Source of the DNA: Haloplanus salinarum
Lineage (GTDB): Archaea; Halobacteriota; Halobacteria; Halobacteriales; Haloferacaceae
Reading direction: 5' to 3'
Assembly: GCF_024498175.1 (NCBI RefSeq)
Contig: NZ_CP101823.1
Location: 124,001-188,000, forward strand
DNA: 64,000 nucleotides
Every line of letters starts with the position of its first letter. The stretch's first letter is position 1. This document shows positions 1 through 64,000 of the stretch, piece after piece. The position numbers were made by a program, and so were the translations under genes. The notes beneath the pieces were generated by a model. It was not told where the DNA came from, did not search any database, and saw only the letters and a program-made list of their open reading frames with translations.

Positions 1-1
1 C

Positions 2-808
2 GACTGGGACGCCGCGGGCGTGAAGTGGGTGAACTCCCACCCGCACAACGGGGAGCGCCACGGCCTCCCGACGGTCATGGGGACGATGATCTACTCCGAC
101 CCCGAGACGGCGGTGCCCCTCTCGATCATGGACGGCACGGCGCTCACGACCCGGCGGACCGGCGCGGCCGCCGCCGTCGCCACCGACCACCTCGCGGTCG
201 AGGGGGCGTCCTCCCTCGGACTGGTCGGGGCGGGCGTGCAGGCCCACGCCCAACTCGACGCCATCGCGACGGTCCGACCGATCGGGACCGTCGTCGTCGC
301 CGACGCCGACGCGGAGCGCGCGCGGGCCTTCGTCGACGCCGTGAGCGATCGGTTCGACGCCCGCGTGGGCACCATCGCCGAGGCGGCGGCCTGTGACGTC
401 CTCTCGACGGTGACGCCCGTCCGCGACCCCATCGTCGCCGCCGACGCCGTCGGCGAGCGGACCCACGTCAACGCCGTCGGCGCCGACGCCCCGGGCAAAC
501 ACGAACTCGCCGACGACCTGCTGGCGGCCGCGACGCTCGTCGTCGACGACCACGCGCAGTGTACCCACTCCGGCGAAATCAACGTCTCCTACGGGACCGG
601 CCGGCTCACGGACGCCGACATCCACGCCGAACTCGGCGAGGTGGTGACGGGGGCGAAGCCGGGACGAACGCCCGAGGACGGGGTCACCGTCTTCGACAGC
701 ACGGGCCTCGCCATCCAGGACGTGGCGGCGGCCCACGTCGTCTACGAACGGGCCACGGCCGCGGGCGCCGGCACGCGGTTCGACCTGCTCGGCCTCGCGA
801 CGGAGTGA
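2..808 (+). CDS. Ornithine cyclodeaminase/mu-crystallin family NAD(P)-dependent enzyme, 5'-truncated
   Basis: The reading frame is open from the left edge, so the true start lies outside the window; about 268 residues remain of a family that is usually near 320-330. A Rossmann nucleotide-binding motif (GLVGAGVQAHAQL) lies near residue 75, preceded by the family segment with MDGTALTTRRTGAA. The family includes ornithine cyclodeaminase, archaeal alanine dehydrogenase and ketimine reductase; the substrate cannot be fixed from sequence alone. The gene converges on leuS with a 24-bp gap. Confidence 0.88.
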   Translation, partial: DWDAAGVKWVNSHPHNGERHGLPTVMGTMIYSDPETAVPLSIMDGTALTTRRTGAAAAVATDHLAVEGASSLGLVGAGVQAHAQLDAIATVRPIGTVVVADADAERARAFVDAVSDRFDARVGTIAEAAACDVLSTVTPVRDPIVAADAVGERTHVNAVGADAPGKHELADDLLAAATLVVDDHAQCTHSGEINVSYGTGRLTDADIHAELGEVVTGAKPGRTPEDGVTVFDSTGLAIQDVAAAHVVYERATAAGAGTRFDLLGLATE

Positions 809-832
809 CGCGCCGGTGGCCCGGCCGCGACG

Positions 833-3694
833 TTACTCCAGGTGGATCGCGGGCCGGAAGGGGACGGCGTCGCCGGCCTTGTCGCCGGGGTCCGGCGGGT
901 CGGCGTCCTCGTCGTAGACCCGCACCTCGGCGCCGAACTCGCGTTCGAGGAAGGGAACGGCCGTCTCGTAGGTCGCCCGCTCGTCGAGGTCGTCCATGGC
1001 GTCGACCGTCGCGTCGTCCAGATCGCGGACGAGTTCGACGAGTTCGCCCGCGAGGTCGTTCACCGCGTCGCCCCGTTCGCGGAGGTCGGGGTCGCTCATC
1101 GCCTCGCTCATCACCGCACCCACGTCCGGTCCGGCCTCGACGACGGCGTCGAAGACCTTCCACTTCCAGTCGGCGGCGGCGTACACCCGGACGACCTCGG
1201 GATCGGTCCCGGTCACGTCGACGATGTCGTGGACGTCCTCGGTGAGGCGTTCGATCCGTTCCTCCTGTAGCTCCACCGCCCGGTTCTCCAGGTCTGGATC
1301 GACCTCGGGCCACGGGGCGTCCTCGGCGGGCCGGCCGGTCAGCCGCTCGTGGAGTTCGTTCGCCATGAAGGGGACAAAGGGCGCGAGGAGGCGCAGCCGC
1401 GTCTCCAGAGCGTGCCGGAGCGTCCACCGGGCGCCGGGTCGGTCCCGGTCGGCGCGGCGGCGGTACCACCGGAGCGACTCCTCGAAGTCGTAGAAGGCGG
1501 CCTGACTGGCCGTCCGCGTCTCCGATCGCTCCATCGCCTCGGTCACCTCGCGGACGGTCCGCTGGAGCTTCGACAGGAGCCACCGGTCGACGTGTTCGAG
1601 GGCCGGCCGCTCGTCGTCGAACGTCGACGTCGGCTCCTCGGGGAGCAGCTCGGTCGCCCGGTTCCAGAACCGCTCCAGCTGGTCGCGGACGCTCTCGACC
1701 TGGTCGGCACGCCAGTCGTAGTCCTGCCACGGCTCCGCGGAGTTGAGCAGGAAAAATCGCACCGTGTCGGCGCCGTAGGCCTGGATTGCCTCGTCCGGCA
1801 GGACGACGTGTCCCTTCGAGGAGGACATCTTCCGCCCCTCCAGCAGGCCCATGCCCATGATGACGATGCCCCCGGGCCACTGCGGTTCGTCGAACAGTTC
1901 GGCGTGGTGGAACAGGTAGAACGTGAGGTGATTCGAGATGAGGTCGTTCGCCGAGAAGCGGTAGTCGACGGGATACCAGTGGAGCCACTCCTCACGCAGG
2001 TCGAGGGCGCGCGGATCGGGGTCGTCGACGGCCTCCGGGCCGTAGAAGAGGGCGTCGAAGAAGTCGCGGTCGAGGTCATCGACCGGAATCTCCCGCAGGC
2101 GGGGCGCGATGGTGTAGTACGCCATGTAGACCGTCGAGTCCGAGAGGGGCTCGATGACGAAGTCGTCGTCCCACGGCAGCCGTGTCCCCAGCCCGTAGTT
2201 GCGGATGCAGGGCCACTCGTTGAGCCAGTCGATGGTGTGGTCGTACTCCCCGCGGGTGTTCTCGGGGATACACTCCATGTTCTCGACGACCCGCTTGGTC
2301 GCTTCCTTCCAGTCCGCGTCGTTGTAGCTGAGGAACCAGGTGTCCTGCTCGGCCACCTCGACGTCGCCGCCACAGCGACAGATCACCTCCTCCGAGAACT
2401 CGTACATGGTGTCGAAGTGGCCCGCCTCGACACCCGCCTCGCGGTATTCCTCCCGCACGTCCTCGATGACCTCGCCCGCGAACTCCCCGTAGTCGTCGTG
2501 GAGGCGACCGGCGTGGAACTCGCGGTTGTAGAGTTCCTTCGTCACCGCCTCCAGTTCGGGGTCGTTCGACGAGGTGACGTCGGCCGACTCGACGGCGTCG
2601 CGGGCCGGCACGTCGCCGTAGCCCTCGACGTCGAGGATGGGCACCGGATCGATGGCCGCGACGGCGTCGGGGTCGACGCCGTGCCGCTCCATGCGCTCGG
2701 CGTCGGCCTTCGCCTCCTCCAGCGCCAGGTAGTCGTCCGGGGAGTGGGCGGGCACCGACATGACGACGCCCGTCGCGTTGTCCGGGTCGACGAACGTCGC
2801 GGGCAGGACCGGCACCGCGTCGCCGGTCACGGGGTTGGTGACCGACTGCCCGACGAGCTCCGACCCCGGGAACCGCTCGGTGACGTCCACCTCGTGAGCC
2901 TGGAGGCGGAGCTTCTCGGTAGCCGCCTCCGAGACCAGCCACGTCTCGCCGTCGACCGTCGCCCGGACGTACGTGGCGTCGGGCTCGACGTAGGCGTTCG
3001 TGACCCCACGGACCGTCTCGGGGCGCAGCGTCGCCATCGGCACCACCGCGTCGTCGAGGCCGAAGCGGATGAGGGTGTACTCCTGGTACTCCGCCTCCTC
3101 GCCCTCCAGCAGGTCGTGGGTGGTCACCGGCTGCTGTTCGTTGGTGCAGTATTTGACCGGGTGGAGGCCCTTCTCCAGTCGGTCCCGGTCACGGAGGGTC
3201 TCGTACTGCCACGTGACGAACTTCGAGTAGCGCTCGTCGTTGGTGGTGAACTCTCGGCGCCAGTCGATGGACAGCCCCAGCGACTTCATTCCCCGCTTGT
3301 AATGTTCCTCGATGAAGTAGCGGGCGTAGCCCATCGGCGTCTCCAGGTCCTGCAGGGTGTCCTCGGGGACGTCGTAGGTGTCCCGGAGCACCGACAACTG
3401 CTCCTCCTCACCTTTCTTCAGGCGCTCGACGGCGCCGATGATCGGCGTGCCGGTGACGTGCCAGGCGATGGGAAAGAGGACGTTGTCGCCCCGCTGTCGC
3501 CGGTACCGGGCGTACACGTCCGGGACGGTGTACGTCCGGACGTGGCCCATGTGCATCCCGCCGCTCGGATACGGATAGGGAACGGTGATGAACGTCGGCT
3601 CGTCGTCCGCGTCGCTGGGGTCGGCCTCGTACCGGCCCGTCTCGGCCCAGCGCTCCCGCCAGCGCTCCTCGATGTCCTGCGGGTCGTAGTCCAT
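833..3694 (-). CDS. leuS: Leucyl-tRNA synthetase
   Basis: Charges tRNA-Leu with leucine in the cytosol. The 953-residue protein has the class I HIGH-type motif (HMGH, residues 48-51) preceded by PYPYPSGG. A KMSSSKG loop lies near residue 621, with a CP1 editing insertion between them. The C-terminal part carries the anticodon-binding domain. The length fits archaeal LeuRS. A TTG 12 nt upstream could extend the frame, but the ATG at 3694 fits the TATA-like box about 30 nt upstream and gives the usual MDYDPQ start. It is transcribed divergently from the histidine kinase at 3861. Confidence 0.97.
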   Translation of the reverse strand: MDYDPQDIEERWRERWAETGRYEADPSDADDEPTFITVPYPYPSGGMHMGHVRTYTVPDVYARYRRQRGDNVLFPIAWHVTGTPIIGAVERLKKGEEEQLSVLRDTYDVPEDTLQDLETPMGYARYFIEEHYKRGMKSLGLSIDWRREFTTNDERYSKFVTWQYETLRDRDRLEKGLHPVKYCTNEQQPVTTHDLLEGEEAEYQEYTLIRFGLDDAVVPMATLRPETVRGVTNAYVEPDATYVRATVDGETWLVSEAATEKLRLQAHEVDVTERFPGSELVGQSVTNPVTGDAVPVLPATFVDPDNATGVVMSVPAHSPDDYLALEEAKADAERMERHGVDPDAVAAIDPVPILDVEGYGDVPARDAVESADVTSSNDPELEAVTKELYNREFHAGRLHDDYGEFAGEVIEDVREEYREAGVEAGHFDTMYEFSEEVICRCGGDVEVAEQDTWFLSYNDADWKEATKRVVENMECIPENTRGEYDHTIDWLNEWPCIRNYGLGTRLPWDDDFVIEPLSDSTVYMAYYTIAPRLREIPVDDLDRDFFDALFYGPEAVDDPDPRALDLREEWLHWYPVDYRFSANDLISNHLTFYLFHHAELFDEPQWPGGIVIMGMGLLEGRKMSSSKGHVVLPDEAIQAYGADTVRFFLLNSAEPWQDYDWRADQVESVRDQLERFWNRATELLPEEPTSTFDDERPALEHVDRWLLSKLQRTVREVTEAMERSETRTASQAAFYDFEESLRWYRRRADRDRPGARWTLRHALETRLRLLAPFVPFMANELHERLTGRPAEDAPWPEVDPDLENRAVELQEERIERLTEDVHDIVDVTGTDPEVVRVYAAADWKWKVFDAVVEAGPDVGAVMSEAMSDPDLRERGDAVNDLAGELVELVRDLDDATVDAMDDLDERATYETAVPFLEREFGAEVRVYDEDADPPDPGDKAGDAVPFRPAIHLE

Positions 3695-3716
3695 ACCCCG
3701 GATCAAGTCCCCCCGA

Positions 3717-3730
3717 CCTAAAATAACTCC
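3717..3730 (-). promoter_or_regulatory. TATA-like box of leuS
   Basis: On the minus strand this reads GGAGTTATTTTAGG. Its centre is about 30 nt before the ATG at 3694, which predicts a near-leaderless mRNA and argues against the TTG start at 3706. Confidence 0.5.
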
Positions 3731-3826
3731 TATACCGCCGGCGGAAACGACTCGTTTCCGACGCTATCATCGTCGAGAGTCGCCGGTAAGTGTCCGTTAG
3801 AACCGCGCCGAACGGCGGTAAGCGAA

Positions 3827-3834
3827 CATTATCT
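3827..3834 (+). promoter_or_regulatory. TATA-like box of the histidine kinase at 3861
   Basis: CATTATCT is centred about 30 nt before the GTG at 3861, fitting a leaderless transcript and supporting the GTG start. Confidence 0.4.
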
Positions 3835-3860
3835 ATCCGTGTGGCCCGTGACCGACGGGG

Positions 3861-5306
3861 GTGGGCACACTCGTGAACCGATCGTCCTTCGGACGGGTCC
3901 TCGGAGTGGCCGTCCTCGTGAGCTTCGCCGTCGCGTTGCTCGGCATCTGGCTCGGCGAGTTGGGTGGTCGGCCGTGGCGATCACCGGCCGCCGTCGTCGC
4001 CGCCCCCGCCGGGCTGGTCGTCCTCCTCGCCGTCGCGGCCGGGTGGCTCCTGTGGAGCGACCTCGACGGGCGGATCGCCCTCCACGTTCCCGCCGCGGCC
4101 CTCGCCGGGACGCTCGCCTTCGGCGGGTTCGCCTGGTGGGTCGTCCTCGACACTCTCGTCACGGTCGCCGGCGTGCGATCGATGCTTGTCGTCCTGAACG
4201 TCGCCAGCGCCGGCGGCGCGGTTGGCGTCGTCGTCGGCCTGTTCACCGCGAGACAGGCGGCGTCGATCCGATCGCTCCGGCACGCCCGGGACGAGTACCG
4301 CGACCTCTTCGACGGTATCGGCGATACGGTGCTCGTCCACGACACCCGGGGACGGATCCTCGCCGCCAACGAGGGTGCGGTCGACCGGCTCGGCTACGAC
4401 GCCGCCGCCCTGCGTCGTCGGTCCGCCGACGACTTGGAGGGCGAGGGCGGCGCCGACGGTCGGTACGTCGCGGCCGACGACCGCATCGTCTACGAGACGG
4501 TCCACGAAACCGCCGACGGCGAGACGATTCCGGTCGAGATCAGCGCCCGACTCGTCCGGTACCACGACGCACCGGCGATCCTCGCGGTCGCCCGGGACAT
4601 CAGCGAACGCCGGGCCTCCGAGCGGGCGCTCGCACGCACCCGGGACCAGCTCCGCGCGCTCAACCGCGTCCTCCGTCACGACATCCGCAACGACATGCAG
4701 ATCGTCCTCGGCCTCGCGGAACTCCTCGAGGAACACGTCGACGAGGCCGGACAGGATTCGCTCGACACCATCGTCGCCACGGGCGAACACGTCGTCGAAC
4801 TCACGCGGAGTTCCCGGGACCTCGCCCGGACGGTGGCCGGCGAGACGGAACTCCCGCTGGAGCCGGTGTCGCTCCCCGAGACGATCCAGGCGGAACTCGA
4901 CCGGCGGCGCGAGGCGTTCGCCGACGCCACGCTGTCCGTCGAGGGCGAGATTCCGGACGTGACGGTCCGGGCGAACGACCTGCTCACCTCGGTGTTCCGG
5001 AACCTGCTGAACAACGCCGTCCAGCACAGCGACCGCGAGGAGCCGACCGTCACCGTCTCCGCCGACCTCTTGCGTGGCGACCCCCGTGTCCGCGTCCGCG
5101 TCGCCGACGACGGGCCGGGCATCCCGCCGGAACTGGACGGCGACGTCTTCGGCAAGGGGGAGAAAGGACTCGACAGCACGGGGACGGGGCTGGGACTCTA
5201 CCTCGTTCAGTCGCTCGTCGATCACTACGGCGGCGACGTGTGGGTCGAACCGAACGATCCCCGCGGCACCGTCGTTGTGGTCGAACTCCCGGTCGTCGAG
5301 GACTGA
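3861..5306 (+). CDS. Membrane PAS-domain sensor histidine kinase
   Basis: The 481-residue sensor has four predicted membrane helices in residues 8-125, then a PAS domain (about 145-260). The H-box (LRHDIRNDMQ) has its phosphoacceptor His near residue 272. A HATPase domain follows with the N box (NLLNNAVQHS), DDGPGIP and GTGLGLYLV. It would sense a membrane or cytoplasmic signal and phosphorylate a response regulator, but none is encoded nearby. The start is GTG; a second in-frame GTG four codons on is possible. The H-box and ATP-binding region closely resemble those of the kinase at 6214-7620. Confidence 0.93.
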   Translation: MGTLVNRSSFGRVLGVAVLVSFAVALLGIWLGELGGRPWRSPAAVVAAPAGLVVLLAVAAGWLLWSDLDGRIALHVPAAALAGTLAFGGFAWWVVLDTLVTVAGVRSMLVVLNVASAGGAVGVVVGLFTARQAASIRSLRHARDEYRDLFDGIGDTVLVHDTRGRILAANEGAVDRLGYDAAALRRRSADDLEGEGGADGRYVAADDRIVYETVHETADGETIPVEISARLVRYHDAPAILAVARDISERRASERALARTRDQLRALNRVLRHDIRNDMQIVLGLAELLEEHVDEAGQDSLDTIVATGEHVVELTRSSRDLARTVAGETELPLEPVSLPETIQAELDRRREAFADATLSVEGEIPDVTVRANDLLTSVFRNLLNNAVQHSDREEPTVTVSADLLRGDPRVRVRVADDGPGIPPELDGDVFGKGEKGLDSTGTGLGLYLVQSLVDHYGGDVWVEPNDPRGTVVVVELPVVED

Positions 5307-5366
5307 CCGGTCGACGACGGGGATCGGCCGGCGGACGCGCGGCGGCTCCGAGGCGCCCGTGGCCGC

Positions 5367-6170
5367 TCAGACCACGTGGCGGGTGTCGTAGGAGCCGAGG
5401 CGGCGAACCCACCCCTTCTCCGCGATGCCCTCGACCTCCTCGACGGCCGCCCGCGCGTGGTCCTCGTACAGGCCGGCCTCGAAGTCGATGTGGAAGAGGT
5501 AGTCGCCGAGGCGGTCGCCCGTCGGTCGGGACTCCACACGCGAGAGGTTGATGTCGCGGTCGGCGAAGGCCTCCAGCAGCTCCAGCAGGAGGCCGGGGTA
5601 GTTGGCGTTCGGGTTGACGATGATCGTCGACTTCCCGCCGGCCTCGGTGCGCTCCTCGGCGGGCGAGATGGCGAAAAACCGGGTCGCGTTCGAACTCCGG
5701 TCCTGGATGTCCTCGGCGAGGACCTGCAGGTCGGCGTCGGCGTTGTCGGGGTGGGCGATGGCGGCGACCGTCGGATCCTCGCGGGCGTGTTCGACGCCGC
5801 GGGCGGTGCTCGCGACGGCCTCCAGGCTCACCTCGGGGTACTCGGATTCGAGGAAGGTGCGACACTGGGCGAGCGCTTGCGAGTGGCTGGCGACCACCTC
5901 GAACGACTCGCTCTGGGCGAGCAGGGCGTGACGAATGGGGGTGACCACCTCCTCGACGACGCCGATGTCGTAGTCGGACAGCGCGTCGAGCGTCTCGGTA
6001 ACGCTCCCCTCGATGCTGTTCTCGATGGGGACGACGCCGCGGCGGTACTCGCCGTCGGCGACGGACTCGACGATGGCCGTCACGGATTCACTGAACGTCA
6101 CCTCGTCGGCGACCGCCCGCGCGGCGCGGTGGGAGTAGGTCCCCGCCGGGCCGAGCGTGATGGCTTCCAT
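5367..6170 (-). CDS. pheA: Prephenate dehydratase
   Basis: Converts prephenate to phenylpyruvate in phenylalanine synthesis. The 267-residue protein begins with the typical LGPAGTYSHRAA. It has the catalytic TRF motif (SSNATRFF) near residue 165. A C-terminal ACT domain carries the PGLL and ESRP motifs that bind Phe for feedback inhibition. There is no fused chorismate mutase, so this is the monofunctional form usual in archaea. It lies 43 bp downstream of a histidine kinase on the same strand. The phosphoacceptor kinases on either side are probably unrelated to its function. Confidence 0.95.
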   Translation of the reverse strand: MEAITLGPAGTYSHRAARAVADEVTFSESVTAIVESVADGEYRRGVVPIENSIEGSVTETLDALSDYDIGVVEEVVTPIRHALLAQSESFEVVASHSQALAQCRTFLESEYPEVSLEAVASTARGVEHAREDPTVAAIAHPDNADADLQVLAEDIQDRSSNATRFFAISPAEERTEAGGKSTIIVNPNANYPGLLLELLEAFADRDINLSRVESRPTGDRLGDYLFHIDFEAGLYEDHARAAVEEVEGIAEKGWVRRLGSYDTRHVV

Positions 6171-6213
6171 GGATCGAGGGTCGCGTGGCGCGGTGAAAAA
6201 CGCGTCGGACCGG

Positions 6214-7620
6214 TCAGGCCGCCCGCTCGAACCGCAGGACGAAGACGGTGCCGCGGGGGTCGTTGTCCTCGATCCACACGTCGCCGCCGTACTGGTCGAC
6301 GAGCGTGTACACTAGGTAGAGTCCCAGCCCCGTCCCCTCGCTGTCGATGCCCTTCTCGCCCTTGCCGAAGACCGTCTCCTTGCGGTCGTCGGGAATCCCC
6401 GACCCGTCGTCGGCGACGCGGACGGTCACCGCGTCGTCCTCGGCGGACGCGGAGACGGTGACGGTGGGGTCGTCGCGGTCGCTGTGCTGGACGGCGTTGT
6501 TCAGCAGGTTCCGGAACACCGACCCCAGCATGTCGTTCGCGACCACCTCGACCAGCGGGACGTTCCCGCGGGTCCGGATCGTCGCCTCGGGGTAGCTCGA
6601 CTGTGCCTCCCGGATCTCCTGATCGAGCACGTACGAGAGGTGGATCGGTTCGAGCGTCGGGTCGGTCTCCGAGACGAGCGTCTCCATCAGATCCCCCATC
6701 ACGTCCGTCAGCTCGATCACGTGATCCGTCCGGCTCCGGATCGTCTCCAGTTGGGGGCGGTGGCCCCCCGTCACGACGTTGTCGAGCAGGTCGGTCATCC
6801 CCTGGACGAGCTGCATGTCGTTGCGGATGTCGTGGCGGACGATCCGGTTGAGGAGTTCGAGACGCTCGTTTTGTTCCTCCAACACCTGCCGGTACTCGCG
6901 GGCCTCGGTCACGTCCTTGATCGCGCCGTCGAGGTACGGCTCGCCGTCGACGGGGGAACACCGACAGACGGTGACCAACCCCCAGAACGACTCCCCGTCG
7001 AGCGTCCGGAGCTCGAGTTTCTCGGTGACGACGTTCGTCTCGGCGATGGTGTCGAAGAAGCGCCGCCGGTCGTCCCCGTCGGCGTAGATGTCGGCCACTG
7101 GCGTCGAGAGCAGATCCGCCTTCGAGTCGGCGTCGAACAGGTCGACCATCGTCGGGTTGGCTTCGAGGAAGGTCCCCTCGGGGTCGTCGTGGGCTCGGAA
7201 GATGCCCGTGGGGACGTGTTCGACCAACTCCTCGAACCGGCCGAGTTCGTCCTGGCGGTGCTTCCGGTCGGTCACGTCACGGGCGGTGGCGAGGACGCGG
7301 GTCCCGCCGTCACGCTCGACACGCGACGCGGAGAGTTCGGCCCAGACGGTCCCGCCGTCGCGCCGCTCCAGCGGCCACTCGACGGTCGCCGTGCCGTCCC
7401 CGGGATCGACGGCTCGCGACTCGGAACGTCGTTCGTCCGCCAGGAGGTCCTCGACGTGCCGGCCGACGAGACGCTCCCGGTCGAAGCCGGTCAGGGCCGC
7501 GAACCGAGCGTTGACGGCGCGAATCACCCCGGTCTCGGGGTCGTACACCACGACGCCGTCCGGGATGCCTTCGAGGAAGTCGCCGGCGCCGGTTTCGGTG
7601 GTCACCGTCCGTTCGTTCAC
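6214..7620 (-). CDS. Soluble sensor histidine kinase with two PAS domains
   Basis: The 468-residue protein has two PAS/PAC domains (about 15-125 and 130-250). The H-box (VRHDIRNDMQ) follows with His near residue 263, then a HATPase domain with NLLNNAVQHS, DDGSGIP and GTGLGLYLVYT. No membrane helix is visible, so it should sense an intracellular cue such as redox state or a ligand. No response regulator lies next to it. The start is GTG, supported by a TATA box about 28 nt upstream. Confidence 0.93.
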   Translation of the reverse strand: MNERTVTTETGAGDFLEGIPDGVVVYDPETGVIRAVNARFAALTGFDRERLVGRHVEDLLADERRSESRAVDPGDGTATVEWPLERRDGGTVWAELSASRVERDGGTRVLATARDVTDRKHRQDELGRFEELVEHVPTGIFRAHDDPEGTFLEANPTMVDLFDADSKADLLSTPVADIYADGDDRRRFFDTIAETNVVTEKLELRTLDGESFWGLVTVCRCSPVDGEPYLDGAIKDVTEAREYRQVLEEQNERLELLNRIVRHDIRNDMQLVQGMTDLLDNVVTGGHRPQLETIRSRTDHVIELTDVMGDLMETLVSETDPTLEPIHLSYVLDQEIREAQSSYPEATIRTRGNVPLVEVVANDMLGSVFRNLLNNAVQHSDRDDPTVTVSASAEDDAVTVRVADDGSGIPDDRKETVFGKGEKGIDSEGTGLGLYLVYTLVDQYGGDVWIEDNDPRGTVFVLRFERAA

Positions 7621-7643
7621 GTTCCCCCGTTTCGGCGAGGTCT

Positions 7644-7654
7644 GTATAAATACA
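7644..7654 (-). promoter_or_regulatory. TATA box of the histidine kinase at 7620
   Basis: The minus strand reads TGTATTTATAC, centred about 28 nt before the GTG start, so the mRNA should be almost leaderless. Confidence 0.55.
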
Positions 7655-7666
7655 CGGCGCCGATTA

Positions 7667-8353
7667 TCACCGCAGAGAACAGACGTCGACGAAGTTCCGC
7701 AGGATCGTCAGCCCCGTCTCACCGCTTTTCTCGGGGTGGAACTGGGTCCCGAAGACGGTCCCGTCCTCGCTGGCGATAACCGCGGGGAACGTCCGTCCGT
7801 GGTCGGTCGTGGCGACGACCGCCCCGTCGTCGTCCGGGACGGCGTAGTAGGAGTGGACGAAGTAGGCGTGTTCGCCGTCGACGGATCCGCCGCGGTCGCT
7901 CCCCTCGACGCCCGTGACCAGCGGGTGGGACCGCTCGACCGACAGCTCGTTCCAGCCCATGTGGGGGATGGTCTGCCCCTCGTCGAACCGGACGTTGCGT
8001 CCGGGGACGAAATCGAGGCCGACGACGTCGCCCTCGCCGGCGTGGTCGGCCTCCTCGCTCGACGTGAGGAGCATCTGCATCCCCAGACAGATGCCGAAGA
8101 CGGGCTGGTCACGGGCGACGGCATCCGCGAGCGCCTCGCGGTACGGCCCGGCGTTCTCCATCCCCTCGCGGAAGGCGCCGACCCCCGGCAACACGATGCC
8201 GTCGGCGGCGGCGAAGTCGCCGGGGTCGTCGGTGATGGTCACGGCCGCGCCGGCGCGTTCCAGACCGCGCGTCGCCGACCGGAGGTTGCCGAGGCCGTAG
8301 TCGACGATGACTACGTCCGCCAGCGCCTCCGACGGCGGTTCGGACAGGCTCAT
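7667..8353 (-). CDS. hisH: Imidazole glycerol phosphate synthase, glutaminase subunit
   Basis: Releases ammonia from glutamine for HisF in histidine synthesis. The 228-residue class I glutamine amidotransferase has the nucleophile Cys in FGICLGMQMLL and the His-Glu pair in TQFHPEKSG. It opens with VVIVDYGLGNLRS after about 12 residues. The frame extends upstream to 8428 into a palindrome, but the ATG at 8353 is the family-like start. No hisF or other his gene is nearby, which is usual for scattered haloarchaeal his genes. Confidence 0.95.
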   Translation of the reverse strand: MSLSEPPSEALADVVIVDYGLGNLRSATRGLERAGAAVTITDDPGDFAAADGIVLPGVGAFREGMENAGPYREALADAVARDQPVFGICLGMQMLLTSSEEADHAGEGDVVGLDFVPGRNVRFDEGQTIPHMGWNELSVERSHPLVTGVEGSDRGGSVDGEHAYFVHSYYAVPDDDGAVVATTDHGRTFPAVIASEDGTVFGTQFHPEKSGETGLTILRNFVDVCSLR

Positions 8354-8401
8354 ACCGACACTCGGTGGCCAGGGGGCAAGTGGTTTTCCGTTGCGTCGAC
8401 G

Positions 8402-8487
8402 CTCATAGCGAGTATCGTAACTGTCCATAGGTTCTCGCGGGGATGATCCGGCGAGAACCTATGACGACTTCCGATGATCGCTATCAG
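8402..8487. repeat. 85-bp palindromic element E
   Basis: An 86-bp imperfect palindrome. A perfect 13-bp inner stem (8426-8438 with 8451-8463, CATAGGTTCTCGC) encloses a 12-nt loop (GGGGATGATCCG). Outer arms read CTCATAGCGAGTATCG and, on the other strand, CTGATAGCGATCATCG. The loop and outer-arm layout match elements A-D, but the stem sequence differs on both sides together. The right edge contains the TGA stop of the uracil-DNA glycosylase gene (8484-8486). Confidence 0.75.
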
Positions 8488-9074
8488 TAGTCGCCGAGCC
8501 GCGCCTGGTCGCCGCTCCCGGCGCCCACGAGGTCGGCCGCCCGCGCGATGGCGTCCTCGAACGCCCCGCGCTGGCTCCGATCGTACAGCGTCGCCGCCGG
8601 GTGCAGGCAGAGCAACACGCGCCGGGGAGTTCCGCCGAGGCGGACGTCGACGACCGATCCCGCCTCCTCCGTCACCGCCACCGACCGGTCCAGCAGGCGC
8701 TCGCCGGGCACCTTCCCGAGCGTGACGATCAGGTCCGGATCGACCGCCTCGACCTCCCGCCCCAGGAACCCCGCGCAGTTGTCGAGTTCGTCGACGTGTG
8801 GATCCCGGTTCTCGGGCGGCCGACACCGCACACAGTTGGTGATGCGCACGTCCGCCCGCGCCAGCCCGGCGTCCCGGAGAGCGTCGTCCAGCACCGATCC
8901 CGAGCGCCCCACGAACGGCTCCCCCCGCTCGTCCTCGTCGGCGCCCGGCGCCTCGCCGACGAACAGCAGGCCGGCGTCGGCCGGCCCCGTTCCGTTGACG
9001 ATGCGACTCCGCGACTCGACGAGCGCCGGACACCGCTCACAGGCACACACGTCCGGCCCCTCCGTCTCGACCAT
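8484..9074 (-). CDS. Family 4 uracil-DNA glycosylase
   Basis: Removes uracil from DNA, starting base excision repair. The 196-residue protein has the family 4 signature GEAPGADED followed by FVGRSG, and a C-terminal LHPAATLYD motif. Cysteines at residues 10-15 (CACERC) and in NCVRCRPPEN and NCAGF could ligate the 4Fe-4S cluster typical of the family. Its stop codon sits inside palindrome E. A small gap separates it from the DUF99 gene on the same strand. Confidence 0.93.
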   Translation of the reverse strand: MVETEGPDVCACERCPALVESRSRIVNGTGPADAGLLFVGEAPGADEDERGEPFVGRSGSVLDDALRDAGLARADVRITNCVRCRPPENRDPHVDELDNCAGFLGREVEAVDPDLIVTLGKVPGERLLDRSVAVTEEAGSVVDVRLGGTPRRVLLCLHPAATLYDRSQRGAFEDAIARAADLVGAGSGDQARLGDY

Positions 9075-9098
9075 AGCGGGTGCCCGTGGGCCGGCGGC

Positions 9099-9665
9099 TT
9101 AAGTCCCCCCGTCCGCCCGGAACCGGCGAGCGGCCCGGGCGGCCAGCCGCGCCACCCGGAGCGGCTCCGGGCGGCCGCCGGACGGCGTGAACGCCCGCAC
9201 CGCCTCGGCGGCCGCCGCGTCGTCGACGCCGACGGCCCGGACGTACACCGTCTCGTCGTTCACGTCGACTCGCCGCCGCGGCGGCAGGTCGCGGTACGTC
9301 CGGAGCCGCCGGTCGAGCGCGTCGCCGGAGAACTGTTCGCGGAGCGCGGGTTCGAGCCCGGGGCTGGCCTCGAACGACACGGAGAGCACGGGGCGGCCCA
9401 CCCGCTCGTGGAGCGCCGACAGGTCCACGACGTTGAACCATGCGGGTGCGACCCCCGCGACGAGGAGGACGCGCACGTCCTCCCGATCCAGCGTCGTCCA
9501 GAGATCCGCGATGGCCTCGGTGGCGTCGGTGCCGCCGACGGCACACGATCCGAAGGCGAACCCGTCGGTGACCCGGTCGCGACGGCAGACGACACCGCAG
9601 AGCACGCTCCGATCGTCGTCGGAAAAAGATTCGGCGACTCCGAGCGCCCGCGCGCCGGCTTTCAC
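9099..9665 (-). CDS. DUF99 (UPF0215) family protein, endonuclease V-like fold
   Basis: A 188-residue protein of the archaeal DUF99 family, related in fold to endonuclease V. The family segments GVVCRRD, VLLVAGVAPAWFNVVD and RPVLSVSFEAS are visible. The family's activity is not established here. Its ATG overlaps the TGA of the upstream small gene (ATGA at 9662-9665), which suggests translational coupling. It lies next to a uracil-DNA glycosylase, so a DNA-repair role is possible but is only inference. Confidence 0.87.
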   Translation of the reverse strand: MKAGARALGVAESFSDDDRSVLCGVVCRRDRVTDGFAFGSCAVGGTDATEAIADLWTTLDREDVRVLLVAGVAPAWFNVVDLSALHERVGRPVLSVSFEASPGLEPALREQFSGDALDRRLRTYRDLPPRRRVDVNDETVYVRAVGVDDAAAAEAVRAFTPSGGRPEPLRVARLAARAARRFRADGGT

Positions 9666-9838
9666 TCGTCTTTGATCTCTTTGAGCCGGTCGATCAGCTC
9701 GTCGTTCGACGCCCCGATCTCGAACTCCACCGACCCCCGGTGGTCGTTCTCGGACGTCTCGACGCCCTCGTTGTCGTCGAGGTCGGCGTCTAACTCCTGG
9801 TTCTCCTGTTCGGATTCATCGTAGCTCCCGAAGCCCAT
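9662..9838 (-). CDS. Small acidic conserved haloarchaeal protein (DUF5786-like)
   Basis: A 58-residue protein beginning MGFGSYDESEQ, with a strongly acidic middle and a basic/acidic helical tail (LIDRLKEIKDE). It resembles a small family found across haloarchaea that I recall as DUF5786. The frame extends far upstream, but this ATG starts the conserved part. Its stop overlaps the start of the DUF99 gene, making a two-gene unit. The function is unknown. Confidence 0.75.
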   Translation of the reverse strand: MGFGSYDESEQENQELDADLDDNEGVETSENDHRGSVEFEIGASNDELIDRLKEIKDE

Positions 9839-9935
9839 ACGTGTACGTCTACCAGACGCACGACCAAAAAAGATTTGCAGGGGGCGGTCGTCACTCACCG
9901 GCCGGTTTTTGTCGCTGTGCGCGGAAGACGGCGGT

Positions 9936-10547
9936 ATGGACGTCCACAACGTCACCGCGGACGCCGAGGAGTTCACCTGCAACGCGTACCTGGTCACCGG
10001 CGAGCGTCCGGCGCTGGTGGACGCGGGGACGATGCCGGGCGTCGTCGACGTTATCGCCGACCACGTCGACGACCTGGATCGGGTGGTGCTCACCCACCAG
10101 CACCACGACCACGTCGGCGAACTCGACGCCGTCCTCGACGCCTTCGACGCCGACCTGTACGCCCACGCCGACCACCCCCGGCGGACCCACGCACTCGCCG
10201 ACGGGGACGGGGTGGCCTTGGGCGAGGAGTCCTTCGACGTCGTCCACACGCCGGGTCACGCCGACGACCACGTCTCGCTCGTGGGCGAGCGCACCCTGTT
10301 CAGCGGCGACGTCGTCGTCTACAACGACGGCGCCTTCGACGACGGGAGCTTCGGGCGCACCGACAGCCCCGGACAGTCACGCGAACGGCTCATCGAGAGC
10401 CTGGAGGCGCTTCTGGAGCGACTCCCCGACTCGGTGACGGCGATGTACGCCGGGCACGGCGACCCCGTCCCCGACGACGAGAGCGTCCGGGCGGTGATCG
10501 AACGGGCGCTCGCGCGGGCCGAGCGCCGGGAACCGAAGTACGACTGA
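9936..10547 (+). CDS. MBL-fold metallo-hydrolase
   Basis: A 203-residue glyoxalase II-like protein. The metal-binding motif HQHHDHVGE is near residue 52, further ligands are HTPGHADDHV and FSGDVVV, and a C-terminal GHGDPV follows. It probably hydrolyses a thioester or similar ester using two zinc ions in the cytosol; the substrate is unknown. An upstream GTG at 9909 is possible, but the ATG at 9936 gives the usual N-terminus. It is divergent from the small gene at 9838. Confidence 0.9.
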   Translation: MDVHNVTADAEEFTCNAYLVTGERPALVDAGTMPGVVDVIADHVDDLDRVVLTHQHHDHVGELDAVLDAFDADLYAHADHPRRTHALADGDGVALGEESFDVVHTPGHADDHVSLVGERTLFSGDVVVYNDGAFDDGSFGRTDSPGQSRERLIESLEALLERLPDSVTAMYAGHGDPVPDDESVRAVIERALARAERREPKYD

Positions 10548-10590
10548 CGGGCGCGATGGGGGACGAACGGAAAAAGCCGACGGCGACGGT

Positions 10591-10740
10591 TCAGGCGCTG
10601 CGGCGCTCTTTGGCCTTCGGTCGAAGCTTCTTGTACCCGCACTTCCGGCAGCTCTCGGCCCGGGCGGCGTTGCGCGCGTTACACCGCATGCAGATCTGTT
10701 TTTCGAGCATCCGCTTTTCCGCTTCCTCGAACTTAGCCAT
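10591..10740 (-). CDS. rpl40e: Ribosomal protein L40e (eL40)
   Basis: A 49-residue zinc-ribbon component of the large ribosomal subunit. It contains CMRC and CRKC pairs 11 residues apart and a basic tail ([11 protein letters not shown]). The length is normal for archaeal L40e. The frame extends upstream to a weak start at 10809, but [11 protein letters not shown] is the typical N-terminus. Confidence 0.95.
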
Positions 10741-10841
10741 GGGGCGGAGTTTTCGGCCGACCGGCATAACCCTTGCGAGTGCCCCCGAGCGATGGTCGGG
10801 ACAACGCAAGCGTTTAGACGGCCGGTGGAGTAGTCCGGGGT

Positions 10842-11306
10842 ATGGCGAACTGTCCGCTCGCCGACGACTGCCCCAGTTTCTCGGAGCGCATCCAGGGCAT
10901 GGGGTGCCAGCACTACGGTGACCGCGGGGGCGCCGAGTGGTGTAACCACTACGATATGCCCATCTCCGACCTGAAACAGCAGCCGGTGAAACCCGGCGAG
11001 GAACTCGTCGTCGAGGTGACCGACATCCACGAGAGCGGCGCGGGCGTCGGCCGCACCGAGGACGGCTTCATCGTCCTGGTCGACGGGACCCTCCCGCCGT
11101 CCCGGGCGCGGGTACGCATCGACCGCGTGAAGGCCAACCACGCCACGGCCGACGAGGTCGAACGGCTTCCCACGGATCCCGAGGAGGAGGCGGACGAGGA
11201 GGGCGAGGACGCCGTCGACGCCGAGACGGAGTCGACGGCCGACGACGGCGGCGACTCGGGTCGCCCGGAGCAACTCGGCAGTCGCGACAACTTCTGGGGC
11301 GGGTGA
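10842..11306 (+). CDS. TRAM-domain protein with N-terminal Cys motif
   Basis: A 154-residue protein. The N-terminus has four cysteines ([10 protein letters not shown], then MGCQHYG and WCNHYDM) that could bind zinc. A TRAM domain follows (about residues 50-108: [20 protein letters not shown] to [10 protein letters not shown]), predicted to bind RNA. The C-terminal third is acidic and probably disordered. Haloarchaea carry several small TRAM proteins, some proposed as RNA chaperones. A TATA-like TTTAGA precedes it by about 30 nt. Confidence 0.88.
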
Positions 11307-11382
11307 GCGTCGGCGCCGACGCGGCGTCGCGAGCGGACAGCCCGAAGTGTAGCTTTTAGGGCCCCAAGGCATACGTCGAGGC

Positions 11383-11850
11383 ATGGACGACGACCCGGAC
11401 GCGGACGCGCTGCTCGAACGCGCCGGATTCGACCCGCAGGAGAGCGTGCTGACGCGTCGGCAGGCGGAGGTGCTCGCGCTTCGCGAGCGTGACGTGCGCC
11501 AGTCCACCATCGCGGACCTGCTCGGTACCTCCCGTGCGAACGTCTCGAGCATCGAGTCGAGCGCACGCAAGAACGTGGCGAAAGCACGGGAGACGGTCGC
11601 GTTCGCCGAGGCGCTCACCGCGCCGGTTCGCGTCGAAGTCGACGAACACACCGACCTCTACAACGTCCCGAAACTCGTCTACGACGCCTGTGACGCCGCG
11701 GGGGTGAAGGTCAACCACACGGCGCCGGACCTGATGAAACTCGTCAGCGACGAGGCCGGCGACGCGGTGCAGGGTCGCGAGGTGCAGGCACCGCTCCTGG
11801 TCGGCGTCACCACCGACGGGACCGTTCGCGTCCGCCAGTCGAAGCGCTAG
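11383..11850 (+). CDS. tfx: Tfx-family HTH transcriptional regulator
   Basis: A 155-residue protein. The N-terminal helix-turn-helix (about 22-62) includes LTRRQAEVLALRERDVRQST and GTSRANVSSIESSARKNV. The C-terminal domain is typical of Tfx regulators, first described near the molybdenum formylmethanofuran dehydrogenase operon in methanogens. In haloarchaea the targets are unknown. Its stop overlaps the stop of the convergent guanylyltransferase gene by 4 nt. Confidence 0.9.
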   Translation: MDDDPDADALLERAGFDPQESVLTRRQAEVLALRERDVRQSTIADLLGTSRANVSSIESSARKNVAKARETVAFAEALTAPVRVEVDEHTDLYNVPKLVYDACDAAGVKVNHTAPDLMKLVSDEAGDAVQGREVQAPLLVGVTTDGTVRVRQSKR

Positions 11851-12860
11851 AACTCGCCTTCTGCGTCCAGTTCGGCGACCAGTTCCCGGACGCGCTGTGC
11901 CGCCGCCGTCGGCACCACGAGTATCCGGTCGTCGTAGGCGACGACTGCCAGGTCGTCGACGCCCACCAGCGAGACGTGGACGTCGTCGCCGGCGACGACG
12001 TTGTTCGTCGCGTCGACGGCCCGCACCGACGCGTCACCGGCGACGACCGTCCCGTCTCCGTCGGCCGGGAGGATCCGCCGCAGGGCGTCCCACGACCCCA
12101 GGTCGTCCCACGCGATATCGAGGGGGACGACGGCGACGTCCGTGGCACGTTCGAACACCGCGTAGTCGACGCTCACGGGGTCGACCGCCGCGAACCCGGC
12201 CTCGGGGTCGCCCCGGTCGAGCGCGTCGATCAGGGGGGAAAGCGGTGCGTCCGCCGCCCCCGCCGCTTCCCGGAATGCCGCGGGCGTCCACGCGAAGATA
12301 CCCGCGTTCCAGTAGTACCCCGCCTCGACGTATCGCCGCGCCGTCTCGGCGTCGGGTTTCTCGTGAAAGGCGGCCACCTCCGCGTACGCCCCCCGATCGG
12401 GACCGGGTTCGACGTAGCCGTAGCCGGTGTCCGGCCGGTCGGGTTCCACGCCGAAGGTGACGAGCGACCCCGTCCGGGCCGCGACCCGCGCCCCGCGCTG
12501 GGCCGTCGGTTCGAACTCCCCCTCGACGTGGTGGTCGCTCGGGAGGGCGAGCACCACGGGGTCGTCGAACCGCTCGGCGACGCGGTGGGTAGCGTAGGCG
12601 AGCGCCGGCCCGGTGTCCTTGCCGGCGGGTTCGACGAGGACCGACGCTTCGGGGACCGCCTCCCGGACGGCGTCGGCGAACGCCGGGCGGGTCGAGACGA
12701 CCACCTCGTCGGCGAAGTCGGCACGGGCGACGGTGCGTTCGAGGAGCGTCCCCTCGCCCCCCAACGCGAGCAACTGCTTCGGGCGGTGGCGACGACTCGC
12801 GGGGTAGAGCCGTGACCCGACACCCCCGGCGAGCACCACCGCGACGAGCGGTCGGTCCAT
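11847..12860 (-). CDS. Mannose-1-phosphate guanylyltransferase
   Basis: Makes GDP-mannose from GTP and mannose-1-phosphate for cell-surface glycans. The 337-residue protein has the nucleotidyltransferase motif VVLAGGVGSRLYP at residues 7-19, RPKQLL after it, and the family motif DIAWDDLGSWDAL near residue 260. There is no fused phosphomannose isomerase domain. The frame extends upstream to 13184, but the ATG at 12860 begins the family sequence. No other sugar-nucleotide gene is nearby. Confidence 0.92.
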   Translation of the reverse strand: MDRPLVAVVLAGGVGSRLYPASRRHRPKQLLALGGEGTLLERTVARADFADEVVVSTRPAFADAVREAVPEASVLVEPAGKDTGPALAYATHRVAERFDDPVVLALPSDHHVEGEFEPTAQRGARVAARTGSLVTFGVEPDRPDTGYGYVEPGPDRGAYAEVAAFHEKPDAETARRYVEAGYYWNAGIFAWTPAAFREAAGAADAPLSPLIDALDRGDPEAGFAAVDPVSVDYAVFERATDVAVVPLDIAWDDLGSWDALRRILPADGDGTVVAGDASVRAVDATNNVVAGDDVHVSLVGVDDLAVVAYDDRILVVPTAAAQRVRELVAELDAEGEF

Positions 12861-12907
12861 ACTGGGCCGGTCGGCGCCTCCGGGCAAAAGCGCTCCGACG
12901 GGCGGCC

Positions 12908-13180
12908 TCACCACGTCTCGACGATACCTTCGCGGACGTCCTCCGCACAGCCCTCGCAGTCGGGATGGCCCGCCTCGAAACACTCGGGGCGCCCCTCGTC
13001 GTCGACGGCGACGGCGCGCCGTTCGGCCTCCCGACGGCAGACGATACGGACGCGCCCCGCCTCGTCCCGGGGCAGGTCGGCCGCTGTCCGGCCATCGCGG
13101 TAGGCCCGCCGTGCCTCCCCGTAGCGGCGGCCGGCCGAGCGGAACGCCGTCCGCACGAACCGTTCCAGTCGGTCGTCCAT
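12908..13180 (-). CDS. Small conserved haloarchaeal protein with C-terminal Cys motif
   Basis: A 90-residue basic-acidic protein. It starts with MDDRLERFVRTAFRSAGRRY and ends with CFEAGHPDCEGCAEDV, a His/Cys-rich segment that could bind a metal. I believe it belongs to a haloarchaeal family of unknown function; no activity can be assigned. It is on the same strand as, and 47 bp upstream of, the guanylyltransferase gene, and divergent from rpa3. Confidence 0.75.
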   Translation of the reverse strand: MDDRLERFVRTAFRSAGRRYGEARRAYRDGRTAADLPRDEAGRVRIVCRREAERRAVAVDDEGRPECFEAGHPDCEGCAEDVREGIVETW

Positions 13181-13261
13181 ACACCCGCTTGCGGCGGCCG
13201 CCTCAAAGACCCGTCGCCGGGGGAGAACCCCGAGCGGTCCACTTTCACCCCGGTCACGGAA

Positions 13262-13319
13262 CTTTTTATATCGTCGCGCACCAACCGGCGTGTGCCTCCC
13301 CACGAGAACAGACCGGAGG
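13262..13319 (+). promoter_or_regulatory. rpa3 promoter and Shine-Dalgarno site
   Basis: A strong TATA-like TTTTTATA at about 13263-13270 predicts a start near 13295 and a leader of about 36 nt. GGAGG at 13315-13319 lies 11 nt before the ATG. Most genes in the window look leaderless, so this Shine-Dalgarno leader is a minority pattern. Confidence 0.5.
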
Positions 13320-13330
13320 CGAGTGAGACC

Positions 13331-14263
13331 ATGACCGATTTGCATACCCACGCGGAGGATATCGTAGCGCAGTTCTCGGATCACCTCGATCTGGACGTCG
13401 ACGAGGTCGAGGAGCGACTCGACAACCTCGTCAACGAGTACCGGGTCCCGGTGGACGAGGCCCGGCGAAGCGTCGTGAACAGTTACCTCGACGAGGCGGA
13501 CCTGGACCGCGACGCGCTGGGCGGTGGGGGCGGCAACGCCTCCGTCGGCCTCGCCGAGATCGACCAGGACGAACAGTGGCTCGACGTGACCGCCGAGGTC
13601 GTCGAACTCTGGGAGGCCCGGAGCGACTCCGTCGCCCAGGTCGGCCTGCTCGGCGACGAGACGGGCACCACCAAGTTCGTCGCCTTCGAGACCTCCGACC
13701 TGCCCGCACTGGAGGAAGGGACGGTCTACCGGCTGGAGAACCTGGTGACCGACGAGTACCAGGGCAACTTCTCGGTGAAGCTCAACCGGACGACCACGAT
13801 CACCGAGGTCGACGAGGAGATCGAGGTCGGCGACGACGCCGAGACCGTCGAGGGGGCGCTGGTCGACATCCAGAGCGGCAGCGGCCTCATCAAGCGCTGT
13901 CCCGAAGACGACTGTACGCGCGTCCTCCAGAACGGCCGGTGTTCGGAACACGGCGACGTCGAGGGCGAGTTCGACCTGCGGATCAAGGGCGTCCTCGACG
14001 ACGGCGAGGCGGTCCACGAGGTCATCTTCGACCGCGAGGCCACCGAGTCGCTCACCGGTACGACCCTCGAAGAAGCGAAGGACATGGCGATGGACGCCCT
14101 CGACACCACCGTCGTCGCCGAGGAGATGCGCGCGGACACGCTCGGTCGGTACTACCGGGTGAGCGGCCCGCAGTTCGGCCGGTACGTGCTGGTCGACGAC
14201 TTCGAGCGGCTGAGCGATCCGATCGACGCCGAGGCGGCCCTCATCGAAGCGAGGTCGATCTGA
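13331..14263 (+). CDS. rpa3: Replication protein A homologue (RPA3 type), single-strand DNA-binding
   Basis: Binds single-stranded DNA in replication and repair. The 310-residue protein has an N-terminal helical region (1-65), an OB fold (about 75-165) and a zinc finger (CPEDDC and CSEHG, about 195-215). A C-terminal domain ends in RYYRVSGPQFGRYVLVDDF. In Haloferax volcanii the RPA3 type is encoded next to its partner Rpap3, as here; the next ATG starts 1 nt after this stop. Confidence 0.92.
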   Translation: MTDLHTHAEDIVAQFSDHLDLDVDEVEERLDNLVNEYRVPVDEARRSVVNSYLDEADLDRDALGGGGGNASVGLAEIDQDEQWLDVTAEVVELWEARSDSVAQVGLLGDETGTTKFVAFETSDLPALEEGTVYRLENLVTDEYQGNFSVKLNRTTTITEVDEEIEVGDDAETVEGALVDIQSGSGLIKRCPEDDCTRVLQNGRCSEHGDVEGEFDLRIKGVLDDGEAVHEVIFDREATESLTGTTLEEAKDMAMDALDTTVVAEEMRADTLGRYYRVSGPQFGRYVLVDDFERLSDPIDAEAALIEARSI

Positions 14264-14264
14264 C

Positions 14265-14876
14265 ATGAGCCAGGCACCCACCCGCGAAGTCGCGCGCCGC
14301 GTCTTCGCCCGCGAGTTCAACGACGCGAGTCACACGTTCAAGGAGTCCGAGGACGAACGCGCCCCCGTCTACCTCCTGCTCCCGACCGGCGAACGCGCGA
14401 ACCGCGTGTTCCTCGTCGGGACGCTCACCGAGAAGGAGGACGTCGGCGAGGGCGACGAGTACTGGCGGGGTCGGATCGTCGACCCGACGGGCACCTTCTT
14501 CGTCTACGCCGGGCAGTACCAGCCCGACGCCGCCTCGACGCTCCGGGACCTCGAACCCCCGGCGTACGTCGCCGTCGTCGGCAAACCGCGCACCTACGAG
14601 ACCGACGACGGGAGCGTCAACGTCTCGGTGCGGCCCGAATCCATCACCCCCGTCGACGCCACCACGCGGGACCGCTGGGTGGCCGAGACGGCGACCCGGA
14701 CGCTCGAACGCGTCGCCGCCTTCGACGACGAGGGCGACGAGTACGCCCGGATGGCCCGCGAGCAGTACGACCTCGCGGTCGACGAGTACCGCGAGGTGGC
14801 GCTCGCGGCTCTCGAAGGGCTCGACGAGTCAGACGAACTGGCCGACGACGACGCCGATGTCCCCGCCGAGCACTGA
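14265..14876 (+). CDS. rpap3: RPA-associated protein Rpap3
   Basis: A 203-residue OB-fold partner of RPA3, recognisable by REVARRVFAREFNDASHTFK near the start. An OB-like core (YLLLPTGERANRVFLVGTL to YVAVVGKPRTYE) follows. It is co-transcribed with rpa3 with a 1-nt gap, so the two are probably made as a complex, as reported for Haloferax. The C-terminal third is helical and acidic. Confidence 0.92.
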   Translation: MSQAPTREVARRVFAREFNDASHTFKESEDERAPVYLLLPTGERANRVFLVGTLTEKEDVGEGDEYWRGRIVDPTGTFFVYAGQYQPDAASTLRDLEPPAYVAVVGKPRTYETDDGSVNVSVRPESITPVDATTRDRWVAETATRTLERVAAFDDEGDEYARMAREQYDLAVDEYREVALAALEGLDESDELADDDADVPAEH

Positions 14877-14949
14877 CCACGGATCGGTGCCGGCGAGGCC
14901 CCTCGTCTGACAAACCGTTAAGTGAGTCGCCGTCGAAGTCGGGGTGACG

Positions 14950-15354
14950 ATGGGCAACAAGAACAAGACCATCTCGTTTCGCGTCAACGAGGACGCGTTC
15001 GAGACCCTGCGCGAGATCGCCGAGGAGCGCGACCTCTCGCTTTCGGCGGTGTTTCGCGACTACGTCGACATGCTCGTTGCCCACGACGGCCAGGTCCGGG
15101 TCGTCCCCGAACACGAGTTCGACGCCGCGACGGACGACGGCGCCGATTTCCCGCCGACCGTCGAGGTGCCAAAGAGCTTCGTCCGCGAGCACGAACGCCT
15201 CGAACTCGAAGCCGAACACCTCCGGGAACAACTCGACGAGCACAAACGCTACGTCAACCACCTGCGGGAACGCCTGGAGGAGAGCGAGGAAGACGTCATC
15301 CAACTCGAAGACCTGGACGGCGAGCGCGACGAACCGTCCTACCGGTTAGGCTGA
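14950..15354 (+). CDS. Ribbon-helix-helix protein with C-terminal coiled coil
   Basis: A 134-residue protein. Residues 5-40 (TISFRVNEDAFETLREIAEE) look like a ribbon-helix-helix DNA-binding domain. Residues 80-130 form a charged coiled coil (EHERLELEAEHLREQLDEHK). It is a likely small DNA-binding regulator; the target is unknown. A TATA-like GTTAAGT at about 14917 predicts transcription near 14945, so the ATG at 14950 is preferred over the GTG at 14944. It overlaps the convergent gene by 9 nt. Confidence 0.82.
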   Translation: MGNKNKTISFRVNEDAFETLREIAEERDLSLSAVFRDYVDMLVAHDGQVRVVPEHEFDAATDDGADFPPTVEVPKSFVREHERLELEAEHLREQLDEHKRYVNHLRERLEESEEDVIQLEDLDGERDEPSYRLG

Positions 15355-15801
15355 CAGGGTCCGACGCGCCTTGCGGGCGCGTGATTCCATCTCGTCGTCG
15401 CCCTCGACGGCGGCCAACGACTCCACCGCCTCCAGCCGCCGCACCGCCCGATCCAGGAAGGAGAGGACGTCCCCCGGATAGGCGTAGAGCATGTACTCGT
15501 CGCTCATCACGTCGACGATGGCGTCCGGCCCGAGTCCCTGGGCCCGAAGCTCCAGCAGGTAGCGGACGAACTGTCGCTCCGGATAGCCCGTATAGAGGTC
15601 GTCGGGGTCCTCGCAGTCGAGGAAGTCGGTCGCGAAATCGAGCAGTCGGTCGCGGGTCGCGTCGTCGAGTTTCGAGAGGCCGTCGCCGCTGTAGAGCACC
15701 TCCATCGTCGCCCCCTTGAACGCCCCCTTGGGGATGGACGTATCCAGCTGGGAGACGATCTGGCGGTGGTTCTTCAGATAGACCTTGTCGGTGATGGCCA
15801 C
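15346..15801 (-). CDS. Conserved haloarchaeal protein of unknown function
   Basis: A 151-residue protein starting MAITDKVYLKNHRQIVSQLD, with no membrane helix or signal. The sequence looks like a well-conserved haloarchaeal family but I cannot assign a function. A single Cys is present (DFLDCEDPDD). A TATA-like CTTTAGTTTC about 26 nt upstream fits a leaderless mRNA. It converges on the ribbon-helix-helix gene with a 9-nt overlap. Confidence 0.82.
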   Translation of the reverse strand: MAITDKVYLKNHRQIVSQLDTSIPKGAFKGATMEVLYSGDGLSKLDDATRDRLLDFATDFLDCEDPDDLYTGYPERQFVRYLLELRAQGLGPDAIVDVMSDEYMLYAYPGDVLSFLDRAVRRLEAVESLAAVEGDDEMESRARKARRTLSA

Positions 15802-15917
15802 GACCGTCCCGTAGGCGGCTACGAAACTAAAGCGTCCCGACTCCGGGCGTGGGGACGGGACTCACCCCCGTCACGAGTCGTAACCTACTTCACTCACAGC
15901 ACAGTACCGTAATCCGT

Positions 15918-15990
15918 GTCCGGGTTGGGGTAGTGGTTATCCTTCAGCCTTGTGGAGGCTGAGACGCGGGTTCGATTCTCGCACCCGGAC
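15918..15990 (+). tRNA. tRNA-His (GTG anticodon)
   Basis: A cloverleaf fits: acceptor TCCGGGT (15919-15925) with ACCCGGA (15983-15989), anticodon arm CAGCC-TTGTGGA-GGCTG with anticodon GTG, and T arm GCGGG-TTCGATT-CTCGC. G15918 is the extra G(-1) pairing with C73 at 15990, the tRNA-His identity pair. CCA is not encoded. No intron is seen. Three partial copies of its 3' end follow. Confidence 0.95.
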
Positions 15991-16105
15991 TTTCTGTCTG
16001 CGAACGAACGTGAGCAGACGAACGTCCATCGTAAGAGAATCGAATCAGGGAACGGAGCGAGCGAACGCGAGCGGAGTGACCGTGGTTCGATTCTCGCACC
16101 CGGAC
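15991..16105 (+). repeat. tRNA-His 3'-end repeat unit 1 (115 bp)
   Basis: Starts TTTCTGTCTGCG right after the tRNA and ends with the same 22-nt T-arm/acceptor sequence as the tRNA (16084-16105). It also contains an inverted copy of the T-arm (GAGAATCGAA, about 16036-16045), so the unit can fold into a hairpin. It is nearly identical to unit 3, with one difference seen. Confidence 0.85.
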
Positions 16106-16199
16106 TTTCCGCGGAACGCAGTGACGAAGTAAGCCGGAAGGCGAGCACTCGGGGAGTGAAGCGAGCGGAACGACCGTGGTTCGATTCTCGCACCCGGAC
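16106..16199 (+). repeat. tRNA-His 3'-end repeat unit 2 (94 bp)
   Basis: A shorter, different spacer (TTTCCGCGGAACGC onward) followed by the same 22-nt tRNA 3' end at 16178-16199. It shares the GAAGCGAGCGGAACGACCGT-type lead-in, but not the inverted T-arm copy. Confidence 0.8.
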
Positions 16200-16314
16200 T
16201 TTCTGTCTGCGAACGAACGTGAGCAGACGAACGTCCGTCGTAAGAGAATCGAATCAGGGAACGGAGCGAGCGAACGCGAGCGGAGTGACCGTGGTTCGAT
16301 TCTCGCACCCGGAC
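16200..16314 (+). repeat. tRNA-His 3'-end repeat unit 3 (115 bp)
   Basis: A near-exact copy of unit 1, ending with the 22-nt tRNA 3' sequence at 16293-16314. The sequence after it (CTTCTCGCGACG) no longer matches the repeats, so the array ends here. Confidence 0.85.
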
Positions 16315-16515
16315 CTTCTCGCGACGAACGTGGGGAGCGGACGGTCACCCGAGACCCGAATCGTCCGCCAGTTTGCCCCGTGAACGAACCCGCACAGCGG
16401 CGGCGCCCGTCCGCCTTCGACGCACACACTAGTCGACTGGCCAACATCTTTATCCGCCGACAGTCGTATCGGTCGGGAGGCGTGGTACCACACGCCACGA
16501 TCGACGAAAACACCC
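16315..16515. other. Non-coding stretch between the tRNA repeat array and the exported-protein gene
   Basis: With the repeat array this makes about 525 bp without a gene. No ORF is supported. A TATA-like CATCTTTATCC lies at about 16445-16455. A short hairpin GGCGTG-GTACCA-CACGCC at 16479-16496 sits near the predicted transcription start of the gene at 16516, where it could be an operator or leader hairpin. Confidence 0.5.
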
Positions 16516-17508
16516 ATGTCAGAACACGATCCATCACCGATCCGACGACGCGTGACGCGGCGGGGTCTGCTCCGATCGGCGGTCGCCGGGGGTGTCGCGA
16601 CCGGCGGTCTCGCGACGTCGGTCACGGCACAGGGGAACGGGAACGGCGACGGTACTTCGAAGGGCTTCCCGCCGGACGGGATCACCGAGTACGGCGACGC
16701 GGTCGACCTCGGCGAGGGACGGGTGCGGCCGTTCACGACCGAGACGCCGTCGGGAGAGCCGAAGTACCACGGCGTGGAGTTCGATCGGTCGGCACTGGAG
16801 GGACTGCCGAGCGCGGCGGAACTGGACGAAGACGAGGGGACCTACGACGACAAGTACGGGCCGAACGGCGAGGCACTGGAGGTCCATCGGAAGCAGTCGC
16901 TGGAGTTTTTCGTCCCCTTCCCGGACGCGGCGGAGACGCCGTTTACCTTCCTCGGGCTCAACTGGAACCCGGACGGCCACCCGGGCGGCAAGGGGGCGTG
17001 GCTGGTTCCACACTTCGACGTCCACTTCCACATGCTCGATACGGGAACGGTCGACGCCATCGAGGGGCCAGCCCTCCCGCCGTACGACGACCCCGAGGCG
17101 ACGGGGGAGATTCCGGCCGAGCGGATCCCCGATGGCTACGTCCGTTCGCCGGAGCCGGTCGCCGACGAACGCTACATCACGGACATGGGCGAACACACGG
17201 CCCCGAGGGACGCGCCGGAACTCCCGGACGGCCCCGACGACGACGGGAACCCGGACCGGTTCACGGCCACGCTGATCCAGGGGTTCGTCGGCGTCGGCGC
17301 GAGCGACGCCGACCCGCGGCTGGCGTTCGTCGAACCGATGCTCACCCGCGAGTACCTGCGTGACCTCGACGGCACCGACGTGTTCGACGTGCCACAGCCG
17401 GAGGTCTACCCCCACGACGAGCGCCACCCGCGGACGTACGCCATCCGCGACGTCCCCTCGGCGGAGACGGTCTGTGTCGTGCTCCAGGAGTTCGAGCCCG
17501 TCGACTGA
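16516..17508 (+). CDS. Tat-exported protein of unknown function
   Basis: A 330-residue protein with a twin-arginine signal (VTRRGLLRSAVAGG, residues 14-27, cleavage near ATSVTA). The mature part has WLVPHFDVHFHMLD near residue 165, a His-rich motif that could bind metal. It resembles a family of periplasmic proteins I recall as DUF5602/TTHB210-like, but this is uncertain. Its TGA stop lies in the left edge of palindrome A. It is the first gene after the tRNA-His repeat array. Confidence 0.82.
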   Translation: MSEHDPSPIRRRVTRRGLLRSAVAGGVATGGLATSVTAQGNGNGDGTSKGFPPDGITEYGDAVDLGEGRVRPFTTETPSGEPKYHGVEFDRSALEGLPSAAELDEDEGTYDDKYGPNGEALEVHRKQSLEFFVPFPDAAETPFTFLGLNWNPDGHPGGKGAWLVPHFDVHFHMLDTGTVDAIEGPALPPYDDPEATGEIPAERIPDGYVRSPEPVADERYITDMGEHTAPRDAPELPDGPDDDGNPDRFTATLIQGFVGVGASDADPRLAFVEPMLTREYLRDLDGTDVFDVPQPEVYPHDERHPRTYAIRDVPSAETVCVVLQEFEPVD

Positions 17509-17588
17509 TTCGGATTCGTGTGACCGTTCACCGGTGGTTCGCCAGGACAGTCCGGCGACCCACCGGTACCGACTCGATCAACCGTATG
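17505..17588. repeat. 85-bp palindromic element A
   Basis: Left edge CTGATTCGG contains the TGA stop of the exported-protein gene. The inner stem is 17530-17543 with 17554-17567 (ACCGGTGGTTCGCC, one mismatch) around a loop with ACAGTCC. The right edge ends ACCGTATG. It is the most diverged of the A-D type copies in its outer arms. Confidence 0.75.
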
Positions 17589-17652
17589 CGGGGACAGCGC
17601 CGAGACACGACACCACGATTTTTGACCCCGGGCGGTGGATGGGGCGATACGC

Positions 17653-18756
17653 ATGGACGAACGTCGCGCTATCGTCGCCCTCTTCGGTCTCCTCGTCACC
17701 GCCGTCATCGCCTACATGGCGTATCGGTTCGTCGCCGCCCTCACCGTCGCCGTGTTCATCTACTACTCGACCCGGCGGTTCTACCGGGCCCTCGGACGGC
17801 TTCGACTCCCCAAGCGGGTCCGGGCGGTGACCGTGATACTCCTGCTTGCACTCCCCTTGCTCCTGTTGCTCAGCTACACCCTCGTCCTCCTGGTCACCGA
17901 GACTCGTCGGTTCGTCGACACGTATCCGGTCATCGAGACGGCCGCCGCGAACGTGGCGTGGCTGGAGGGGCTGGAGGACCTGCCCAGCCTCTCCTTCGAG
18001 AGCGTCGTCGAGGCGTACCGTGCCGGACGGTTCGACGCGATCATCGACTTCCTCGTGGAGAACGCCGCCCTCCTGACGAGCGCCATCACGGGCTTTTTCC
18101 TCAACCTGTTCATCGTCATCGTCGTCAGCTACTACCTCCTGATCGACGGCTCGAAGTTCTACGGCTGGCTGGAACGGTTCGACGACGACGCCATCGTCCG
18201 GGAGTTCCTGGAGGCGGCGGACCGCGAACTCGAGGCCATCCTCTTTGGCAACCTCCTGAACGTCATCGCCATCGCCCTCATCGGTGTCGGCGCGTTCAAG
18301 GGGTACAACGCGCTCGCGCCCGCGGCGGTCCAGGTGCCGTATCCGGCGCTCGCGGGCGTGCTCACGGGCGTCGCGAGCCTCATCCCGGTCGTCGGGATGA
18401 AGATCGTCTACGTCCCCATCACCGCCGCGATGTCGATCCCCCTCGTCCTCGACTCCGAGTACTCCCTGCTCGTGTACGTCGCCGCCTTCCTGGCCGTGGC
18501 GGTCGTCGTCGTCGACACCATCCCGGACCTCGTGCTCCGGCCGTATCTCAGCGGCGAGCGTACCCACGTCGGTCTGCTGATGCTCGCGTACATCTTCGGC
18601 CCGGTCATCTTCGGTTTCTACGGGCTCTTTTTCGCCCCCGTCGTCCTCGCACTTGGGGTGACTTTCGCCCACACGGCACTTCCCCGACTGCTCGGCGGCG
18701 ACGACGCCGTCGACGCCACGCTGCCGCCGGACCAGCGTCGCCTCGACGAGTTCTGA
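17653..18756 (+). CDS. AI-2E family (PerM-like) membrane transporter
   Basis: A 367-residue membrane protein with about seven to eight helices: two near the start, then ILLLALPLLLLLSYTLV, a soluble segment, and a C-terminal bundle. The C-terminal GLLMLAYIFGPVIFGFYGLF is typical of the family. Members export small molecules; the substrate is unknown and the AI-2 link is not established in archaea. The ATG at 17653 is preferred over an upstream in-frame ATG at 17635. It converges on the S2P gene with an 11-bp gap. Confidence 0.9.
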   Translation: MDERRAIVALFGLLVTAVIAYMAYRFVAALTVAVFIYYSTRRFYRALGRLRLPKRVRAVTVILLLALPLLLLLSYTLVLLVTETRRFVDTYPVIETAAANVAWLEGLEDLPSLSFESVVEAYRAGRFDAIIDFLVENAALLTSAITGFFLNLFIVIVVSYYLLIDGSKFYGWLERFDDDAIVREFLEAADRELEAILFGNLLNVIAIALIGVGAFKGYNALAPAAVQVPYPALAGVLTGVASLIPVVGMKIVYVPITAAMSIPLVLDSEYSLLVYVAAFLAVAVVVVDTIPDLVLRPYLSGERTHVGLLMLAYIFGPVIFGFYGLFFAPVVLALGVTFAHTALPRLLGGDDAVDATLPPDQRRLDEF

Positions 18757-18767
18757 GCGGCCGTCGC

Positions 18768-19955
18768 TCACCGCCGTGCGAAGTCGGCGTCGTTCGACAG
18801 GCGGTCGAATCCCGTCTCGCCGCCGGACGCCGTCCCCCGGGTCCGGATGATGTCGAACGCCGTCATCAGGTCCGAACGGGAGATGAGGCCGACGAGGGTC
18901 CCGGCGTCGTCGACGACGGGCAGCCGACCGACACCCTCCCGTTGCATCGTCGAGATGGCGTCCATCGCGTCCGCGCCCGGCGCGATGGTCACCAGGTCGG
19001 TCGCCATCACGTCCTCGACGCGGTAGGCGTCCCGTTCCACGTCGCGAACCTCGCGCGTGTCGTCGAGCGTGACCATCCCCACGAGGCTCCCCGCGCGCAA
19101 CACCGGATAGCCCGTGTGGCGCTCGCGGAACATCCGATCCGTGAGCGCCGACAGCGAGGTGTCGGCCGTGACGGTGTCCAGATCCGCCGCGGGCGTCATG
19201 ACGTCGGCGACGGTGACGTCCTGGAACGCCGCCTTCATCACCGTCTGCTGGGCCTCGCTCGACGCGCCGATGTAGATGAAGAAGGCGAGCGCGATCAGAA
19301 AGAGGTTGGCGAACAGGCCGACGATGGCGAGGACGACGGCGAACAGTTTGCCCACCTCGGCGGCGATCTGGGTGGCCTGGGCGTGCGGGCGGGTCCGTGC
19401 GAGCAGTGCCCGGAGGACGCGCCCGCCGTCCATCGGGAACCCGGGGAGCATGTTGAAGACCGCCAGCGCCACGTTCGTCATGGCGAGATACGCCAGGACG
19501 AACTGGACGGTCGGGAGGCTCCCGGGGACGACGAGGAAGGCCAGATAGGAGAGGACGCCGAGGGCGATGCTGACGAGCGGTCCGGCGACGGCGATGGTGA
19601 ACTCCTGTTTCCAGTTCTCGGGCATCTCCGCGAATCGCGCGACGCCGCCGAACAGCCAGAGGGTGATCGAGTCGATCTCGTAGCCGTACTGCATGGCGAC
19701 CAGGGAGTGACCGAACTCGTGGAGGAGGACACAGACGAACAGGCCGGTGGCCGCCGCGGCGCCGAGGAGCCACGGGACGGATCCCACGGTGAGCGTATCG
19801 ACGGGCATCGCGGCCCCGAGGACGTCGTTGAGGACGGTGACCAGGTTCCCCACGTCGGCCCCGATCAGCCAGGCGAACAGCGGGAGGACCAGGAGGAAGG
19901 TCAGATCGAGTTTGATCGGAATGCCGAACGCGCTTCCGATGCGGATACCGCGCAT
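18768..19955 (-). CDS. Site-2 protease (M50 family) with C-terminal CBS pair
   Basis: A 395-residue intramembrane metalloprotease. HEFGH at about 79-83 and NMLPGFPMDGGR near 171-182 supply the zinc ligands. About six membrane helices precede two CBS domains (roughly 250-380) that may bind adenine nucleotides. It would cleave a membrane-bound substrate, for example an anti-sigma-like or membrane-tethered regulator; the target is unknown. This M50-CBS arrangement is common in haloarchaea. Confidence 0.93.
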   Translation of the reverse strand: MRGIRIGSAFGIPIKLDLTFLLVLPLFAWLIGADVGNLVTVLNDVLGAAMPVDTLTVGSVPWLLGAAAATGLFVCVLLHEFGHSLVAMQYGYEIDSITLWLFGGVARFAEMPENWKQEFTIAVAGPLVSIALGVLSYLAFLVVPGSLPTVQFVLAYLAMTNVALAVFNMLPGFPMDGGRVLRALLARTRPHAQATQIAAEVGKLFAVVLAIVGLFANLFLIALAFFIYIGASSEAQQTVMKAAFQDVTVADVMTPAADLDTVTADTSLSALTDRMFRERHTGYPVLRAGSLVGMVTLDDTREVRDVERDAYRVEDVMATDLVTIAPGADAMDAISTMQREGVGRLPVVDDAGTLVGLISRSDLMTAFDIIRTRGTASGGETGFDRLSNDADFARR

Positions 19956-20066
19956 ACGACACGTTGCGAGGGGACGGACTTAACTCTTGTAAGCCCCCGA
20001 TCACGGCGTCCGACCGTTCTCCATGTATCGGTTTCTCACACCGACGTTCCGATCGGCATATGTCGA

Positions 20067-20075
20067 TATTATAAA
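20067..20075 (+). promoter_or_regulatory. TATA box of the pyrophosphatase gene
   Basis: TATTATAAA, centred at 20071, predicts transcription near 20097. This puts the in-frame ATG at 20082 upstream of the start site and favours the ATG at 20109, leaving the Tat signal intact. Confidence 0.55.
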
Positions 20076-20108
20076 CCGTTAATGGTCGATCGTCGCTCCG
20101 TCCATCCG

Positions 20109-20795
20109 ATGTTCCACGACCGAGACGAACTGCCACCGTCGGCGTCCCGTCGCTCCTTCCTGGCCGGTGCCGGTACGGTCGCCGGACTGTCCGCCGTCGG
20201 TCGGGTCGGTGCGGTCGACGCCGACGAGCAGCGAGTACGACAACTCGACACTGGAACGAACGAATCCATGAGCTACATCTCCGACATCGATCAGCACGAC
20301 GACTTTCCGAACACGATCACCGCGGTTTCGGTCGCACAGATGAACAGCCGCGAGAAGTACGAATACCGCGAGGATCCACACCGGATCATCCTCGATCGGA
20401 CCCTCCACAGCGAGGTTCGCTACCCCGGCGACTACGGGTTCATCCCGCGGACGGCCATGGGCGACGGCGACCCGCTCGACGTCCTGGTCATGCTCCACTC
20501 GTCGCTGTTCCCCGGCTGTGTCCTCGACGTGCGACCGGTCGCCGTGGTTCGGATGACCGACGCGGGCGAGAACGACGACAAGATCGTCGGCGTCCCCGCC
20601 GACGATCCGCGGTGGGCACACGTCTCCGAGGTCGACGACATCCCCGAACACACCCGCGAGGAGATCGCGGAGTTCTTCCGGACCTACAAGAACCTCGAAC
20701 CGGACGGCGACATCGTCGTCGGCGGGTACGACGACAGCGAGGCTGCCCGGGGGATCATCTCCGACGCCAACACCCGGTTCCACGAACGGGGCTGA
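20109..20795 (+). CDS. Family I inorganic pyrophosphatase with N-terminal Tat signal
   Basis: Hydrolyses pyrophosphate to phosphate. The 228-residue protein has the family I segments RYPGDYGFIPRT and DGDPLDVLVM and the tail FFRTYKNLEP. Unlike the usual cytosolic archaeal enzyme, it has about 50 extra N-terminal residues with ASRRSFLAGAGTVAGLSAVG (residues 12-31), a twin-arginine signal with no lipobox Cys. It may therefore act outside the cell. An internal ATG at 20268 would give a cytosolic form. Confidence 0.9.
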   Translation: MFHDRDELPPSASRRSFLAGAGTVAGLSAVGRVGAVDADEQRVRQLDTGTNESMSYISDIDQHDDFPNTITAVSVAQMNSREKYEYREDPHRIILDRTLHSEVRYPGDYGFIPRTAMGDGDPLDVLVMLHSSLFPGCVLDVRPVAVVRMTDAGENDDKIVGVPADDPRWAHVSEVDDIPEHTREEIAEFFRTYKNLEPDGDIVVGGYDDSEAARGIISDANTRFHERG

Positions 20796-20882
20796 CGACC
20801 CGGGGAACGGGCGGTCGGGATCCCGTCCGGTCGGCGGTCGTCGACGCCAAACGCTTAGTCGTGGGGCCACCTACGCACCCGC

Positions 20883-21260
20883 ATGAGTGAAGGGTCGACG
20901 ACGCCGGTGCTCAAGCGAAGCGACGAGATCACGTACGAACCCGTCGACGCCGCCGACGGCCTCTCGAAGGGCGTCCTGCTCGACGAGGCGGACGGTGCGC
21001 CGAACTTCGCGATCCGTCGGTTCACCCTCGATCCCGGCGCCGAGGTGCCGAAACACACCAACGCGGTCGAACACGAACAGTACGTCCTCTCGGGGGAGTA
21101 CGTGGTCGGAATCGACGGCGAGGAACACGTCGTCTCGGCGGGCGATACCCTCCTGATCCCCGCCGGCGTCCCCCACTGGTACCGCAACGAGAGCAACGAG
21201 ACCGGCGCGTTCGTCTGTGCCGTCCCCAACGGCGACGACACCATCGAACTCGTCGACTGA
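20883..21260 (+). CDS. Cupin-domain protein
   Basis: A 125-residue single-cupin protein. The motifs HTNAVEHEQYVLSGEY and IPAGVPHWYRNES give a likely metal site with three His and one Glu. Such small cupins serve varied roles (isomerases, dioxygenases, metal sensors), so no substrate is assigned. Its TGA stop (21258-21260) lies in the left edge of palindrome B, which separates it from the helicase. Confidence 0.9.
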   Translation: MSEGSTTPVLKRSDEITYEPVDAADGLSKGVLLDEADGAPNFAIRRFTLDPGAEVPKHTNAVEHEQYVLSGEYVVGIDGEEHVVSAGDTLLIPAGVPHWYRNESNETGAFVCAVPNGDDTIELVD

Positions 21261-21343
21261 TACGGAGTACCGTAACTGTTCACCGGTGGTTCGCGGGGAC
21301 AGTCCGGCGAACCACCGGTACTGACTTACAATAACCAGTATGG
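21257..21343. repeat. 85-bp palindromic element B
   Basis: Begins CTGATACGG, carrying the cupin stop codon, and ends CAGTATGG, carrying the helicase start codon, so it fills the whole intergenic gap. The perfect inner stem is 21282-21294 with 21307-21319 (ACCGGTGGTTCGC) around GGGGACAGTCCG. The outer arms GTACCGTAACTG and, inverted, GTTATTGTAAGTC also pair with mismatches. Confidence 0.85.
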
Positions 21344-23469
21344 GGCACGCGGGCCGCCGCGAACGGGACACGTGTGGAGTCGAACGGCTGAAATACCCGG
21401 TCCACGTAGCCGGATTCGTGTCACGGCAGGTCGGACGCGTCGAGACGCTCTTCCTCCACGGTCGCGACGGCGACTTCCTGGTCGCCGTCACGCGCGACGG
21501 TGAACGTGTGTTTCGGGCGGTCCTCGAACTGAAGGAGACGGACGCCGGTCCGCGCCCGGGTCGCTTCCGGCTCAAACGCGGATCGACCGAGGAGCCACGC
21601 GACCCGAGCCAGTTCGTCGAACTCGCGCGCCGCGCCGAGCGCATCCGCATCTCCCAGCAGACGTCGCCCGCGGACCGCGAGCGTCTGGAGGCGATGCTCG
21701 ACGGCTACCAACTGGACGCCCTGACGGTCCGAACCTGCCGATACTGTGCCTCGGCCGGGCGTTACTCGCCGATCACGGAGGACACCGCGATCAAGGCCGA
21801 CCGGGATTACATCTGCCCGGACTGTGCGAAGCAGGAGCTCGACGGCGAACTCGCCTACGCCGGCGGCCTGACCGGCGCCGCACAGGACCGACTCGAGGAC
21901 CTCCTGTTGGAGGTACAGGACCTCGACCGCATCACCGACCTCCTGCAGGGCGAACTCGATCCCGACCTCACGAAGTTCGACGAGATCGGGGCCACGGTCG
22001 AGGACGTCGACCCCGTCGCCACCGCCGACCTCGACCTCCACCCGAAGCTGAAATCCCAGGTGACGGACCGGTTCGAGACGCTCCTCCCGGTCCAGAGCCT
22101 CTCGGTACGCAACGGCCTGCTCGACGGCGACGACCAGCTCGTCGTGAGCGCGACGGCGACGGGCAAGACGCTCGTGGGCGAACTCGCCGGCGTCGACCGC
22201 GCGCTGAAGGGGAAGGGGAAGCTCCTCTTTCTGGTCCCCCTGGTCGCCCTCGCCAACCAGAAAGAGGAGAACTTCGAGGAGCGGTACGGCGACCTCGTCG
22301 ACGTGACGATCCGGGTCGGCGGGAGCCGCGTCACCGACGACGGCACCCGCTTCGACCCCTCGGCGGACGTGGTCGTCGGCACCTACGAGGGGATCGACCA
22401 CGCGCTCCGGACCGGGAAGGACCTCGGCGACGTCGGTACGGTCGTCATCGACGAGGTCCACACCCTGAAGGAGGGCGAACGCGGCCACCGCCTCGACGGG
22501 ATGATCTCCCGGCTCAAACACTACTGCGAGGACCGGGCGTCGACCGGCGGCGACTACGCGGGCGCCCAGTGGATCTACCTCTCGGCGACGGTCGGCAACC
22601 CCGAGTGGCTCGCCGAGCGCCTCCGGGCCCGCCTCATCGAGTTCGAGGAGCGGCCGGTCCCCATCGAGCGACACCTCACCTTCGCGGACGCTCAGGAGAA
22701 GGTGCGGATCGAGAACCGGCTGGTGCGCCGGGCGTTCGACAGCAAGTCCTCGAAGGGGTATCGGGGACAGACCATCATCTTCACCAACTCCCGGCGGCGC
22801 TGTCACGAGATATCCCGGAAGCTGGAGTACGACTCGGCGCCGTACCACGCCGGCCTCGACTACGGGCAGCGCAAGCGCGTCGAGCGCCAGTTCGGGAACC
22901 AGGACCTCGCGGCCGTCGTCACGACGGCGGCGCTGGCCGCCGGCGTCGACTTCCCCGCCTCACAGGTCGTCTTCGACACCCTCGCGATGGGTATCGAGTG
23001 GCTCTCGGTCCAGGAGTTCGAGCAGATGCTCGGGCGGGCCGGCCGCCCCGACTACCACGACCAGGGCGTCGTCTACCTCCTGGTCGAGCCCGACTGCGCC
23101 TACCACAACAGCATGGAGATGACCGAAGACGAGGTGGCGTTCAAGCTGTTGAAAGGGGAGATGGAGGACGTCCGCACCGTCTACGACCTCTCGGCGGCCG
23201 CCGAGGAGACGCTGGCGAACATCGCCGTCGCGGGCAAGGGCGCAAAACGCCTCAACGACCGGATGCTCGGCGACGTGCCGACGACCCAGGCGGTCGGCAA
23301 ACTGCTCGAGTGGGACTTCATCGACGGGCTGACGCCGACGCCCCTGGGGCGGGCGGTGACCCGCCACTTCCTCGCGCCCGACGACGCCTTCGCCATCCTC
23401 GACCGCATCCGCAAGGGGATGGATCCCCACGAAATCGTCGCCGAACTGGAACTCCGCGACGAGGACTAG
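21340..23469 (+). CDS. Ski2-like DEAD/DEAH-box helicase with zinc ribbon
   Basis: A 709-residue ATP-dependent helicase. The N-terminal region has a Cys pair set (CRYCASAGRY and ICPDCAKQE, about 130-167). Then come motif I ATATGKT (near 270), DEVH in VVIDEVHT, SAT in YLSATVGN, and motif VI QMLGRAGRP. It is a Hel308/Ski2-type enzyme seen widely in haloarchaea, of unknown in vivo target. Its ATG is inside palindrome B; no other good in-frame start lies nearby, and the first 15 or so residues look unlike the conserved part. Confidence 0.92.
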   Translation: MGHAGRRERDTCGVERLKYPVHVAGFVSRQVGRVETLFLHGRDGDFLVAVTRDGERVFRAVLELKETDAGPRPGRFRLKRGSTEEPRDPSQFVELARRAERIRISQQTSPADRERLEAMLDGYQLDALTVRTCRYCASAGRYSPITEDTAIKADRDYICPDCAKQELDGELAYAGGLTGAAQDRLEDLLLEVQDLDRITDLLQGELDPDLTKFDEIGATVEDVDPVATADLDLHPKLKSQVTDRFETLLPVQSLSVRNGLLDGDDQLVVSATATGKTLVGELAGVDRALKGKGKLLFLVPLVALANQKEENFEERYGDLVDVTIRVGGSRVTDDGTRFDPSADVVVGTYEGIDHALRTGKDLGDVGTVVIDEVHTLKEGERGHRLDGMISRLKHYCEDRASTGGDYAGAQWIYLSATVGNPEWLAERLRARLIEFEERPVPIERHLTFADAQEKVRIENRLVRRAFDSKSSKGYRGQTIIFTNSRRRCHEISRKLEYDSAPYHAGLDYGQRKRVERQFGNQDLAAVVTTAALAAGVDFPASQVVFDTLAMGIEWLSVQEFEQMLGRAGRPDYHDQGVVYLLVEPDCAYHNSMEMTEDEVAFKLLKGEMEDVRTVYDLSAAAEETLANIAVAGKGAKRLNDRMLGDVPTTQAVGKLLEWDFIDGLTPTPLGRAVTRHFLAPDDAFAILDRIRKGMDPHEIVAELELRDED

Positions 23470-23864
23470 ACGCGGTAGGACTCCATCCGGTCCACCCAGT
23501 CGGCCGGTAACGGCCGCGAGCCGCCGCCGTCGGAGTCGACGTACACCTGGACCGTCTCGGCCGTCGCGGCCACCCGGTCGCCGACCCGGACCTCGTACCC
23601 CATCGTGACGCTCGATTTCCCGATATCGCGGACGCCCATGGCGACGGTCACCGTGTCGTCGAGTTCGATCTGACTCCGGTAGTCGATTTCGAGGTTGACG
23701 AGGACGGTGTCGATGTCGTCGAGGCCGACGCCGAGGACGTCGGCGTAGTAGTCGACCCGGGCCTGTTCGAGGTAGGTGGCGTAGACGGCGTTGTTGACGT
23801 GGTGCATGGCGTCAACGTCGCGAAAGCGCACCCGTATCTCCGTCTCGTACTCGAAGGTGGACAT
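23466..23864 (-). CDS. Acyl-CoA thioesterase, hotdog fold (4HBT type)
   Basis: A 132-residue protein with the 4HBT motif FRDVDAMHHVNNAVYATYLE near residue 15. An Asp in this motif is the usual catalytic residue. It hydrolyses acyl-CoA or similar thioesters; the substrate is unknown. The stop overlaps the helicase stop by 4 nt (convergent). Confidence 0.92.
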   Translation of the reverse strand: MSTFEYETEIRVRFRDVDAMHHVNNAVYATYLEQARVDYYADVLGVGLDDIDTVLVNLEIDYRSQIELDDTVTVAMGVRDIGKSSVTMGYEVRVGDRVAATAETVQVYVDSDGGGSRPLPADWVDRMESYRV

Positions 23865-24140
23865 ACGGTGCCCGTGGACGAGCGCCCATTTGTGCCTATC
23901 GGCTGGGGCGGCCGGAGGTTACTGCACCTCTCCGTCCTCCGTGTGGTCGACGTCACCGACCAGCACATCGTCCCCGTCGACGACGGTCACGGTCGACGGC
24001 GACGATGGGACACGGCCTCGCGGTCGGTCGCGGCGGCGTCGCCGACGGTGCGGGCTTTCCCGAGTACGACGACGACCGGGGGCCGTGAGCCGGCGGCGCA
24101 ACGAGCGCTTGGCGGCGGTGCGGCGGGCGCTCGCGGCCGA

Positions 24141-24344
24141 CTAGCGCATCTCGTCGAGGTGGTCGAAGGCCTCGGCGTCGGCGGTCAGCCAGTGGGTGAG
24201 CCGCTCCACCTCGCTCGCGTCCGGCGGATAGAGCGTTCGCCGGTCCGCGGAGCCCTCGTAGGTGACGACGACCGACCGGAGACGCCCCTCCGCATCCCTC
24301 TCCACCTCGGTCGTGGCGCCGTCGGAGCCTGTGGTGTTCGACAT
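24141..24344 (-). CDS. Small conserved haloarchaeal protein
   Basis: A 67-residue acidic protein with the conserved-looking segment RTLYPPDASEVERLTHWLTAD and the tail FDHLDEMR. I believe this is a haloarchaeal family of unknown function. A TATA-like GATTAACC about 26 nt upstream fits a leaderless transcript. The 276 bp between it and the thioesterase gene hold no supported gene, only arginine-rich frames and two tiny overlapping ORFs near 24008-24144. Confidence 0.72.
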   Translation of the reverse strand: MSNTTGSDGATTEVERDAEGRLRSVVVTYEGSADRRTLYPPDASEVERLTHWLTADAEAFDHLDEMR

Positions 24345-24580
24345 GACGCGTTCGTCGATCGGCCGCGCCGACGGTTAATCGCTGCTATGTTGGCTCCGTC
24401 CCCGCCGGTATCCCTCGATACCGTCCGTACGACAACGGATCCCAATGGAGCGGCCGTGTTTCCGCGCGGAACGACACGTGGCTGAACCACCCGAACGCAC
24501 TCACCCCATCGCGGCGAAGGTCCACCCGTCGGTCGCGCTGAACGCGAGTTTCTTCAAATACCGATACGAAAGCTTCAGCG

Positions 24581-25006
24581 ATGGGATTGGCCGAAATAGA
24601 CTCCGGAATCGTATTCGGGTCGATTACGATGGTTACCTGGGGGATTTGGACGGTTTTGGGAAACGCCGCGTCGGAGTCCATCGATCCGCGGACCGCCGCC
24701 GCGATCTCGTATCTCGTCGCGGGTCTGCTCGCACTCGGATTCCTCGTCGTTTCGGATGCATCGCTCGCCGTGACGGCGAGAGGGGGGCTGCTTGCCGGTG
24801 TGGCCGGGTTGTTCACCGGAGCCGGCCTCATCTCGATGTACATCGGATTCTCCCAGGGGTCGGCGACGATGGTCGCCACGCTCGGTGCCATGTATTTCGT
24901 CGTCGCGGCCATCATCAGTATGACCGTTCTCGGGGACGAGGTTACGATCACGAAATGTATCGGAATCGCGTTCGCAGGTCTCAGTATCGTCCTGATCACC
25001 CGGTAG
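24581..25006 (+). CDS. Small EamA-like (DMT superfamily) membrane protein
   Basis: A 141-residue protein with about five membrane helices, covering only one EamA repeat instead of the usual two. Its C-terminal LGDEVTITKCIGIAFAGLSI is typical of EamA. Such half-size proteins can work as dimers. Base composition is clearly more AT-rich than the neighbours, and codons such as ATT and TTT are used more, which suggests transfer. A TATA-like TTCAAATACC about 28 nt upstream supports this start. Palindrome C follows 13 nt after the stop. Confidence 0.85.
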   Translation: MGLAEIDSGIVFGSITMVTWGIWTVLGNAASESIDPRTAAAISYLVAGLLALGFLVVSDASLAVTARGGLLAGVAGLFTGAGLISMYIGFSQGSATMVATLGAMYFVVAAIISMTVLGDEVTITKCIGIAFAGLSIVLITR

Positions 25007-25019
25007 GGGTACCGGTGCA

Positions 25020-25106
25020 CTGATACGGATTATTGTAACTGGTTGCCAGTGGTTCGCCGAGACGGTCCGGCGAACCACCGGTACTGACTTACAATAAACA
25101 GTATGA
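25020..25106. repeat. 85-bp palindromic element C
   Basis: Same layout as B: CTGATACGG at the left edge, inner stem 25046-25058 with 25069-25081 (one A-C mismatch), loop with GACGGTCC, and right edge ACAATAAACAGTATGAGG. Unlike the others, its edge TGA is not used as a stop; it starts 13 nt after the EamA-like stop. Confidence 0.82.
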
Positions 25107-25172
25107 GGCGTACTCGACGACGGTGAGACGGATCACGGCGGTGCCCAGCCGACGGGTTCGGCCGGCGGGGCC

Positions 25173-25619
25173 TCACGACGGCCGCTTGCGGGCGAGGACG
25201 GTCCGGTCGAACGAGCACACGAGTCGGTCGCCGACGTGGGCCTCGACGTGCATCGTGACTACACCACGGTCGCCGTCGCTCGTCTCGCGCTTGTCGGTCA
25301 CGGTGGTCCGTGCCCGGAGCGTGTCGCCGACGTAGACCGGCGCCGGATGCTCCACGTCGTCGTACGCGAGGTTGGCGACGATGGTGCCGTCGGTCGTGTC
25401 GGGGATGGACAGCCCCACCGCGAGGCTCATCGTATAGAGGCCGTTGACGATCCGCTCGCCGAACTCGGTCTCCGCCGCGAACTCGGCGTCGAGGTGGAGC
25501 GGCTGCTGGTTCATCGTCAGGTCACAGAAGCGCTGGTTGTCGCTCTCGGTGACCGTTCGCCGCTTGTCGTGTTCGTAGGTCGTTCCGACCGCGAACTCCT
25601 CGTAGTAACGCCCCGTCAT
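25173..25619 (-). CDS. MaoC-like (R)-specific enoyl-CoA hydratase
   Basis: A 148-residue hotdog-fold protein. The segments DNQRFCDLTMNQQPLHLD and ERIVNGLYTMSLAVG resemble the catalytic Asp/His region of MaoC hydratases. It hydrates an enoyl-CoA. It lies 100 bp downstream of the carboxylase gene on the same strand, probably as the last gene of an acyl-CoA operon. The ATG at 25619 is preferred over an in-frame start at 25646. Confidence 0.88.
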   Translation of the reverse strand: MTGRYYEEFAVGTTYEHDKRRTVTESDNQRFCDLTMNQQPLHLDAEFAAETEFGERIVNGLYTMSLAVGLSIPDTTDGTIVANLAYDDVEHPAPVYVGDTLRARTTVTDKRETSDGDRGVVTMHVEAHVGDRLVCSFDRTVLARKRPS

Positions 25620-25719
25620 GGGGGTCCCGTGGGCCGCGACGGACAAAAGGAGCGGTCCCGGTCACGCCGTCGCGCGACGCCGCGACCCGCCGCCGGGCCG
25701 CGGGGCGCCGATCTCCCGG

Positions 25720-27453
25720 TCAGAGCACCGTCCCGTGTTTCTTCTCCGGACGCTCCTTCTCGACCGTCTCGTAGAACCCGAAGCGGCCGACCAACTCCTC
25801 GCGCAGCGTACTCGGCGGCACGAGCTCGTCGATCACCACCTCGCTGGCCATCCGGTGGACGTCGATCCCCTCGCGGTACTCCTCGCGGAGTTCCGCCTCC
25901 CGTCGCTCGCGCTCCGCGGGATCGTCGATGTCGGCGAGCTTGCGGGCGTAGACGGCGTTGATCGCCGCCTCGGGACCCATGATGCCGATCTCGGCGCCCG
26001 GGAGCGCCAGCGTCGACTCGGTGTCGTAGGCCGGTCCCGACATCGCGTAGATGCCCGCGCCGTAGGCCTTCCGCACCACCACGCACTGTTTCGGCACCGT
26101 CGCCGCCGAGGTGGCGTAGATCATCTTCTTGCCCGCCTCCAGGATCCCCTCCTTCTCGACGCTCGATCCGGCCATGAACCCCGGCGTGTCACAGAGGTAG
26201 AGCAGGGGGATCCCGTAGGCGTCGCAGGTCCAGACGAACTCGGCGGCCTTCTCGGCGGCGTCGGGGAAGATGGCGCCCGCACGCCTCGCCGGCTGGTTGG
26301 CGACGACCCCGACCGGCCGGCCATCCAGACGGGCGAAGGCGGTGACGATCTCCGCGCCGTACTCCGATTTCAGCTCCAGCACCGACCCCTCGTCGGCGAG
26401 GCGGTCGAGCAGGTCCCGGACGTCGTAGGCCTTCCGCGGCGCCTCGGGCACCACGGCGTCGATACCGTCCGGCGACTTTGCCGGATCGCGGCCCTCGGTC
26501 CGCGGCGGATCGGCGTCGGCGTTGTCCGGGAGGTAAGCGAACAGTCGCGCAACGAGCGATCGGGCCTCGGACTCGTCGGCGGCGACCAGGTCCGCGCTCC
26601 CCGACTCGGCGGCGTGGACCCCGGGCCCGCCCAGTTCGTCCATGCTGATCTCCTCGCCGGTGACCATCTCGACCATGCGCGGCGAGGCGATGGCCATCGC
26701 CGACCCCTCGACCATGACCGTGAAGTCGGCGAAGACGGGGGTGTAGGCGGCGCCCGCGATACAGGGTCCGTACAGCACGCAGACCTGTGGCACCGCCCCC
26801 GAGAGCCGCGAGTGGTTGTAGTAGAACTTCCCGATCCCCTCGCGGTTGGCGAAAAAGCCCGTCTGCTGGTCGATCCGGCCCCCCGAGGAGTCCATCAGGT
26901 AGAGCACCGGCCGCCCCGTCTTGAGCGCCCGCTCCTGCATTCGGAGGAACTTCTCGACGCCCTTCTCGGCCATCGACCCCGCCTTGACCGTGTAGTCGTT
27001 GGCCATGAAGTGGACCGCCCGCCCCTCGAAGGTGGCGGCGCCGGTGATGAGGCCGTCCGCGGGGAGGCGGTCGCCGTCCCCCTCACCCGGGGCCGACGGG
27101 TGCCACGCGTCGAAGTTGGCGAACTTCCCGTCCTCGAAGGTGAGCCCCTCGGGGAACCAGCGGTCGAGGCGGTCGCGGACGAACAGCTTTCCGGCCTCCC
27201 GCTGTCGCTGTCGGTACGCCTCCGGTCCCCCGTCGAGGATATCCTCGATTTCGGCCCACAGAGCCGCCTCGCGGTCGGTCGGCCCCGCCGCGTCGTCGCC
27301 GTCCCGTCCCGTCCCGTCGGGCGGGTCGCTCTCGGCCACCGGCTCCCCGTCTCGGTCGGCGAACACGCGGACCCGCTCGCCGAACCGGGCCGCGAGCGCC
27401 CTGGCGATGGCTTCCGCCTCCGCGGCCGTCGTCCCGGCGACGCGAACGTCCAT
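25720..27453 (-). CDS. Acyl-CoA carboxylase, carboxyltransferase (beta) subunit
   Basis: Transfers CO2 from biotin to an acyl-CoA. The 577-residue protein has the two crotonase-like halves of PccB/MccB enzymes: MDSSGGRIDQQ and GPCIAGAAYTPVFAD in the first, and GVVANQPARRAGAIFPDAAEK, DTPGFMAGSSVEKEG and YAMSGPAYD in the second. About 90 extra N-terminal residues precede the core. The start is 1 nt after the stop of the acyl-CoA dehydrogenase gene, so the two are surely co-expressed. No biotin carboxylase gene is in the window; a shared one elsewhere must supply it. Confidence 0.92.
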   Translation of the reverse strand: MDVRVAGTTAAEAEAIARALAARFGERVRVFADRDGEPVAESDPPDGTGRDGDDAAGPTDREAALWAEIEDILDGGPEAYRQRQREAGKLFVRDRLDRWFPEGLTFEDGKFANFDAWHPSAPGEGDGDRLPADGLITGAATFEGRAVHFMANDYTVKAGSMAEKGVEKFLRMQERALKTGRPVLYLMDSSGGRIDQQTGFFANREGIGKFYYNHSRLSGAVPQVCVLYGPCIAGAAYTPVFADFTVMVEGSAMAIASPRMVEMVTGEEISMDELGGPGVHAAESGSADLVAADESEARSLVARLFAYLPDNADADPPRTEGRDPAKSPDGIDAVVPEAPRKAYDVRDLLDRLADEGSVLELKSEYGAEIVTAFARLDGRPVGVVANQPARRAGAIFPDAAEKAAEFVWTCDAYGIPLLYLCDTPGFMAGSSVEKEGILEAGKKMIYATSAATVPKQCVVVRKAYGAGIYAMSGPAYDTESTLALPGAEIGIMGPEAAINAVYARKLADIDDPAERERREAELREEYREGIDVHRMASEVVIDELVPPSTLREELVGRFGFYETVEKERPEKKHGTVL

Positions 27454-27454
27454 C

Positions 27455-28621
27455 TCAGTACGACCTCGGGAAGCCGATCTCGGTCGCGATGTGGTTGTAC
27501 GCCATCTGCTGGGTGACGGGCGCGAGGCGGGTGAGGTTGATCTCGCGCCACCACCGCTCGACGTCGTACTCCCTGGCGTACCCCCACCCGCCGAAGGCCT
27601 GCATGGCGTGGTAGACGGCGTCGATGCCCGCCTCCACCGCCGCGGCCTTCGCGACGTTGGCCTCGTAGCCGCAGTCCTCGCCACGGTCGAACAGCCACGA
27701 CGCCTTCCGTCGCATCAGGCGCGCCGTCTCGACGCCCGTGTAGGCCTTCGTGATCGGGAAGGAGACGCCCTGGTGGGTGCCGATGGGCGCGCCGAACACC
27801 TCGCGCTCGTTGGCGTAGTCGACGGCCTTCGAGACGGCGAGTTCGGCGACGCCCGTCGCGCCGGCCGCGAACCCGATCCGTTCGGGGTTGAGCGTCTCGA
27901 CCAGGTGCCACCAGCCGGCGTCCTCCTCGCCCAGCAGCGCCGTCTCGGGCACGTGGACGTCCTCGACGAACACCTCGCAGGACTTCGAGTAGTTGAGGGC
28001 GTGTTTGGGGATGGGCGACACCTCGATTCCGGGGTCGTCCATGTCGACGACGAAGAGGCTCAGCCCCTCGGTTGGTTTCGCCACCTCCTCGCGCGGCGTC
28101 GTGCGGGTGACGAGGATCATGTCGTCGGCGCGGTCGGCGAAGGTGATCCAGGCCTTCTTGCCGTTCAGGACGTACCCGTCGCCGTCGCGTTCGGCGCGCG
28201 TGCCGACGTTCAGCGTGTTCGTCCCCGCGTCGGGTTCGGTGATGGCGACGGAGAAGAGCCGGTCGCCCGCCGCCAGGTCGGGCAGGGACGCCTCCTTCTG
28301 GGCCTCGGTGCCCGACTCCCGGAGCGCGACGGCGGCCATGCCCGCGGTGACGACCAGATACCAGGTGCCGGCCATCCCACAGCCCTCGGCACACAGCGTC
28401 TCCATCGCCAGCCCCATCTCCTGGAGGCCCATGCCGGCGCCGCCGTACTCCTCGGGGACCAACAGCCCGTGGAAGCCCGCCTCGCCGAGTTCGTCCCAGA
28501 AGTCGGCGGCGAACTCGCCCGCTTGCTCGCGTTCGCGCCAGTACTCGGGGCCGTACTCGGCCGCGATGTCCTCGGCCGTCGATCGGATCAGCGCGTGTTC
28601 GGGTGGCGCTTCGAAGTCCAT
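27455..28621 (-). CDS. Acyl-CoA dehydrogenase
   Basis: An FAD enzyme that introduces the alpha-beta double bond into an acyl-CoA. The 388-residue protein has the family segments FSVAITEPDAGTN and NGKKAWITFADRAD and the C-terminal GGWGYAREYDVERWWREINL. The last two proline-rich and acidic motifs match the general ACAD fold. It is the first gene of an operon with a carboxylase beta subunit and probably a MaoC hydratase, an order that fits branched-chain or unusual acyl-CoA breakdown. Confidence 0.93.
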   Translation of the reverse strand: MDFEAPPEHALIRSTAEDIAAEYGPEYWREREQAGEFAADFWDELGEAGFHGLLVPEEYGGAGMGLQEMGLAMETLCAEGCGMAGTWYLVVTAGMAAVALRESGTEAQKEASLPDLAAGDRLFSVAITEPDAGTNTLNVGTRAERDGDGYVLNGKKAWITFADRADDMILVTRTTPREEVAKPTEGLSLFVVDMDDPGIEVSPIPKHALNYSKSCEVFVEDVHVPETALLGEEDAGWWHLVETLNPERIGFAAGATGVAELAVSKAVDYANEREVFGAPIGTHQGVSFPITKAYTGVETARLMRRKASWLFDRGEDCGYEANVAKAAAVEAGIDAVYHAMQAFGGWGYAREYDVERWWREINLTRLAPVTQQMAYNHIATEIGFPRSY

Positions 28622-28679
28622 ACGTCCGTTTCGGGGATCCGCAACCTATACTCTTGCCACGGGGTGACACGTGTCGGGG

Positions 28680-30437
28680 TCACAGGTCCGCGAGTTGCGA
28701 GCCGTTCAGCGCGAACTTGGCGTCGTCGCCGCCGCTCGGGACGATGGGATAGACGTCCTCCTCCGGAGCGACGTGTGCGTCCACGATCGACGGGCCGTCG
28801 TACTCGAGCGCCGCCCGAAGCGTCTCGGCCACCTCGTCGTCCGTCTCGAGGCGGAAGCCCTTGGCGCCGAACGCCTCCGCGAGCGTGTCGAACTCCGGAA
28901 CCCAGGAGTACTCCGAGGCCATCCGGCGGCCGTCGAAGAAGGCGTCCTGCCACTGCCGGACCATTCCGATCGCCGCGTTGTTGAGGACGACCACCGTGAC
29001 GTCGAGGTCCTCCCGGACCGCGACGGCGAGTTCCTGGACCGACATCAGGAAGGAGCCGTCGCCCTCGAAGCAGACGACCGACCGGTCGTCGGCCGCGGCG
29101 AGGCGCGCGCCGATGGCCGCCGGGAGTCCGTACCCCATCGTCCCCAACCCGTGGGAGGAGACCCACGTCCGGGGGTGCCGGAACGTCCAGTACTGCATCG
29201 CCCACATCTGGTGTTGGCCGACACCCGTCGTGACGATCGCGTCTTCGGGCGTCAGCGCGTCCGTCGCCTCGACGACGAACTGCGGTTTCAGGGGGCCGTC
29301 CTCGGCGGTCCTGTAGTCCATCGCGTACTCGTCTCTCCACTCCTCGCACGCCGTACGCCACGCGGCCGCGTCGGGCGACCGGGGCGTCGCATCGCGGAGT
29401 TGGTCGAGCACCGTCGCCGCGTCGCCGACGAGCGGGTGGTCCGCGTGCACGTTCTTGTCGATCTCCGCGGGGTCGATGTCGACGTGGACCACCGTCGCTC
29501 CCGGTGCGAACGTCTCGACGCCGCCGGTGAGTCGGTCGTCGAAGCGCGTCCCGACGGCGAGCAACACGTCGCAGTGCTGGAGGGCCATGTTGGCGTAGCC
29601 GGTGCCGTGCATGCCCGCGACGCCCATCGAGAGGGCGTGATCCTCGGGGAACGAGCCGAGTCCCGGCATCGTCGTCACGACCGGCAGGCCGAACTCGGTC
29701 GCCACCGCCCGGAGTTCACCCCACGCCTCGCCCTTGATCACGCCGCCGCCGGCGAGGACGACGGGACGCTCGGCGCCCGCGAGGGCGGCCGCGGCCGCGT
29801 CGACCCGGGCGCCGTCGGCCGCATCGGGCACCTCGACGTGGGCGGGGCGTGGGGGGTCGCCGGGCGTCCACTCGGCGGGTGCCTGCGTGACGTCTTTCGG
29901 GAGGTCGACCAGCGTCGGCCCCGGCCGGCCGTCGCGGGCGAGCGCGAACGCCTCGCCGACGTCGTCACCCACCGTATCGGGATCGGTCGCGAAGTAGTTC
30001 GTCTTCGTGATCGGTTCGGTCACGCCCGTCGTGTCCGTCTCCTGGAAGGCGTCCTTGCCGACTAGCGTCGACGGGGCCTGCCCGGTCAGGGCGACCACCG
30101 GATCGGAGTCCATGTCGGCGTCGGCCAGCCCGGTGACGAGGTTGGTGGCGCCGGGGCCGGAGGTGGCCAGACAGACCCCCGGCGTGCCGGTGACGGTGCC
30201 GTAGGCGTCGGCGGCGTGGGCCGCGGACTGTTCGTGGCCCATGACGACGTGTTCGATGTCGGCGTGATACAGGGCGTCGTAGACGGGCATGATGGCCCCG
30301 CCCTGTACCCCGAACGCGTGGTCGACGCCGGCGGCTTCGAGCGCCGCGACGACGGCGTCGGCACCGCTCGTGATCGGTCGCGTGGCTGTGGTCGATTCCT
30401 CCGCTGGGTCTTGCTGGACTGAAACGTGTTCTGTCAT
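28680..30437 (-). CDS. ilvB: Acetolactate synthase large (catalytic) subunit
   Basis: Joins two pyruvates, or pyruvate and 2-oxobutyrate, in the Val/Leu/Ile pathway. The 585-residue ThDP/FAD enzyme has the catalytic Glu in MGHEQSAAHAADAYG, AVGTRFDDRLTGG, GQHQMWAMQYW, SSHGLGTMGYGLPAAIGA and the ThDP motif GDGSFLMSVQEL. No ilvN or ilvC lies downstream; an acyl-CoA dehydrogenase follows 58 bp later. A 260-bp leader with a candidate leader peptide precedes it. Confidence 0.93.
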   Translation of the reverse strand: MTEHVSVQQDPAEESTTATRPITSGADAVVAALEAAGVDHAFGVQGGAIMPVYDALYHADIEHVVMGHEQSAAHAADAYGTVTGTPGVCLATSGPGATNLVTGLADADMDSDPVVALTGQAPSTLVGKDAFQETDTTGVTEPITKTNYFATDPDTVGDDVGEAFALARDGRPGPTLVDLPKDVTQAPAEWTPGDPPRPAHVEVPDAADGARVDAAAAALAGAERPVVLAGGGVIKGEAWGELRAVATEFGLPVVTTMPGLGSFPEDHALSMGVAGMHGTGYANMALQHCDVLLAVGTRFDDRLTGGVETFAPGATVVHVDIDPAEIDKNVHADHPLVGDAATVLDQLRDATPRSPDAAAWRTACEEWRDEYAMDYRTAEDGPLKPQFVVEATDALTPEDAIVTTGVGQHQMWAMQYWTFRHPRTWVSSHGLGTMGYGLPAAIGARLAAADDRSVVCFEGDGSFLMSVQELAVAVREDLDVTVVVLNNAAIGMVRQWQDAFFDGRRMASEYSWVPEFDTLAEAFGAKGFRLETDDEVAETLRAALEYDGPSIVDAHVAPEEDVYPIVPSGGDDAKFALNGSQLADL

Positions 30438-30531
30438 GTGGGTCGTGTGGCGACGGCGTCACGGTGGCGCGGCGACGCCGATGGTCGGGGGTCGTTGCGG
30501 ACGGGACGGATTCGAGGAGAGAGGATGTTGT

Positions 30532-30547
30532 GGGGCTACTGAGCCCC
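30532..30547 (-). promoter_or_regulatory. Hairpin over the ilvB leader-peptide stop codon
   Basis: The minus strand reads GGGGCT-CAGT-AGCCCC, a 6-bp stem with a 4-nt loop containing the TAG stop of the leader peptide. A CT-rich stretch (CATCCTCTCTCCTCG) begins 5 nt after it. It could act as an attenuator or RNA switch for ilvB. Confidence 0.4.
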
Positions 30548-30613
30548 GATAATCGCGACGATGGACACACCACTGTCGGCCGGCGGCCGTCCGGGTGTGG
30601 TGGACCGTGTCAT
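30536..30613 (-). CDS. Candidate ilvB leader peptide (25 residues, Val/Ile-rich)
   Basis: An ATG-to-TAG ORF with no Shine-Dalgarno site, reading VSIVAII at residues 16-22. Five of these seven residues are branched-chain, the products of the pathway that ilvB serves. A TATA-like box about 30 nt upstream predicts transcription within a few nt of this ATG, so the ORF would be the leaderless start of the ilvB mRNA. The ilvB ATG lies 98 nt after its stop. It is too short to prove as a gene by sequence alone. Confidence 0.5.
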   Translation of the reverse strand: MTRSTTPGRPPADSGVSIVAIIGAQ

Positions 30614-30638
30614 CTGTCAACTCACATGGCTGGCGCAG

Positions 30639-30646
30639 GTATTAAG
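30639..30646 (-). promoter_or_regulatory. TATA box of the ilvB transcript
   Basis: The minus strand reads CTTAATAC, preceded by purine-rich CGGAAG as a possible BRE. It is centred about 30 nt before the leader-peptide ATG (30613), giving an ilvB leader of about 180 nt. Confidence 0.5.
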
Positions 30647-30697
30647 CTTCCGCTCGGCGCGGCGCCGGCCCCAGTCTTTTGCCCCCCCAACGAGGCC

Positions 30698-31711
30698 ATG
30701 GGCGAGGATCACTCCGGCGATACGCTGCGCGCTCGCGCCGGCGAGAGCCGAACCAAACTCCGGTTCCTGCTGGAGGCCGACCGTCGCCTCATCGTCGCGG
30801 GGCTGGTCGTCGTGGCGTTTCTCGTCTTGCTCGTGACCGGCACCTATCTCCCGGGTGCGGAGGGGACCCTCCGCGAGAGCGACTCGATCGACACCCTCTT
30901 CCAGGGCTTACTCACCGCGACGATCACCGGTGTGACGCTGGTGTTGACGCTCAACCAACTCGTGCTCTCCCAGGAACTGGGGCCCCTCGGCGACCAGCGC
31001 GACCGGATGCGTGGTGCCCTCGACTTCCGCGAGGACACCGCCGAGATGCTCGGCGCCCCGGTCAGTCCCGCCTGCCCCTCGGAGTTCCTGCGTGCGCTCG
31101 TCGAACTCGCCGGCCAGCGCGCCAGGGCCCTCGGCGAGACGGTCGAAGACGGTGACGACGGCTACGACGCGGTGCGTAATCTCACCGAAGGCCTGACCGA
31201 GAACGCGACGTAGGTCGCCGACGACCTGCACGGCGCCCAGTTCGGCGGGTTCGACGTGCTCTCGGCGGTGCTGGACTTCAACTACTCGTGGAAGCTGTTC
31301 ACCGCCCAGCGTATCCGCAACCGCTACGACGTCTCCGACGAGACCCGCGACGCGCTTGACCGGTTCGTCGACACGCTCGAACTGTTCGGCCCCGCGCGCG
31401 AACACTTCAAGACGCTCTACTTCCAGTGGGAACTCATCGACCTCTCGGAGAGCATCTTCGCGGTCACGATTCCCGCACTGCTCGTCGCGGCCTGCATGAT
31501 CGCCTTCTTCGATCCGACGAGCTACCCCGGCGTTCTGGTGCCGGTCGTCGCCCTGGCCACCACGGTGTCGGTACTCCCCTTTCTCGTCTTGCTGGTCTAC
31601 GTCATCCGCATCGCGACGGTGGCGAAACACACGCTCTCGATCGGTCCGTTCATCCTGCAGGAGGCGGAGGGAATCGAGGAGGTGTCGTGGGCCGACGACG
31701 AGTCCCGTTAG
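30698..31711 (+). pseudogene. Haloarchaeal membrane-protein gene interrupted by an in-frame TAG
   Basis: One reading frame, 337 codons plus stop, codes for a four-helix membrane protein. Two helices lie near residues 29-50 and 70-95, and two near the C-terminus (FAVTIPALLVAACMIAFF and VLVPVVALATTVSVLPFL). It is broken at codon 172 by TAG (31211-31213). The frame stays open and protein-like on both sides with no shift. A single base change is enough to explain the TAG. Re-initiation at the GTG at 31256 could give a second fragment, but this is less likely. Confidence 0.7.
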
Positions 31712-31856
31712 CCTTTAGCCACCAACGGTGCAACCCCGCAGAATGACTACGCAGGCGCTCCAGTACCGTGATCTCGCGGTCGTCACCGGGCTGGAGGTTC
31801 ACACCAGTTCGAGACCGGCACGAATTTGCTCCGTGGCTGTTCGACCGAGGCGGCCG
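31695..31856 (+). repeat. Direct-repeat copy 1: end of the membrane gene plus the gatB 5' region
   Basis: Matches 32595-32757 at an exact 900-nt offset for about 105 nt with roughly nine differences, then with a 1-nt deletion. It covers the DESR-stop end of the membrane gene, the gatB promoter and the first codons of gatB. Confidence 0.85.
31743..31856 (+). pseudogene. 5' fragment of gatB, frameshifted
   Basis: Begins MTTQALQYRDLAVVTGLEVH, nearly the same as the start of true GatB. It then shifts frame because of a 1-nt deletion near 31805 and ends within about 20 codons. It cannot make a functional subunit. The matching intact gene starts exactly 900 nt later. Confidence 0.8.
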
Positions 31857-31863
31857 TGAAGGG

Positions 31864-32493
31864 TCAGTCGTTGTCAATCTCCAGCGTACCCGAGTCGGTT
31901 TCGTCGCCGTTGATTCCGACGGTGACGGCGTAGTCACCCGCGCCGTCGGGGTTATCCACCTCCTCGAACTCCACGATCAACGCGTCGCCGCCCTCCAGGT
32001 TGTAGTTCCCCGATAGCTCGATCGTGATCGTGTTCCCGCCGTCGGAGACTTTCACCCCGTCGTCGGGTGGACAACACTCCACGTCGTCGGTCGCGTCGAC
32101 CTCGATGTCGCCGTCGCGATCCTCGTCGATCCCGACGGTCTCGATGTCCTCGCGTTCGTCCACCCCCGTGACGCTCGCCGATCCGTCGGGATATTCGACG
32201 ACCACGCTGTTCAGGGAGTTGCCGGCAGCGTCGGCACCCGTCGCGATAGTGTAGTTCACCACGTGCACCGTGTTTTCGTCCGGATCGTCGTCGCGCGCCC
32301 AGATCAGTTCGGATCGGTAGCTGTCGTTCCACCCCCCAGCTCCCCGGTCGTCGGTCAGATCGCCCACCTGATCGCGCTCACGGTCGAAGTCGGCCATCTG
32401 CGTCGCCCCGGCGGCGAACATCGAGGCCAGCAGGAGGGTGATGACGATCACGACGACCGTCCCCACGAGCGGGGAGATCCCTCGGCGGTTCAT
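31864..32493 (-). CDS. Type IV pilin-like protein
   Basis: A 209-residue pilin with a class III signal: MNRRG-ISPLVGTVVVIVI, cleaved after Gly by the prepilin peptidase PibD. The following hydrophobic helix builds the pilus core. The mature part is acidic and Thr/Ser-rich with one CC pair (VECCPPDD). It would form an adhesion or surface pilus subunit. It lies antisense between the two copies of the gatB-start repeat, so it seems to have been inserted there. No other pilus genes are nearby. Confidence 0.9.
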   Translation of the reverse strand: MNRRGISPLVGTVVVIVITLLLASMFAAGATQMADFDRERDQVGDLTDDRGAGGWNDSYRSELIWARDDDPDENTVHVVNYTIATGADAAGNSLNSVVVEYPDGSASVTGVDEREDIETVGIDEDRDGDIEVDATDDVECCPPDDGVKVSDGGNTITIELSGNYNLEGGDALIVEFEEVDNPDGAGDYAVTVGINGDETDSGTLEIDND

Positions 32494-32594
32494 CGTCCTG
32501 ACTTGGGGGCCCCATCGGCAACAAAGCCACGATCGGTTCTCAGTAGTGAAAACGAACCGCTCTCCACCGGCCTGTCCTGCGCGACAGCGACTGT

Positions 32595-32757
32595 CCGACG
32601 AGTCCCGTTAGCCTTTAGCCACCGCCGGTACAACCCCGCACAATGACTGCGCAGGCGCTCCAGCAACGTGATCTCGCGGTCGTCATCGGGCTGGAGGTCC
32701 ACGTCCAGCTCGAGACCGACACGAAGATCTTCTGTGGCTGTTCGACCGAGTCGGCCG
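32595..32757 (+). repeat. Direct-repeat copy 2, containing the true gatB start
   Basis: Holds a copy of the last codons of the upstream membrane gene (GACGAGTCCCGTTAG) although that gene ends 900 nt earlier. It continues through the gatB promoter and start. This shows that the sequence was duplicated and split around the pilin gene. Confidence 0.85.
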
Positions 32758-34133
32758 ACGACGAGGGGCCCAACACCCGGACCTGTCCCGTCTGTCTGGG
32801 CCTGCCCGGTGCCCTCCCGGTCCTCAACGAGGCGGCCGTCGAGGCCGCGGTGAAGGTGGGGAAGGCGCTCGACGCCGAGGTCGCCGAGGAGACCCGGTTC
32901 CACCGCAAGAACTACTACTACCCCGACCTGCCGAAGAACTTCCAGATCACGCAGTACGACGCACCGATCTGTGCCGACGGCTCCCTGGAGGTGAGCGTCG
33001 AGGACGAGCGCCGCGAGGTCGGCATCGGCCGTGCGCACCTCGAGGAGGACCCCGGGAGCCTCCAGCACGAGGGCGGCAACATCGAGACGGCCGAGCACAC
33101 GCTCGTCGACTACAACCGCGCGGGCACGCCGCTGATGGAAATCGTCACCGAGCCCGACTTCCGGGGGCCGGCCGAGGTCCGGGCTTTCCTCGCGAAACTG
33201 GAGGAGGTCCTGGAGTACCTCGGCGTCTTCGACGCCTCGCGCGACGGCAGCCTCCGGATCGACGCCAACATCTCGCTGGTCCCGGCCGACGAGATGGACG
33301 GCGACGGCGACGTCGACGAGGCGGCGCTCGAAGCGGCCAACCGCACCGAGGTGAAGAACATCTCCAGTCACAAGGGCGCGGAGCAGGCACTGGCCTACGA
33401 GGTGACCCGCCAGAAGAACGCCGTCGAGCGCGGGCGAGAGATCGAACAGGAGACGCGCCACTGGGACGAGAGCCGGGGGATCACCGTCTCCATGCGCTCG
33501 AAGGAGGAGGAGAAGGACTACCGCTACTTCCGCGAGGCGGACCTCCCGCCCCTGCAGGTCGCGGACTGGAAGGAGCGGATTCCGATCCCGGAGCTGCCGG
33601 ACGCGCGCCGCGAGCGCTTCCGCGAGGAGTACGGGCTCGACCCCGAGGCGGCGTCGAAGCTCACGTCGACCAAGGAGGTGGCCGACTTCTTCGAGACCGT
33701 CGCGGACCGCTTCGATCCCGGCCTCGCGGCGACGTGGGTCGCCGACGACCTGCTGGGCGAACTCAACTACCGCGACATGCGGGTCACGGACGTCGAGGGG
33801 CGACTCGACGAGTTCGCCCGCCTGATCGAACTCGTCGACGCCGACGAGATCACGGAGAAGAACGCCCGCGAGGTGGTGTTGCGGACGATGCTCGACGAGG
33901 GCGAGGACCCGGACACCGTCGTCGAGCGCGAGGGACTGGGCAAGGCGGGCGACGACGCCGTCGCCGCCGCCGTCGACGCGGCCATCGAGGAGAACCCCGA
34001 CGCCGTCGAGGACTACCACGACGGCGAGGGTGGCGCCCTCAACTTCCTCGTCGGGCAGGTGATGAGCAAGACCGGCGGGAGCGCCGACCCCGGGACGGTC
34101 AACGGCCTGCTCCGCGAGCGCCTGGACGAGTGA
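32643..34133 (+). CDS. gatB: Asp-tRNA(Asn)/Glu-tRNA(Gln) amidotransferase subunit B
   Basis: Binds misacylated tRNA and ATP in the GatCAB amidotransferase, which makes Asn-tRNA (and in some organisms Gln-tRNA) from Asp- or Glu-tRNA. The 496-residue protein has the family N-terminus VVIGLEVHVQLETDTKIFC and the zinc-site segments NTRTCPVCLGLPG and NYYYPDLPKNFQITQYD. A C-terminal tail domain contains LNFLVGQVMSKTGG. Work on Haloferax volcanii shows tRNA-dependent Asn formation, so Asn-tRNA is a likely product. A diverged copy of its 5' end lies 900 nt upstream. Confidence 0.95.
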   Translation: MTAQALQQRDLAVVIGLEVHVQLETDTKIFCGCSTESADDEGPNTRTCPVCLGLPGALPVLNEAAVEAAVKVGKALDAEVAEETRFHRKNYYYPDLPKNFQITQYDAPICADGSLEVSVEDERREVGIGRAHLEEDPGSLQHEGGNIETAEHTLVDYNRAGTPLMEIVTEPDFRGPAEVRAFLAKLEEVLEYLGVFDASRDGSLRIDANISLVPADEMDGDGDVDEAALEAANRTEVKNISSHKGAEQALAYEVTRQKNAVERGREIEQETRHWDESRGITVSMRSKEEEKDYRYFREADLPPLQVADWKERIPIPELPDARRERFREEYGLDPEAASKLTSTKEVADFFETVADRFDPGLAATWVADDLLGELNYRDMRVTDVEGRLDEFARLIELVDADEITEKNAREVVLRTMLDEGEDPDTVVEREGLGKAGDDAVAAAVDAAIEENPDAVEDYHDGEGGALNFLVGQVMSKTGGSADPGTVNGLLRERLDE

Positions 34134-34233
34134 GCGGCCGCGGGGGCGCTCCGTGTCCCCAGTTCACACCACTCACGTCCGGTGATTACGCCCCACGAAA
34201 GCTTTAGGCGTGCCCTCGGCGTACGGCAGGTCG

Positions 34234-36750
34234 ATGAAACGCGGCCCCGAGTTGATCGTCACGGAGAAGGACAACGCCGCCCGTCGCATCGCGGACATCC
34301 TGAGCGACGGGAGCGCGGAGAGCGACCGCGTCAACGGCGTCAACGTCTACAAGTGGGGTGGCAAGCGCTGTATCGGCCTGTCCGGGCACGTCGTCGGCGT
34401 CGACTTCCCGCCGGAGTACGGCGACTGGCGCGACGTCGAGCCGGTCGAACTCGTGAGCGCGGACGTCGAGAAACGGCCGACCCAGGAGAACATCGTCGCG
34501 GCGCTCCGGCGGCTGGCACGCGACGCCTCGCGGATCCACATCGCGACCGACTACGACCGCGAGGGCGAACTCATCGGGAAGGAGGCGTACGAACTCGTCC
34601 GCGAGGTCAACGAGGCGGCGCCAGTCGATCGGGTGCGGTTCTCCTCGATCACCGACCGCGAGGTGCAGGAGGCGTTCGCCGACCCCGACGACCTCGATTT
34701 CGACCTCGCGGCCGCGGGCGAGGCCCGGCAGATCATCGATCTGATGTGGGGCGCCTCGCTCACGCGCTTTCTCTCCCTGTCGGCCCGGCAACTCGGCGAC
34801 GACTTCATCTCCGTCGGCCGGGTCCAGGGTCCGACGCTGAAGCTGATCGTCGATCGGGAACGCGAGATCGACGCCTTCGATCCCGAGGACTACTGGGAAC
34901 TGTTCGCCGCCCTCACGAAGGACTCGGAGACCTTCGAGGCGCAGTACTTCTACCTCGATGCGGACGACAACGAGGCCGAGCGCGTCTGGGAAGAGGCGCG
35001 GGCCGACGCGGTCGACCGGACCCTGTCGGCGGCGTCGACGGCGACCGTCGACGAGGTGCGCCGGCGCACCCGGACCGACGATCCGCCGGCGCCGTTCAAC
35101 ACGACGCAGTTCATCCGCGCCGCGAGCGGGATCGACTACTCCGCCCAGCGCGCGATGAGCATCGCCGAGGACCTCTACACCGCGGGCTACGTCACCTACC
35201 CCCGGACGGACAACACGGTCTATCCCGAAGACTTGGAGCCGCGGGACCTGCTCGACGCGCTGTCGGACGGCCCCCGGTTCGGCGACGACGCCGCCGACCT
35301 GCTCGACGCCGACGAGATCACGCCCACGGCCGGCGACGAGGAGACGACCGACCATCCGCCGATCCACCCGACCGACGAACTCCCCTCGCCCTCGGACCTC
35401 TCGGAGGACGAGTGGGAGGTGTACGAACTCGTCGTCCGCCGCTTCCTGGCCACCGTCGCGGACGCGGCGACCTGGGAACACCTGCGCGTCGTCGCGGCCG
35501 TCGACGGCGACGACAAGGACCTCCGCCTGAAAGCCAACGGCAAGCGCCTCGTCGATCCGGGCTACCACGCCGTCTATCCCTACCGCTCGACGACGGAGAA
35601 CTACGTCCCCGACGTCGCCGAGGGTGAGGAACTCGCGGTGACCGAGGCGCGCCTCGAAGCCAAGCAGACCCAGCCGCCGCGCCGGTACGGGCAGTCCCGA
35701 CTCATCGAGACCATGGAGGACATGGGCATCGGGACGAAGGCGACGCGACACGACGTGATCCAGAAGCTGTACGACCGGGGGTACATCGAGGGCGATCCGC
35801 CCCGGCCGACCCGGCTAGCCCGAGGGGTCGTCGAGGCCTCCGAGGAGTTCGCCGACCGCATCGTCAGCGAGGAGATGACCGCCCGACTGGAGGAGGACAT
35901 GCAGGCCATCGCCCGCGGCGAGGCCGACCTGGACGAGGTGACCGACGAGTCGCGGGAGATCCTCGAACGCGTGTTCGACCGCCTCGAGGACTCCCGGGAG
36001 GCGCTCGGCGATCACCTCCGCGAGTCGCTGAAGGCCGACAAGACCGTCGGGCGGTGTCCGGAGTGTGGCGCGGACCTCGTGATCCGGCGGAGCCGCGGGG
36101 GCTCCTATTTCGTCGGCTGTGACGGCTACCCCGACTGCGAGTATACGCTCCCGCTCCCCTCGACGGGCAAGCCCATCCTCCTCGACGACGTCTGCGGGGA
36201 GCACGGCCTCCACGACGTGAAGATGCTCGCCGGGCGGAAGACGTTCGTCCACGGCTGTCCGCTGTGTGCGGCCGAGGCCGCCGACGAGGAACCCGACCTG
36301 ATCGTCGGGCCGTGTCCGGAGTGTGGCGCGGACCACGACGGCGAACTCGCGGTCAAGCGCCTCCGCTCCGGCGGCCGACTCGTCGGCTGTACGCGCTACC
36401 CCGACTGCGAGTACTCCCTCCCGATGCCTCGCCGTGGCGAGGTCGAACGCGTCGGGGAGACCTGCGAGGAACACGGCCTCCCGGGCCTGCGGATCACCTA
36501 CGAGGATGCTGACCGCGAGCCGTGGGATCTGGGCTGTCCGATCTGTAACTACCGGGAGTACCAGGCCCGGCAGGCGGGGACGGAACTGGAGGCCATCGAC
36601 GGCATCGGCGAGAAGACCGCCGAGAAGCTGAAGGCCGCGGGCGTCGAGGACGTCGCCGGCCTGAAGGCCGCCGAACCGGACGCGCTGGCCGACGAGATCG
36701 ACGGCGTCGGCGAGGATACCGTACGAAACTGGCAGGCCGACGCGGACTGA
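34234..36750 (+). CDS. topA: DNA topoisomerase I (type IA) with zinc ribbons and HhH tail
   Basis: Relaxes negatively supercoiled DNA. The 838-residue protein has a Toprim domain (ELIVTEKDNAARRIADIL near the start; ATDYDREGELIGKEAYEL near 110) and the catalytic Tyr in GYVTYPRTDN. Three or so CPECG-type zinc ribbons follow (near 610-770). A C-terminal helix-hairpin-helix (DGIGEKTAEKLKAAG and DGVGEDTVRNW) completes it. A TATA-like CTTTAGGC at about 34202 points to a leaderless mRNA from the ATG at 34234, not the GTG at 34210. Confidence 0.95.
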   Translation: MKRGPELIVTEKDNAARRIADILSDGSAESDRVNGVNVYKWGGKRCIGLSGHVVGVDFPPEYGDWRDVEPVELVSADVEKRPTQENIVAALRRLARDASRIHIATDYDREGELIGKEAYELVREVNEAAPVDRVRFSSITDREVQEAFADPDDLDFDLAAAGEARQIIDLMWGASLTRFLSLSARQLGDDFISVGRVQGPTLKLIVDREREIDAFDPEDYWELFAALTKDSETFEAQYFYLDADDNEAERVWEEARADAVDRTLSAASTATVDEVRRRTRTDDPPAPFNTTQFIRAASGIDYSAQRAMSIAEDLYTAGYVTYPRTDNTVYPEDLEPRDLLDALSDGPRFGDDAADLLDADEITPTAGDEETTDHPPIHPTDELPSPSDLSEDEWEVYELVVRRFLATVADAATWEHLRVVAAVDGDDKDLRLKANGKRLVDPGYHAVYPYRSTTENYVPDVAEGEELAVTEARLEAKQTQPPRRYGQSRLIETMEDMGIGTKATRHDVIQKLYDRGYIEGDPPRPTRLARGVVEASEEFADRIVSEEMTARLEEDMQAIARGEADLDEVTDESREILERVFDRLEDSREALGDHLRESLKADKTVGRCPECGADLVIRRSRGGSYFVGCDGYPDCEYTLPLPSTGKPILLDDVCGEHGLHDVKMLAGRKTFVHGCPLCAAEAADEEPDLIVGPCPECGADHDGELAVKRLRSGGRLVGCTRYPDCEYSLPMPRRGEVERVGETCEEHGLPGLRITYEDADREPWDLGCPICNYREYQARQAGTELEAIDGIGEKTAEKLKAAGVEDVAGLKAAEPDALADEIDGVGEDTVRNWQADAD

Positions 36751-36824
36751 CCGTCCGTGGCCGACGGCGGACGAGCGCCACGAGTCGGACCCTTTTTATC
36801 GTCTCCGCGGAGTAACCACCTGCA

Positions 36825-37541
36825 ATGACCACGCCGTGGGACGAGTGGGACCACGTCCTCAAGATCGACCCCGACAAGGACCTCGTCGCGGGTGAGACGT
36901 TCGAGGACGTCTGTGCCACCGGAACCGACGCCATCGAGATCGGCGGGACGACGGGGATGACCAAAGAGAAGATGGAGACGGTCGTCGACGCCTGCGCGAA
37001 GTACGGCGTGCCGCTCTATCAGGAGCCGTCGAACCCCGCGGTCGTCATCGACGACGCCGCGCTCGATGGCTACCTGATCCCGACGGTGTTCAACGCCGGT
37101 GACAGCTTCTGGGTCACCGGCGCCCACAAGGAGTGGGTGCGCATCGAGAACGGTCTCGACTGGAGTCGCACCCACACCGAGGCCTACATCGTCCTCAACC
37201 CCGACTCCTCCGTTGCGGAGTACACCGACGCCGACTGCGACCAGTCGCCCGACGACGTGGCCGCCTACGCCGCCGTCGCGGAGAAACTGTTCGGCCAGGA
37301 GATCGTCTACATCGAGTACTCGGGCACCTTCGGCGACCCCGAGACGGTCGCGGCCGCGAACGAGGCGCTCGACGACGCGACCCTGTTTTACGGTGGCGGC
37401 ATCGACGACTACGACGCCGCACGGGAGATGAGCCAGCACGCCGACGTGGTCGTCGTCGGCGACCTGCTTCACGACGAGGGCTGTGCGGCCGTCCGCGAGA
37501 CGGTCGAGGGCGCGAAGGCGGCCGACGCCGACGCGGAGTGA
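36825..37541 (+). CDS. Phosphoglycerol geranylgeranyltransferase (GGGP synthase)
   Basis: Forms the first ether bond of archaeal lipids by joining sn-glycerol-1-phosphate to geranylgeranyl diphosphate. The 238-residue TIM-barrel protein has the family segments [27 protein letters not shown] and [29 protein letters not shown] box (CTTTTTATCG) about 30 nt upstream supports the start. It follows topA by 74 bp. Confidence 0.95.
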
Positions 37542-37605
37542 GCCGGGGACGCCACCGCCGCGGTCGCCCCGTGGTTTTATTCGCCCGCCACCGAACCCCG
37601 CGTGC

Positions 37606-38706
37606 ATGGAGATCACCGACGTGCGGGTCGAACGGATCGAGGTACCGCTGGAGCGACCGCTCGGCGTCTCACGTGGGCGTTCGATGTCGGCCCGCGGGGC
37701 GGCCTTCGTCGTCGTCGAGACGGACGCGGGCATCACGGGGATCGGCGAGGGCGTGGGACCGGAGTCGTACATCGTCGAGCGCATCGTCGAGGAGAAGTAC
37801 GCCCCGCGGCTGATCGGCGAGGACCCCCTCGATATCCAGCGGCTCTGGGAGTCGATGGTGACCGACACCGTGTACAAGGACCTGAAGGGGCAGGGACTGT
37901 CCGCGGCCAGCGGTGTCGACATCGCGCTCTGGGACATCGCGGGCAAGCACCACGGCGTGCCCGTCTACCGCCTGCTCGGTGGTCCCGTCGGCGGCGACCT
38001 CAAACCGTACGCGAGCGACCTGTTCTGGCAGGACCCCGAGACGATGGCCGAGCGGGCGGGCTCGTACGTCGACCGCGGGTTCGCGGGCGTCAAGACCCAC
38101 CTCGGACGGGGGATCGACGCCGACGAGGAGCGGGTGGCGGCGATGCGGGACGCCATCGGCGACGCCGAACTGATGGTGGACATGAACTGCGGGTACGACC
38201 GCCCGGACGCCCGGCGCGTCGGGCGGATGCTCGAAGACTACGACGTCTACTGGTACGAGGAGCCGCTCTCGCCGTACGACGTGGACGGGCTCGCGGCCCT
38301 GCAGGAGGAACTCGCCGTCCCGCTGGCCGCCGGCGAGAACGAGTACACGAAGTGGGGCTTCCGTGACCTGTTCGAGGCGGACGCAGTCGACTACGCGATG
38401 CCCGACGTGATGCGTTGTGGCGGCATCACCGAGGCGACGAAGGTCTGTGCGCTCGCGGAGGCCCACGGGACGGTCGTCTCCCCCCACTGTTTCACCACCG
38501 GCGTCGGCCTCGCGGCGACGATGCACGTCGTCGCGGCGTCGCCGGCCTGCGAGTGGCTGGAGTTCGACCCGACCGACTTCCCCGTGTACGAGGCGCTGTT
38601 CGAGACGCCGCCCGAGCTGGAGGACGGCCGCATCGCCCTCCCCGAGGAGCCCGGACTCGGCGTCTCGCTCGACGAGGACGTGATCGGCGAGTTCCGCGTC
38701 GACTGA
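37606..38706 (+). CDS. Enolase-superfamily enzyme (mandelate racemase/muconate lactonizing type)
   Basis: A 366-residue protein with an N-terminal capping domain and a C-terminal barrel. Catalytic motifs visible are KTH (GVKTHLG, near 165), metal ligands in VDMNCGY, YEEPL and AAGENEY, and a His in SPHCF. The superfamily covers sugar-acid dehydratases and racemases; the K-x-H arrangement suggests a dehydratase, but the substrate is not known. Its TGA stop is in the left edge of palindrome D. Confidence 0.9.
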   Translation: MEITDVRVERIEVPLERPLGVSRGRSMSARGAAFVVVETDAGITGIGEGVGPESYIVERIVEEKYAPRLIGEDPLDIQRLWESMVTDTVYKDLKGQGLSAASGVDIALWDIAGKHHGVPVYRLLGGPVGGDLKPYASDLFWQDPETMAERAGSYVDRGFAGVKTHLGRGIDADEERVAAMRDAIGDAELMVDMNCGYDRPDARRVGRMLEDYDVYWYEEPLSPYDVDGLAALQEELAVPLAAGENEYTKWGFRDLFEADAVDYAMPDVMRCGGITEATKVCALAEAHGTVVSPHCFTTGVGLAATMHVVAASPACEWLEFDPTDFPVYEALFETPPELEDGRIALPEEPGLGVSLDEDVIGEFRVD

Positions 38707-38787
38707 TACTGTTTATCGTAAGTCATTACCGGTGGTTCGCCAGAACAGTTCGGCGAACCACCGGTACACAGTTACAATAACCGTATG
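38703..38787. repeat. 85-bp palindromic element D
   Basis: Starts CTGATACTG, with the TGA stop of the enolase-family gene. It has a perfect 14-bp inner stem, 38728-38741 with 38752-38765 (ACCGGTGGTTCGCC), around a 10-nt loop (AGAACAGTTC). It ends ACAATAACCGTATGAGC. The ATG in its right edge opens a frame into aspS, but the true aspS start is at 38905. Confidence 0.85.
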
Positions 38788-38904
38788 AGCGGGCGTGGCC
38801 GCGAGCGGCCGTCGCCGCCCCGGTCGACGGGACGGCCGTACGATGCCCCGGACGAGCGACCGAAAACGGCCGCGTTTAAGGTACGGGGACCGATACGGGT
38901 GGGT

Positions 38905-40206
38905 ATGGAAAACCGAACGCACACGGCCGACGTGGCCGCCGGCGAGACGGCGACCGTCGCCGGCTGGGTCCACGAGATCCGCGACCTCGGCGGCATCGCC
39001 TTCCTGATCCTCCGGGACCGCACCGGCAAGCTCCAGATCAAGTTCGAGAAAGACGAGATGGACGAGGACCTCGTCGAGACGGGGCTGGACGTCCACCGCG
39101 AGAGCGTCGTGACCGTCACCGGCGCCGTCGAGGAGGAGCCGCGGGCGCCGACGGGCCTGGAGATGGTCCCCGACTCCCTCGACGTGTTGGCCGGCGCCGA
39201 CCCCGAACTCCCGCTCGACCCCTCGGGGAAGGTCGACGCCGAACTCCCGACCCGGCTCGACAACCGCACCCTCGACCTCCGCAAGCCCGAGGTGAAGGCC
39301 ATCTTCGAGATCCGGAGCGAGATCCTGCGGTCGGTGCGGGAGTACTTCCGCTCGGTCGGGAGCACGGAGATCAACACGCCGAAGATCGTCGCCACCGGCA
39401 CGGAGGGCGGCACGGAACTGTTCCCGATCACCTACTTCGGGCAGGAGGCCTTCATGAACCAGTCGCCACAGCTGTTCAAACAGCTGATGGTCGGCAGTGG
39501 CCTCGAACGCGTCTTCGAGATCGGTCCCATCTTCCGCGCCGAGGAGCACAACACGCCCCGCCACCTCAACGAGGCGACGATGATCGACTTCGAGTCGGCT
39601 TTCGTCGACCACCACGAGGCGATGGACGTCTGTGAGGGGACGCTCAAGGCCGCCTACGAGGGCGTCGCCGAGAACTGCGCCGAGGAACTCGAACTGCTGG
39701 GTTACGACGACTTCGCGGTCCCCGAGGACGACTTCCCGCGGCTCACCTACGAGGAGGCCATCGAGCGGGTCAACGCCACGGGCGAACTCGACGAACAGTT
39801 CGTCTGGGGCGACGACCTGCCGACCGAGGCCGAGAAGGCGCTCGGCTCGGACGTCGGCGGCCACTACTTCATCACCGACTGGCCCTCCGAGATCAAGCCG
39901 TTCTACATCCAGGACTACGACGACGACCCGCAGCTCTCGAAGGGCTTCGACCTGATGCACCCGCGGATGGAGCTCGTCTCGGGCGGGCAGCGCGAACACC
40001 GCTACGACGAACTCGTCGCCGGCTTCGAACAGCAGGGTCTCGACCCCGAGCAGTTCGACTACTACACCCGGATGTTCCGCTACGGGATGCCGCCCCACGC
40101 CGGGTGGGCCTACGGCGTCGAGCGGCTGGTGATGACGATGCTGGATCTGGACAACATCCGCGAGGCTGTCCTGTTCCCGCGAGACAGGCAGCGTCTGAGC
40201 CCGTAG
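38905..40206 (+). CDS. aspS: Aspartyl-tRNA synthetase
   Basis: Charges tRNA with aspartate. The 433-residue archaeal-type class IIb enzyme has an OB-fold anticodon domain ([20 protein letters not shown]). Motif 2 is in [20 protein letters not shown], and motif 3 is in [14 protein letters not shown]. An extended start at 38785 exists, but a TATA-like GTTTAAGG at about 38875 supports a leaderless mRNA from 38905. With gatB in the same window it may be the non-discriminating form that also makes Asp-tRNA(Asn), as shown in Haloferax. Confidence 0.95.
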
Positions 40207-40308
40207 GGCGACCCCCGCTCCGCCGATCGAATCATCGCTCGAATCCTCCGTGACGGTCGCGGCGCCGTTCCGACAGGGCTTAACGACCCCCGGCCCGTCG
40301 TCGGTGAC

Positions 40309-41166
40309 ATGAGCGAACAGTCGCGGGGGGCCGACGCGACGGCGTTCGTCCCCGGTCACGTCACCGGCTTCTTCAGCCCGTATCCGGACGACGACCCCGA
40401 ACGGGCGGGGTCGCGCGGGGCGGGGGTGACCCTCTCGGACGGCGTCCGCGTGACGGTGCAGCCGGCCGACGACGCGCCGCGGATCACCCTCGACGGCGAG
40501 GACTGTCCGATGGCGGCCGTGGAGACGGTGCTCTCGGCGCTCGACGTCGCCGACCGGGCGCGGGTTATCGCGGAGGGCGACCTCCCGCTCGGGACGGGGT
40601 TCGGCGTCTCGGGGGCGATGGCCCTCGGGACGGCGCTCGCGGCCAACCGCGCCTTCGGGTGCGAGCGGTCGACGAACGCCCTCGTGACCCTCGCCCACCG
40701 GGCGGAGGTGGTCGCGGGGACCGGCCTCGGCGACGTGGTTGCACAGGCCCGCGGCGGGGTGCCGATCCGTCTCGACCCCGGCGCGCCCGCGCACGGTCGA
40801 CTCGACGCCGTCCCGGAGCGGGCGCGCGTGGAGTACCTCACGCTGGGTGACCTCTCGACGGCGGCGGTCCTCGCCGGCGACACCGACCGGCTGGTGACCG
40901 CGGGCGAGGCGGCCCTCTCGCGGCTGGTGGATCGGCCGACCCTGTCGACGCTGCTCGACGAATCGCGGCGCTTCGCCGACGAGACGGGGCTGGTGACCGA
41001 CCGACTCGCAGAGGTCCTCTCGGCCGTCGACGACGCCGGCGGGCGGGCTTCCATGGCGATGCTCGGGGAGACGGTGTTCGCACTCGGGTCGGGGCTCTCC
41101 GACGCGGGCTACGACGCGACGGTCTGTCGGACCTACGACGCGGGTGCGCACCTCGCCGACGACTGA
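40309..41166 (+). CDS. Pantoate kinase (GHMP family)
   Basis: Phosphorylates pantoate in the archaeal CoA pathway. The 285-residue GHMP-fold protein has the phosphate-binding segment LGTGFGVSGAMALGTALAAN near residue 95 and AEVVAGTGLGDVVAQARGG near 130. It is followed 38 nt later by the gene for the next enzyme, 4-phosphopantoate-beta-alanine ligase. The two together replace the bacterial PanC/PanK route. A TATA-like GCTTAACG about 30 nt upstream supports the ATG. Confidence 0.92.
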   Translation: MSEQSRGADATAFVPGHVTGFFSPYPDDDPERAGSRGAGVTLSDGVRVTVQPADDAPRITLDGEDCPMAAVETVLSALDVADRARVIAEGDLPLGTGFGVSGAMALGTALAANRAFGCERSTNALVTLAHRAEVVAGTGLGDVVAQARGGVPIRLDPGAPAHGRLDAVPERARVEYLTLGDLSTAAVLAGDTDRLVTAGEAALSRLVDRPTLSTLLDESRRFADETGLVTDRLAEVLSAVDDAGGRASMAMLGETVFALGSGLSDAGYDATVCRTYDAGAHLADD

Positions 41167-41204
41167 TCGGGGCGCTTTTGTTCGGGCCGGCGTATCGGAC
41201 GCGC

Positions 41205-41966
41205 ATGGTCGAGGCCGAGATTCCGGCGGATCACCCCCGTCACGACTCGCTGGTGACCCGCCACCGCGTCGAGGCGGGCGTCGAGAAGGGCATCACCAGC
41301 CGGCAGGGCCTCATCGCACAGGGTCGTGGCGAGGCCTTCGACTACCTGCTCGGCGAGCGGACCATCCCCTCGGCGGACGCGGCGGCGCGGGCGGCTGCTG
41401 CCCACCTCCTGCTCGCCGATCATCCCGTCGTCGCCGTGAACGGCAACGCGGCGGCGCTCGTCCCCGCGGAACTGGTCGACCTCGCCGACGCCGTCGGGGC
41501 CGACCTGGAGGTGAACCTGTTCAACCGGACGGACGAGCGGATACGGGCCATCGCCGACCACCTCCGCGAGCACGGCGCACGCGAGGTGAAGGGGATGGCC
41601 GCCGACGCCCGCATCCCGAACCTGGCCCACGAGCGCGCGAAAGTCGACGCGGACGGTATCGCCGACGCCGACGTCGTGTTGGTGCCGCTGGAGGACGGCG
41701 ACCGCGCCGCGGCCCTCGCCGACCTCGGGAAGGTCGAACTCGTGATCGATCTGAACCCGCTGTCGCGGTCGGCGCAGGTCGCGGACGTCCCGATCGTCGA
41801 CAACATCCTGCGTGCGGTCCCGCGGATCACGGCACACGCCCGCGACCTGGCCGACGCCGACCGGGCCGAACTGGAACGGCTCGTCGCGGAGTTCGACCCG
41901 GACGCGACGCTCGCCGCCGCCGAGCGCGCCATCCGGGGCGGCGACTTGGACTATAGTAGCGGTTGA
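41205..41966 (+). CDS. 4-phosphopantoate-beta-alanine ligase
   Basis: Joins 4-phosphopantoate and beta-alanine to make 4-phosphopantothenate, the step after pantoate kinase. The 253-residue protein has the family segments RHRVEAGVEKGITSRQGLIAQGR (in part), VAVNGNAAALVP and ELVIDLNPLSRSAQ. The ATG at 41205 is preferred over an in-frame start at 41178. Its last codons (YSSG and the TGA) lie in palindrome P, so its normal C-terminus has probably been replaced or extended by the element. Confidence 0.93.
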   Translation: MVEAEIPADHPRHDSLVTRHRVEAGVEKGITSRQGLIAQGRGEAFDYLLGERTIPSADAAARAAAAHLLLADHPVVAVNGNAAALVPAELVDLADAVGADLEVNLFNRTDERIRAIADHLREHGAREVKGMAADARIPNLAHERAKVDADGIADADVVLVPLEDGDRAAALADLGKVELVIDLNPLSRSAQVADVPIVDNILRAVPRITAHARDLADADRAELERLVAEFDPDATLAAAERAIRGGDLDYSSG

Positions 41967-42035
41967 AATCATCGCACATCCGATCGTACGCAGTCCGGCG
42001 ATCGGATGTGTAAACAGTTTCAACCGCTACTATAG
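41951..42035. repeat. 85-bp palindromic element P, overlapping two convergent stop codons
   Basis: Outer arms are perfect over 18 bp: CTATAGTAGCGGTTGAAA (41951-41968) and its inverse (42018-42035). An inner 12-bp perfect stem (CACATCCGATCG, 41975-41986 with 41999-42010) surrounds a 12-nt loop with CAGTCCGG. It shares the size and loop motif of elements A-E but not their stem sequence. Each arm encodes the last codons and stop of one convergent gene. Confidence 0.9.
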
Positions 42036-43090
42036 AACCCGCTGACGAAGACGGCGAGCCACTGGCGCGGATCGGGCCGTCGACGGACCTCCACCCGTTC
42101 GATCCACTTCACCCACTGGAAGCCGCGGCGATCCGGGGCGACGAGACGGAGCGGGTAGCCGTGGCCGTGGTCGAGCCGTTCGCCGGAGAGATGCGTCGCC
42201 AGCAGGGCCTCCCGGGCCTCCGGCAGCGGGAGGCTCCACCGGTAGCCCGTCACCGAGTGGACCGTCACCCACGCGGCGTCGGCCGTCGGCTCCGCGGCGT
42301 CGACGAGCGTGCCGAGGTCGAGCCCCCGCCAGTCGCGCTCGGCGTACCACCCGCTCGTACAGTCGAGGAGCGCCCGCCGTTCCGTGGCAGGTTGCAGGTC
42401 GTCGACGCCGAGTGCCAGCGGGCGGGCGACCCGTCCGTCGACGGTCAGCGTCCACGCCGCCGGCTCGACGGGCGCCGGGTCGTCCACCACCCAGCTCGTG
42501 ACCGGGAGGTCGCTCCCGGCGTCGAGTTCGCGCGACCCGGTGAACCGCCGGGACGCGGCGGGCGTTTCCAGCAGGGCCGCGAGCCGTCGCAGAATCCACG
42601 CCGTCGCGCCGCCGGCGGCCACAAGCGCCGCGTACTGGAGCGCGACCCGGCGGTCCCGGACGTCCCGGCCCCGGAGCGGGCGAAAGCGCGACCGCAGGTG
42701 CACCAACAGGAGAGGTCCGACAAGCAGGCCGAACAGGATGTGGAGGTTGAGGAGCGTCCAGACACCGAGCGGCGCGGTGACGCCCAGGGCCCACCCGACG
42801 CCCGTCGCGCCGGCGGCCACGGCGACGGCCGCGAGACAGACGGAGAGTGGCGTGGCGCGGTCCCAGGCCCGCCGGTCGCGGACGCGGCCGGCGACCCGGC
42901 GGAACTTCGCGGCGAGGAGCGGGAGGAGCGACAGCCCGGCGACGGCGTGGATCCAGAAGACGGCGGCGTCCGACGGGTGGCCGAGCCAGAAGCTCGTGAC
43001 GCCGGTCGCGACGGCGACGCCGACGGCGGCGAACAGCGACCAGTCGACGATCCGCGGGGGTGGAGCGAGTTCGCCGGGGACCGACACCAT
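42020..43090 (-). CDS. Membrane molybdopterin oxidoreductase with N-terminal cytochrome b-like region
   Basis: A 356-residue fusion. The N-terminal half has about five membrane helices with several His (GHPSD, WIHAVAG, NLHILFG, LVHLRSR) that could bind heme b. The C-terminal half is a sulfite oxidase-like Moco domain with the probable molybdenum Cys in LLDCTSGWYAERDWRGL and GYPLRLVAPDRRGFQWVKW. It may reduce or oxidise a small oxyanion or sulfoxide and pass electrons through the membrane; the substrate is unknown. Its C-terminal YSSG comes from palindrome P. Confidence 0.87.
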   Translation of the reverse strand: MVSVPGELAPPPRIVDWSLFAAVGVAVATGVTSFWLGHPSDAAVFWIHAVAGLSLLPLLAAKFRRVAGRVRDRRAWDRATPLSVCLAAVAVAAGATGVGWALGVTAPLGVWTLLNLHILFGLLVGPLLLVHLRSRFRPLRGRDVRDRRVALQYAALVAAGGATAWILRRLAALLETPAASRRFTGSRELDAGSDLPVTSWVVDDPAPVEPAAWTLTVDGRVARPLALGVDDLQPATERRALLDCTSGWYAERDWRGLDLGTLVDAAEPTADAAWVTVHSVTGYRWSLPLPEAREALLATHLSGERLDHGHGYPLRLVAPDRRGFQWVKWIERVEVRRRPDPRQWLAVFVSGFYSSG

Positions 43091-43128
43091 GTGTGACGGT
43101 ACCGTCCACCGGGCAAAAACCCGTCGCG

Positions 43129-44289
43129 CTACCGGGCGTCGTCGATGGCGCGTTCGAGCCGATCGAGTCCCGTCTCCAGACGGTCGAGGCTGTTGGCGAA
43201 GCTCAGGCGGACGTGGCCGTCGCCCGCCTCGCCGAACCCGTCGCCGGGCGCGAGGACGACGCCGTACTCCCGGAGCAGGTGCTCCGCCATCTCCAGGCTC
43301 GTCCCCGGCAGGTCCGGATCGAGGAAGGCGTAGAACGCGCCCTCCGGTCGGGGACAGGTCAGGCCGTCGATGGTCGCGACCCGGTCGACGACGTAGTCGC
43401 GGCGCTCGCGGAAGGCGTCGTACATGTCGGCGGCGGCGTCCTGGGGCCCGGTCAGGGCCGCGAGGGCGGCGTGCTGGCTCACGCTCGACGCACAGGAGGT
43501 GGTCGACTCGTGGATCTTCGTCGCCTGATCGACGATGTCGGTCGTCCCCGCGAGCCACCCCACCCGCCACCCGGTCATGGCGTAGCGCTTCGAACAGGAG
43601 TTGACCGTGAGGACGTTCTCGGGGTGGCCGGTCATGGCGGCGACACCCTGGGGGTCGCGCCCGTAGGAGAGGCCGAGGTACACCTCGTCGGCGACGACGT
43701 AGGCGTCGTGCTCGGCGGCGGCGTCGACGACGGCGTTGACGGCGTCGGCGTCGTACGTCCGTCCCGTGGGGTTGTTGGGCGAACAGAGGATCACGAGCGC
43801 CGTGTCGGGGCCGATGGCGTCGACGAGGCGGTCGGCGTCGAGGGCGAACCCGTCGTCGGCGGGCATCGGGACCGGCGTGGGGACGCCGTCGGCCATCCGA
43901 ACCTGAACCCAGTAGTTGGGGAATCCGGGCGTCGGGAAGACGACCTCCTCACCGGGCGAGACGGTACAGAGGGCGGCGAGGTGCAGCGCCTCCATCCCGC
44001 CCGCGGTGACGATCACCTCGTCGGGGGCGACTTGGACGCCGTAGTCGTCGGCCATGTGGTCGGCGATGGCCGCTCTGAGCTCCGGGTTGCCGGCGTTGGT
44101 GGTGTAGCTCGTGTGGCCGTCCCGCGCGGCCGTGCAGGCGGCGTCGACGACGTGTTCGGGCGTCTCGAAGTCGGGAATGCCGACCTCCAGTCGCACGAGG
44201 TCGTCGTCCATCTCCTCGGCGATGTCGAACATGTAGCGGATGCTGGAACGCTCGACGGCACGGACGCGGTCGGTGGGTCCGAGTGTCAT
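43129..44289 (-). CDS. PLP-dependent aminotransferase (class I/II)
   Basis: A 386-residue fold-type I aminotransferase. The PLP Lys is in VNSCSKRYAMTGWRVG near residue 233. The segments SPNNPTGRTYD, VVADEVYLGLSYG and GHVRLSFANS are typical. The closest archaeal relatives are annotated as aspartate or aromatic aminotransferases, but specificity cannot be read here. It is divergent from the methyltransferase and lies 38 bp upstream of the oxidoreductase on the same strand. Confidence 0.93.
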   Translation of the reverse strand: MTLGPTDRVRAVERSSIRYMFDIAEEMDDDLVRLEVGIPDFETPEHVVDAACTAARDGHTSYTTNAGNPELRAAIADHMADDYGVQVAPDEVIVTAGGMEALHLAALCTVSPGEEVVFPTPGFPNYWVQVRMADGVPTPVPMPADDGFALDADRLVDAIGPDTALVILCSPNNPTGRTYDADAVNAVVDAAAEHDAYVVADEVYLGLSYGRDPQGVAAMTGHPENVLTVNSCSKRYAMTGWRVGWLAGTTDIVDQATKIHESTTSCASSVSQHAALAALTGPQDAAADMYDAFRERRDYVVDRVATIDGLTCPRPEGAFYAFLDPDLPGTSLEMAEHLLREYGVVLAPGDGFGEAGDGHVRLSFANSLDRLETGLDRLERAIDDAR

Positions 44290-44366
44290 AGTCGGCGGTG
44301 GCCGGGCGGGCGCAAAAGGCGTTCGATCCCCGTCAGCTACATCCCCCCGCGGCGTCGACTCCCTCC

Positions 44367-45116
44367 ATGGCATCCCGACCGCACTTCTTCGGCGTCTACC
44401 ACTGGCGCGAACGCCTCCCCCGAATCGCCGCCGCGGCGGTTCTCCTCTGGGCCGCCGTCGTCGCCTACCGGCGCGGGGGGCGGACGCTCCGGGCCGTCGC
44501 CGTCGGCGTCGCGGCGGGCGCGCTCTACCGCGGCGGCGACGCCGCCCGCCGCCTCTGTTCGCCGGCCCCGTGGGCGCTCGACCGCGCCAAGTACGACGCG
44601 CTGGGGTCGATCCTGTCGCTCGAGGACGCCGACCGCGTCCTCGACGTGGGGTGTGGCTCCGGGCGGTCGATCGTCGGCCTCGCGCCATCCCTCCCCGACG
44701 GCACGACGGTGGTCGGCCTCGACCCCTTCGACGACCGGGTGATCCTCGGCAACGGCCCGGCGCTGGCGCGACACAACGGGGCGCTCGCGGGCGTCGACGT
44801 GTCGCCGGTCGCGGGCGACGCCGCCCGCCTGCCCCTCGCGGACGGGTCGGTCGACGCCGTCACCGCCTGTCGGGTCCTCCACGACGTCCCCGAGGAGCGG
44901 CGGGCGGCGGCGTTCGCGGAACTCCGACGGGTGTGTGCCGACGACGGCGTCGTCGGCCTGCTGGAACTGCCGATCACGCCCGACGGCGTCGACGACCACG
45001 TGGCGTACTGGCGGGGGTGTCTCGAGGACGCGGGGCTGACCGTCGAACGCGTGGCGACCGTCGAACGGCCGACGCGGGAAGGGACGTACGTCGCCGTCGC
45101 GGCGACGCCGGCGTGA
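44367..45116 (+). CDS. SAM-dependent methyltransferase with N-terminal membrane segment
   Basis: A 249-residue class I methyltransferase. The SAM site motif RVLDVGCGSGRS is near residue 91, followed by VVGLDPFDD and the acidic DGSVDAVTACRVLHDVP. Residues 15-60 are hydrophobic (AAAAVLLWAAVVAYRR and VAVGVAAGAL) and may anchor it to the membrane. The substrate is unknown; a lipid or quinone is possible given the anchor. In-frame ATG choices upstream were rejected. Confidence 0.88.
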   Translation: MASRPHFFGVYHWRERLPRIAAAAVLLWAAVVAYRRGGRTLRAVAVGVAAGALYRGGDAARRLCSPAPWALDRAKYDALGSILSLEDADRVLDVGCGSGRSIVGLAPSLPDGTTVVGLDPFDDRVILGNGPALARHNGALAGVDVSPVAGDAARLPLADGSVDAVTACRVLHDVPEERRAAAFAELRRVCADDGVVGLLELPITPDGVDDHVAYWRGCLEDAGLTVERVATVERPTREGTYVAVAATPA

Positions 45117-45149
45117 CCCTCGACACCGGATACACCCCCCCGGGGTGAC

Positions 45150-45263
45150 GTGATCGTCGTCGGCTATCCCGCCGTCGACAACCCCGAGGACCCCGGCGAG
45201 TACGAGGTCGAGGTACGACTGAACGGCGAGCGGACCGCCACCGGGACGGTCACCATCGAGTAG
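45150..45263 (+). pseudogene. Possible C-terminal remnant of a larger protein
   Basis: An open stretch reads VIVVGYPAVDNPEDPGEYE and then VEVRLNGERTATGTVTIE before TAG. This looks like the last beta strands of a secreted Ig-like or CARDB-type domain. It could be read from a GTG at 45150 as a 37-residue protein. It has no signal peptide or start region, so a gene remnant is more likely. Confidence 0.35.
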
Positions 45264-45351
45264 CCGCCGACGCTCGTGGGGCGGCCCGAACGGGGCCGAC
45301 GCGTCGTCCGGAACCGGCGGGCTTTAGGCGCCCATCGCCGACTACACGCGT

Positions 45352-47469
45352 ATGAGCCACGAGGAGTTCCCCACGGATCGACCGGCGGTGGTGACCTGTG
45401 GGTTGCCCTACGCCAACGGCGACCTCCACATCGGCCACCTGCGAACGTACGTCGGCGGGGACGTCTACGCCCGCGCCCTGCGCAAACTGGGACAGGAGAC
45501 GGCCTTCGTCTCCGGATCGGACATGCACGGGACGCCCGTCGCGGTCAACGCCGAGGAGGCGGGCGTCTCCCCGGAGGAGTTCGCCCTGGAGTGGCACGAG
45601 ACCTACGCGGAGACGTTCCCGAAGTTCGGCGTCGAGTTCGACAACTACGGTCACACCCACGACGAGACGAACGTCGAACTGACGACCGAGATCGTGCGGG
45701 CGCTGGCGGACAACGGCCACGTCTACGAGAAGGAGATCATGGTGGCCTACGACCCCGCCGAGGAGCAGTCGCTCCCGGACCGATACGTCGAGGGGACCTG
45801 CCCGTACTGCGGGGAGCGGGCCCGCGGCGACGAGTGCGACGAGGGCTGTGGCCGTCACCTCGAACCCGGGGAGATCGAGGACCCCGAAAGCACCATCACC
45901 GGCAACCCCGCGGAGTACCGCGAGCAGACCCACAAGTTCTTCCGCGTCTCGGCGTTCCAGGACTACCTCGCCGAGTTCATCGACCGCCTCGAGGGGACGG
46001 CGAACGCGAAGAACCAGCCCCGGGAGTGGATCGAAGGGGAGCTCCGCGACTGGTGTATCACCCGCGACATGGACTGGGGGATCGACTACCCGGAGGGCGA
46101 GGAGCCACGCTCCTCGGAAAACCGGATGCAGTCCGGTGATGGCGAGGGAGCGGACGATCTGGTCCTCTACGTCTGGGTCGACGCCCCCATCGAGTACGTC
46201 TCCTCGACGAAGCAGTACACCGAGCGCGTCGGCGCCGACGTCTTCGACTGGGAGGACGCCTGGAAGGGCGACGGGGAGGTGGTCCACGTCATCGGTCGCG
46301 ACATCATTCAGCACCACACCGTCTTCTGGCCCGCGATGTTGCGGGGCGCCGACTACGGCGAACCCCGCGCCGTGATGGCGAGCGGGTTCATCACGCTCAA
46401 CGGCCAGGGCTTCTCCACCTCGCGCAACCGCGCCGTCTGGGCCGACGAGTACCTCGACGAGGGCTTCCACCCGGACCTCCTGCGGTACTACCTCGCCACC
46501 AACGGCGGCTTCCAGCAGGACGTGGACTTCTCGTGGGAGCGGTTCCGCGAGCGCGTCAACAACGAACTCGTCGGGACGGTCGGCAACTTCGCCTACCGAT
46601 CGCTGCTCTTCGCCCACCGCGAGTTCGGCGGGACGCCCGACGCCGACCTCTCGGCCGAGGTGCGCGAACGCATCGAGGACGCCGTCGACGAGTTCGCCGC
46701 CGCAGTCAACGACTACTCGGTACGGAAGGCGGGCGACGCCGCCGTCTCGCTCGCGGCCTTCGGCAACGAGTACATCCAGCAAAACGAGCCGTGGAACCTC
46801 GTCGACGACGACCCCGAGCGGGCGGCACAGGTGCTCCGGGACTGCGTGCAGGTGTCGAAGGCCGTGGCCGTCCTCTTCGCGCCGGTCGCGCCCGGCACCT
46901 GCGACCGCCTGTGGTCGCAGGTCGGCGGCGAGGGGTCGGTCCACGACGTGACCGTCGACGCCGCGCTCGAACCGCCGGCCGCCGAGTTCGACGCCCCCGA
47001 CGAACTCTACGAGAAGATCCCCGAGGAGCGCGTCGAGGAACTCAACGCGAAACTCGAAGCGCGCGTCGAGGAGGCCGAGGGCGAGGACGACGGCGACGAC
47101 GAGGGCGAGGACGACGGCGACGCCGCGGTCGACCTCGATCCCCTCGAATCCGAGCGGATCGGCTTCGACGAGTTCCAGGACCTCGACATGCGGGTCGGCG
47201 AGATCCTGGCGGCCGAGGGGATCGAGGGAGCGGACGACCTCGCGCGACTCGTCGTCGACATCGGCGTCGAGGAGCGACAGATCGTCGCGGGCATCAAGCA
47301 ACTCCACGACCTCGACTCCCTGCCCGGGACGCGAGTGGTCGTGCTGGCGAACCTGGAGCCGGCGGAACTGTTCGGCGTCGAATCCAACGGGATGGTGCTC
47401 GCCGCGGGCGAGGGGGCGGACCTCCTGACGACGCTCGAGGACGCCGACCCCGGCGAGCGGGTGCGGTAG
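45352..47469 (+). CDS. metG: Methionyl-tRNA synthetase with C-terminal tRNA-binding domain
   Basis: Charges tRNA-Met. The 705-residue class I enzyme has a HIGH motif in DLHIGHLRTYVGGDV and a zinc knuckle (CPYCGERARGDECDEGCGR near 145). Its KMSKS equivalent is FSTSRN. A Glu/Asp-rich linker (about 575-600) leads to an EMAP/CsaA-like tRNA-binding domain (600-705). A TATA-like GCTTTAGG about 28 nt upstream supports the ATG at 45352. Confidence 0.96.
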   Translation: MSHEEFPTDRPAVVTCGLPYANGDLHIGHLRTYVGGDVYARALRKLGQETAFVSGSDMHGTPVAVNAEEAGVSPEEFALEWHETYAETFPKFGVEFDNYGHTHDETNVELTTEIVRALADNGHVYEKEIMVAYDPAEEQSLPDRYVEGTCPYCGERARGDECDEGCGRHLEPGEIEDPESTITGNPAEYREQTHKFFRVSAFQDYLAEFIDRLEGTANAKNQPREWIEGELRDWCITRDMDWGIDYPEGEEPRSSENRMQSGDGEGADDLVLYVWVDAPIEYVSSTKQYTERVGADVFDWEDAWKGDGEVVHVIGRDIIQHHTVFWPAMLRGADYGEPRAVMASGFITLNGQGFSTSRNRAVWADEYLDEGFHPDLLRYYLATNGGFQQDVDFSWERFRERVNNELVGTVGNFAYRSLLFAHREFGGTPDADLSAEVRERIEDAVDEFAAAVNDYSVRKAGDAAVSLAAFGNEYIQQNEPWNLVDDDPERAAQVLRDCVQVSKAVAVLFAPVAPGTCDRLWSQVGGEGSVHDVTVDAALEPPAAEFDAPDELYEKIPEERVEELNAKLEARVEEAEGEDDGDDEGEDDGDAAVDLDPLESERIGFDEFQDLDMRVGEILAAEGIEGADDLARLVVDIGVEERQIVAGIKQLHDLDSLPGTRVVVLANLEPAELFGVESNGMVLAAGEGADLLTTLEDADPGERVR

Positions 47470-47524
47470 GCGACCGCGGTCGGTGCCGACCGGCTTTTTC
47501 ACCCACCCCGTCGAAGGGAGCGGT

Positions 47525-49279
47525 ATGCGACGGGCAAAGATCGTCTGTACACTGGGCCCCGCCTCCGACGACCGGGCGACGATCCGCGAACTCGCGGACG
47601 CCGGGATGGCCGTGGCCCGCCTCAACGCGAGTCACGGCACCCACGAGGACCGGGCGGCGCTGATCGAGCGGGTCCACGAGGTCGACGCCGCCATCGACGA
47701 CCCGCTCTCGGTGATGCTCGACCTCCAGGGTCCGGAGGTCCGGACGGCCCCCCTCGACGACCCCATTCACCTGGAGACCGACTCGACGGTCCGGTTCGTC
47801 GAGGGCGACGCGGCGACACCCGAGGAGATCGGGCTCTCCTACGCCCTCGGCGCGGTCGACCCGGACGACCGCATCCTCCTCGACGACGGCCGGATCGAGG
47901 CGCGCGTGACGGCCGTCGACGGCGACGTCGTGACCGCCCGCGTCGTCTCCGGGGGCGAACTCGGGAGCCGCAAGGGGGTGAACGTCCCCGGCGTCGACCT
48001 CGATCTGGACGTGGTGACCGAGCGCGACCGCCGGGACATCGAGGTCGCCGTCGAACGGGGCGCGGACTTCGTCGCGGCGAGTTTCGTCCGCGACGCCGCC
48101 GACGTCCTCGCCGTGACCGACGCCATCGAGAACGCTGGCGGCGACATCCCGGTCGTCGCGAAGGTCGAGCGGGCGGGGGCGGTCGACAACGTCGACGAGA
48201 TCGTCGCGGCGTCCTACGGCGTGATGGTCGCCCGGGGCGACCTCGGCGTGGAGTGCCCGCTCGAAGACGTGCCGATGGTGCAAAAACGGATCATCGGGAC
48301 CGCCCAGGACGCGGGCGTTCCCGTCATCACCGCGACGGAGATGCTGGACTCGATGGTCTCGGCCCGGCGGCCGACCCGGGCGGAGGCCTCGGACGTGGCG
48401 AACGCGGTGCTCGACGGCACCGACGCGGTGATGCTCTCGGGCGAGACGGCCATCGGCGACCACCCCGTCCGGGTCGTCGAAACGATGGACCGCATCGTCC
48501 GGGAGGTCGAAGGGAGCGCGGAGTACGACGAGACGACCGAGGGGCGAGTGCCCGCGGCCGCCGAGGAGTCCCAGACGGAGGCGCTGGCGCGCGCGGCGCG
48601 GTATCTCGCCCGCGACCTCGGGGCGGCGGCCATCGTCGCCGTCTCCGAGTCGGGCTATACGGCCCGCGCGACGGCGAAGTTCCGACCGAGCGTCCCCGTC
48701 GTCGCGACGACGCCGCGGGATCGGGTCCGCCGCCAACTCGCGCTCTCGTGGGGTGTCGACTCCCAGTACGCCGCCTACCGCGACGACATCGAGGGGATGA
48801 TCGACGCGGCGGTCGACGCCGCCATCGACGCCGGCGCCGCCGAGAGCGGCGACACCGTGGTCGTCCTCACGGGGATGATGACGGAACTGGAGGGGACGAA
48901 CACGACGAACACCCTGAAGGTCCACGTCGCCTCCGAGACGGTCGCGACGGGCCGGAACGTCGTCAACGGGCGGGTCGCCGGCCCCGTCTTCCGCTGTCCG
49001 GACGGCGACCTCTCGAACGCCCCCGAGGGTGCCATCGTCGTCCTGCCGGCCACCTTCGACGGCCAGTTCGCGGGCGACACCGGTCGCATCGGCGGGATCG
49101 TCGACGCCCGGCCGGGGATGACGAGCTACGCCGCCGTGATCGCTCGGGAGCGCGGCGTGCCGATGGTCAGCGGGGCGCCGCTCCCGGACGAGGTCGCCGA
49201 CGGCACGACCGTGACGGTCAACGCCGACCGGGGTGTCGTGTACGAGGGCGACGTGACGCCGCGCGAACACCAGCGGTGA
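47525..49279 (+). CDS. pyk: Pyruvate kinase with C-terminal PEP-utilizing mobile domain
   Basis: Makes ATP and pyruvate from PEP. The 584-residue protein has the core motifs KIVCTLGPASDD, LNASHGTHEDR, VMVARGDLGVE and MLDSMV. A C-terminal domain (about 490-584) is like the mobile phosphohistidine domain of PEP synthase, GGIVDARPGMTSYAAVIARE. The His expected after TS is Tyr here, so the extra domain probably lacks phosphotransfer activity. The ATG at 47525 is favoured over an in-frame start at 47483. Confidence 0.95.
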   Translation: MRRAKIVCTLGPASDDRATIRELADAGMAVARLNASHGTHEDRAALIERVHEVDAAIDDPLSVMLDLQGPEVRTAPLDDPIHLETDSTVRFVEGDAATPEEIGLSYALGAVDPDDRILLDDGRIEARVTAVDGDVVTARVVSGGELGSRKGVNVPGVDLDLDVVTERDRRDIEVAVERGADFVAASFVRDAADVLAVTDAIENAGGDIPVVAKVERAGAVDNVDEIVAASYGVMVARGDLGVECPLEDVPMVQKRIIGTAQDAGVPVITATEMLDSMVSARRPTRAEASDVANAVLDGTDAVMLSGETAIGDHPVRVVETMDRIVREVEGSAEYDETTEGRVPAAAEESQTEALARAARYLARDLGAAAIVAVSESGYTARATAKFRPSVPVVATTPRDRVRRQLALSWGVDSQYAAYRDDIEGMIDAAVDAAIDAGAAESGDTVVVLTGMMTELEGTNTTNTLKVHVASETVATGRNVVNGRVAGPVFRCPDGDLSNAPEGAIVVLPATFDGQFAGDTGRIGGIVDARPGMTSYAAVIARERGVPMVSGAPLPDEVADGTTVTVNADRGVVYEGDVTPREHQR

Positions 49280-49328
49280 GCCGCCGCGGGTCGGTATCCC
49301 TTTCAGTGACCGGCCGCTACCGACGGGC

Positions 49329-49529
49329 ATGAGCGCCGTTCCGGAGGAGGACCGCGAGGACGACGAGTCGCAATGGCGGTTCGCCCTCGACGAGGTGGGC
49401 GAGGACGCCGAACCCGACGCGCCGGACCCCATCGAACCGGAGACGCCGTCCCTGGAGAACGCCGCCTTCGTCCTCCTCGGGGTAGCCCTCTCGATCCTGC
49501 TCTTCTATGCGGCCCTCGCCGGGCTGTGA
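49329..49529 (+). CDS. Small acidic single-pass membrane protein
   Basis: A 66-residue protein with an acidic N-terminal half (EEDREDDESQWRFALDEVGE) and one C-terminal membrane helix (AAFVLLGVALSILLFYAALA). It looks like a haloarchaeal family of unknown function. It lies between pyk and the NfeD-like gene on the same strand. Confidence 0.72.
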   Translation: MSAVPEEDREDDESQWRFALDEVGEDAEPDAPDPIEPETPSLENAAFVLLGVALSILLFYAALAGL

Positions 49530-49581
49530 CTGTGGCCGGCGGGGCCGGTAGTATAAACGCCCGCGGCTCAAAGGCGAGGAC

Positions 49582-50181
49582 ATGGTCGTCGCCACGAGCG
49601 TCCTGCAGGCGGGGATCGAACTCGGTCCCCAGACCCTTCCACTCCTCCTGGTGATCGCGGGGCTCGGCCTGTCCATCGCGGAGGCGATGGCACCGGGTGC
49701 ACACTTCGCGGTCCTGGGTGTCGCCTTGCTCGGGGCCGGCATCGTCGGCCTGTTGCTGGGACCGATCGCCGGGCCGCTCGTCCTCGCAGTCCTCGTTCTC
49801 GTCTTCGGGGGCCTGGCGCTCGCGGGCTACCGCCGGTTCGACCTCTACGGGGGCGCGGGCTCCGGGCGGACGAGCGACTCCAACTCGCTCCGTGGCCGGA
49901 CGGGACGCGTGACCGAACGGGTGACCGAGGGGTCGGGGGAAGTGAAACTCGACCGCGGCGGCTTCAACCCCAACTACAGCGCCCGCGCGCTCGACGGCGA
50001 GATTCCCGTCGGCGCGGAGGTGCTGGTGGTCGACCCCGGCGGCGGGAACGTGCTCACCGTCGCCTCGCTGGACGAGATGGAAGACGACATCGACGCCGAA
50101 CTCGCCAGGGAGCGAGCCGCGACGGCGGCGGAAGCGGACGACGGGGAGTCAACCGGCGAGGAGGAGTCGGAACGGGCCTGA
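49582..50181 (+). CDS. NfeD-like membrane protein
   Basis: A 199-residue protein with two or three membrane helices (about 15-85). A C-terminal OB-like domain follows, containing LRGRTGRVTERVTEGSGEVK. NfeD proteins usually partner SPFH/stomatin proteins in membrane microdomains, but none is next to it here. A TATA box (AGTATAAACG) about 28 nt upstream supports the ATG. Confidence 0.85.
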   Translation: MVVATSVLQAGIELGPQTLPLLLVIAGLGLSIAEAMAPGAHFAVLGVALLGAGIVGLLLGPIAGPLVLAVLVLVFGGLALAGYRRFDLYGGAGSGRTSDSNSLRGRTGRVTERVTEGSGEVKLDRGGFNPNYSARALDGEIPVGAEVLVVDPGGGNVLTVASLDEMEDDIDAELARERAATAAEADDGESTGEEESERA

Positions 50182-50220
50182 CCGTGGCGTTTAAACCGAC
50201 GCCGGTCCGAACGGAACGTA

Positions 50221-50745
50221 ATGGCTTTTGAGGAGCTGCTGAGCGATCCGGTGATCCAGAAGTACCTCCACGAACTCGTCGGGCCGACGGGGATGCCGGT
50301 CGCCGCCGCGCCGCCGGACGGGGAGGTGACGGACGAGGAACTCGCCGAGGAGTTGGGGTTGGAACTGAACGACGTGCGCCGTGCCCTGTTTATCCTCTAC
50401 GAGAACGACCTCGCCAGCTACCGCCGCGTCCGCGACGAGGACTCGGGGTGGCTCACCTACCTCTGGACGTTCCAGTACGAGAACATTCCGGAGAACTTGG
50501 AGGAGGAGATGCACCGGCTGCTCGACGCCCTGGAGGAGCGTCTCGAGTACGAGCGAACCCACGAGTTCTACCTCTCGGAGCCCGCGGGCATCCGCTTCGA
50601 GTTCAGCGAGGCCATGGAGTTCGACTTCCAGTGCCCGGAGACGGGCGCGCCGCTCGAACCGATGGACAACGACGACCTCGTCGAGGCGACCGAACGCCGG
50701 ATCGAGGAACTCCAAGGCGAACTCAACGTGGAAGTCACCCGCTGA
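50221..50745 (+). CDS. tfe: Transcription factor E (TFE alpha)
   Basis: Helps open promoter DNA with TBP, TFB and RNA polymerase. The 174-residue protein has an N-terminal winged helix (about 1-90) and a C-terminal region where a zinc ribbon is expected. Only one Cys is left there: FYLSEPAG where the family usually has C-x2-C, and FQCPETGAP where the second pair should be. The zinc ribbon therefore looks degenerate. A GTTTAAAC box about 25-30 nt upstream fits a leaderless mRNA. The next gene's ATG overlaps its TGA. Confidence 0.9.
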   Translation: MAFEELLSDPVIQKYLHELVGPTGMPVAAAPPDGEVTDEELAEELGLELNDVRRALFILYENDLASYRRVRDEDSGWLTYLWTFQYENIPENLEEEMHRLLDALEERLEYERTHEFYLSEPAGIRFEFSEAMEFDFQCPETGAPLEPMDNDDLVEATERRIEELQGELNVEVTR

Positions 50746-51413
50746 TGGTCGTCCTCGCAACCAAGTGTTACGTCGAGGGGTCGGCTCGCGAGCGGGCGCT
50801 CGACGGGATGGACGCGCTGGTCGACAACGCGGTCGGCGACCTGGACGTGGAGTGGGAGGTCGGCGTCCGCCACGACGACTTCGTCTCGGTGACGATCACG
50901 GGCGACGACGCGGTGGCCGCGCGCAACGCCCTCGGCGAGGAGTGGGGGGCGATCGGTACGGGCTTCGAGGACGGCGAGACCTACGTCGGGACGCTCGAAT
51001 CCTGGGACGACGAAGGGGTCGTCCTCGACGCGGGCGAGCGGGTCCGGATCCCGGCCGACGAACTCGGCCTCGGCCCGGGGTCGCCGTCACAGATTCGGGA
51101 CCGGTTCGGTCTCGTCCAGCACCTTCCCCTGCGCTTTACCGCGGGCGATCCGCCGCGGCTGGCCGACGCCGAACGCGACCGGCTGTTCGAGTGGACCCGC
51201 GGCGACAACGGCCGACTGAACGTCAACAGCGCGACGCGGGGCGAGGTGCGGGCGACGATCAACCGCGCCGGGCACGCCCGCGACATCGTCACCGTCGAAC
51301 GGCTCGGGTTGCTCGAACAGAGCGTCGTCTGTGCCGAGGGAACCGACCCGCCGGGGCTGCTCGCCAGCGTCGGCGAGTACCTCCCCGCGGAGCTGAAGTG
51401 TGTCATCCCCTGA
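50745..51413 (+). CDS. DUF2110-like archaeal protein
   Basis: A 222-residue protein, start overlapping the tfe stop (TGATG), so the two are co-expressed. The segments VVLATKCYVEGS, GRLNVNSATRGEVRATINRAG and VERLGLLEQSVVC fit the DUF2110 family, which often sits next to tfe in archaeal genomes. A central part (ETYVGTLESWDDEGVVLDAG) may be a small RNA-binding fold. The function is unknown. Confidence 0.8.
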   Translation: MVVLATKCYVEGSARERALDGMDALVDNAVGDLDVEWEVGVRHDDFVSVTITGDDAVAARNALGEEWGAIGTGFEDGETYVGTLESWDDEGVVLDAGERVRIPADELGLGPGSPSQIRDRFGLVQHLPLRFTAGDPPRLADAERDRLFEWTRGDNGRLNVNSATRGEVRATINRAGHARDIVTVERLGLLEQSVVCAEGTDPPGLLASVGEYLPAELKCVIP

Positions 51414-51416
51414 TCG

Positions 51417-52217
51417 ATGAACCGCCGCCAGTTGCTCCCGCTGATCGGGCTCGTGGCGCTGGTCGTCACCTCGGGCTGTGCCGGCTTCTTCGGCTCCCAA
51501 CCCATCTCCAACGAGCAACTGGACGAGGAGCCACCGGCCCCGTACGTCTGGGACAACGAGGTGAACGCCCACATCACGATCACCGAGAACGCGCGGTTCC
51601 AGGCGGTCTACCGGCTCGACGACGAGCGGATGGAGCTGTTCCGCCGCGACGGCTTCGGCGGTCGGAACGCCATCCCCGTCTCGGCCGTCCGCTATCGCTA
51701 CCCCAACGGGACGGTGATCACGGGGACGGAACTCGTCGCCCGCGGCGGGTCGATCAACCGCTCGCGCGAGCGGGTGTCGGTCGTCCTCCCCGACGACGCC
51801 CCGAGCGACGGCGGCGGCCGCCTCGCCTTCACCTCCTCCAGTACGCCCAAGCGGTTCAGCCTCCCGACGTTCGTCAACGGCTCGTACGCCGTCGTGTTGC
51901 CCCCGAACCGCCGGGTCGAGGTGTTCCCGTTCGGGACGGTCAATCCGCGCGGCTACGAGGTAGAGACCGACGGCGACCGGCGGATCATCCGCTGGGATGG
52001 CGTGGAGGCCGACTCCGTCTCGGTGCAGTTCTACCTGCAGCGCGACCTGCTGATCTTCGGCGGGGCCGCGGCCGGCCTGACCGTCGTCGGCATCGCGGGC
52101 GCGCTCTACTACAAACGACGGATCGACGAACTCCGCGAACGGCGGGAGGAACTCGGCCTCGACGTCGAGACCGAGGACGACGAGTTCCGCGACGACCCGC
52201 CGCCCGGGATGGGGTAG
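51417..52217 (+). CDS. Membrane-anchored lipoprotein
   Basis: A 266-residue protein with a lipobox (VVTSGCAGF, Cys near 21), a beta-rich extracellular domain with several Asn-X-Ser/Thr sequons, and a C-terminal membrane helix (LLIFGGAAAGLTVVGIAGAL). A cytosolic tail (ELRERREELGLDVETED) follows. The combined lipid anchor and tail helix resemble a haloarchaeal family I recall as DUF5803. It begins 3 nt after the DUF2110-like gene, so may be in the tfe operon. Confidence 0.82.
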   Translation: MNRRQLLPLIGLVALVVTSGCAGFFGSQPISNEQLDEEPPAPYVWDNEVNAHITITENARFQAVYRLDDERMELFRRDGFGGRNAIPVSAVRYRYPNGTVITGTELVARGGSINRSRERVSVVLPDDAPSDGGGRLAFTSSSTPKRFSLPTFVNGSYAVVLPPNRRVEVFPFGTVNPRGYEVETDGDRRIIRWDGVEADSVSVQFYLQRDLLIFGGAAAGLTVVGIAGALYYKRRIDELRERREELGLDVETEDDEFRDDPPPGMG

Positions 52218-52258
52218 CCGTCGCGAGCCTTTTCACCTCGCCCCGTCTACGGCGCCAC

Positions 52259-52990
52259 ATGCGAGTCGCGGTCGTCACCGTCGGCGACGAACTGCTCTCC
52301 GGGGACACGGTCGATACGAACGCCTCGTGGCTGTGTGACCGGCTCGACGACCGCGGGGTGTCCGTCGAGCGGATCACGACCGTCCCCGACCGGGTCGCCG
52401 ACATCGCCCGCGTGGTCAACGAGTACCGCGCGGAGTACGACGCGGTCATCGTCACGGGCGGCGTGGGCCCGACCCACGACGACGTGACCATGGACGGCGT
52501 CGCGGCGGCGTTCGGTCGGGCGGTCGTCCCCAACGAGGCGGCCGCGGCGTGGATCGCCGACCACGGCGACTACTCGGCCGACGACCTGACCGAGGGGACG
52601 ACCCACCTCCCCGAGGGCGCCCGCCTGCTCCGGAACCCGGAGGGGGTGGCACCGGGGGCCGCCCTCGAGTCGGTGTACGTCCTGCCCGGGGTCCCCGCCG
52701 AGATGAAGGCGATGTTCGAGACGGTCGCCGGGGAGTTCACCGGCGAGCGGGGATACGTCGAGGAGGTCCACACGACCGAACCGGAGAGCGCACTCATCGA
52801 CCGTCTCGACGGGGTGCAGGAACGGTTCGACGTCTCGATCGGGAGCTACCCCGGCGACTCGGTCCGGTTGAAGGTGATCGCTGCCGACGCGGCGACGGCC
52901 CGCGACGCGGCCGACTGGCTCCGCGAGCGCGTCGATCTAGCGACGGAGGTAGAGCAACCAGAGCAGGGTGACGGCGAGACTGGCCAGTAG
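52259..52990 (+). CDS. CinA-like molybdopterin-binding domain protein
   Basis: A 243-residue MoaB/Mog-like protein with VVTVGDELLSGDTVDTNA at the N-terminus and the site TGGVGPTHDDVTMDG near 65. GVAPGAAL follows. Single-domain CinA N-terminal proteins in archaea may bind molybdopterin or act as pyrophosphatases on nucleotide-like compounds; the role is uncertain. Its last 54 nt overlap the antisense microprotein gene at 52937-53047. Confidence 0.87.
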   Translation: MRVAVVTVGDELLSGDTVDTNASWLCDRLDDRGVSVERITTVPDRVADIARVVNEYRAEYDAVIVTGGVGPTHDDVTMDGVAAAFGRAVVPNEAAAAWIADHGDYSADDLTEGTTHLPEGARLLRNPEGVAPGAALESVYVLPGVPAEMKAMFETVAGEFTGERGYVEEVHTTEPESALIDRLDGVQERFDVSIGSYPGDSVRLKVIAADAATARDAADWLRERVDLATEVEQPEQGDGETGQ

Positions 52991-53047
52991 TACCACCGCG
53001 CCGGTCGCCTCGATGGGGAGCGGTTCCCCGGACTGTAGCGGGAGCAT
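52937..53047 (-). CDS. 36-residue single-helix membrane microprotein
   Basis: Encodes MLPLQSGEPLPIEATGAVVL and then LASLAVTLLWLLYLRR, one clear membrane helix with a basic C-terminus. A TATA-like TTTAAG at about 53073-53080 lies the right distance for a leaderless start at 53047. The gene overlaps the 3' end of the CinA-like gene on the other strand. Such tiny membrane proteins are often missed in haloarchaeal annotation; I have no function for it. Confidence 0.65.
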   Translation of the reverse strand: MLPLQSGEPLPIEATGAVVLLASLAVTLLWLLYLRR

Positions 53048-53134
53048 GGTCGCCCCTATCGCCGGCAGTCGCTTAAACGTTCGTCACGCCGCCCGCGTGG
53101 GGAGACTTTTGCCCGTCCCGACGTAGCACACACC

Positions 53135-54193
53135 ATGCGACTCGGGTTCCTGGTCAATCCCATCGCGGGCATGGGCGGACGGGTCGGCCTCAAAGGCACG
53201 GACGGGAAAGTCGAGGAGGCGCGCGCCCGGGGTGCCGACCCGCGCTCGCCGGACCGGGCGCGACGGGCGCTCGACGCCCTTCACGACCGCCGTCCCGACG
53301 CGACGGTCCTGACCTGGGGCGCGCCGATGGGTGCCGACCTGGCCCGCGAGGTCGGTTTCGACCCCGAGGTCCTCGGCGCTCCCGCGGGCGCGGAGACGAC
53401 GGCCGCGGACACCCGCGAGGCCGTCGCTGCGTTCGTCGACGCGGGCGTCGACCTCGTCTGCTTCGTCGGGGGCGACGGCACCGCCGCTGACGTCGCCGAC
53501 GCCCTCGAGGGGACGGACACGCCGATGCTCGGCATCCCCGGCGGCGTGAAGGTTTACTCGTCGGTGTTCGCCGTCTCGCCGGAGGACGCCGCCGACGTGA
53601 TCGACACCTTCGAGCGGACCGAGCGCCGGGAGGTGATGGACATCGACGAGGACGCGTACCGCGAGGGGTCGGTCGACCCCGAACTCCGGGCGGTCGCCCG
53701 GGTGCCGGTCGGCGAGAACCTGCAGTCCTCGAAGCAGACGGGGAGCGGCAACGTCGAATCCCTGGCCGAGGGGTTCGCCGACGGCGTCGAACCCGGCGTG
53801 ACATACGTCTTCGGCCCCGGGAGCACGGTCGGCGCCATCGAGGACGCGCTCGGATTCGAGGGGTCACCACTCGGCGTGGATGTGTGGCGCGACGGCGAGG
53901 TGCTGGCCACGGACGCCACCGAGTCGGAGATCCTCGACGCCCTCGGCGAACGCAACGTGATCGTCGTCTCGCCCATCGGCGGACAGGGGTTCGTCTTCGG
54001 GCGCGGGAACCCACAGCTCTCCCCGGCGGTCATCCGTCGCTGCGACGTCGAGGTCGTCGCCTCCCGGTCGAAACTCGACGACATCGGACGGCTTCGGGTC
54101 GACACCGACGACCCCGAACTCGACGCGGAACTGCGGGGCTGGACCCAGGTCCGGGTCGGCCGGTTCGAACGGCGGCTGATGGAGATCGCCTAA
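53135..54193 (+). CDS. ATP-NAD kinase-like protein
   Basis: A 352-residue protein of the NAD kinase/diacylglycerol kinase superfamily (COG3199 type). The N-terminus GFLVNPIAGMGGRVGLKGTD and the ATP site GGDGTAADVADAL are visible, then GIPGGVKVYSSVF. It probably phosphorylates NAD or a related substrate; the classical haloarchaeal NAD kinase is a different, shorter protein. A TATA-like ACTTTTGC about 25 nt upstream supports the ATG. Confidence 0.85.
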   Translation: MRLGFLVNPIAGMGGRVGLKGTDGKVEEARARGADPRSPDRARRALDALHDRRPDATVLTWGAPMGADLAREVGFDPEVLGAPAGAETTAADTREAVAAFVDAGVDLVCFVGGDGTAADVADALEGTDTPMLGIPGGVKVYSSVFAVSPEDAADVIDTFERTERREVMDIDEDAYREGSVDPELRAVARVPVGENLQSSKQTGSGNVESLAEGFADGVEPGVTYVFGPGSTVGAIEDALGFEGSPLGVDVWRDGEVLATDATESEILDALGERNVIVVSPIGGQGFVFGRGNPQLSPAVIRRCDVEVVASRSKLDDIGRLRVDTDDPELDAELRGWTQVRVGRFERRLMEIA

Positions 54194-54273
54194 AACCACC
54201 GCACATCAACGCCTTTGGTCACGTATAATGGTGCATAGTGAAGATTAAGGTCGTTGGGGGCAGTACCTGTGGT

Positions 54274-55305
54274 ATGGAAACACGGAAAGTCCAACGGCTG
54301 GGGCCGTCGACGCTGGCGATGACGCTCCCGGCGGAGTGGGCCAAGGAACACGACGTCGAGAAGGGCGACGAGGTGTCGCTCCGTATGGGTGGGAAGGGGA
54401 CGCTGACGGTGCTGCCGGAGTCGGCGAGCACCGAGGGATCGACGGCGACCATCCACGCCGACAACCTCGACGCGGGGGCGCTCGAACGCGCCATCGTCGC
54501 CCAGTACGTACTCGGGCGGCGCGTCATTCACATCCAGAAGTCGGAGGGCGCCCTCGACAGCGAGCACATCAACGCCGTCTACCGCGCCGAGACGCAGTTG
54601 ATGGGCCTCGGCGTCATCGAGGAGACGCCAGAGCGGATCGCGATCCGCTGTTCGGTCGACCCCGAGGACTTCACCCTCGACAACCTCCTCGAACGGCTGG
54701 AGAACACGGGGAGCACCATGCGCGGCGAGTCGGTCAAGGCGCTGGCCCACGGCAACGCCGACCTGGCCGAACGGGCGCTGAACCGCGAGCGCCAGGCGAA
54801 CAAGATCTTCGTCCTCCTGCTTCGCCTGATCTTCATGGCGTACCAGAACCCCAACCTCGCCCGCGCGGTCGGCCTCGAGTCCGGCTTCCCCCTCATCGGC
54901 TACCGGTCGGTGGCGAAGAACCTGGAACTCACCGCCGACAACGCCGAGGACATCGGCAACATCGCGCTGGACGCGAAGAACAACACCATCGACGTCGACG
55001 GTTCGACGATGCGGGCGATCCGCGAGTTCACGGATCAGGTCGACGAGATCACCGTCACCGCCGTCGAGGCCGTCGTCGAACGCGACTACGACAAGGCCAT
55101 CGCCGTCGGGCGGATGTTCGAGGAGATCAGCGACCGGGAGATGGAGCTGATCCGGAGCCTCCCCGACATGCCGAAGGTCGAACTCCTGCGGACCCGCGAG
55201 GTGCTGGTGAGCCTCCAGCAGACCGCACAGTACGCCATGCGCAACGCCGAAATCGCGGCGAACCTCGCGCTCAACGAGGAGTCCGAACACGTCACCATCG
55301 AGTAG
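54274..55305 (+). CDS. PhoU-domain phosphate regulator with N-terminal AbrB-like domain
   Basis: A 343-residue protein. Residues 1-50 (METRKVQRLGPSTLAMTLPA) are a SpoVT/AbrB-like DNA-binding domain. Two PhoU-like helical repeats follow (roughly 115-330). It probably regulates phosphate uptake genes or a phosphate transporter in response to phosphate; no pst genes are here. The ATG at 54274 is preferred to the GTG at 54238 because a TATA-like GATTAAGG sits about 27 nt before it. It ends next to the convergent LEA-like gene. Confidence 0.88.
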   Translation: METRKVQRLGPSTLAMTLPAEWAKEHDVEKGDEVSLRMGGKGTLTVLPESASTEGSTATIHADNLDAGALERAIVAQYVLGRRVIHIQKSEGALDSEHINAVYRAETQLMGLGVIEETPERIAIRCSVDPEDFTLDNLLERLENTGSTMRGESVKALAHGNADLAERALNRERQANKIFVLLLRLIFMAYQNPNLARAVGLESGFPLIGYRSVAKNLELTADNAEDIGNIALDAKNNTIDVDGSTMRAIREFTDQVDEITVTAVEAVVERDYDKAIAVGRMFEEISDREMELIRSLPDMPKVELLRTREVLVSLQQTAQYAMRNAEIAANLALNEESEHVTIE

Positions 55306-56484
55306 TCACCGAACCGCGGCCGCCCCGCGCGGCGACCGCACGTCGAGCAGGCCGTCGTCGTCGGTCGGCGGCGGGGTCGGCGTGGGCGCCGGTGTCTCCG
55401 TAGGTCCCGGCGTCGCCGTGTCCGTCGGCGTCGCCGCATCCGTGGGCTCCGGCGTCGCCGTCTCCGTGTCCCCACCGTCCAGCAGGCCATCGTCCGTGGG
55501 CGTGGGCGTCCCCTCGTCGTCCGTGGGCGTGGGCGTCGGCGTCGCTTCGCCGTCCACGCCCGTCCCCTCCTCGTTGTCGAAGATGTCCGTCTCGATGGTC
55601 TCGGTGTAGGTCAGCGGCGCCAGCGGGATATCGACGGTGCCGGTCGGCAGTTCGACCCGCGCCGCGAAGTCGATCCGTAGCTCGGTCCGCTGGTCGTTCT
55701 CCAGGTGGGTGACCCACCACTCGTCGATGTTGCCGTTGTCGAGGGTCGTCGTCGCCCGGATGGTGCGGGTCGACTCCGGCGGGACCGTCCCGTGGCCCTC
55801 CGTCGCGCCGGTTCCCATCTCCACGCCGTTCATCGTCGCCCGATAGCTCAGCTCGGAAATCGGGACGGGGTACGGGTTGGGGTTGTAGACGACGAATCGC
55901 ATGTCGATCTCCGTCGCCGAGGAGTCGACCGTCCCCCACTGGGCGCTCGTCTCCTCGATGTAGAGGACCGGTTCGCCGTTGGGCCCCTCGTCGCCGACGG
56001 GGCGGCGTTCGGTGGAGTCGAACGCCGAGATGATGTCCGTCTCGATGGTGCGGGTGACCTTCGGCGCGCCGAAGGAGGCGCCGAGCGCCGACGAGTGGAC
56101 GTCCGCGTTGACGGCGAGTTCCGTCCGCTCGCCGTTGTTGAGGTGGCTCACCCACCACGCGGGGATGCGCTCGTTCGCGAGGTAGGTCGTCATCGGCACC
56201 GTCGACTCCCCGCTGGGGAGCGCGAGTCCCTCCTTGACGCCGGTCGCCATCCGGATGCCGTTCATGTCGATGGCGTAGTCGACGGTGAGGCCCCCGAGGC
56301 TGGCGCCGACGGGGTTGGGATTTTGCACCGTCAGGTCGCTCTCGACGACGGTCGTCGTCTCGTTGACGCCGCCGAACCGGTTGTCGACCCCCGAGACGGT
56401 GGGCTGTCCGAGGACGAAGAACGCGACCCCCGCGAGTAGAAGCACGACCACGACGCCGACGGCGATGGTCCCCCTCGATGGCAT
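55306..56484 (-). CDS. Membrane-anchored LEA-14/WHy-type protein with Thr/Pro-rich tail
   Basis: A 392-residue protein. It has one N-terminal membrane helix (TIAVGVVVVLLLAGVAFFVL), then two LEA2/WHy-like beta domains (around 40-150 and 160-285) and a low-complexity tail of Thr, Pro and Asp (about 300-380). WHy domains are linked to desiccation and stress tolerance. The tail is a likely O-glycosylated spacer outside the cell. Its stop starts one nt after the convergent PhoU gene ends. Confidence 0.83.
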   Translation of the reverse strand: MPSRGTIAVGVVVVLLLAGVAFFVLGQPTVSGVDNRFGGVNETTTVVESDLTVQNPNPVGASLGGLTVDYAIDMNGIRMATGVKEGLALPSGESTVPMTTYLANERIPAWWVSHLNNGERTELAVNADVHSSALGASFGAPKVTRTIETDIISAFDSTERRPVGDEGPNGEPVLYIEETSAQWGTVDSSATEIDMRFVVYNPNPYPVPISELSYRATMNGVEMGTGATEGHGTVPPESTRTIRATTTLDNGNIDEWWVTHLENDQRTELRIDFAARVELPTGTVDIPLAPLTYTETIETDIFDNEEGTGVDGEATPTPTPTDDEGTPTPTDDGLLDGGDTETATPEPTDAATPTDTATPGPTETPAPTPTPPPTDDDGLLDVRSPRGAAAVR

Positions 56485-56594
56485 ACGGCGTGGGTCGGGC
56501 GGCCGGGACATACGGCTTGTGGCTTCCGCCGTCGACGCCGCCGAATCGCCCACGAGACTTTTTAACCCCTCGCTCGTAACCCAAACCGCTCCGA

Positions 56595-57668
56595 ATGTCT
56601 CGACACGCAGCCAGACCTCCCGGTGACAACACCGACCTCGACTGGTGCCACGAGGCGGTCCAAGGCGTCTCCAGAACGTTCGCGTTGACCGTCGACGTAC
56701 TCGACGAACCGATGGCGTCGTACATCTGTGTCGGCTATCTCCTCTGTCGCGTTCCCGACACCGTCGAGGACGCCGATCACATCCCGCCGGCCGAACAGGC
56801 GCGGCTGCTGCACGAGTACGACCGCGTCCTCGACCCGGCGGCCGACACCGACGCCGAGGCGTTCCGCGCCTCGGTCGACGAGTGGCTCCCGGCACCCGAC
56901 GAGCGAACCGACGACTGGGAGGTCGTCGCCAGCACCCCGCGGATCGTCCGCACGTTCGAGGGGCTCCCCGACGACGTGCGCGAGGCGGTCACCCCGCCGG
57001 CCCGCGAACTCGTCCAGGGGATGGCGATGTTCGTCGAGCGCTACGCCGACGAGGGTGGACTCCGCATCCAGTCCCGCGAGGAACTGGAGGAGTACTGTTA
57101 CTACGCCGCCGGCACCGTCGGTACCCTCGTGACGAACCTGGTGGCCCGCGGGAACCTCAGCGAGGGGCGTCGCGCACGCCTCTACGACACCGCCGAGGAG
57201 TTCGGGCTCCTACTCCAACTGGTCAACGTCGCCAAGGACGTCTACGACGACTACACCGAGGAGGACAACGTCTACCTGCCGGCGGAGTGGCTGGCCGCCG
57301 AGGGCGTCCCACAGGAGGAGGTCGTCGCTCCCGAACACGAATCCGGGGCGGCGGCGGTCGTCCGCCGCACCGCGCGCCACGCCCGCTCCTTTCTCGACGA
57401 CGCCCAGACGTACCTTGAGACGGTGCCGACGACGGACGGCAACACCGTCGCGGCGTGGGCCATCCCCTTCCTGCTCGCGGTCGGGACCCTCCGCGAACTC
57501 CTCGCTCGCCCGGAGGACGCCCTCTCCGATACCGGCGTGAAGGTCTCGCGCCAGGAGGTGTTCGCCGTCGTCACCGAGATGACGGGCGCCTCGTCCGGGT
57601 CGCTCGAGGACCTCCGCGAGGATATCGCCGGGGAGCCCTACCACCGGGCGCGTGGCGGGGCCGACTGA
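56595..57668 (+). CDS. Squalene/phytoene synthase family protein
   Basis: A 357-residue all-helical prenyl synthase. The two Asp-rich motifs are DTVEDAD near 55 and DVYDDYTEED near 217. It joins two prenyl diphosphates head to head to make squalene (from farnesyl diphosphate) or phytoene (from geranylgeranyl diphosphate), precursors of membrane squalenes or carotenoids. A TATA box (CTTTTTAACC) about 30 nt upstream supports the ATG. Confidence 0.9.
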   Translation: MSRHAARPPGDNTDLDWCHEAVQGVSRTFALTVDVLDEPMASYICVGYLLCRVPDTVEDADHIPPAEQARLLHEYDRVLDPAADTDAEAFRASVDEWLPAPDERTDDWEVVASTPRIVRTFEGLPDDVREAVTPPARELVQGMAMFVERYADEGGLRIQSREELEEYCYYAAGTVGTLVTNLVARGNLSEGRRARLYDTAEEFGLLLQLVNVAKDVYDDYTEEDNVYLPAEWLAAEGVPQEEVVAPEHESGAAAVVRRTARHARSFLDDAQTYLETVPTTDGNTVAAWAIPFLLAVGTLRELLARPEDALSDTGVKVSRQEVFAVVTEMTGASSGSLEDLREDIAGEPYHRARGGAD

Positions 57669-57673
57669 TCCCG

Positions 57674-57946
57674 TCAGGTGACGACCGCGTACGTCATGAG
57701 GAACCCGAAGTAGAGCACCACGAGCGCGCCGAGCGCGAGCAGTCTGAACCGCTGTAGCTTCTCCTCCTCCCGCTCGCGGGCGTCGTCGAACGCCGCCCGC
57801 TCGGTCGCCGACAGGTCGCCTGGATGGTCGAGGCCGCGGTGGAGCGCGAGATACTCCTCGTCGGCGAACGGGCGGCCACAGCGCTCGCAGGCGTGGGCGG
57901 TCGCGTCGGGCGGGACGTCGGTGTCGGCGTTGTCGGTCACGGTCAC
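57674..57946 (-). CDS. Small C2H2-like zinc-finger membrane protein
   Basis: A 90-residue protein. CERCGRPFADEEYLALHRGL (C-x2-C-x12-H-x4-H) is near residue 18. A charged helix and one C-terminal membrane helix (LLALGALVVLYFGFLMTYAVV) follow. The GTG start at 57946 overlaps the TGA of the upstream membrane-protein gene, so they are coupled. The nearby genes are a membrane protein and oxidase subunit III, which suggests a role near respiratory assembly, but this is only context. Confidence 0.78.
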   Translation of the reverse strand: MTVTDNADTDVPPDATAHACERCGRPFADEEYLALHRGLDHPGDLSATERAAFDDAREREEEKLQRFRLLALGALVVLYFGFLMTYAVVT

Positions 57947-59361
57947 GAGGCGATGAAGGGGGGTGCGACGTACGGTTCGGCGACGATCCAGAGGCTGAGC
58001 ATGGTGTAACAGACCATAACGGCGGTCACGCCGTACTGACTGCGGACGGCTTGGAGCCGCGAGGGGAACAGTTCGTAGGCCGTCGCGTGGGCGACCCAGA
58101 CGGCCAGCAGGTGGCCGAGGAGGACGAAGGCGAACTCCAGGCCGCCGAACCAGCCGGGGAGGCCGGCGAGCTGTGGGGGCGACGGCGGCGGCGAGAGCGG
58201 CGCGGCGGCGACGGCGACGAACGTCGGCCCGAGGACCAGCACCGATACGAGGTTGTGGGCGAGGTGGTAGCCAGCGGCGATGGGGAGCAAGGACGGGGCG
58301 AAGCGCCGCGCCAGTTCCCCGACCGAGAGGTAGGTGTCGGCGCGTCGTCGCCCCACCCGTGCCGCCGCCCGATAGGCCAGGTAGAACAGCCCGGCGCCGA
58401 CGAGGTACGCAGCGAGGTAGGCGGCGAGCGGCGGGACCCCCACGCCGGCGACGGCGCGGACGCCGGCCGCCCAGGGACCGGTCGCGACGAACCCGTCGTA
58501 AGTGGTGACGAAAAGCAGGGCGACGACGAAGGCCACGTCCCCGGCGCCGTCGAGTCGCGTGTCGGGGAGGTCGCTCCCGGGGAGTCGAAGCCGGAGGCGA
58601 CCGTCGGCGATGCCGAGCGGCGCGAGGCGGCCGTAGAGTCGGAACGCCCGCGAGAGCGGGTCGACGGACCCGAACCATCGATCCGGGCCGAAGACGACGG
58701 CGCCCACGAGCGTCACCGCGGTGTATCCGGCGAGCGCCGTCGCGAGGAGTCGTGCGTCGTCCGCCAGCGGCGCCGTGACCTCGACCCACACTAAGAGGAG
58801 GAGGGCGGCGACGCTCGGCCACGCGCCCAGCCTGTCGGGGTAGGGGCGGTCGAGGGTCGGGAGACGCTCCGCCACCGTCCGGAAGGGGTTCAACGCCGGC
58901 CAGGTGTTCCCGAGCAGATACGTCGAGGCGACGTAGCCGCCCCACCAGCCGACCCAGACGACGAGCACCGCGAGGTTGCGGACGCCCGTCGCGTCCTCGA
59001 GGATCCCGACGCCGAACGTGACGGCGAGGACGGCGACCCCCAGGGTGCCGGCGAGGCCGTGACCCACCCGTCCCGGGGTCGGGAGCGGCCGCGCCCAGTC
59101 GTGGATCGCCGCGACCAGGCGGCGGTCGGTGACGAAACTGGCGAGGAGAAAGGAGACGCCGACGACGCCGCCGCCGGTCAGCAGGAACAGCCAGGTGGGG
59201 ACGGCGACGGGGTCGCGCGTCGCGCCACGGAGGCCGCCGCTGTGGGCGGCGGCGCGGCCCACGCCGGCCGAGAGCCACCAGGCGACGCCGAGCACGGCCG
59301 CGACCGTCGGCACCCACCGCCGCCGTCGCTGGCGTCGTCGCCGTCGTGGTTCCACGGCCAT
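57943..59361 (-). CDS. Polytopic membrane protein, oxidase-neighbour family
   Basis: A 472-residue protein with about eleven or twelve membrane helices. The N-terminus is arginine-rich. His and Trp-rich loops include GYHLAHNLVSVLV and VWVGWWGGYVAST. It is divergent from, and about 106 bp before, the gene for heme-copper oxidase subunit III. A role in oxidase biogenesis or copper handling is plausible by context, but no motif proves it. The downstream zinc-finger gene is translationally coupled. Confidence 0.8.
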   Translation of the reverse strand: MAVEPRRRRRQRRRRWVPTVAAVLGVAWWLSAGVGRAAAHSGGLRGATRDPVAVPTWLFLLTGGGVVGVSFLLASFVTDRRLVAAIHDWARPLPTPGRVGHGLAGTLGVAVLAVTFGVGILEDATGVRNLAVLVVWVGWWGGYVASTYLLGNTWPALNPFRTVAERLPTLDRPYPDRLGAWPSVAALLLLVWVEVTAPLADDARLLATALAGYTAVTLVGAVVFGPDRWFGSVDPLSRAFRLYGRLAPLGIADGRLRLRLPGSDLPDTRLDGAGDVAFVVALLFVTTYDGFVATGPWAAGVRAVAGVGVPPLAAYLAAYLVGAGLFYLAYRAAARVGRRRADTYLSVGELARRFAPSLLPIAAGYHLAHNLVSVLVLGPTFVAVAAAPLSPPPSPPQLAGLPGWFGGLEFAFVLLGHLLAVWVAHATAYELFPSRLQAVRSQYGVTAVMVCYTMLSLWIVAEPYVAPPFIAS

Positions 59362-59467
59362 CGGTCGACAGTTGGGGTGTCCCCGACGAGTAGCTTCCGG
59401 AACCGACTCGGCCGCGTGGCGGGTCCGGTTGGGAGGATTTTTGGTAGTCGAATCGCAACGGGGGGGT

Positions 59468-60322
59468 ATGAGTACGGATCACGGCGGGGACGACCATGGA
59501 CATCACCTCCCGGCAGTCGAGGACTGGCCCCGGGGGTTCGGCGAGGCGAGTTGGTGGCCCTTCATCACGGCCCTGGGTGCGGGCGGCATCTACCTGGGTG
59601 CGGCCCTCTTCATCGTCTCGGGCGGGTCCGAATCGACCATCGACCCCATGCTCGCCCCGCTCGCGACGTCGGCGAGCGTCGGCGCCTTCCTCTTTGGCCT
59701 GTACGGCTGGATCTATCACGCCTTCGTCACCGAGTTCTGGTCCAGCGGCGCCGACGAGACGAGCGCGTCGGCCCTTCGCTGGGGGATGATCGCCTTCCTC
59801 GGGTCCGAAATCGCCACCTTCGGCGGGGTGTTCACGTACTACTTTTTCATCCGCGCGGGCACGTGGCCGCCCGGCGAACTCCCGCACCTGACCGGATCGC
59901 TCGTCATCATCAACACGGCCATCCTGGTGGCGTCGAGTCTCACGCTCCACTGGGCCCACGTCGCCATCCGTAACGACGACCGCCGGAAGTTCGCGCTCGG
60001 CCTCCTGTCGACGCTCATCTTGGGACTGGTCTTCATCGGCGGGCAGGTCTACGAGTACTACGAGTTCATCGTCCACACCGAGTTTACGGTCACCTCCGGA
60101 CTGTTCGGGTCGGCCTTCTACGGACTGACCGGCCTCCACGGTCTCCACGTCTCGCTCGGCGGCGTACTCCTCGCCATCGTCACGATCCGCGCGCTGGCCG
60201 GCCAGTACTCCGCCGAACGGCACGTCTCGGTCAGCACCGTCTCGATGTACTGGCACTTCGTCGACGTGGTCTGGATCTTCCTCGTCGTCATCCTCTATCT
60301 CGGCGGGTCGGTCGGCGCCTGA
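59468..60322 (+). CDS. Heme-copper oxidase subunit III
   Basis: A 284-residue protein with seven membrane helices, matching CoxC. Typical segments are FFIRAGTWPPGEL, VYEYYEF and GLTGLHGLHVSLGGVLLAIV, with the tail VSMYWHFVDVVWIFLVVILY. It is an accessory subunit of a terminal oxidase. No subunit I or II gene is in the window, so the oxidase genes are scattered or lie elsewhere. The ATG at 59468 is preferred. Confidence 0.94.
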   Translation: MSTDHGGDDHGHHLPAVEDWPRGFGEASWWPFITALGAGGIYLGAALFIVSGGSESTIDPMLAPLATSASVGAFLFGLYGWIYHAFVTEFWSSGADETSASALRWGMIAFLGSEIATFGGVFTYYFFIRAGTWPPGELPHLTGSLVIINTAILVASSLTLHWAHVAIRNDDRRKFALGLLSTLILGLVFIGGQVYEYYEFIVHTEFTVTSGLFGSAFYGLTGLHGLHVSLGGVLLAIVTIRALAGQYSAERHVSVSTVSMYWHFVDVVWIFLVVILYLGGSVGA

Positions 60323-60372
60323 TCGGCGTCCCCCGCCGTAAATTTATGTAGCCACACGCGACAGCTATTGCC

Positions 60373-60600
60373 ATGGAGGATTTCGAGCAACTCGTGTCGT
60401 CGCTCACGCCCCGGGAGGAGAACGACGAGATCAAACTCTACCAGAACACCGTCTCGGTGGCGTGTCCGGTGTGTGAGGAGCCGTTCGACGACCTCGTGGC
60501 CTGCAAGAAGACCGAAACCAGCCTCGAACAGATCGAACCGCTCGACATCTGCGTCACGGTCCACGAGGGCAGTCCGCTGCTTTTCACCCACAAACACTGA
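60373..60600 (+). CDS. Small haloarchaeal protein with CxxC motif
   Basis: A 75-residue protein. It has one zinc-type Cys pair (VACPVCEEPFDDL) and another Cys pair-like pattern (VACKKTE and DICVTVHE). The C-terminus ends LLFTHKH. Similar short Cys proteins occur widely in haloarchaea with no known function. A TATA box (GTAAATTTATGTA) about 30 nt upstream supports the ATG. Confidence 0.8.
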   Translation: MEDFEQLVSSLTPREENDEIKLYQNTVSVACPVCEEPFDDLVACKKTETSLEQIEPLDICVTVHEGSPLLFTHKH

Positions 60601-60663
60601 CCGCGCGACCGATCCCCCCGCCGTCGGCACCGCGGTTAAGGGGACGGCCACCGACCCCGTGGT

Positions 60664-60888
60664 ATGGCACGGGAAGTGACCCACACCGCGACGGGACCGA
60701 AGATCATCACGCCGGCGGACATCGACGAGGAGAAAGGCGACGTGGCGGTCTGTCTCTGCGGCCTGAGCGAGGAGTACCCCTTCTGTGACGGCTCCCACAA
60801 GCGGGCGGAGGGGGAGGATCCGGACGAACGCTACAAGTACGTCGACGGGGAGCGCCGTCGGGTCGCCGTCGAGTTCCGCGACGAGTAG
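60664..60888 (+). CDS. CDGSH-type 2Fe-2S protein
   Basis: A 74-residue protein with the CDGSH iron-sulfur motif CLCGLSEEYPFCDGSH near residue 30. Three Cys and one His bind a 2Fe-2S cluster. The family takes part in redox or iron-sulfur transfer. It lies between the small Cys protein and the large coiled-coil gene, with its own TATA-like box (GGTTAAGG) about 28 nt upstream. Confidence 0.93.
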   Translation: MAREVTHTATGPKIITPADIDEEKGDVAVCLCGLSEEYPFCDGSHKRAEGEDPDERYKYVDGERRRVAVEFRDE

Positions 60889-60961
60889 CGCCGCCGGGGC
60901 GTCGGCGCCGTCGCCGCCGGTTGCCGGAAAGTATTTGCATCGCTCGGGGGCATATTCGATA

Positions 60962-63124
60962 ATGGACAGCGAGATTCTGGACGCGGTGACCGAGTGGGGA
61001 GCTCGCCCCGTCTCCGACGGCGTTGCCGGGTTGTACGACCTCGCTGACGAGGAGTTCTCGGGGGCCGTCACCGACGGTACTGCCTGGACGTTCGTCCTCA
61101 ACGGTCGGTATCTGGGAGTGTTCGACGGCGACGTCCACGACTTCGAGGACGCGTCGCTGACGGCCTACACCGCCCCCGACGTCTCCCTCCCGCTCCTCTA
61201 TGCGATGCGGGCCCGCGGCGGCCAAACCCGCGGTCAGTATTACTCCAACGAGACGCCGCTGACCGAGATCGACGAGACGCTCTCCTCGGGGAACTTCGTC
61301 GGCTACGTCGAACTCTCGGAGAACGTCCTCTCCGGGGATTACTACGTCGTCTACTACGGCGGTCGGTCGCTCCCGGTCGCCTACGTTGGCAACAGCCGAC
61401 GCCTCCTGACGGGCGACGAGGCGTTCGAACGCGCGGCCGACGAGGTGGGCATCTACTCGGTCGTCGACGCCGACGTCGACATCGTCGAGTTGCCGGAACC
61501 GGACCCGCGCGAGACGGACGACGCCGGCGCGGGCGCCGGTGCCGGTGGGGCGGCCGGTGCCGCGGCCACCACGACCGACGCCGCCGGGGCGGACGCGCCC
61601 GCCGACGCCGCGGACGACGTCGCGTTCGACGACGTCGACACCGGCGACGGGACGACCCCCGCCGGAACGGGTCCCGACGACGCCGCGGACGGCGCCTTCG
61701 CCGACGCGACGACGGATCACCGGTCGGCGGACGCGGACGCTGCGGACGAGGCCGATACCGACGCGCCGACCCCCGACTGGGCGACGCCGGAGGTGGCCAC
61801 CGACGACGCGGACGACGAGGCCACAGGGGAGGAGACGGCCGCCGGCGTGGACACGAACGCCGACGCGGCCCCGGAGGACGAGGAGACGGACGCCGAGGCG
61901 GACGCGAACGCCGACGCGGCCCCGGAGGGTGGGACCTCCGCCGCGGCCGACGGGGCCGACGAGCCTGCCGCGGACGACGCGGCGTCGGCGATGGACGCGG
62001 GGACGGTGACCACCGAGGACGTGGCGCTGGAGCCGGCGACAAACGAGGAAGCCGGGGATCCGACGGACGGGGACGGAACGGCCGACGAGGCGGCCGACGC
62101 GGACGCGACGGGCGACGGTGCGACGGACGCCGAACCGACGGGGGCCGACGAGGCCACCGACGCGGACGCGACGGACGACGGGACCGCCGACGGGGTGACG
62201 GCCGACCAGGTCGCCCGGTTGCGACACGAACTCGAGGCCGTCCGCGAGGCGAAATCGGAGGTCGAGGCCGAGCGCGACCGGATCGCGAGCGAGCGCGACG
62301 AGCACCGCGCCGCGGTCGAGCGTCTGCAGGAGCGCGTGGCCGAGTTGGAGGCCGAGATCGAACGTCTGGAGGACGACGACGCCGCGGCCGTGGCCACAGA
62401 CCGGACGCTCACGCCCGCGGAGGCGCTCGCGGGGACGAACCTGTTCGTCCGGTACGAGGACAAGACCGCGGGGACGCTCGAACGCGCCGCACAGGGTCGG
62501 ATCGACGCGTCGACGCTCCGCGACAACCTCCGGATCGACCACCACACCGAGTTCGAGACGGAGGGCTTGGCCGTCGACGGCCGGCCGTTCGAGGCGTTCC
62601 TCCGCGGGACGACCGAACACCGGTTCGTCGAGTGGCTGTTGACCGCGCTGACCTACGAGATCAGGCAGACCGACACGCGGGCGGGGCTCTCGAAGCTGTA
62701 CGAGGCCATCGAGCGGATCGACCGCATCGACCTCGGCGGCGAGGTCGACGTGTCGGCAGAGACCCGTCCGGAGGCGACGTCCGAGTCCTTCGACGTGGTC
62801 TTCCGGGACAAGATGGGCGATCCGCTGTTCGTCGCCGCCATCGAGGATGATCGTGACCCGACCACGGCCTCGGCCGTCGAGGAACTGATCGAGAGCGCGA
62901 GTCGCGTGAGCGAGACGGCGACGACGCTCGCGGGTGCCTTCTTCGTCTCGACGAGCTTCTTCGAGTCGGCGGCGATGAAAGCCGTGGTCGATGCCACCCG
63001 TGGCGGCCTGTTCAGTCGGAGCTCTCGACGGAGTTACGTAAAGCTCTCACGGAAGTCGGGGTTCCACCTGTGCTTGGTCGAGGCGCGAGACGACGATCTC
63101 TTTTTGACCGTACCGGACCTCTAA
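60962..63124 (+). CDS. Large haloarchaeal protein with disordered linker, coiled coil and C-terminal domain
   Basis: A 720-residue protein. A conserved N-terminal domain (1-180) includes NFVGYVELSENVLSGDYYVV. A long Asp/Ala/Thr-rich linker (about 185-410) carries internal near-repeats (for example AACGCCGACGCGGCCCCGG twice). A coiled coil (about 415-475; EAKSEVEAERDRIASERDEH) follows. The C-terminal domain (about 480-720) includes ESFDVVFRDKMGDPLFVAAI, which may be a nuclease-like fold, though this is unproven. The family is known in haloarchaea but its role is not. Confidence 0.82.
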   Translation: MDSEILDAVTEWGARPVSDGVAGLYDLADEEFSGAVTDGTAWTFVLNGRYLGVFDGDVHDFEDASLTAYTAPDVSLPLLYAMRARGGQTRGQYYSNETPLTEIDETLSSGNFVGYVELSENVLSGDYYVVYYGGRSLPVAYVGNSRRLLTGDEAFERAADEVGIYSVVDADVDIVELPEPDPRETDDAGAGAGAGGAAGAAATTTDAAGADAPADAADDVAFDDVDTGDGTTPAGTGPDDAADGAFADATTDHRSADADAADEADTDAPTPDWATPEVATDDADDEATGEETAAGVDTNADAAPEDEETDAEADANADAAPEGGTSAAADGADEPAADDAASAMDAGTVTTEDVALEPATNEEAGDPTDGDGTADEAADADATGDGATDAEPTGADEATDADATDDGTADGVTADQVARLRHELEAVREAKSEVEAERDRIASERDEHRAAVERLQERVAELEAEIERLEDDDAAAVATDRTLTPAEALAGTNLFVRYEDKTAGTLERAAQGRIDASTLRDNLRIDHHTEFETEGLAVDGRPFEAFLRGTTEHRFVEWLLTALTYEIRQTDTRAGLSKLYEAIERIDRIDLGGEVDVSAETRPEATSESFDVVFRDKMGDPLFVAAIEDDRDPTTASAVEELIESASRVSETATTLAGAFFVSTSFFESAAMKAVVDATRGGLFSRSSRRSYVKLSRKSGFHLCLVEARDDDLFLTVPDL

Positions 63125-63426
63125 CTCTGGATCTCGGCCGTCTCTTCGATCTTCATCGAGTCGAGTTTGTCGACGATGGAGTCGATCTTCTCGTCGAGTT
63201 CGTCGACGAAGTCGGCGGTGTCCTCGGTGGTGATCGCTCCCTGGCTCGACGGCTCGATGAGGTTCTCCTCCTCGAGGACTCGCAGGGAGTACCGGACCTT
63301 GTGATGCGGGTAACCCGTCTCGTTGGACATCTTCACGATCCCGATGGGTTCGTTGCCGATGACCATCTTCAACACCTGAAGATGGCGTTCCAGCATATCG
63401 ACTTCTTTTTCGAGCCTGTCTATCAT
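63121..63426 (-). CDS. Winged-helix/HTH protein
   Basis: A 101-residue protein. A short N-terminal coiled segment precedes a helix-turn-helix/winged-helix region (GIVKMSNETGYPHHKVRYSL then RVLEEENLIEPSSQG). A C-terminal helix follows. It is likely a small transcriptional regulator. A TATA box (CTTTTAAAAC) at about 63451-63460 lies 26-30 nt upstream. Its stop overlaps the stop of the convergent large gene. Confidence 0.85.
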   Translation of the reverse strand: MIDRLEKEVDMLERHLQVLKMVIGNEPIGIVKMSNETGYPHHKVRYSLRVLEEENLIEPSSQGAITTEDTADFVDELDEKIDSIVDKLDSMKIEETAEIQS

Positions 63427-63574
63427 GACACTTGTTAACTTGTCGTAGCGGGTTTTAAAAGTTGCTGTGAGACCCGGCGGCTCGGAAGCGGACGCTCTCA
63501 GGTGCGCGTTGGGAGTAGTTAACGCTTCGGGTCGCGGCCGGCGTCCCCGCGTCTCGGTCGGCGTGAGCGTATCG

Positions 63575-63605
63575 TAATCGGTTTAGCGAGGGGGATGGAA
63601 TCCCC
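63575..63605 (+). promoter_or_regulatory. purA promoter with hairpin or operator
   Basis: A TATA-like GGTTTAGC lies at about 63580-63587. A short inverted repeat GGGGAT-GGA-ATCCCC at 63591-63605 sits between the TATA box and the predicted start. It could be a repressor site or a leader hairpin. Confidence 0.4.
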
Positions 63606-63613
63606 GATCGGAC

Positions 63614-64000
63614 ATGACTGTCACCATCGTCGGATCCCAGCTCGGAGACGAGGGCAAAGGTGCCCTCGTCGACCTGTGGGGTGGGAACGCCGACATCGTG
63701 GTCCGGTACCAAGGCGGGGACAACGCCGGCCACACCGTCGTCGAGGATGGCGAGGAGTACAAGCTGTCGCTGGTGCCGAGCGGTGCCGTCCGCGGGAAGA
63801 CGGGGGTCCTCGGCAACGGCTGTGTCGTCAACCCGCGCACGCTGTTCGAGGAAATCGACACCCTCCGGGAGCGGGGACTCGACCCCGACGTCCGCGTCGC
63901 GCGCCGTGCACACGTCATCATGCCGTACCACCGCGTCCTCGACGGCATCGAGGAGGACGTCAAAAGCGACGACGACCTGGCGGCCGGCACCACGGGTCGT
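63614..64000 (+). CDS. purA: Adenylosuccinate synthetase, 3'-truncated by the window edge
   Basis: Joins IMP and aspartate using GTP, the first committed step to AMP. The first 129 residues are here: the P-loop VGSQLGDEGKGALVDLWG, YQGGDNAGHTVV and LGNGCVVNPRTLFEEID are typical of PurA. The rest lies beyond 64000. A possible operator-like inverted repeat precedes the start. Confidence 0.95.
   Translation, partial: MTVTIVGSQLGDEGKGALVDLWGGNADIVVRYQGGDNAGHTVVEDGEEYKLSLVPSGAVRGKTGVLGNGCVVNPRTLFEEIDTLRERGLDPDVRVARRAHVIMPYHRVLDGIEEDVKSDDDLAAGTTGR

Follow-up and report, generated by a model that had tools for sequence, protein, structure and literature searches.

The 3′ end of a tRNA-His gene in Haloplanus salinarum is followed by three tandem copies of itself, and the question raised by this locus is what kind of element such an array represents and how its copies came to stand there. 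The DNA analyzed is a window of 64,000 nucleotides, positions 124001-188000 of one 3.45-Mb contig. A preliminary description had suggested that the array may record repeated integration and excision. Our data indicate that the tRNA-His array is one case of a widespread kind of haloarchaeal element. With moderate confidence, we interpret it as a stack of dynamic, non-coding tRNA-tail cassettes, driven by recombination at the tRNA 3′ end, in which the folded sense strand matters.

Results

Structure of the tRNA-His array

ARAGORN places the tRNA-His (GTG) gene at 15918-15991 on the plus strand, which is the strand of all features below, and Rfam RF00005 matches it with 53.1 bits. Its 22-nt 3′ end (15969-15990) was taken as the reference tail. 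Exact matches of this 22-mer, GGTTCGATTCTCGCACCCGGAC, start at 15969, 16084, 16178 and 16293, and no others occur on either strand of the window. The fourfold occurrence reported in the preliminary description was thus reproduced by exact matching; its single differing base at the left edge of 15969-15990 was misplaced, since all four 22-mers are identical and the difference lies one base before, with G in tRNA-His and T in all three copies.

Unit 1 (15991-16105, 115 bp) consists of a linker hairpin, an inverted T-arm, a type A core and a tail copy. The linker hairpin (15995-16020), in which GTCTGC and GCAGAC flank GAACGAACGTGA, is predicted from the fold and from stem covariation across loci. 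The core hairpin (16035-16095) is a type A core, CAGGGA...GACCGTG, and the inverted T-arm GAGAATCGAATC is paired there with GGTTCGATTCTC of the exact 22-nt tail copy (16084-16105). Unit 2 (16106-16199, 94 bp) is degenerate: it keeps the junction GACCGTG and an exact 22-nt tail copy (16178-16199), and has neither an inverted T-arm nor a fold (z +1.0). Unit 3 (16200-16314, 115 bp) has a linker hairpin (16204-16229, from the fold), a core hairpin (16244-16304) and an exact 22-nt tail copy (16293-16314), and differs from unit 1 by a single base, A at 16028 vs G at 16237, which bears out the near identity noted earlier. Sense-strand folding gave z −3.65 for unit 1 and −3.25 for unit 3, and the opposite strand of unit 1 gave −1.26. 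An inverted T-arm and the ability to fold, previously ascribed to every unit, therefore hold for units 1 and 3 but not for unit 2. The array is thus made of a structured unit, a decayed unit and a third that repeats the first almost exactly and probably arose by duplication. In the minimum-energy fold of the whole tRNA-His transcript, the 5′ acceptor strand pairs with the last tail copy.

Open frames of 87-197 aa lie on both strands of the array region (15894-16537), and such frames across tRNA-tail arrays can be misannotated as proteins. Membership of a known RNA family was rejected: an Rfam search of the array region with E up to 10 matched only the tRNA, and RtT (RF00391) had no match in this genome or in the array region, control matches being confined to E. 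coli.

Own-tail copies behind other tRNA genes

When the array was used as a query against its own genome, similar segments were found about 60-160 nt behind other tRNAs. We then scanned the 600 nt behind each tRNA for a second occurrence of its last 21 nt, with ≤4 mismatches. Copies were present at 18/44 tRNAs, and foreign tails scored in the same genome gave 0/1,332, which excludes chance as their source. Three congeners had own-tail copies at 18/47, 13/44 and 20/44 tRNAs, so that the four Haloplanus genomes including our own reach 69/179, compared with 18/22,178 for foreign tails; roughly one third of the tRNA genes in the genus carry units. This full census of four congeners took one genome (G135) without its contig C3 and the 12 tRNA-like matches there, which crowd into about 2 kb of that smaller contig (160610-162673), as on a plasmid or virus. 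When the cut-off was relaxed, 31 of the 42 isoacceptor labels had a copy in at least one of the four genomes. These results rule out a unique accident at tRNA-His, as does the presence of units in other genomes.

Copies closely resemble the tails of their tRNAs: of 88 distinct ones, 49 show no mismatch to the tRNA and 70 no more than one. Mismatches become commoner toward the tail end, and in 52 of 84 copies the match to the tRNA begins only one base before GTTC.

Two loci of the same genome were unusual. One (L090, C1:2745519-2745618) was labeled Pyl(cta) by ARAGORN, and its tail equals that of an Arg(tct) tRNA in another haloarchaeon (L187); since Arg(tct) is otherwise missing from the genome, this is probably a mislabeled tRNA-Arg, judging from the tail. 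At the other (L113, C1:2711518), a type A core and tails of the form GGTTCGA.. mark repeats that have no tRNA within 2 kb, and a lost tRNA or island may have left them behind.

Anatomy and folding of the units

The DNA between tails has a median length of 94 nt (99 units), and a typical unit comprises 70-130 nt of non-coding DNA plus a tail of 21-22 nt, in the order linker hairpin, inverted T-arm, core hairpin and tail copy. An inverted T-loop is present in 79/99 units and a clear inverted arm is missing in 20/99. The stem of the inverted arm fits the local tRNA better than the stems of other tRNAs (0/2,000 shuffles); units are related by descent rather than independent, which makes these and the other shuffle probabilities optimistic. 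In 29 linker hairpins with a GAACG..GTGA loop, 80% of stem positions are paired, compared with 52% (maximum 65%) when arms are exchanged. The two pairs that lie inside GA/GA are formed in 53 of 57 different type A cores (shuffle maximum 40), although their letters vary (GT/AC, GC/GC, AC/GT, GG/CC and others); the invariant GA/GA itself is a requirement of the search expression.

Folding of 107 units against dinucleotide shuffles gave z −3.41 for the tRNA-sense strand and −1.97 for the antisense strand, with the sense value lower in 100/107; control trailers without copies (99) gave −1.22 and −1.09. RNA parameters were used on related units, and the P value of this strand comparison is only indicative. 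The tRNA-sense strand of the units is structured, with compensatory changes in the stems. Such folding of one strand is not what a symmetric DNA palindrome would give; it fits a transcript, or single-stranded DNA that folds. We also considered whether units are placed where a terminator is absent, and rejected this logic: runs of at least four T directly behind the tRNA are as frequent with units (19/69) as without (28/110).

Core types in 149 units were A (91), C (12), B (5), D (5), E (2) and other (34), the count of type A being inflated by units of named genomes, which were fetched through the type A junction. Two sister genomes have the same linker at Ser-tga but different cores. After splitting and duplicate removal, 54 of 99 units were left for comparison of cores and linkers; the nearest linker was at the same tRNA for 21 of them and the nearest core for 13, a modest modularity. 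The units are thus modular, with a linker hairpin and an exchangeable core hairpin. Homogenization of cores, or their spread between tRNAs of one genome, was unsupported: similarity within genomes did not exceed that between genomes, and 136/1,000 shuffles reached the observed difference.

Distribution in haloarchaea and beyond

A diagnostic junction made of the commonest core and the tail, GACCGTGGTTCRANTC, occurs in 306/391 genomes of the class Halobacteria, and its reversed-pattern control was found 0 times among the matches listed. In a draw from the phylum, it was present in 71/392 genomes, or 64/81 inside the class and 7/311 outside as counted from the rows; the reversed control had 5 matches outside the class. 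In named records, 57 of 67 junction matches (64 loci judged haloarchaeal) follow a tRNA within 500 nt and reproduce that tRNA's tail with ≤3 mismatches; these 57 represent 24 tRNA kinds, and 37 of their tails are identical. Another 16 loci were set aside as non-haloarchaeal by record title, and one of an unplaced euryarchaeote (L189; tRNA-Met 100 nt upstream, 6 mismatches) was placed among them.

A partial census was taken in five further genomes, with 30 loci each examined in three (30/142, 30/43 and 30/46 tRNA matches). Own-tail copies were found at 7/30 tRNAs in G012, a haloarchaeon that lacks the type A junction, at 15/30 in G064, a haloarchaeon of another family, and at 0/30 in three non-haloarchaeal genomes. 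Within the genomes searched, units are common in haloarchaea and specific to them. The preliminary description had made its account depend on matching units in relatives, and these proved abundant.

Viral contigs gave 61 junction matches, of which two passed a filter for CAGGGA, or TTYGAA followed by CAGGG, within 70 nt upstream of the junction (L420, and L470 with GC 0.42). The former was rejected as evidence of a viral att site because its contig contains a complete tRNA-Glu with its unit.

Tail cassettes are not described in the accessible parts of PMC9897764, PMC3119063 and PMC8371274, and tRNA-tail cassettes in haloarchaea are apparently undescribed in the literature, as far as a search including few of the subscription journals extends.

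Gain, loss and persistence among relatives

Compared at one and the same tRNA, sister species may have or lack units, have more or fewer of them, or have other core types. Twenty-five tRNA kinds found in all four congeners have copies in some of them and lack copies in others. Behind tRNA-His, one congener (G173) has two identical 113-bp units with another core, a second (G392) has one unit with a type B core, and decayed units stand elsewhere in the genus; the precise empty sites described below are at other tRNAs, since at tRNA-His the relatives carry other or decayed units. Identical units also stand in tandem, two at Glu-ctc and five in a row at tRNA-Met (G289).

Part of the array has seven matches in a congener (G334, C1:2224492-2225087), spaced about 90 bp apart, which form a long tandem array. 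A stretch of 25 kb in G289 contains three tRNA-His-like loci (C1:919823, 936568 and 944345); the 5′ half of the third is divergent, which suggests nested islands in tRNA-His.

At filled and empty sites, DNA past the last copy aligns to DNA just after the tRNA in the empty relative. The junction is precise (+0/+0) at Leu-gag, Leu-caa and Gly-ccc and within 6 nt at Pro and Phe, although Leu-caa is ambiguous, the tRNA-proximal side aligning too. Of 30 pairings with an alignment score of at least 50, 7 meet the tRNA end within 6 nt; the others start elsewhere, and several align the linker, that is, a decayed unit in the “empty” genome. These comparisons are unpolarized on the tree and count gain and precise loss together.

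Other units have persisted. The Leu-caa unit is nearly unchanged in four Halorubrum species, and the Ser-tga unit is recognizable across four genera of Natrialbaceae; survival across species and genera suits a host function equally well.

Integrases and islands

Integrase genes had been named as something to look for in the full genome; the genome has 10 matches to PF00589, none of them inside the window. Two of the ten are at tRNA-tail islands, and none of the genome's PF00589 matches was found linked to units. Tail copies of tRNA-Gly(tcc) lie about 19.5 kb downstream, across an island at C1:1823875-1843462 (L073/L114), and those of the intron-bearing tRNA-Met lie 6 kb downstream, across an island at C1:2769824-2776022 (L094/L115). 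Each island has an integrase match at one end (1842105-1842551 for Gly-tcc, 2775179-2775742 for Met). The Met island seems to have entered between the tRNA and a unit, since a similar unit stands directly behind the same tRNA in G135.

According to the accessible part of PMC3119063, haloarchaeal prophages duplicate 22-43 nt of tRNAs, and the 22-nt duplication of a Haloquadratum prophage matches the 21-22 nt core of our tail copies.

The proposal that the array records integration and excision can therefore be kept in part. Recurrent gain and loss are supported by the filled and empty sites and by copy numbers that differ from one sister species to the next. The copies of the tRNA-His array enclose no element with an integrase, and the units are a class-wide structured family rather than scars of one array.

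Discussion

In the proposed cassette mechanism, a new unit, whose last part repeats the segment of the tRNA from the T-loop to the 3′ end, would be added beside the tRNA; the tRNA would stay whole because the incoming unit brings the tail. Recombination between the tRNA 3′ end and an identical tail would add or remove units, with a tRNA-targeting tyrosine recombinase acting in trans as a candidate agent. Alternatively, homologous recombination between identical tails may cause unit loss and tandem growth. The folded sense strand could be the form recognized by the enzyme, or it could work as RNA. Several results weigh against the cassette reading: no recombinase is linked to the units and only 2/10 integrase matches are at tRNA-tail islands, few filled and empty alignments (7/30) meet the tRNA end within 6 nt, a fifth of the units (20/99) have no clear inverted arm and unit 2 is unfolded, cores are no more alike within a genome than between genomes, and the long-lived Leu-caa and Ser-tga units fit host function too.

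A host RNA element is a tentative alternative, possible but not probable in our judgment. Units would be co-transcribed as tRNA trailers, and 3′ cleavage would give structured small RNAs, or the tail copy would tune maturation, as has been proposed for E. coli rtT RNA. In the latter case the tail copy would be a rival of the native 3′ strand in pairing with the 5′ acceptor strand; the predicted tRNA-His fold, in which that strand pairs with the last copy, points the same way. Selective folding of the tRNA-sense strand, compensatory changes in the stems, the location of units solely downstream and in sense orientation, and the shared layout of the E. coli tyrT repeats, for which a small RNA is annotated, are all consistent with an RNA, possibly the processed RNA that the preliminary description had also suggested. 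However, presence, number and core type vary inside one genus, many tRNAs have no units at all, and the equal frequency of T-runs indicates that placement does not follow terminator absence. The readings considered here overlap, as a cassette may also be transcribed.

Rather unlikely, in our opinion, is neutral debris, in which integration and excision would duplicate tails, slippage would amplify them and gene conversion in polyploid cells would keep them identical to the tRNA. Debris is favored by the integrase-bearing islands between tRNA and tail copies at Gly-tcc and Met, by the identical tandem units at Glu-ctc and Met, by the increase of mismatches toward the tail end and, in the accessible part of PMC3119063, by the prophage duplications of 22-43 nt. 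Debris would not be expected to show structured cores that resemble one another at many tRNAs of the class, nor tRNA-matched inverted arms, one-strand folding or compensatory pairs. Fold-back template switching, by which a polymerase at the near-palindromic T-arm would copy the tail inverted and then direct, would yield units free of enzyme and function; it would explain why inverted and direct tail segments co-occur and fit the local tRNA, and the E. coli tyrT units have the same inverted and direct pair. It predicts neither the class-wide ends of the type A core nor folding on one strand, and we regard it as very improbable.

A broader conjecture, which we think improbable as well, is that tRNA genes are fixed landing sites for class-wide gene-less cassettes in an integron-like system, with the folded sense strand as substrate of a recombinase or copying enzyme and tyrT/rtT as its bacterial outpost. 

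Units of this kind would give haloarchaea, and perhaps E. coli tyrT, a common process at tRNA 3′ ends in which tRNA biology meets site-specific recombination. In practice, units may mislead annotation through false tRNA fragments and false ORFs. They may also offer viruses and plasmids additional sites of attachment, or form a trailer-RNA family.

Comparison with known systems

In the accessible parts of PMC3119063 and PMC8371274, att duplications of archaeal integrated elements resemble our units in targeting the tRNA 3′ end and in duplications of 22 nt, and in the tRNA-His array a duplicated tRNA 3′ end, present four times as the 22-mer, likewise flanks the elements. Unlike them, the cassettes have no integrase or gene between copies, measure about 70-130 nt and have conserved folded cores with an inverted T-arm. 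MITE-like elements are also short, non-coding and hairpin-rich, with precise empty sites; in the cassettes, however, it is always a tRNA tail that is duplicated at the flanks, and the inverted arm fits the tRNA that serves as target.

Integron attC arrays are made of units at a fixed primary site, with imperfect one-strand hairpins and variable tips. The likeness lies in the imperfect one-strand hairpins, a property of the haloarchaeal family that unit 2 of the tRNA-His array fails to show. Unlike integrons, the arrays have no linked integron integrase (no PF00589 match in the window), the units are too short for genes and the site is a tRNA.

The layout is shared by the rtT repeats of E. coli tyrT/tyrV (RF00391 RtT, rttR), which are 178-bp repeats directly behind tRNA-Tyr on the same plan. 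The tyrT transcript releases rtT RNA, which has been linked to the stringent response. The E. coli repeats are found at one tRNA locus, whereas haloarchaeal units are shorter and occur class-wide at dozens of tRNA kinds; in addition, the E. coli tail copies include the encoded CCA, and the tyrT units, unlike those of haloarchaea, fold no better than shuffles. At tyrV, the tRNA 3′ end closes each unit (+160, +338 and +516), and the inverted GGGGAAGGAT at +59, +237 and +415 closes a hairpin with the tail copy. Repeats that end in the tRNA 3′ end and contain an inverted tail segment are thus common to rtT and, except for unit 2, to the haloarchaeal units.

Follow-up and report, generated by a model that had tools for sequence, protein, structure and literature searches.

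Palindromic elements in the window

The window, as the term is used here, is the whole 64-kb stretch analysed, corresponding to positions 124001-188000 of the 3.45-Mb single-contig haloarchaeal genome G000. A covariance model found exactly five loci of a near-palindromic element in it (E values from 2.5e-9 to 1.8e-19), and these are the five copies, A to E, that had been named in the preliminary description. The copies and the genes whose ends they occupy are the following:

8402-8487, minus strand: element E, with TCA duplications at 8403-8405 and 8484-8486 and a 78-bp body at 8406-8483; its right duplication is the TGA stop of the minus-strand gene 8484-9074
8484-9074, minus strand: gene whose stop is the target of element E
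17505-17590, plus strand: element A; TGA at 17506-17508 is the stop of gene 16552-17508
17509-17586: body of element A, 78 bp and decayed; its right duplication, 17587-17589, is a mutated TGC
20883-21260, plus strand: gene whose stop is the target of element B
21257-21344, plus strand: element B; a target C followed by TGA at 21258-21260, the stop of gene 20883-21260
21261-21340: body of element B, 80 bp; its right duplication, 21341-21343, is TGG, one mutation away from TGA
25020-25107, plus strand: element C, with TGA duplications at 25021-25023 and 25104-25106 and the body at 25024-25103; intergenic, 15 bp downstream of the TAG stop of gene 24656-25006
38703-38789, plus strand: element D, with the body in the opposite orientation; TGA at 38704-38706 is the stop of gene 37606-38706
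38707-38785: body of element D, 79 bp; its right duplication, 38786-38788, is TGA

As first described, the TGA at the edge of A, B, D and E is the in-frame stop codon of the adjacent gene; C, as that description implied, is not at such a stop but past a TAG. In DNA folding, elements B, C, D and E were 5.5-6 standard deviations better than dinucleotide shuffles, and A was 2.7 standard deviations better. Element E represents a divergent subfamily with compensatory changes in its stem.

The body of the element is a non-coding near-palindrome of 80 bp with the form TA[C/G]...[G/C]TA. This exact length is found in 52 of the 73 scorable copies in G000, and A, D and E are those of 78-79 bp in the window. 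Each arm has about 35 bp and is made of two 15-bp stems, outer and inner, separated by 4 mismatched nucleotides that are not the same in the two arms; a 10-nt tip lies between the arms. There is a slight asymmetry between the two arms (X and Y). The body has terminal inverted repeats and contains no open reading frame, as is usual in miniature inverted-repeat transposable elements (MITEs).

Other features of the window were also observed. Two direct copies of a 141-bp sequence (15969-16109 and 16178-16318, 99% identical and 209 bp from start to start) precede the gene with element A at its end, and positions 4659-5278 and 6239-6852 share a long inverted similarity of 80-91%, corresponding to paralogous genes that face each other on opposite strands. 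At the right edge of elements B and D (window 21340 and 38785), which reads GTATGAG, an ATG within the element starts the open reading frame of the downstream gene. Conservation with relatives begins farther downstream than these ATG codons, and as judged from sequence comparison such gene starts are probably misannotations.

A mobile element that duplicates its target

The insertion target is the 5-bp palindrome C-TSA-G, the central TSA of which (TGA or TCA) is duplicated. Among the 73 scorable copies in G000 the middle base of the two flanking triplets was concordant in every case (either G in both or C in both), and the whole triplets were identical in 61 and differed by one base in the remaining 12. 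When the copies were aligned the borders were sharp, and the outer CT[G/C]A and [G/C]AG appeared conserved. In two independent carrier genomes the triplets were identical in 21/25 and 20/22 copies, with bodies nearly all of 80 bp, and they also match in other families of the order, including one member (L066) with ACT on both sides. The element has spread recently and in random orientation: of eight copies whose bodies are identical, six point one way and two the other relative to TGA, and the overall ratio of orientations at stops is 27:36 (p = 0.31). Identical bodies in both orientations together with concordant triplets indicate a target duplication and not a fixed edge of the element. Since the body is flanked by this duplication, the TGA at the edge is target DNA. 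Thus, the CTGATA-type edge of the preliminary description was correctly placed, but its TGA does not belong to the element, and the unit of 85-88 bp consists of an 80-bp body with the 3-bp target duplication on either side.

Comparison of occupied and empty orthologous sites, which had been recommended earlier, gave one clean pair. The site is the ortholog of 2584965, where G006 is occupied and reads GAT-TGA-[80-bp body]-TGA-CTCGG, whereas G001 and G003, with near-identical flanks, are empty and read GAT-TGA-CTCGG. The difference is exactly 83 bp, that is, 80 bp plus TGA, and it is the gene's stop codon that has been duplicated. The ortholog of site B in G010 is also empty, with C-TGA-G at the stop. 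Duplication of TA, as in IS630, was rejected, as empty sites read C-TGA-G or GAT-TGA-C and lack TATA. The duplication has the fixed length expected of a MITE, in this case 3 bp, and it argues against a folded site similar to an integron attC. In Halobacterium transposons the commonest duplications are of 5, 8 and 10 bp (PMC3119063), so a 3-bp duplication is unusual for the group. The palindrome is therefore a non-coding mobile element, MITE-like in its behaviour.

Distribution of the family

Searches with element B (BLAST), with covariance model R1 and with a pattern found at least 86 copies in G000, so that the family extends well beyond the window. A further model, R2, had matches in 144 of 293 near-complete genomes of the order, distributed over 44 of 78 genera, and none outside the order in a phylum sample of 247 genomes; in our searches the family was found solely in halophilic archaea. 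Named carriers include Natrinema, Natrialba, Halomontanus, Haloterrigena, Natronorubrum, Natribaculum, Haloplanus and Halobellus. In four published Natrialbaceae plasmids (Natrialba magadii, Halomontanus, Natrinema and Haloterrigena) an annotated coding sequence ends at the edge of the element. None of the six annotated plasmid copies checked is annotated as a repeat; four overlap the end of an annotated coding sequence and the other two are intergenic. A search of haloviruses gave no match to the family, nor did a scan of IMG/VR with one genus-specific pattern. A low-GC island of G000 has two members with different stems, 112 bp from each other, at 1204933-1205215 (L083).

Search for a parent element and a mobilising enzyme

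With at least 86 copies and a body devoid of coding capacity, this MITE-like element must be moved in trans, as had been anticipated. It is a real possibility that it is an ordinary MITE, a deletion derivative of a haloarchaeal insertion sequence with the same terminal inverted repeats that was missed by our searches, and the inverted repeats, the target duplication, the high copy number and the lack of an open reading frame all agree with such an origin. However, no autonomous parent sharing these ends was found in the genomes and families covered by a non-exhaustive search. Facing arms separated by 0.7-3 kb were absent from the pattern hits listed for G145, G288 and G000 (100 of 138 in the last genome), and the single-arm candidates in loci fetched from G202 and G132 were decayed elements with no matching arm pair.

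The transposase families examined did not provide a candidate. DDE_Tnp_1 was rejected as the mover, as the best 30 loci of this family in seven carriers have ends unrelated to the element and an eighth carrier, G040, lacks the family altogether. IS5-group insertion sequences (IS1031/ISL2) and PIF/Harbinger transposons make 3-bp duplications at palindromic targets of the TNA type; however, no such insertion sequence or transposase with matching ends was found, and DDE_Tnp_4 (PIF/Harbinger-like) was rejected too, being absent from all 16 carriers tested. The fetched flanks of 60 Y1 and DDE_Tnp_1 transposase genes contained no copy of the element.

Association with stop codons

According to a codon-usage frame test, in 67 of the 86 copies in G000 the upstream gene next to the element ends in frame with the duplicated TGA, a count obtained with a simple frame caller that works badly in islands of low GC content, where several of the young copies are located. 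Neither of the outcomes that the preliminary description had held to speak against its proposal, copies confined to this window or a genome-wide lack of association with stops, was found. When flanks were joined, C-TGA-G sites were occupied in 32/53 cases at stops versus 9/58 elsewhere between genes (p = 1.4e-6), although these sites were taken from stretches around copies, which enriches both classes for occupied ones. For 11 scorable genes the orthologous stops in other species of the genus, tallied by hand, were occupied in 8/52 cases when the codon was TGA and in 0/34 when it was TAA or TAG (p = 0.02). In the two independent carrier genomes mentioned above, which are Natrialbaceae-like, no more than 12/25 and 7/22 of the sampled copies were at stops.

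When the insertion target is a TGA stop, the stop is rebuilt by the duplication and the gene is left untouched. The excess at stops is probably a result of the target sequence and of survival on a non-disruptive site, and not of a function in termination. Taking a nearest-neighbour distance of at most 1 as a crude proxy for young age, 7/16 young copies were at stops as opposed to 49/55 older ones (p = 4e-4), and the young share did not differ from that of stops among the available non-genic C-TGA-G sites (21/68, p = 0.28). Since the young copies follow the availability of targets and nearly all the older ones lie at stops, the association would be mostly a matter of survival on a harmless target, with insertions elsewhere being lost, a view that has moderate support. 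Part of the excess may still reflect true target choice, since C-TGA-G sites at most 100 bp from a stop are also used less than those at stops (5/18 versus 32/53, p = 0.03, both counts coming from the enriched stretches mentioned above).

This last comparison is what favours active selection of gene ends by the mobilising machinery, for example via translation termination or transcription ends, together with the fact that the same stops were struck by different elements in different species: the TGA of site B has different palindromic elements in the orthologs of G000, G008 and G011, the stop at 604755 carries one subfamily in G000 and G002 and another in G003, and that at 1976210 one in G000 and G009 and another in G002. 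We nevertheless consider such selection rather unlikely, given that the youngest copies are found at stops at close to the rate of target availability and that C-TSA-G sites away from stops are also used, with the same 3-bp duplication. The earlier proposal of targeting therefore stands as regards landing at gene ends, but not as regards recognition of gene ends as such, for which a C-TSA-G target plus survival appears the likelier explanation.

Some sites have a more complex structure. In tandem insertions two elements share one TGA/TCA triplet, as in G132 (L199, 1492-1652, and L207, 1477-1639) and at site B in G008 (L077). A palindrome related to the family has TACTGNNGGCTGTAA ends and a different inner stem; it is found at TGA stops in G002 (L281) and as the second element of L077 in G008, and a 34-bp body at a TGA stop in G011 (L076) is a short deletion form.

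Pairing of the arms

When 21 diverse members were compared, double compensatory changes were seen in 26 of the 30 pairs and 90% of the cells were paired, versus 30-47% in every slid control; column pair 22/67, located between the outer and inner stems, was unpaired in 21/21 members and its type differs between the arms. Within the main G000 subfamily, in contrast, changes in pairs gave 127 broken, 63 G-T and only 41 fully compensated cells, and between subfamilies 98 double changes were counted against few one-sided G-T changes. Selection at the RNA level was rejected on these grounds. As pairs are compensated between lineages and broken in copies, it follows that the palindrome is renewed in the lineages that spread and not upheld in resident copies, which argues for a role of the pairing in movement and disfavours a role in host RNA.

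It is therefore improbable that the palindrome is a selected host signal, such as a bidirectional terminator or a stabiliser of mRNA 3' ends, despite its stable hairpin, its location at 3' ends and its compensatory changes between subfamilies. Besides the decay of stem pairs in old copies, the orientation shows no polarity, no copy is present at orthologous TAA or TAG stops, most orthologs of occupied genes lack the element, and the Rfam covariance models gave no match at E <= 1 of the kind that a known structured RNA family would give. The suggestion of a bidirectional 3'-end signal is thus not supported.

Transposition as single-stranded DNA by a Y1 (HUH) transposase, as in REP/REPIN or IS200/605-type elements, is very improbable: a short hairpin palindrome in high copy number with no linked transposase, and Y1 genes in 15 of the 16 genomes tested, would suit it, but the element makes a true 3-bp duplication and its identical bodies lie either way round. 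Moreover, Y1 genes are lacking in G057 despite at least 17 copies there, those of G132, a genome with many copies, are broken fragments only, and 30 Y1 genes had no element in their surroundings of about 1.5 kb. A version in which the TGA is part of the element is rejected by the empty site and by the two orientations of identical bodies; G057 departs from the REP/REPIN-RAYT arrangement with a Y1 enzyme in trans, and derivatives of IS200/605 (PATEs) have no target duplication and a strand-fixed orientation. Hence, of the two kinds of mobile element first suggested, MITE-like and REP-like, only the former is supported, and the suggested link to an IS200/605 or REP-associated transposase is not.

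Proposed mechanism and comparison with known elements

Taken together, the element inserts at C-TSA-G with duplication of TSA, and it is likely that it is found at stops mostly through survival and that it is moved by an unlinked enzyme. Such an enzyme would make a cut with a 3-bp stagger and join the ends of the element to it, with both arms being recognised. A DDE-type strand-transfer reaction would yield this product, from which alone the chemistry is deduced. As the arms pair, an extruded hairpin could bring both ends together, whereas a stiff duplex of 80 bp would resist it; the fixed length of 80 bp and the pairing of the arms are in keeping with a reaction on such a hairpin. More tentatively, the family could represent a class of minimal transposable palindromes, consisting of two fused recognition arms moved as a hairpin by an unlinked enzyme that carries out strand transfer at C-TSA-G with a 3-bp stagger; the family would persist throughout the order by means of harmless stops while arms and enzyme co-evolve.

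Haloarchaea are already known to have MITEs and small mobile repeats, SMR-A and SMR-B, described in Haloquadratum, the mobilisation of which is enigmatic (PMC3119063). The SMRs resemble the element in their size of about 80-110 bp, inverted terminal repeats and lack of a transposase, and the element shares with them inverted repeats unrelated to known transposons. However, SMRs are described as leaving no target duplication and as having a preference for other mobile elements (PMC3119063), in contrast to the 3-bp TSA duplication at stops seen here. In bacteria, miniature elements that duplicate their target are likewise known from gene ends, and ERIC/RU-1, RUP, Correia and YPAL are also short, base-paired, intergenic and non-autonomous; the mobility of YPAL was demonstrated by empty and filled sites (PMC2229807). 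ERIC and YPAL are longer (127 and 168 bp, respectively, versus an 80-bp body), RUP has TA targets and an IS630-type parent, and a fixed 80-bp body, a C-TSA-G target and order-wide compensatory arms are not described for any of these families in that work (PMC2229807). REPINs are also miniature hairpin-forming sequences spread by an unlinked enzyme, but they are tied to Y1 transposases (PMC3116915), as opposed to an element with a 3-bp duplication and one carrier without Y1. As far as the literature compared shows, an order-wide family of fixed length, with a C-TSA-G/TGA target that restores the stop and no recognisable parent found, is apparently new.

The family illustrates a simple route for mobile DNA in compact genomes: as TGA is duplicated, the element can insert on a stop codon and the stop is rebuilt. 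By adding ATG and TGA codons at gene borders, it can mislead the annotation of start sites. The question of targeting or survival can be tested directly, by comparing young copies with old ones. Moreover, the presence of the family in about half of the sampled genomes of the order, with no matching enzyme found, points to an undiscovered mobilisation system.
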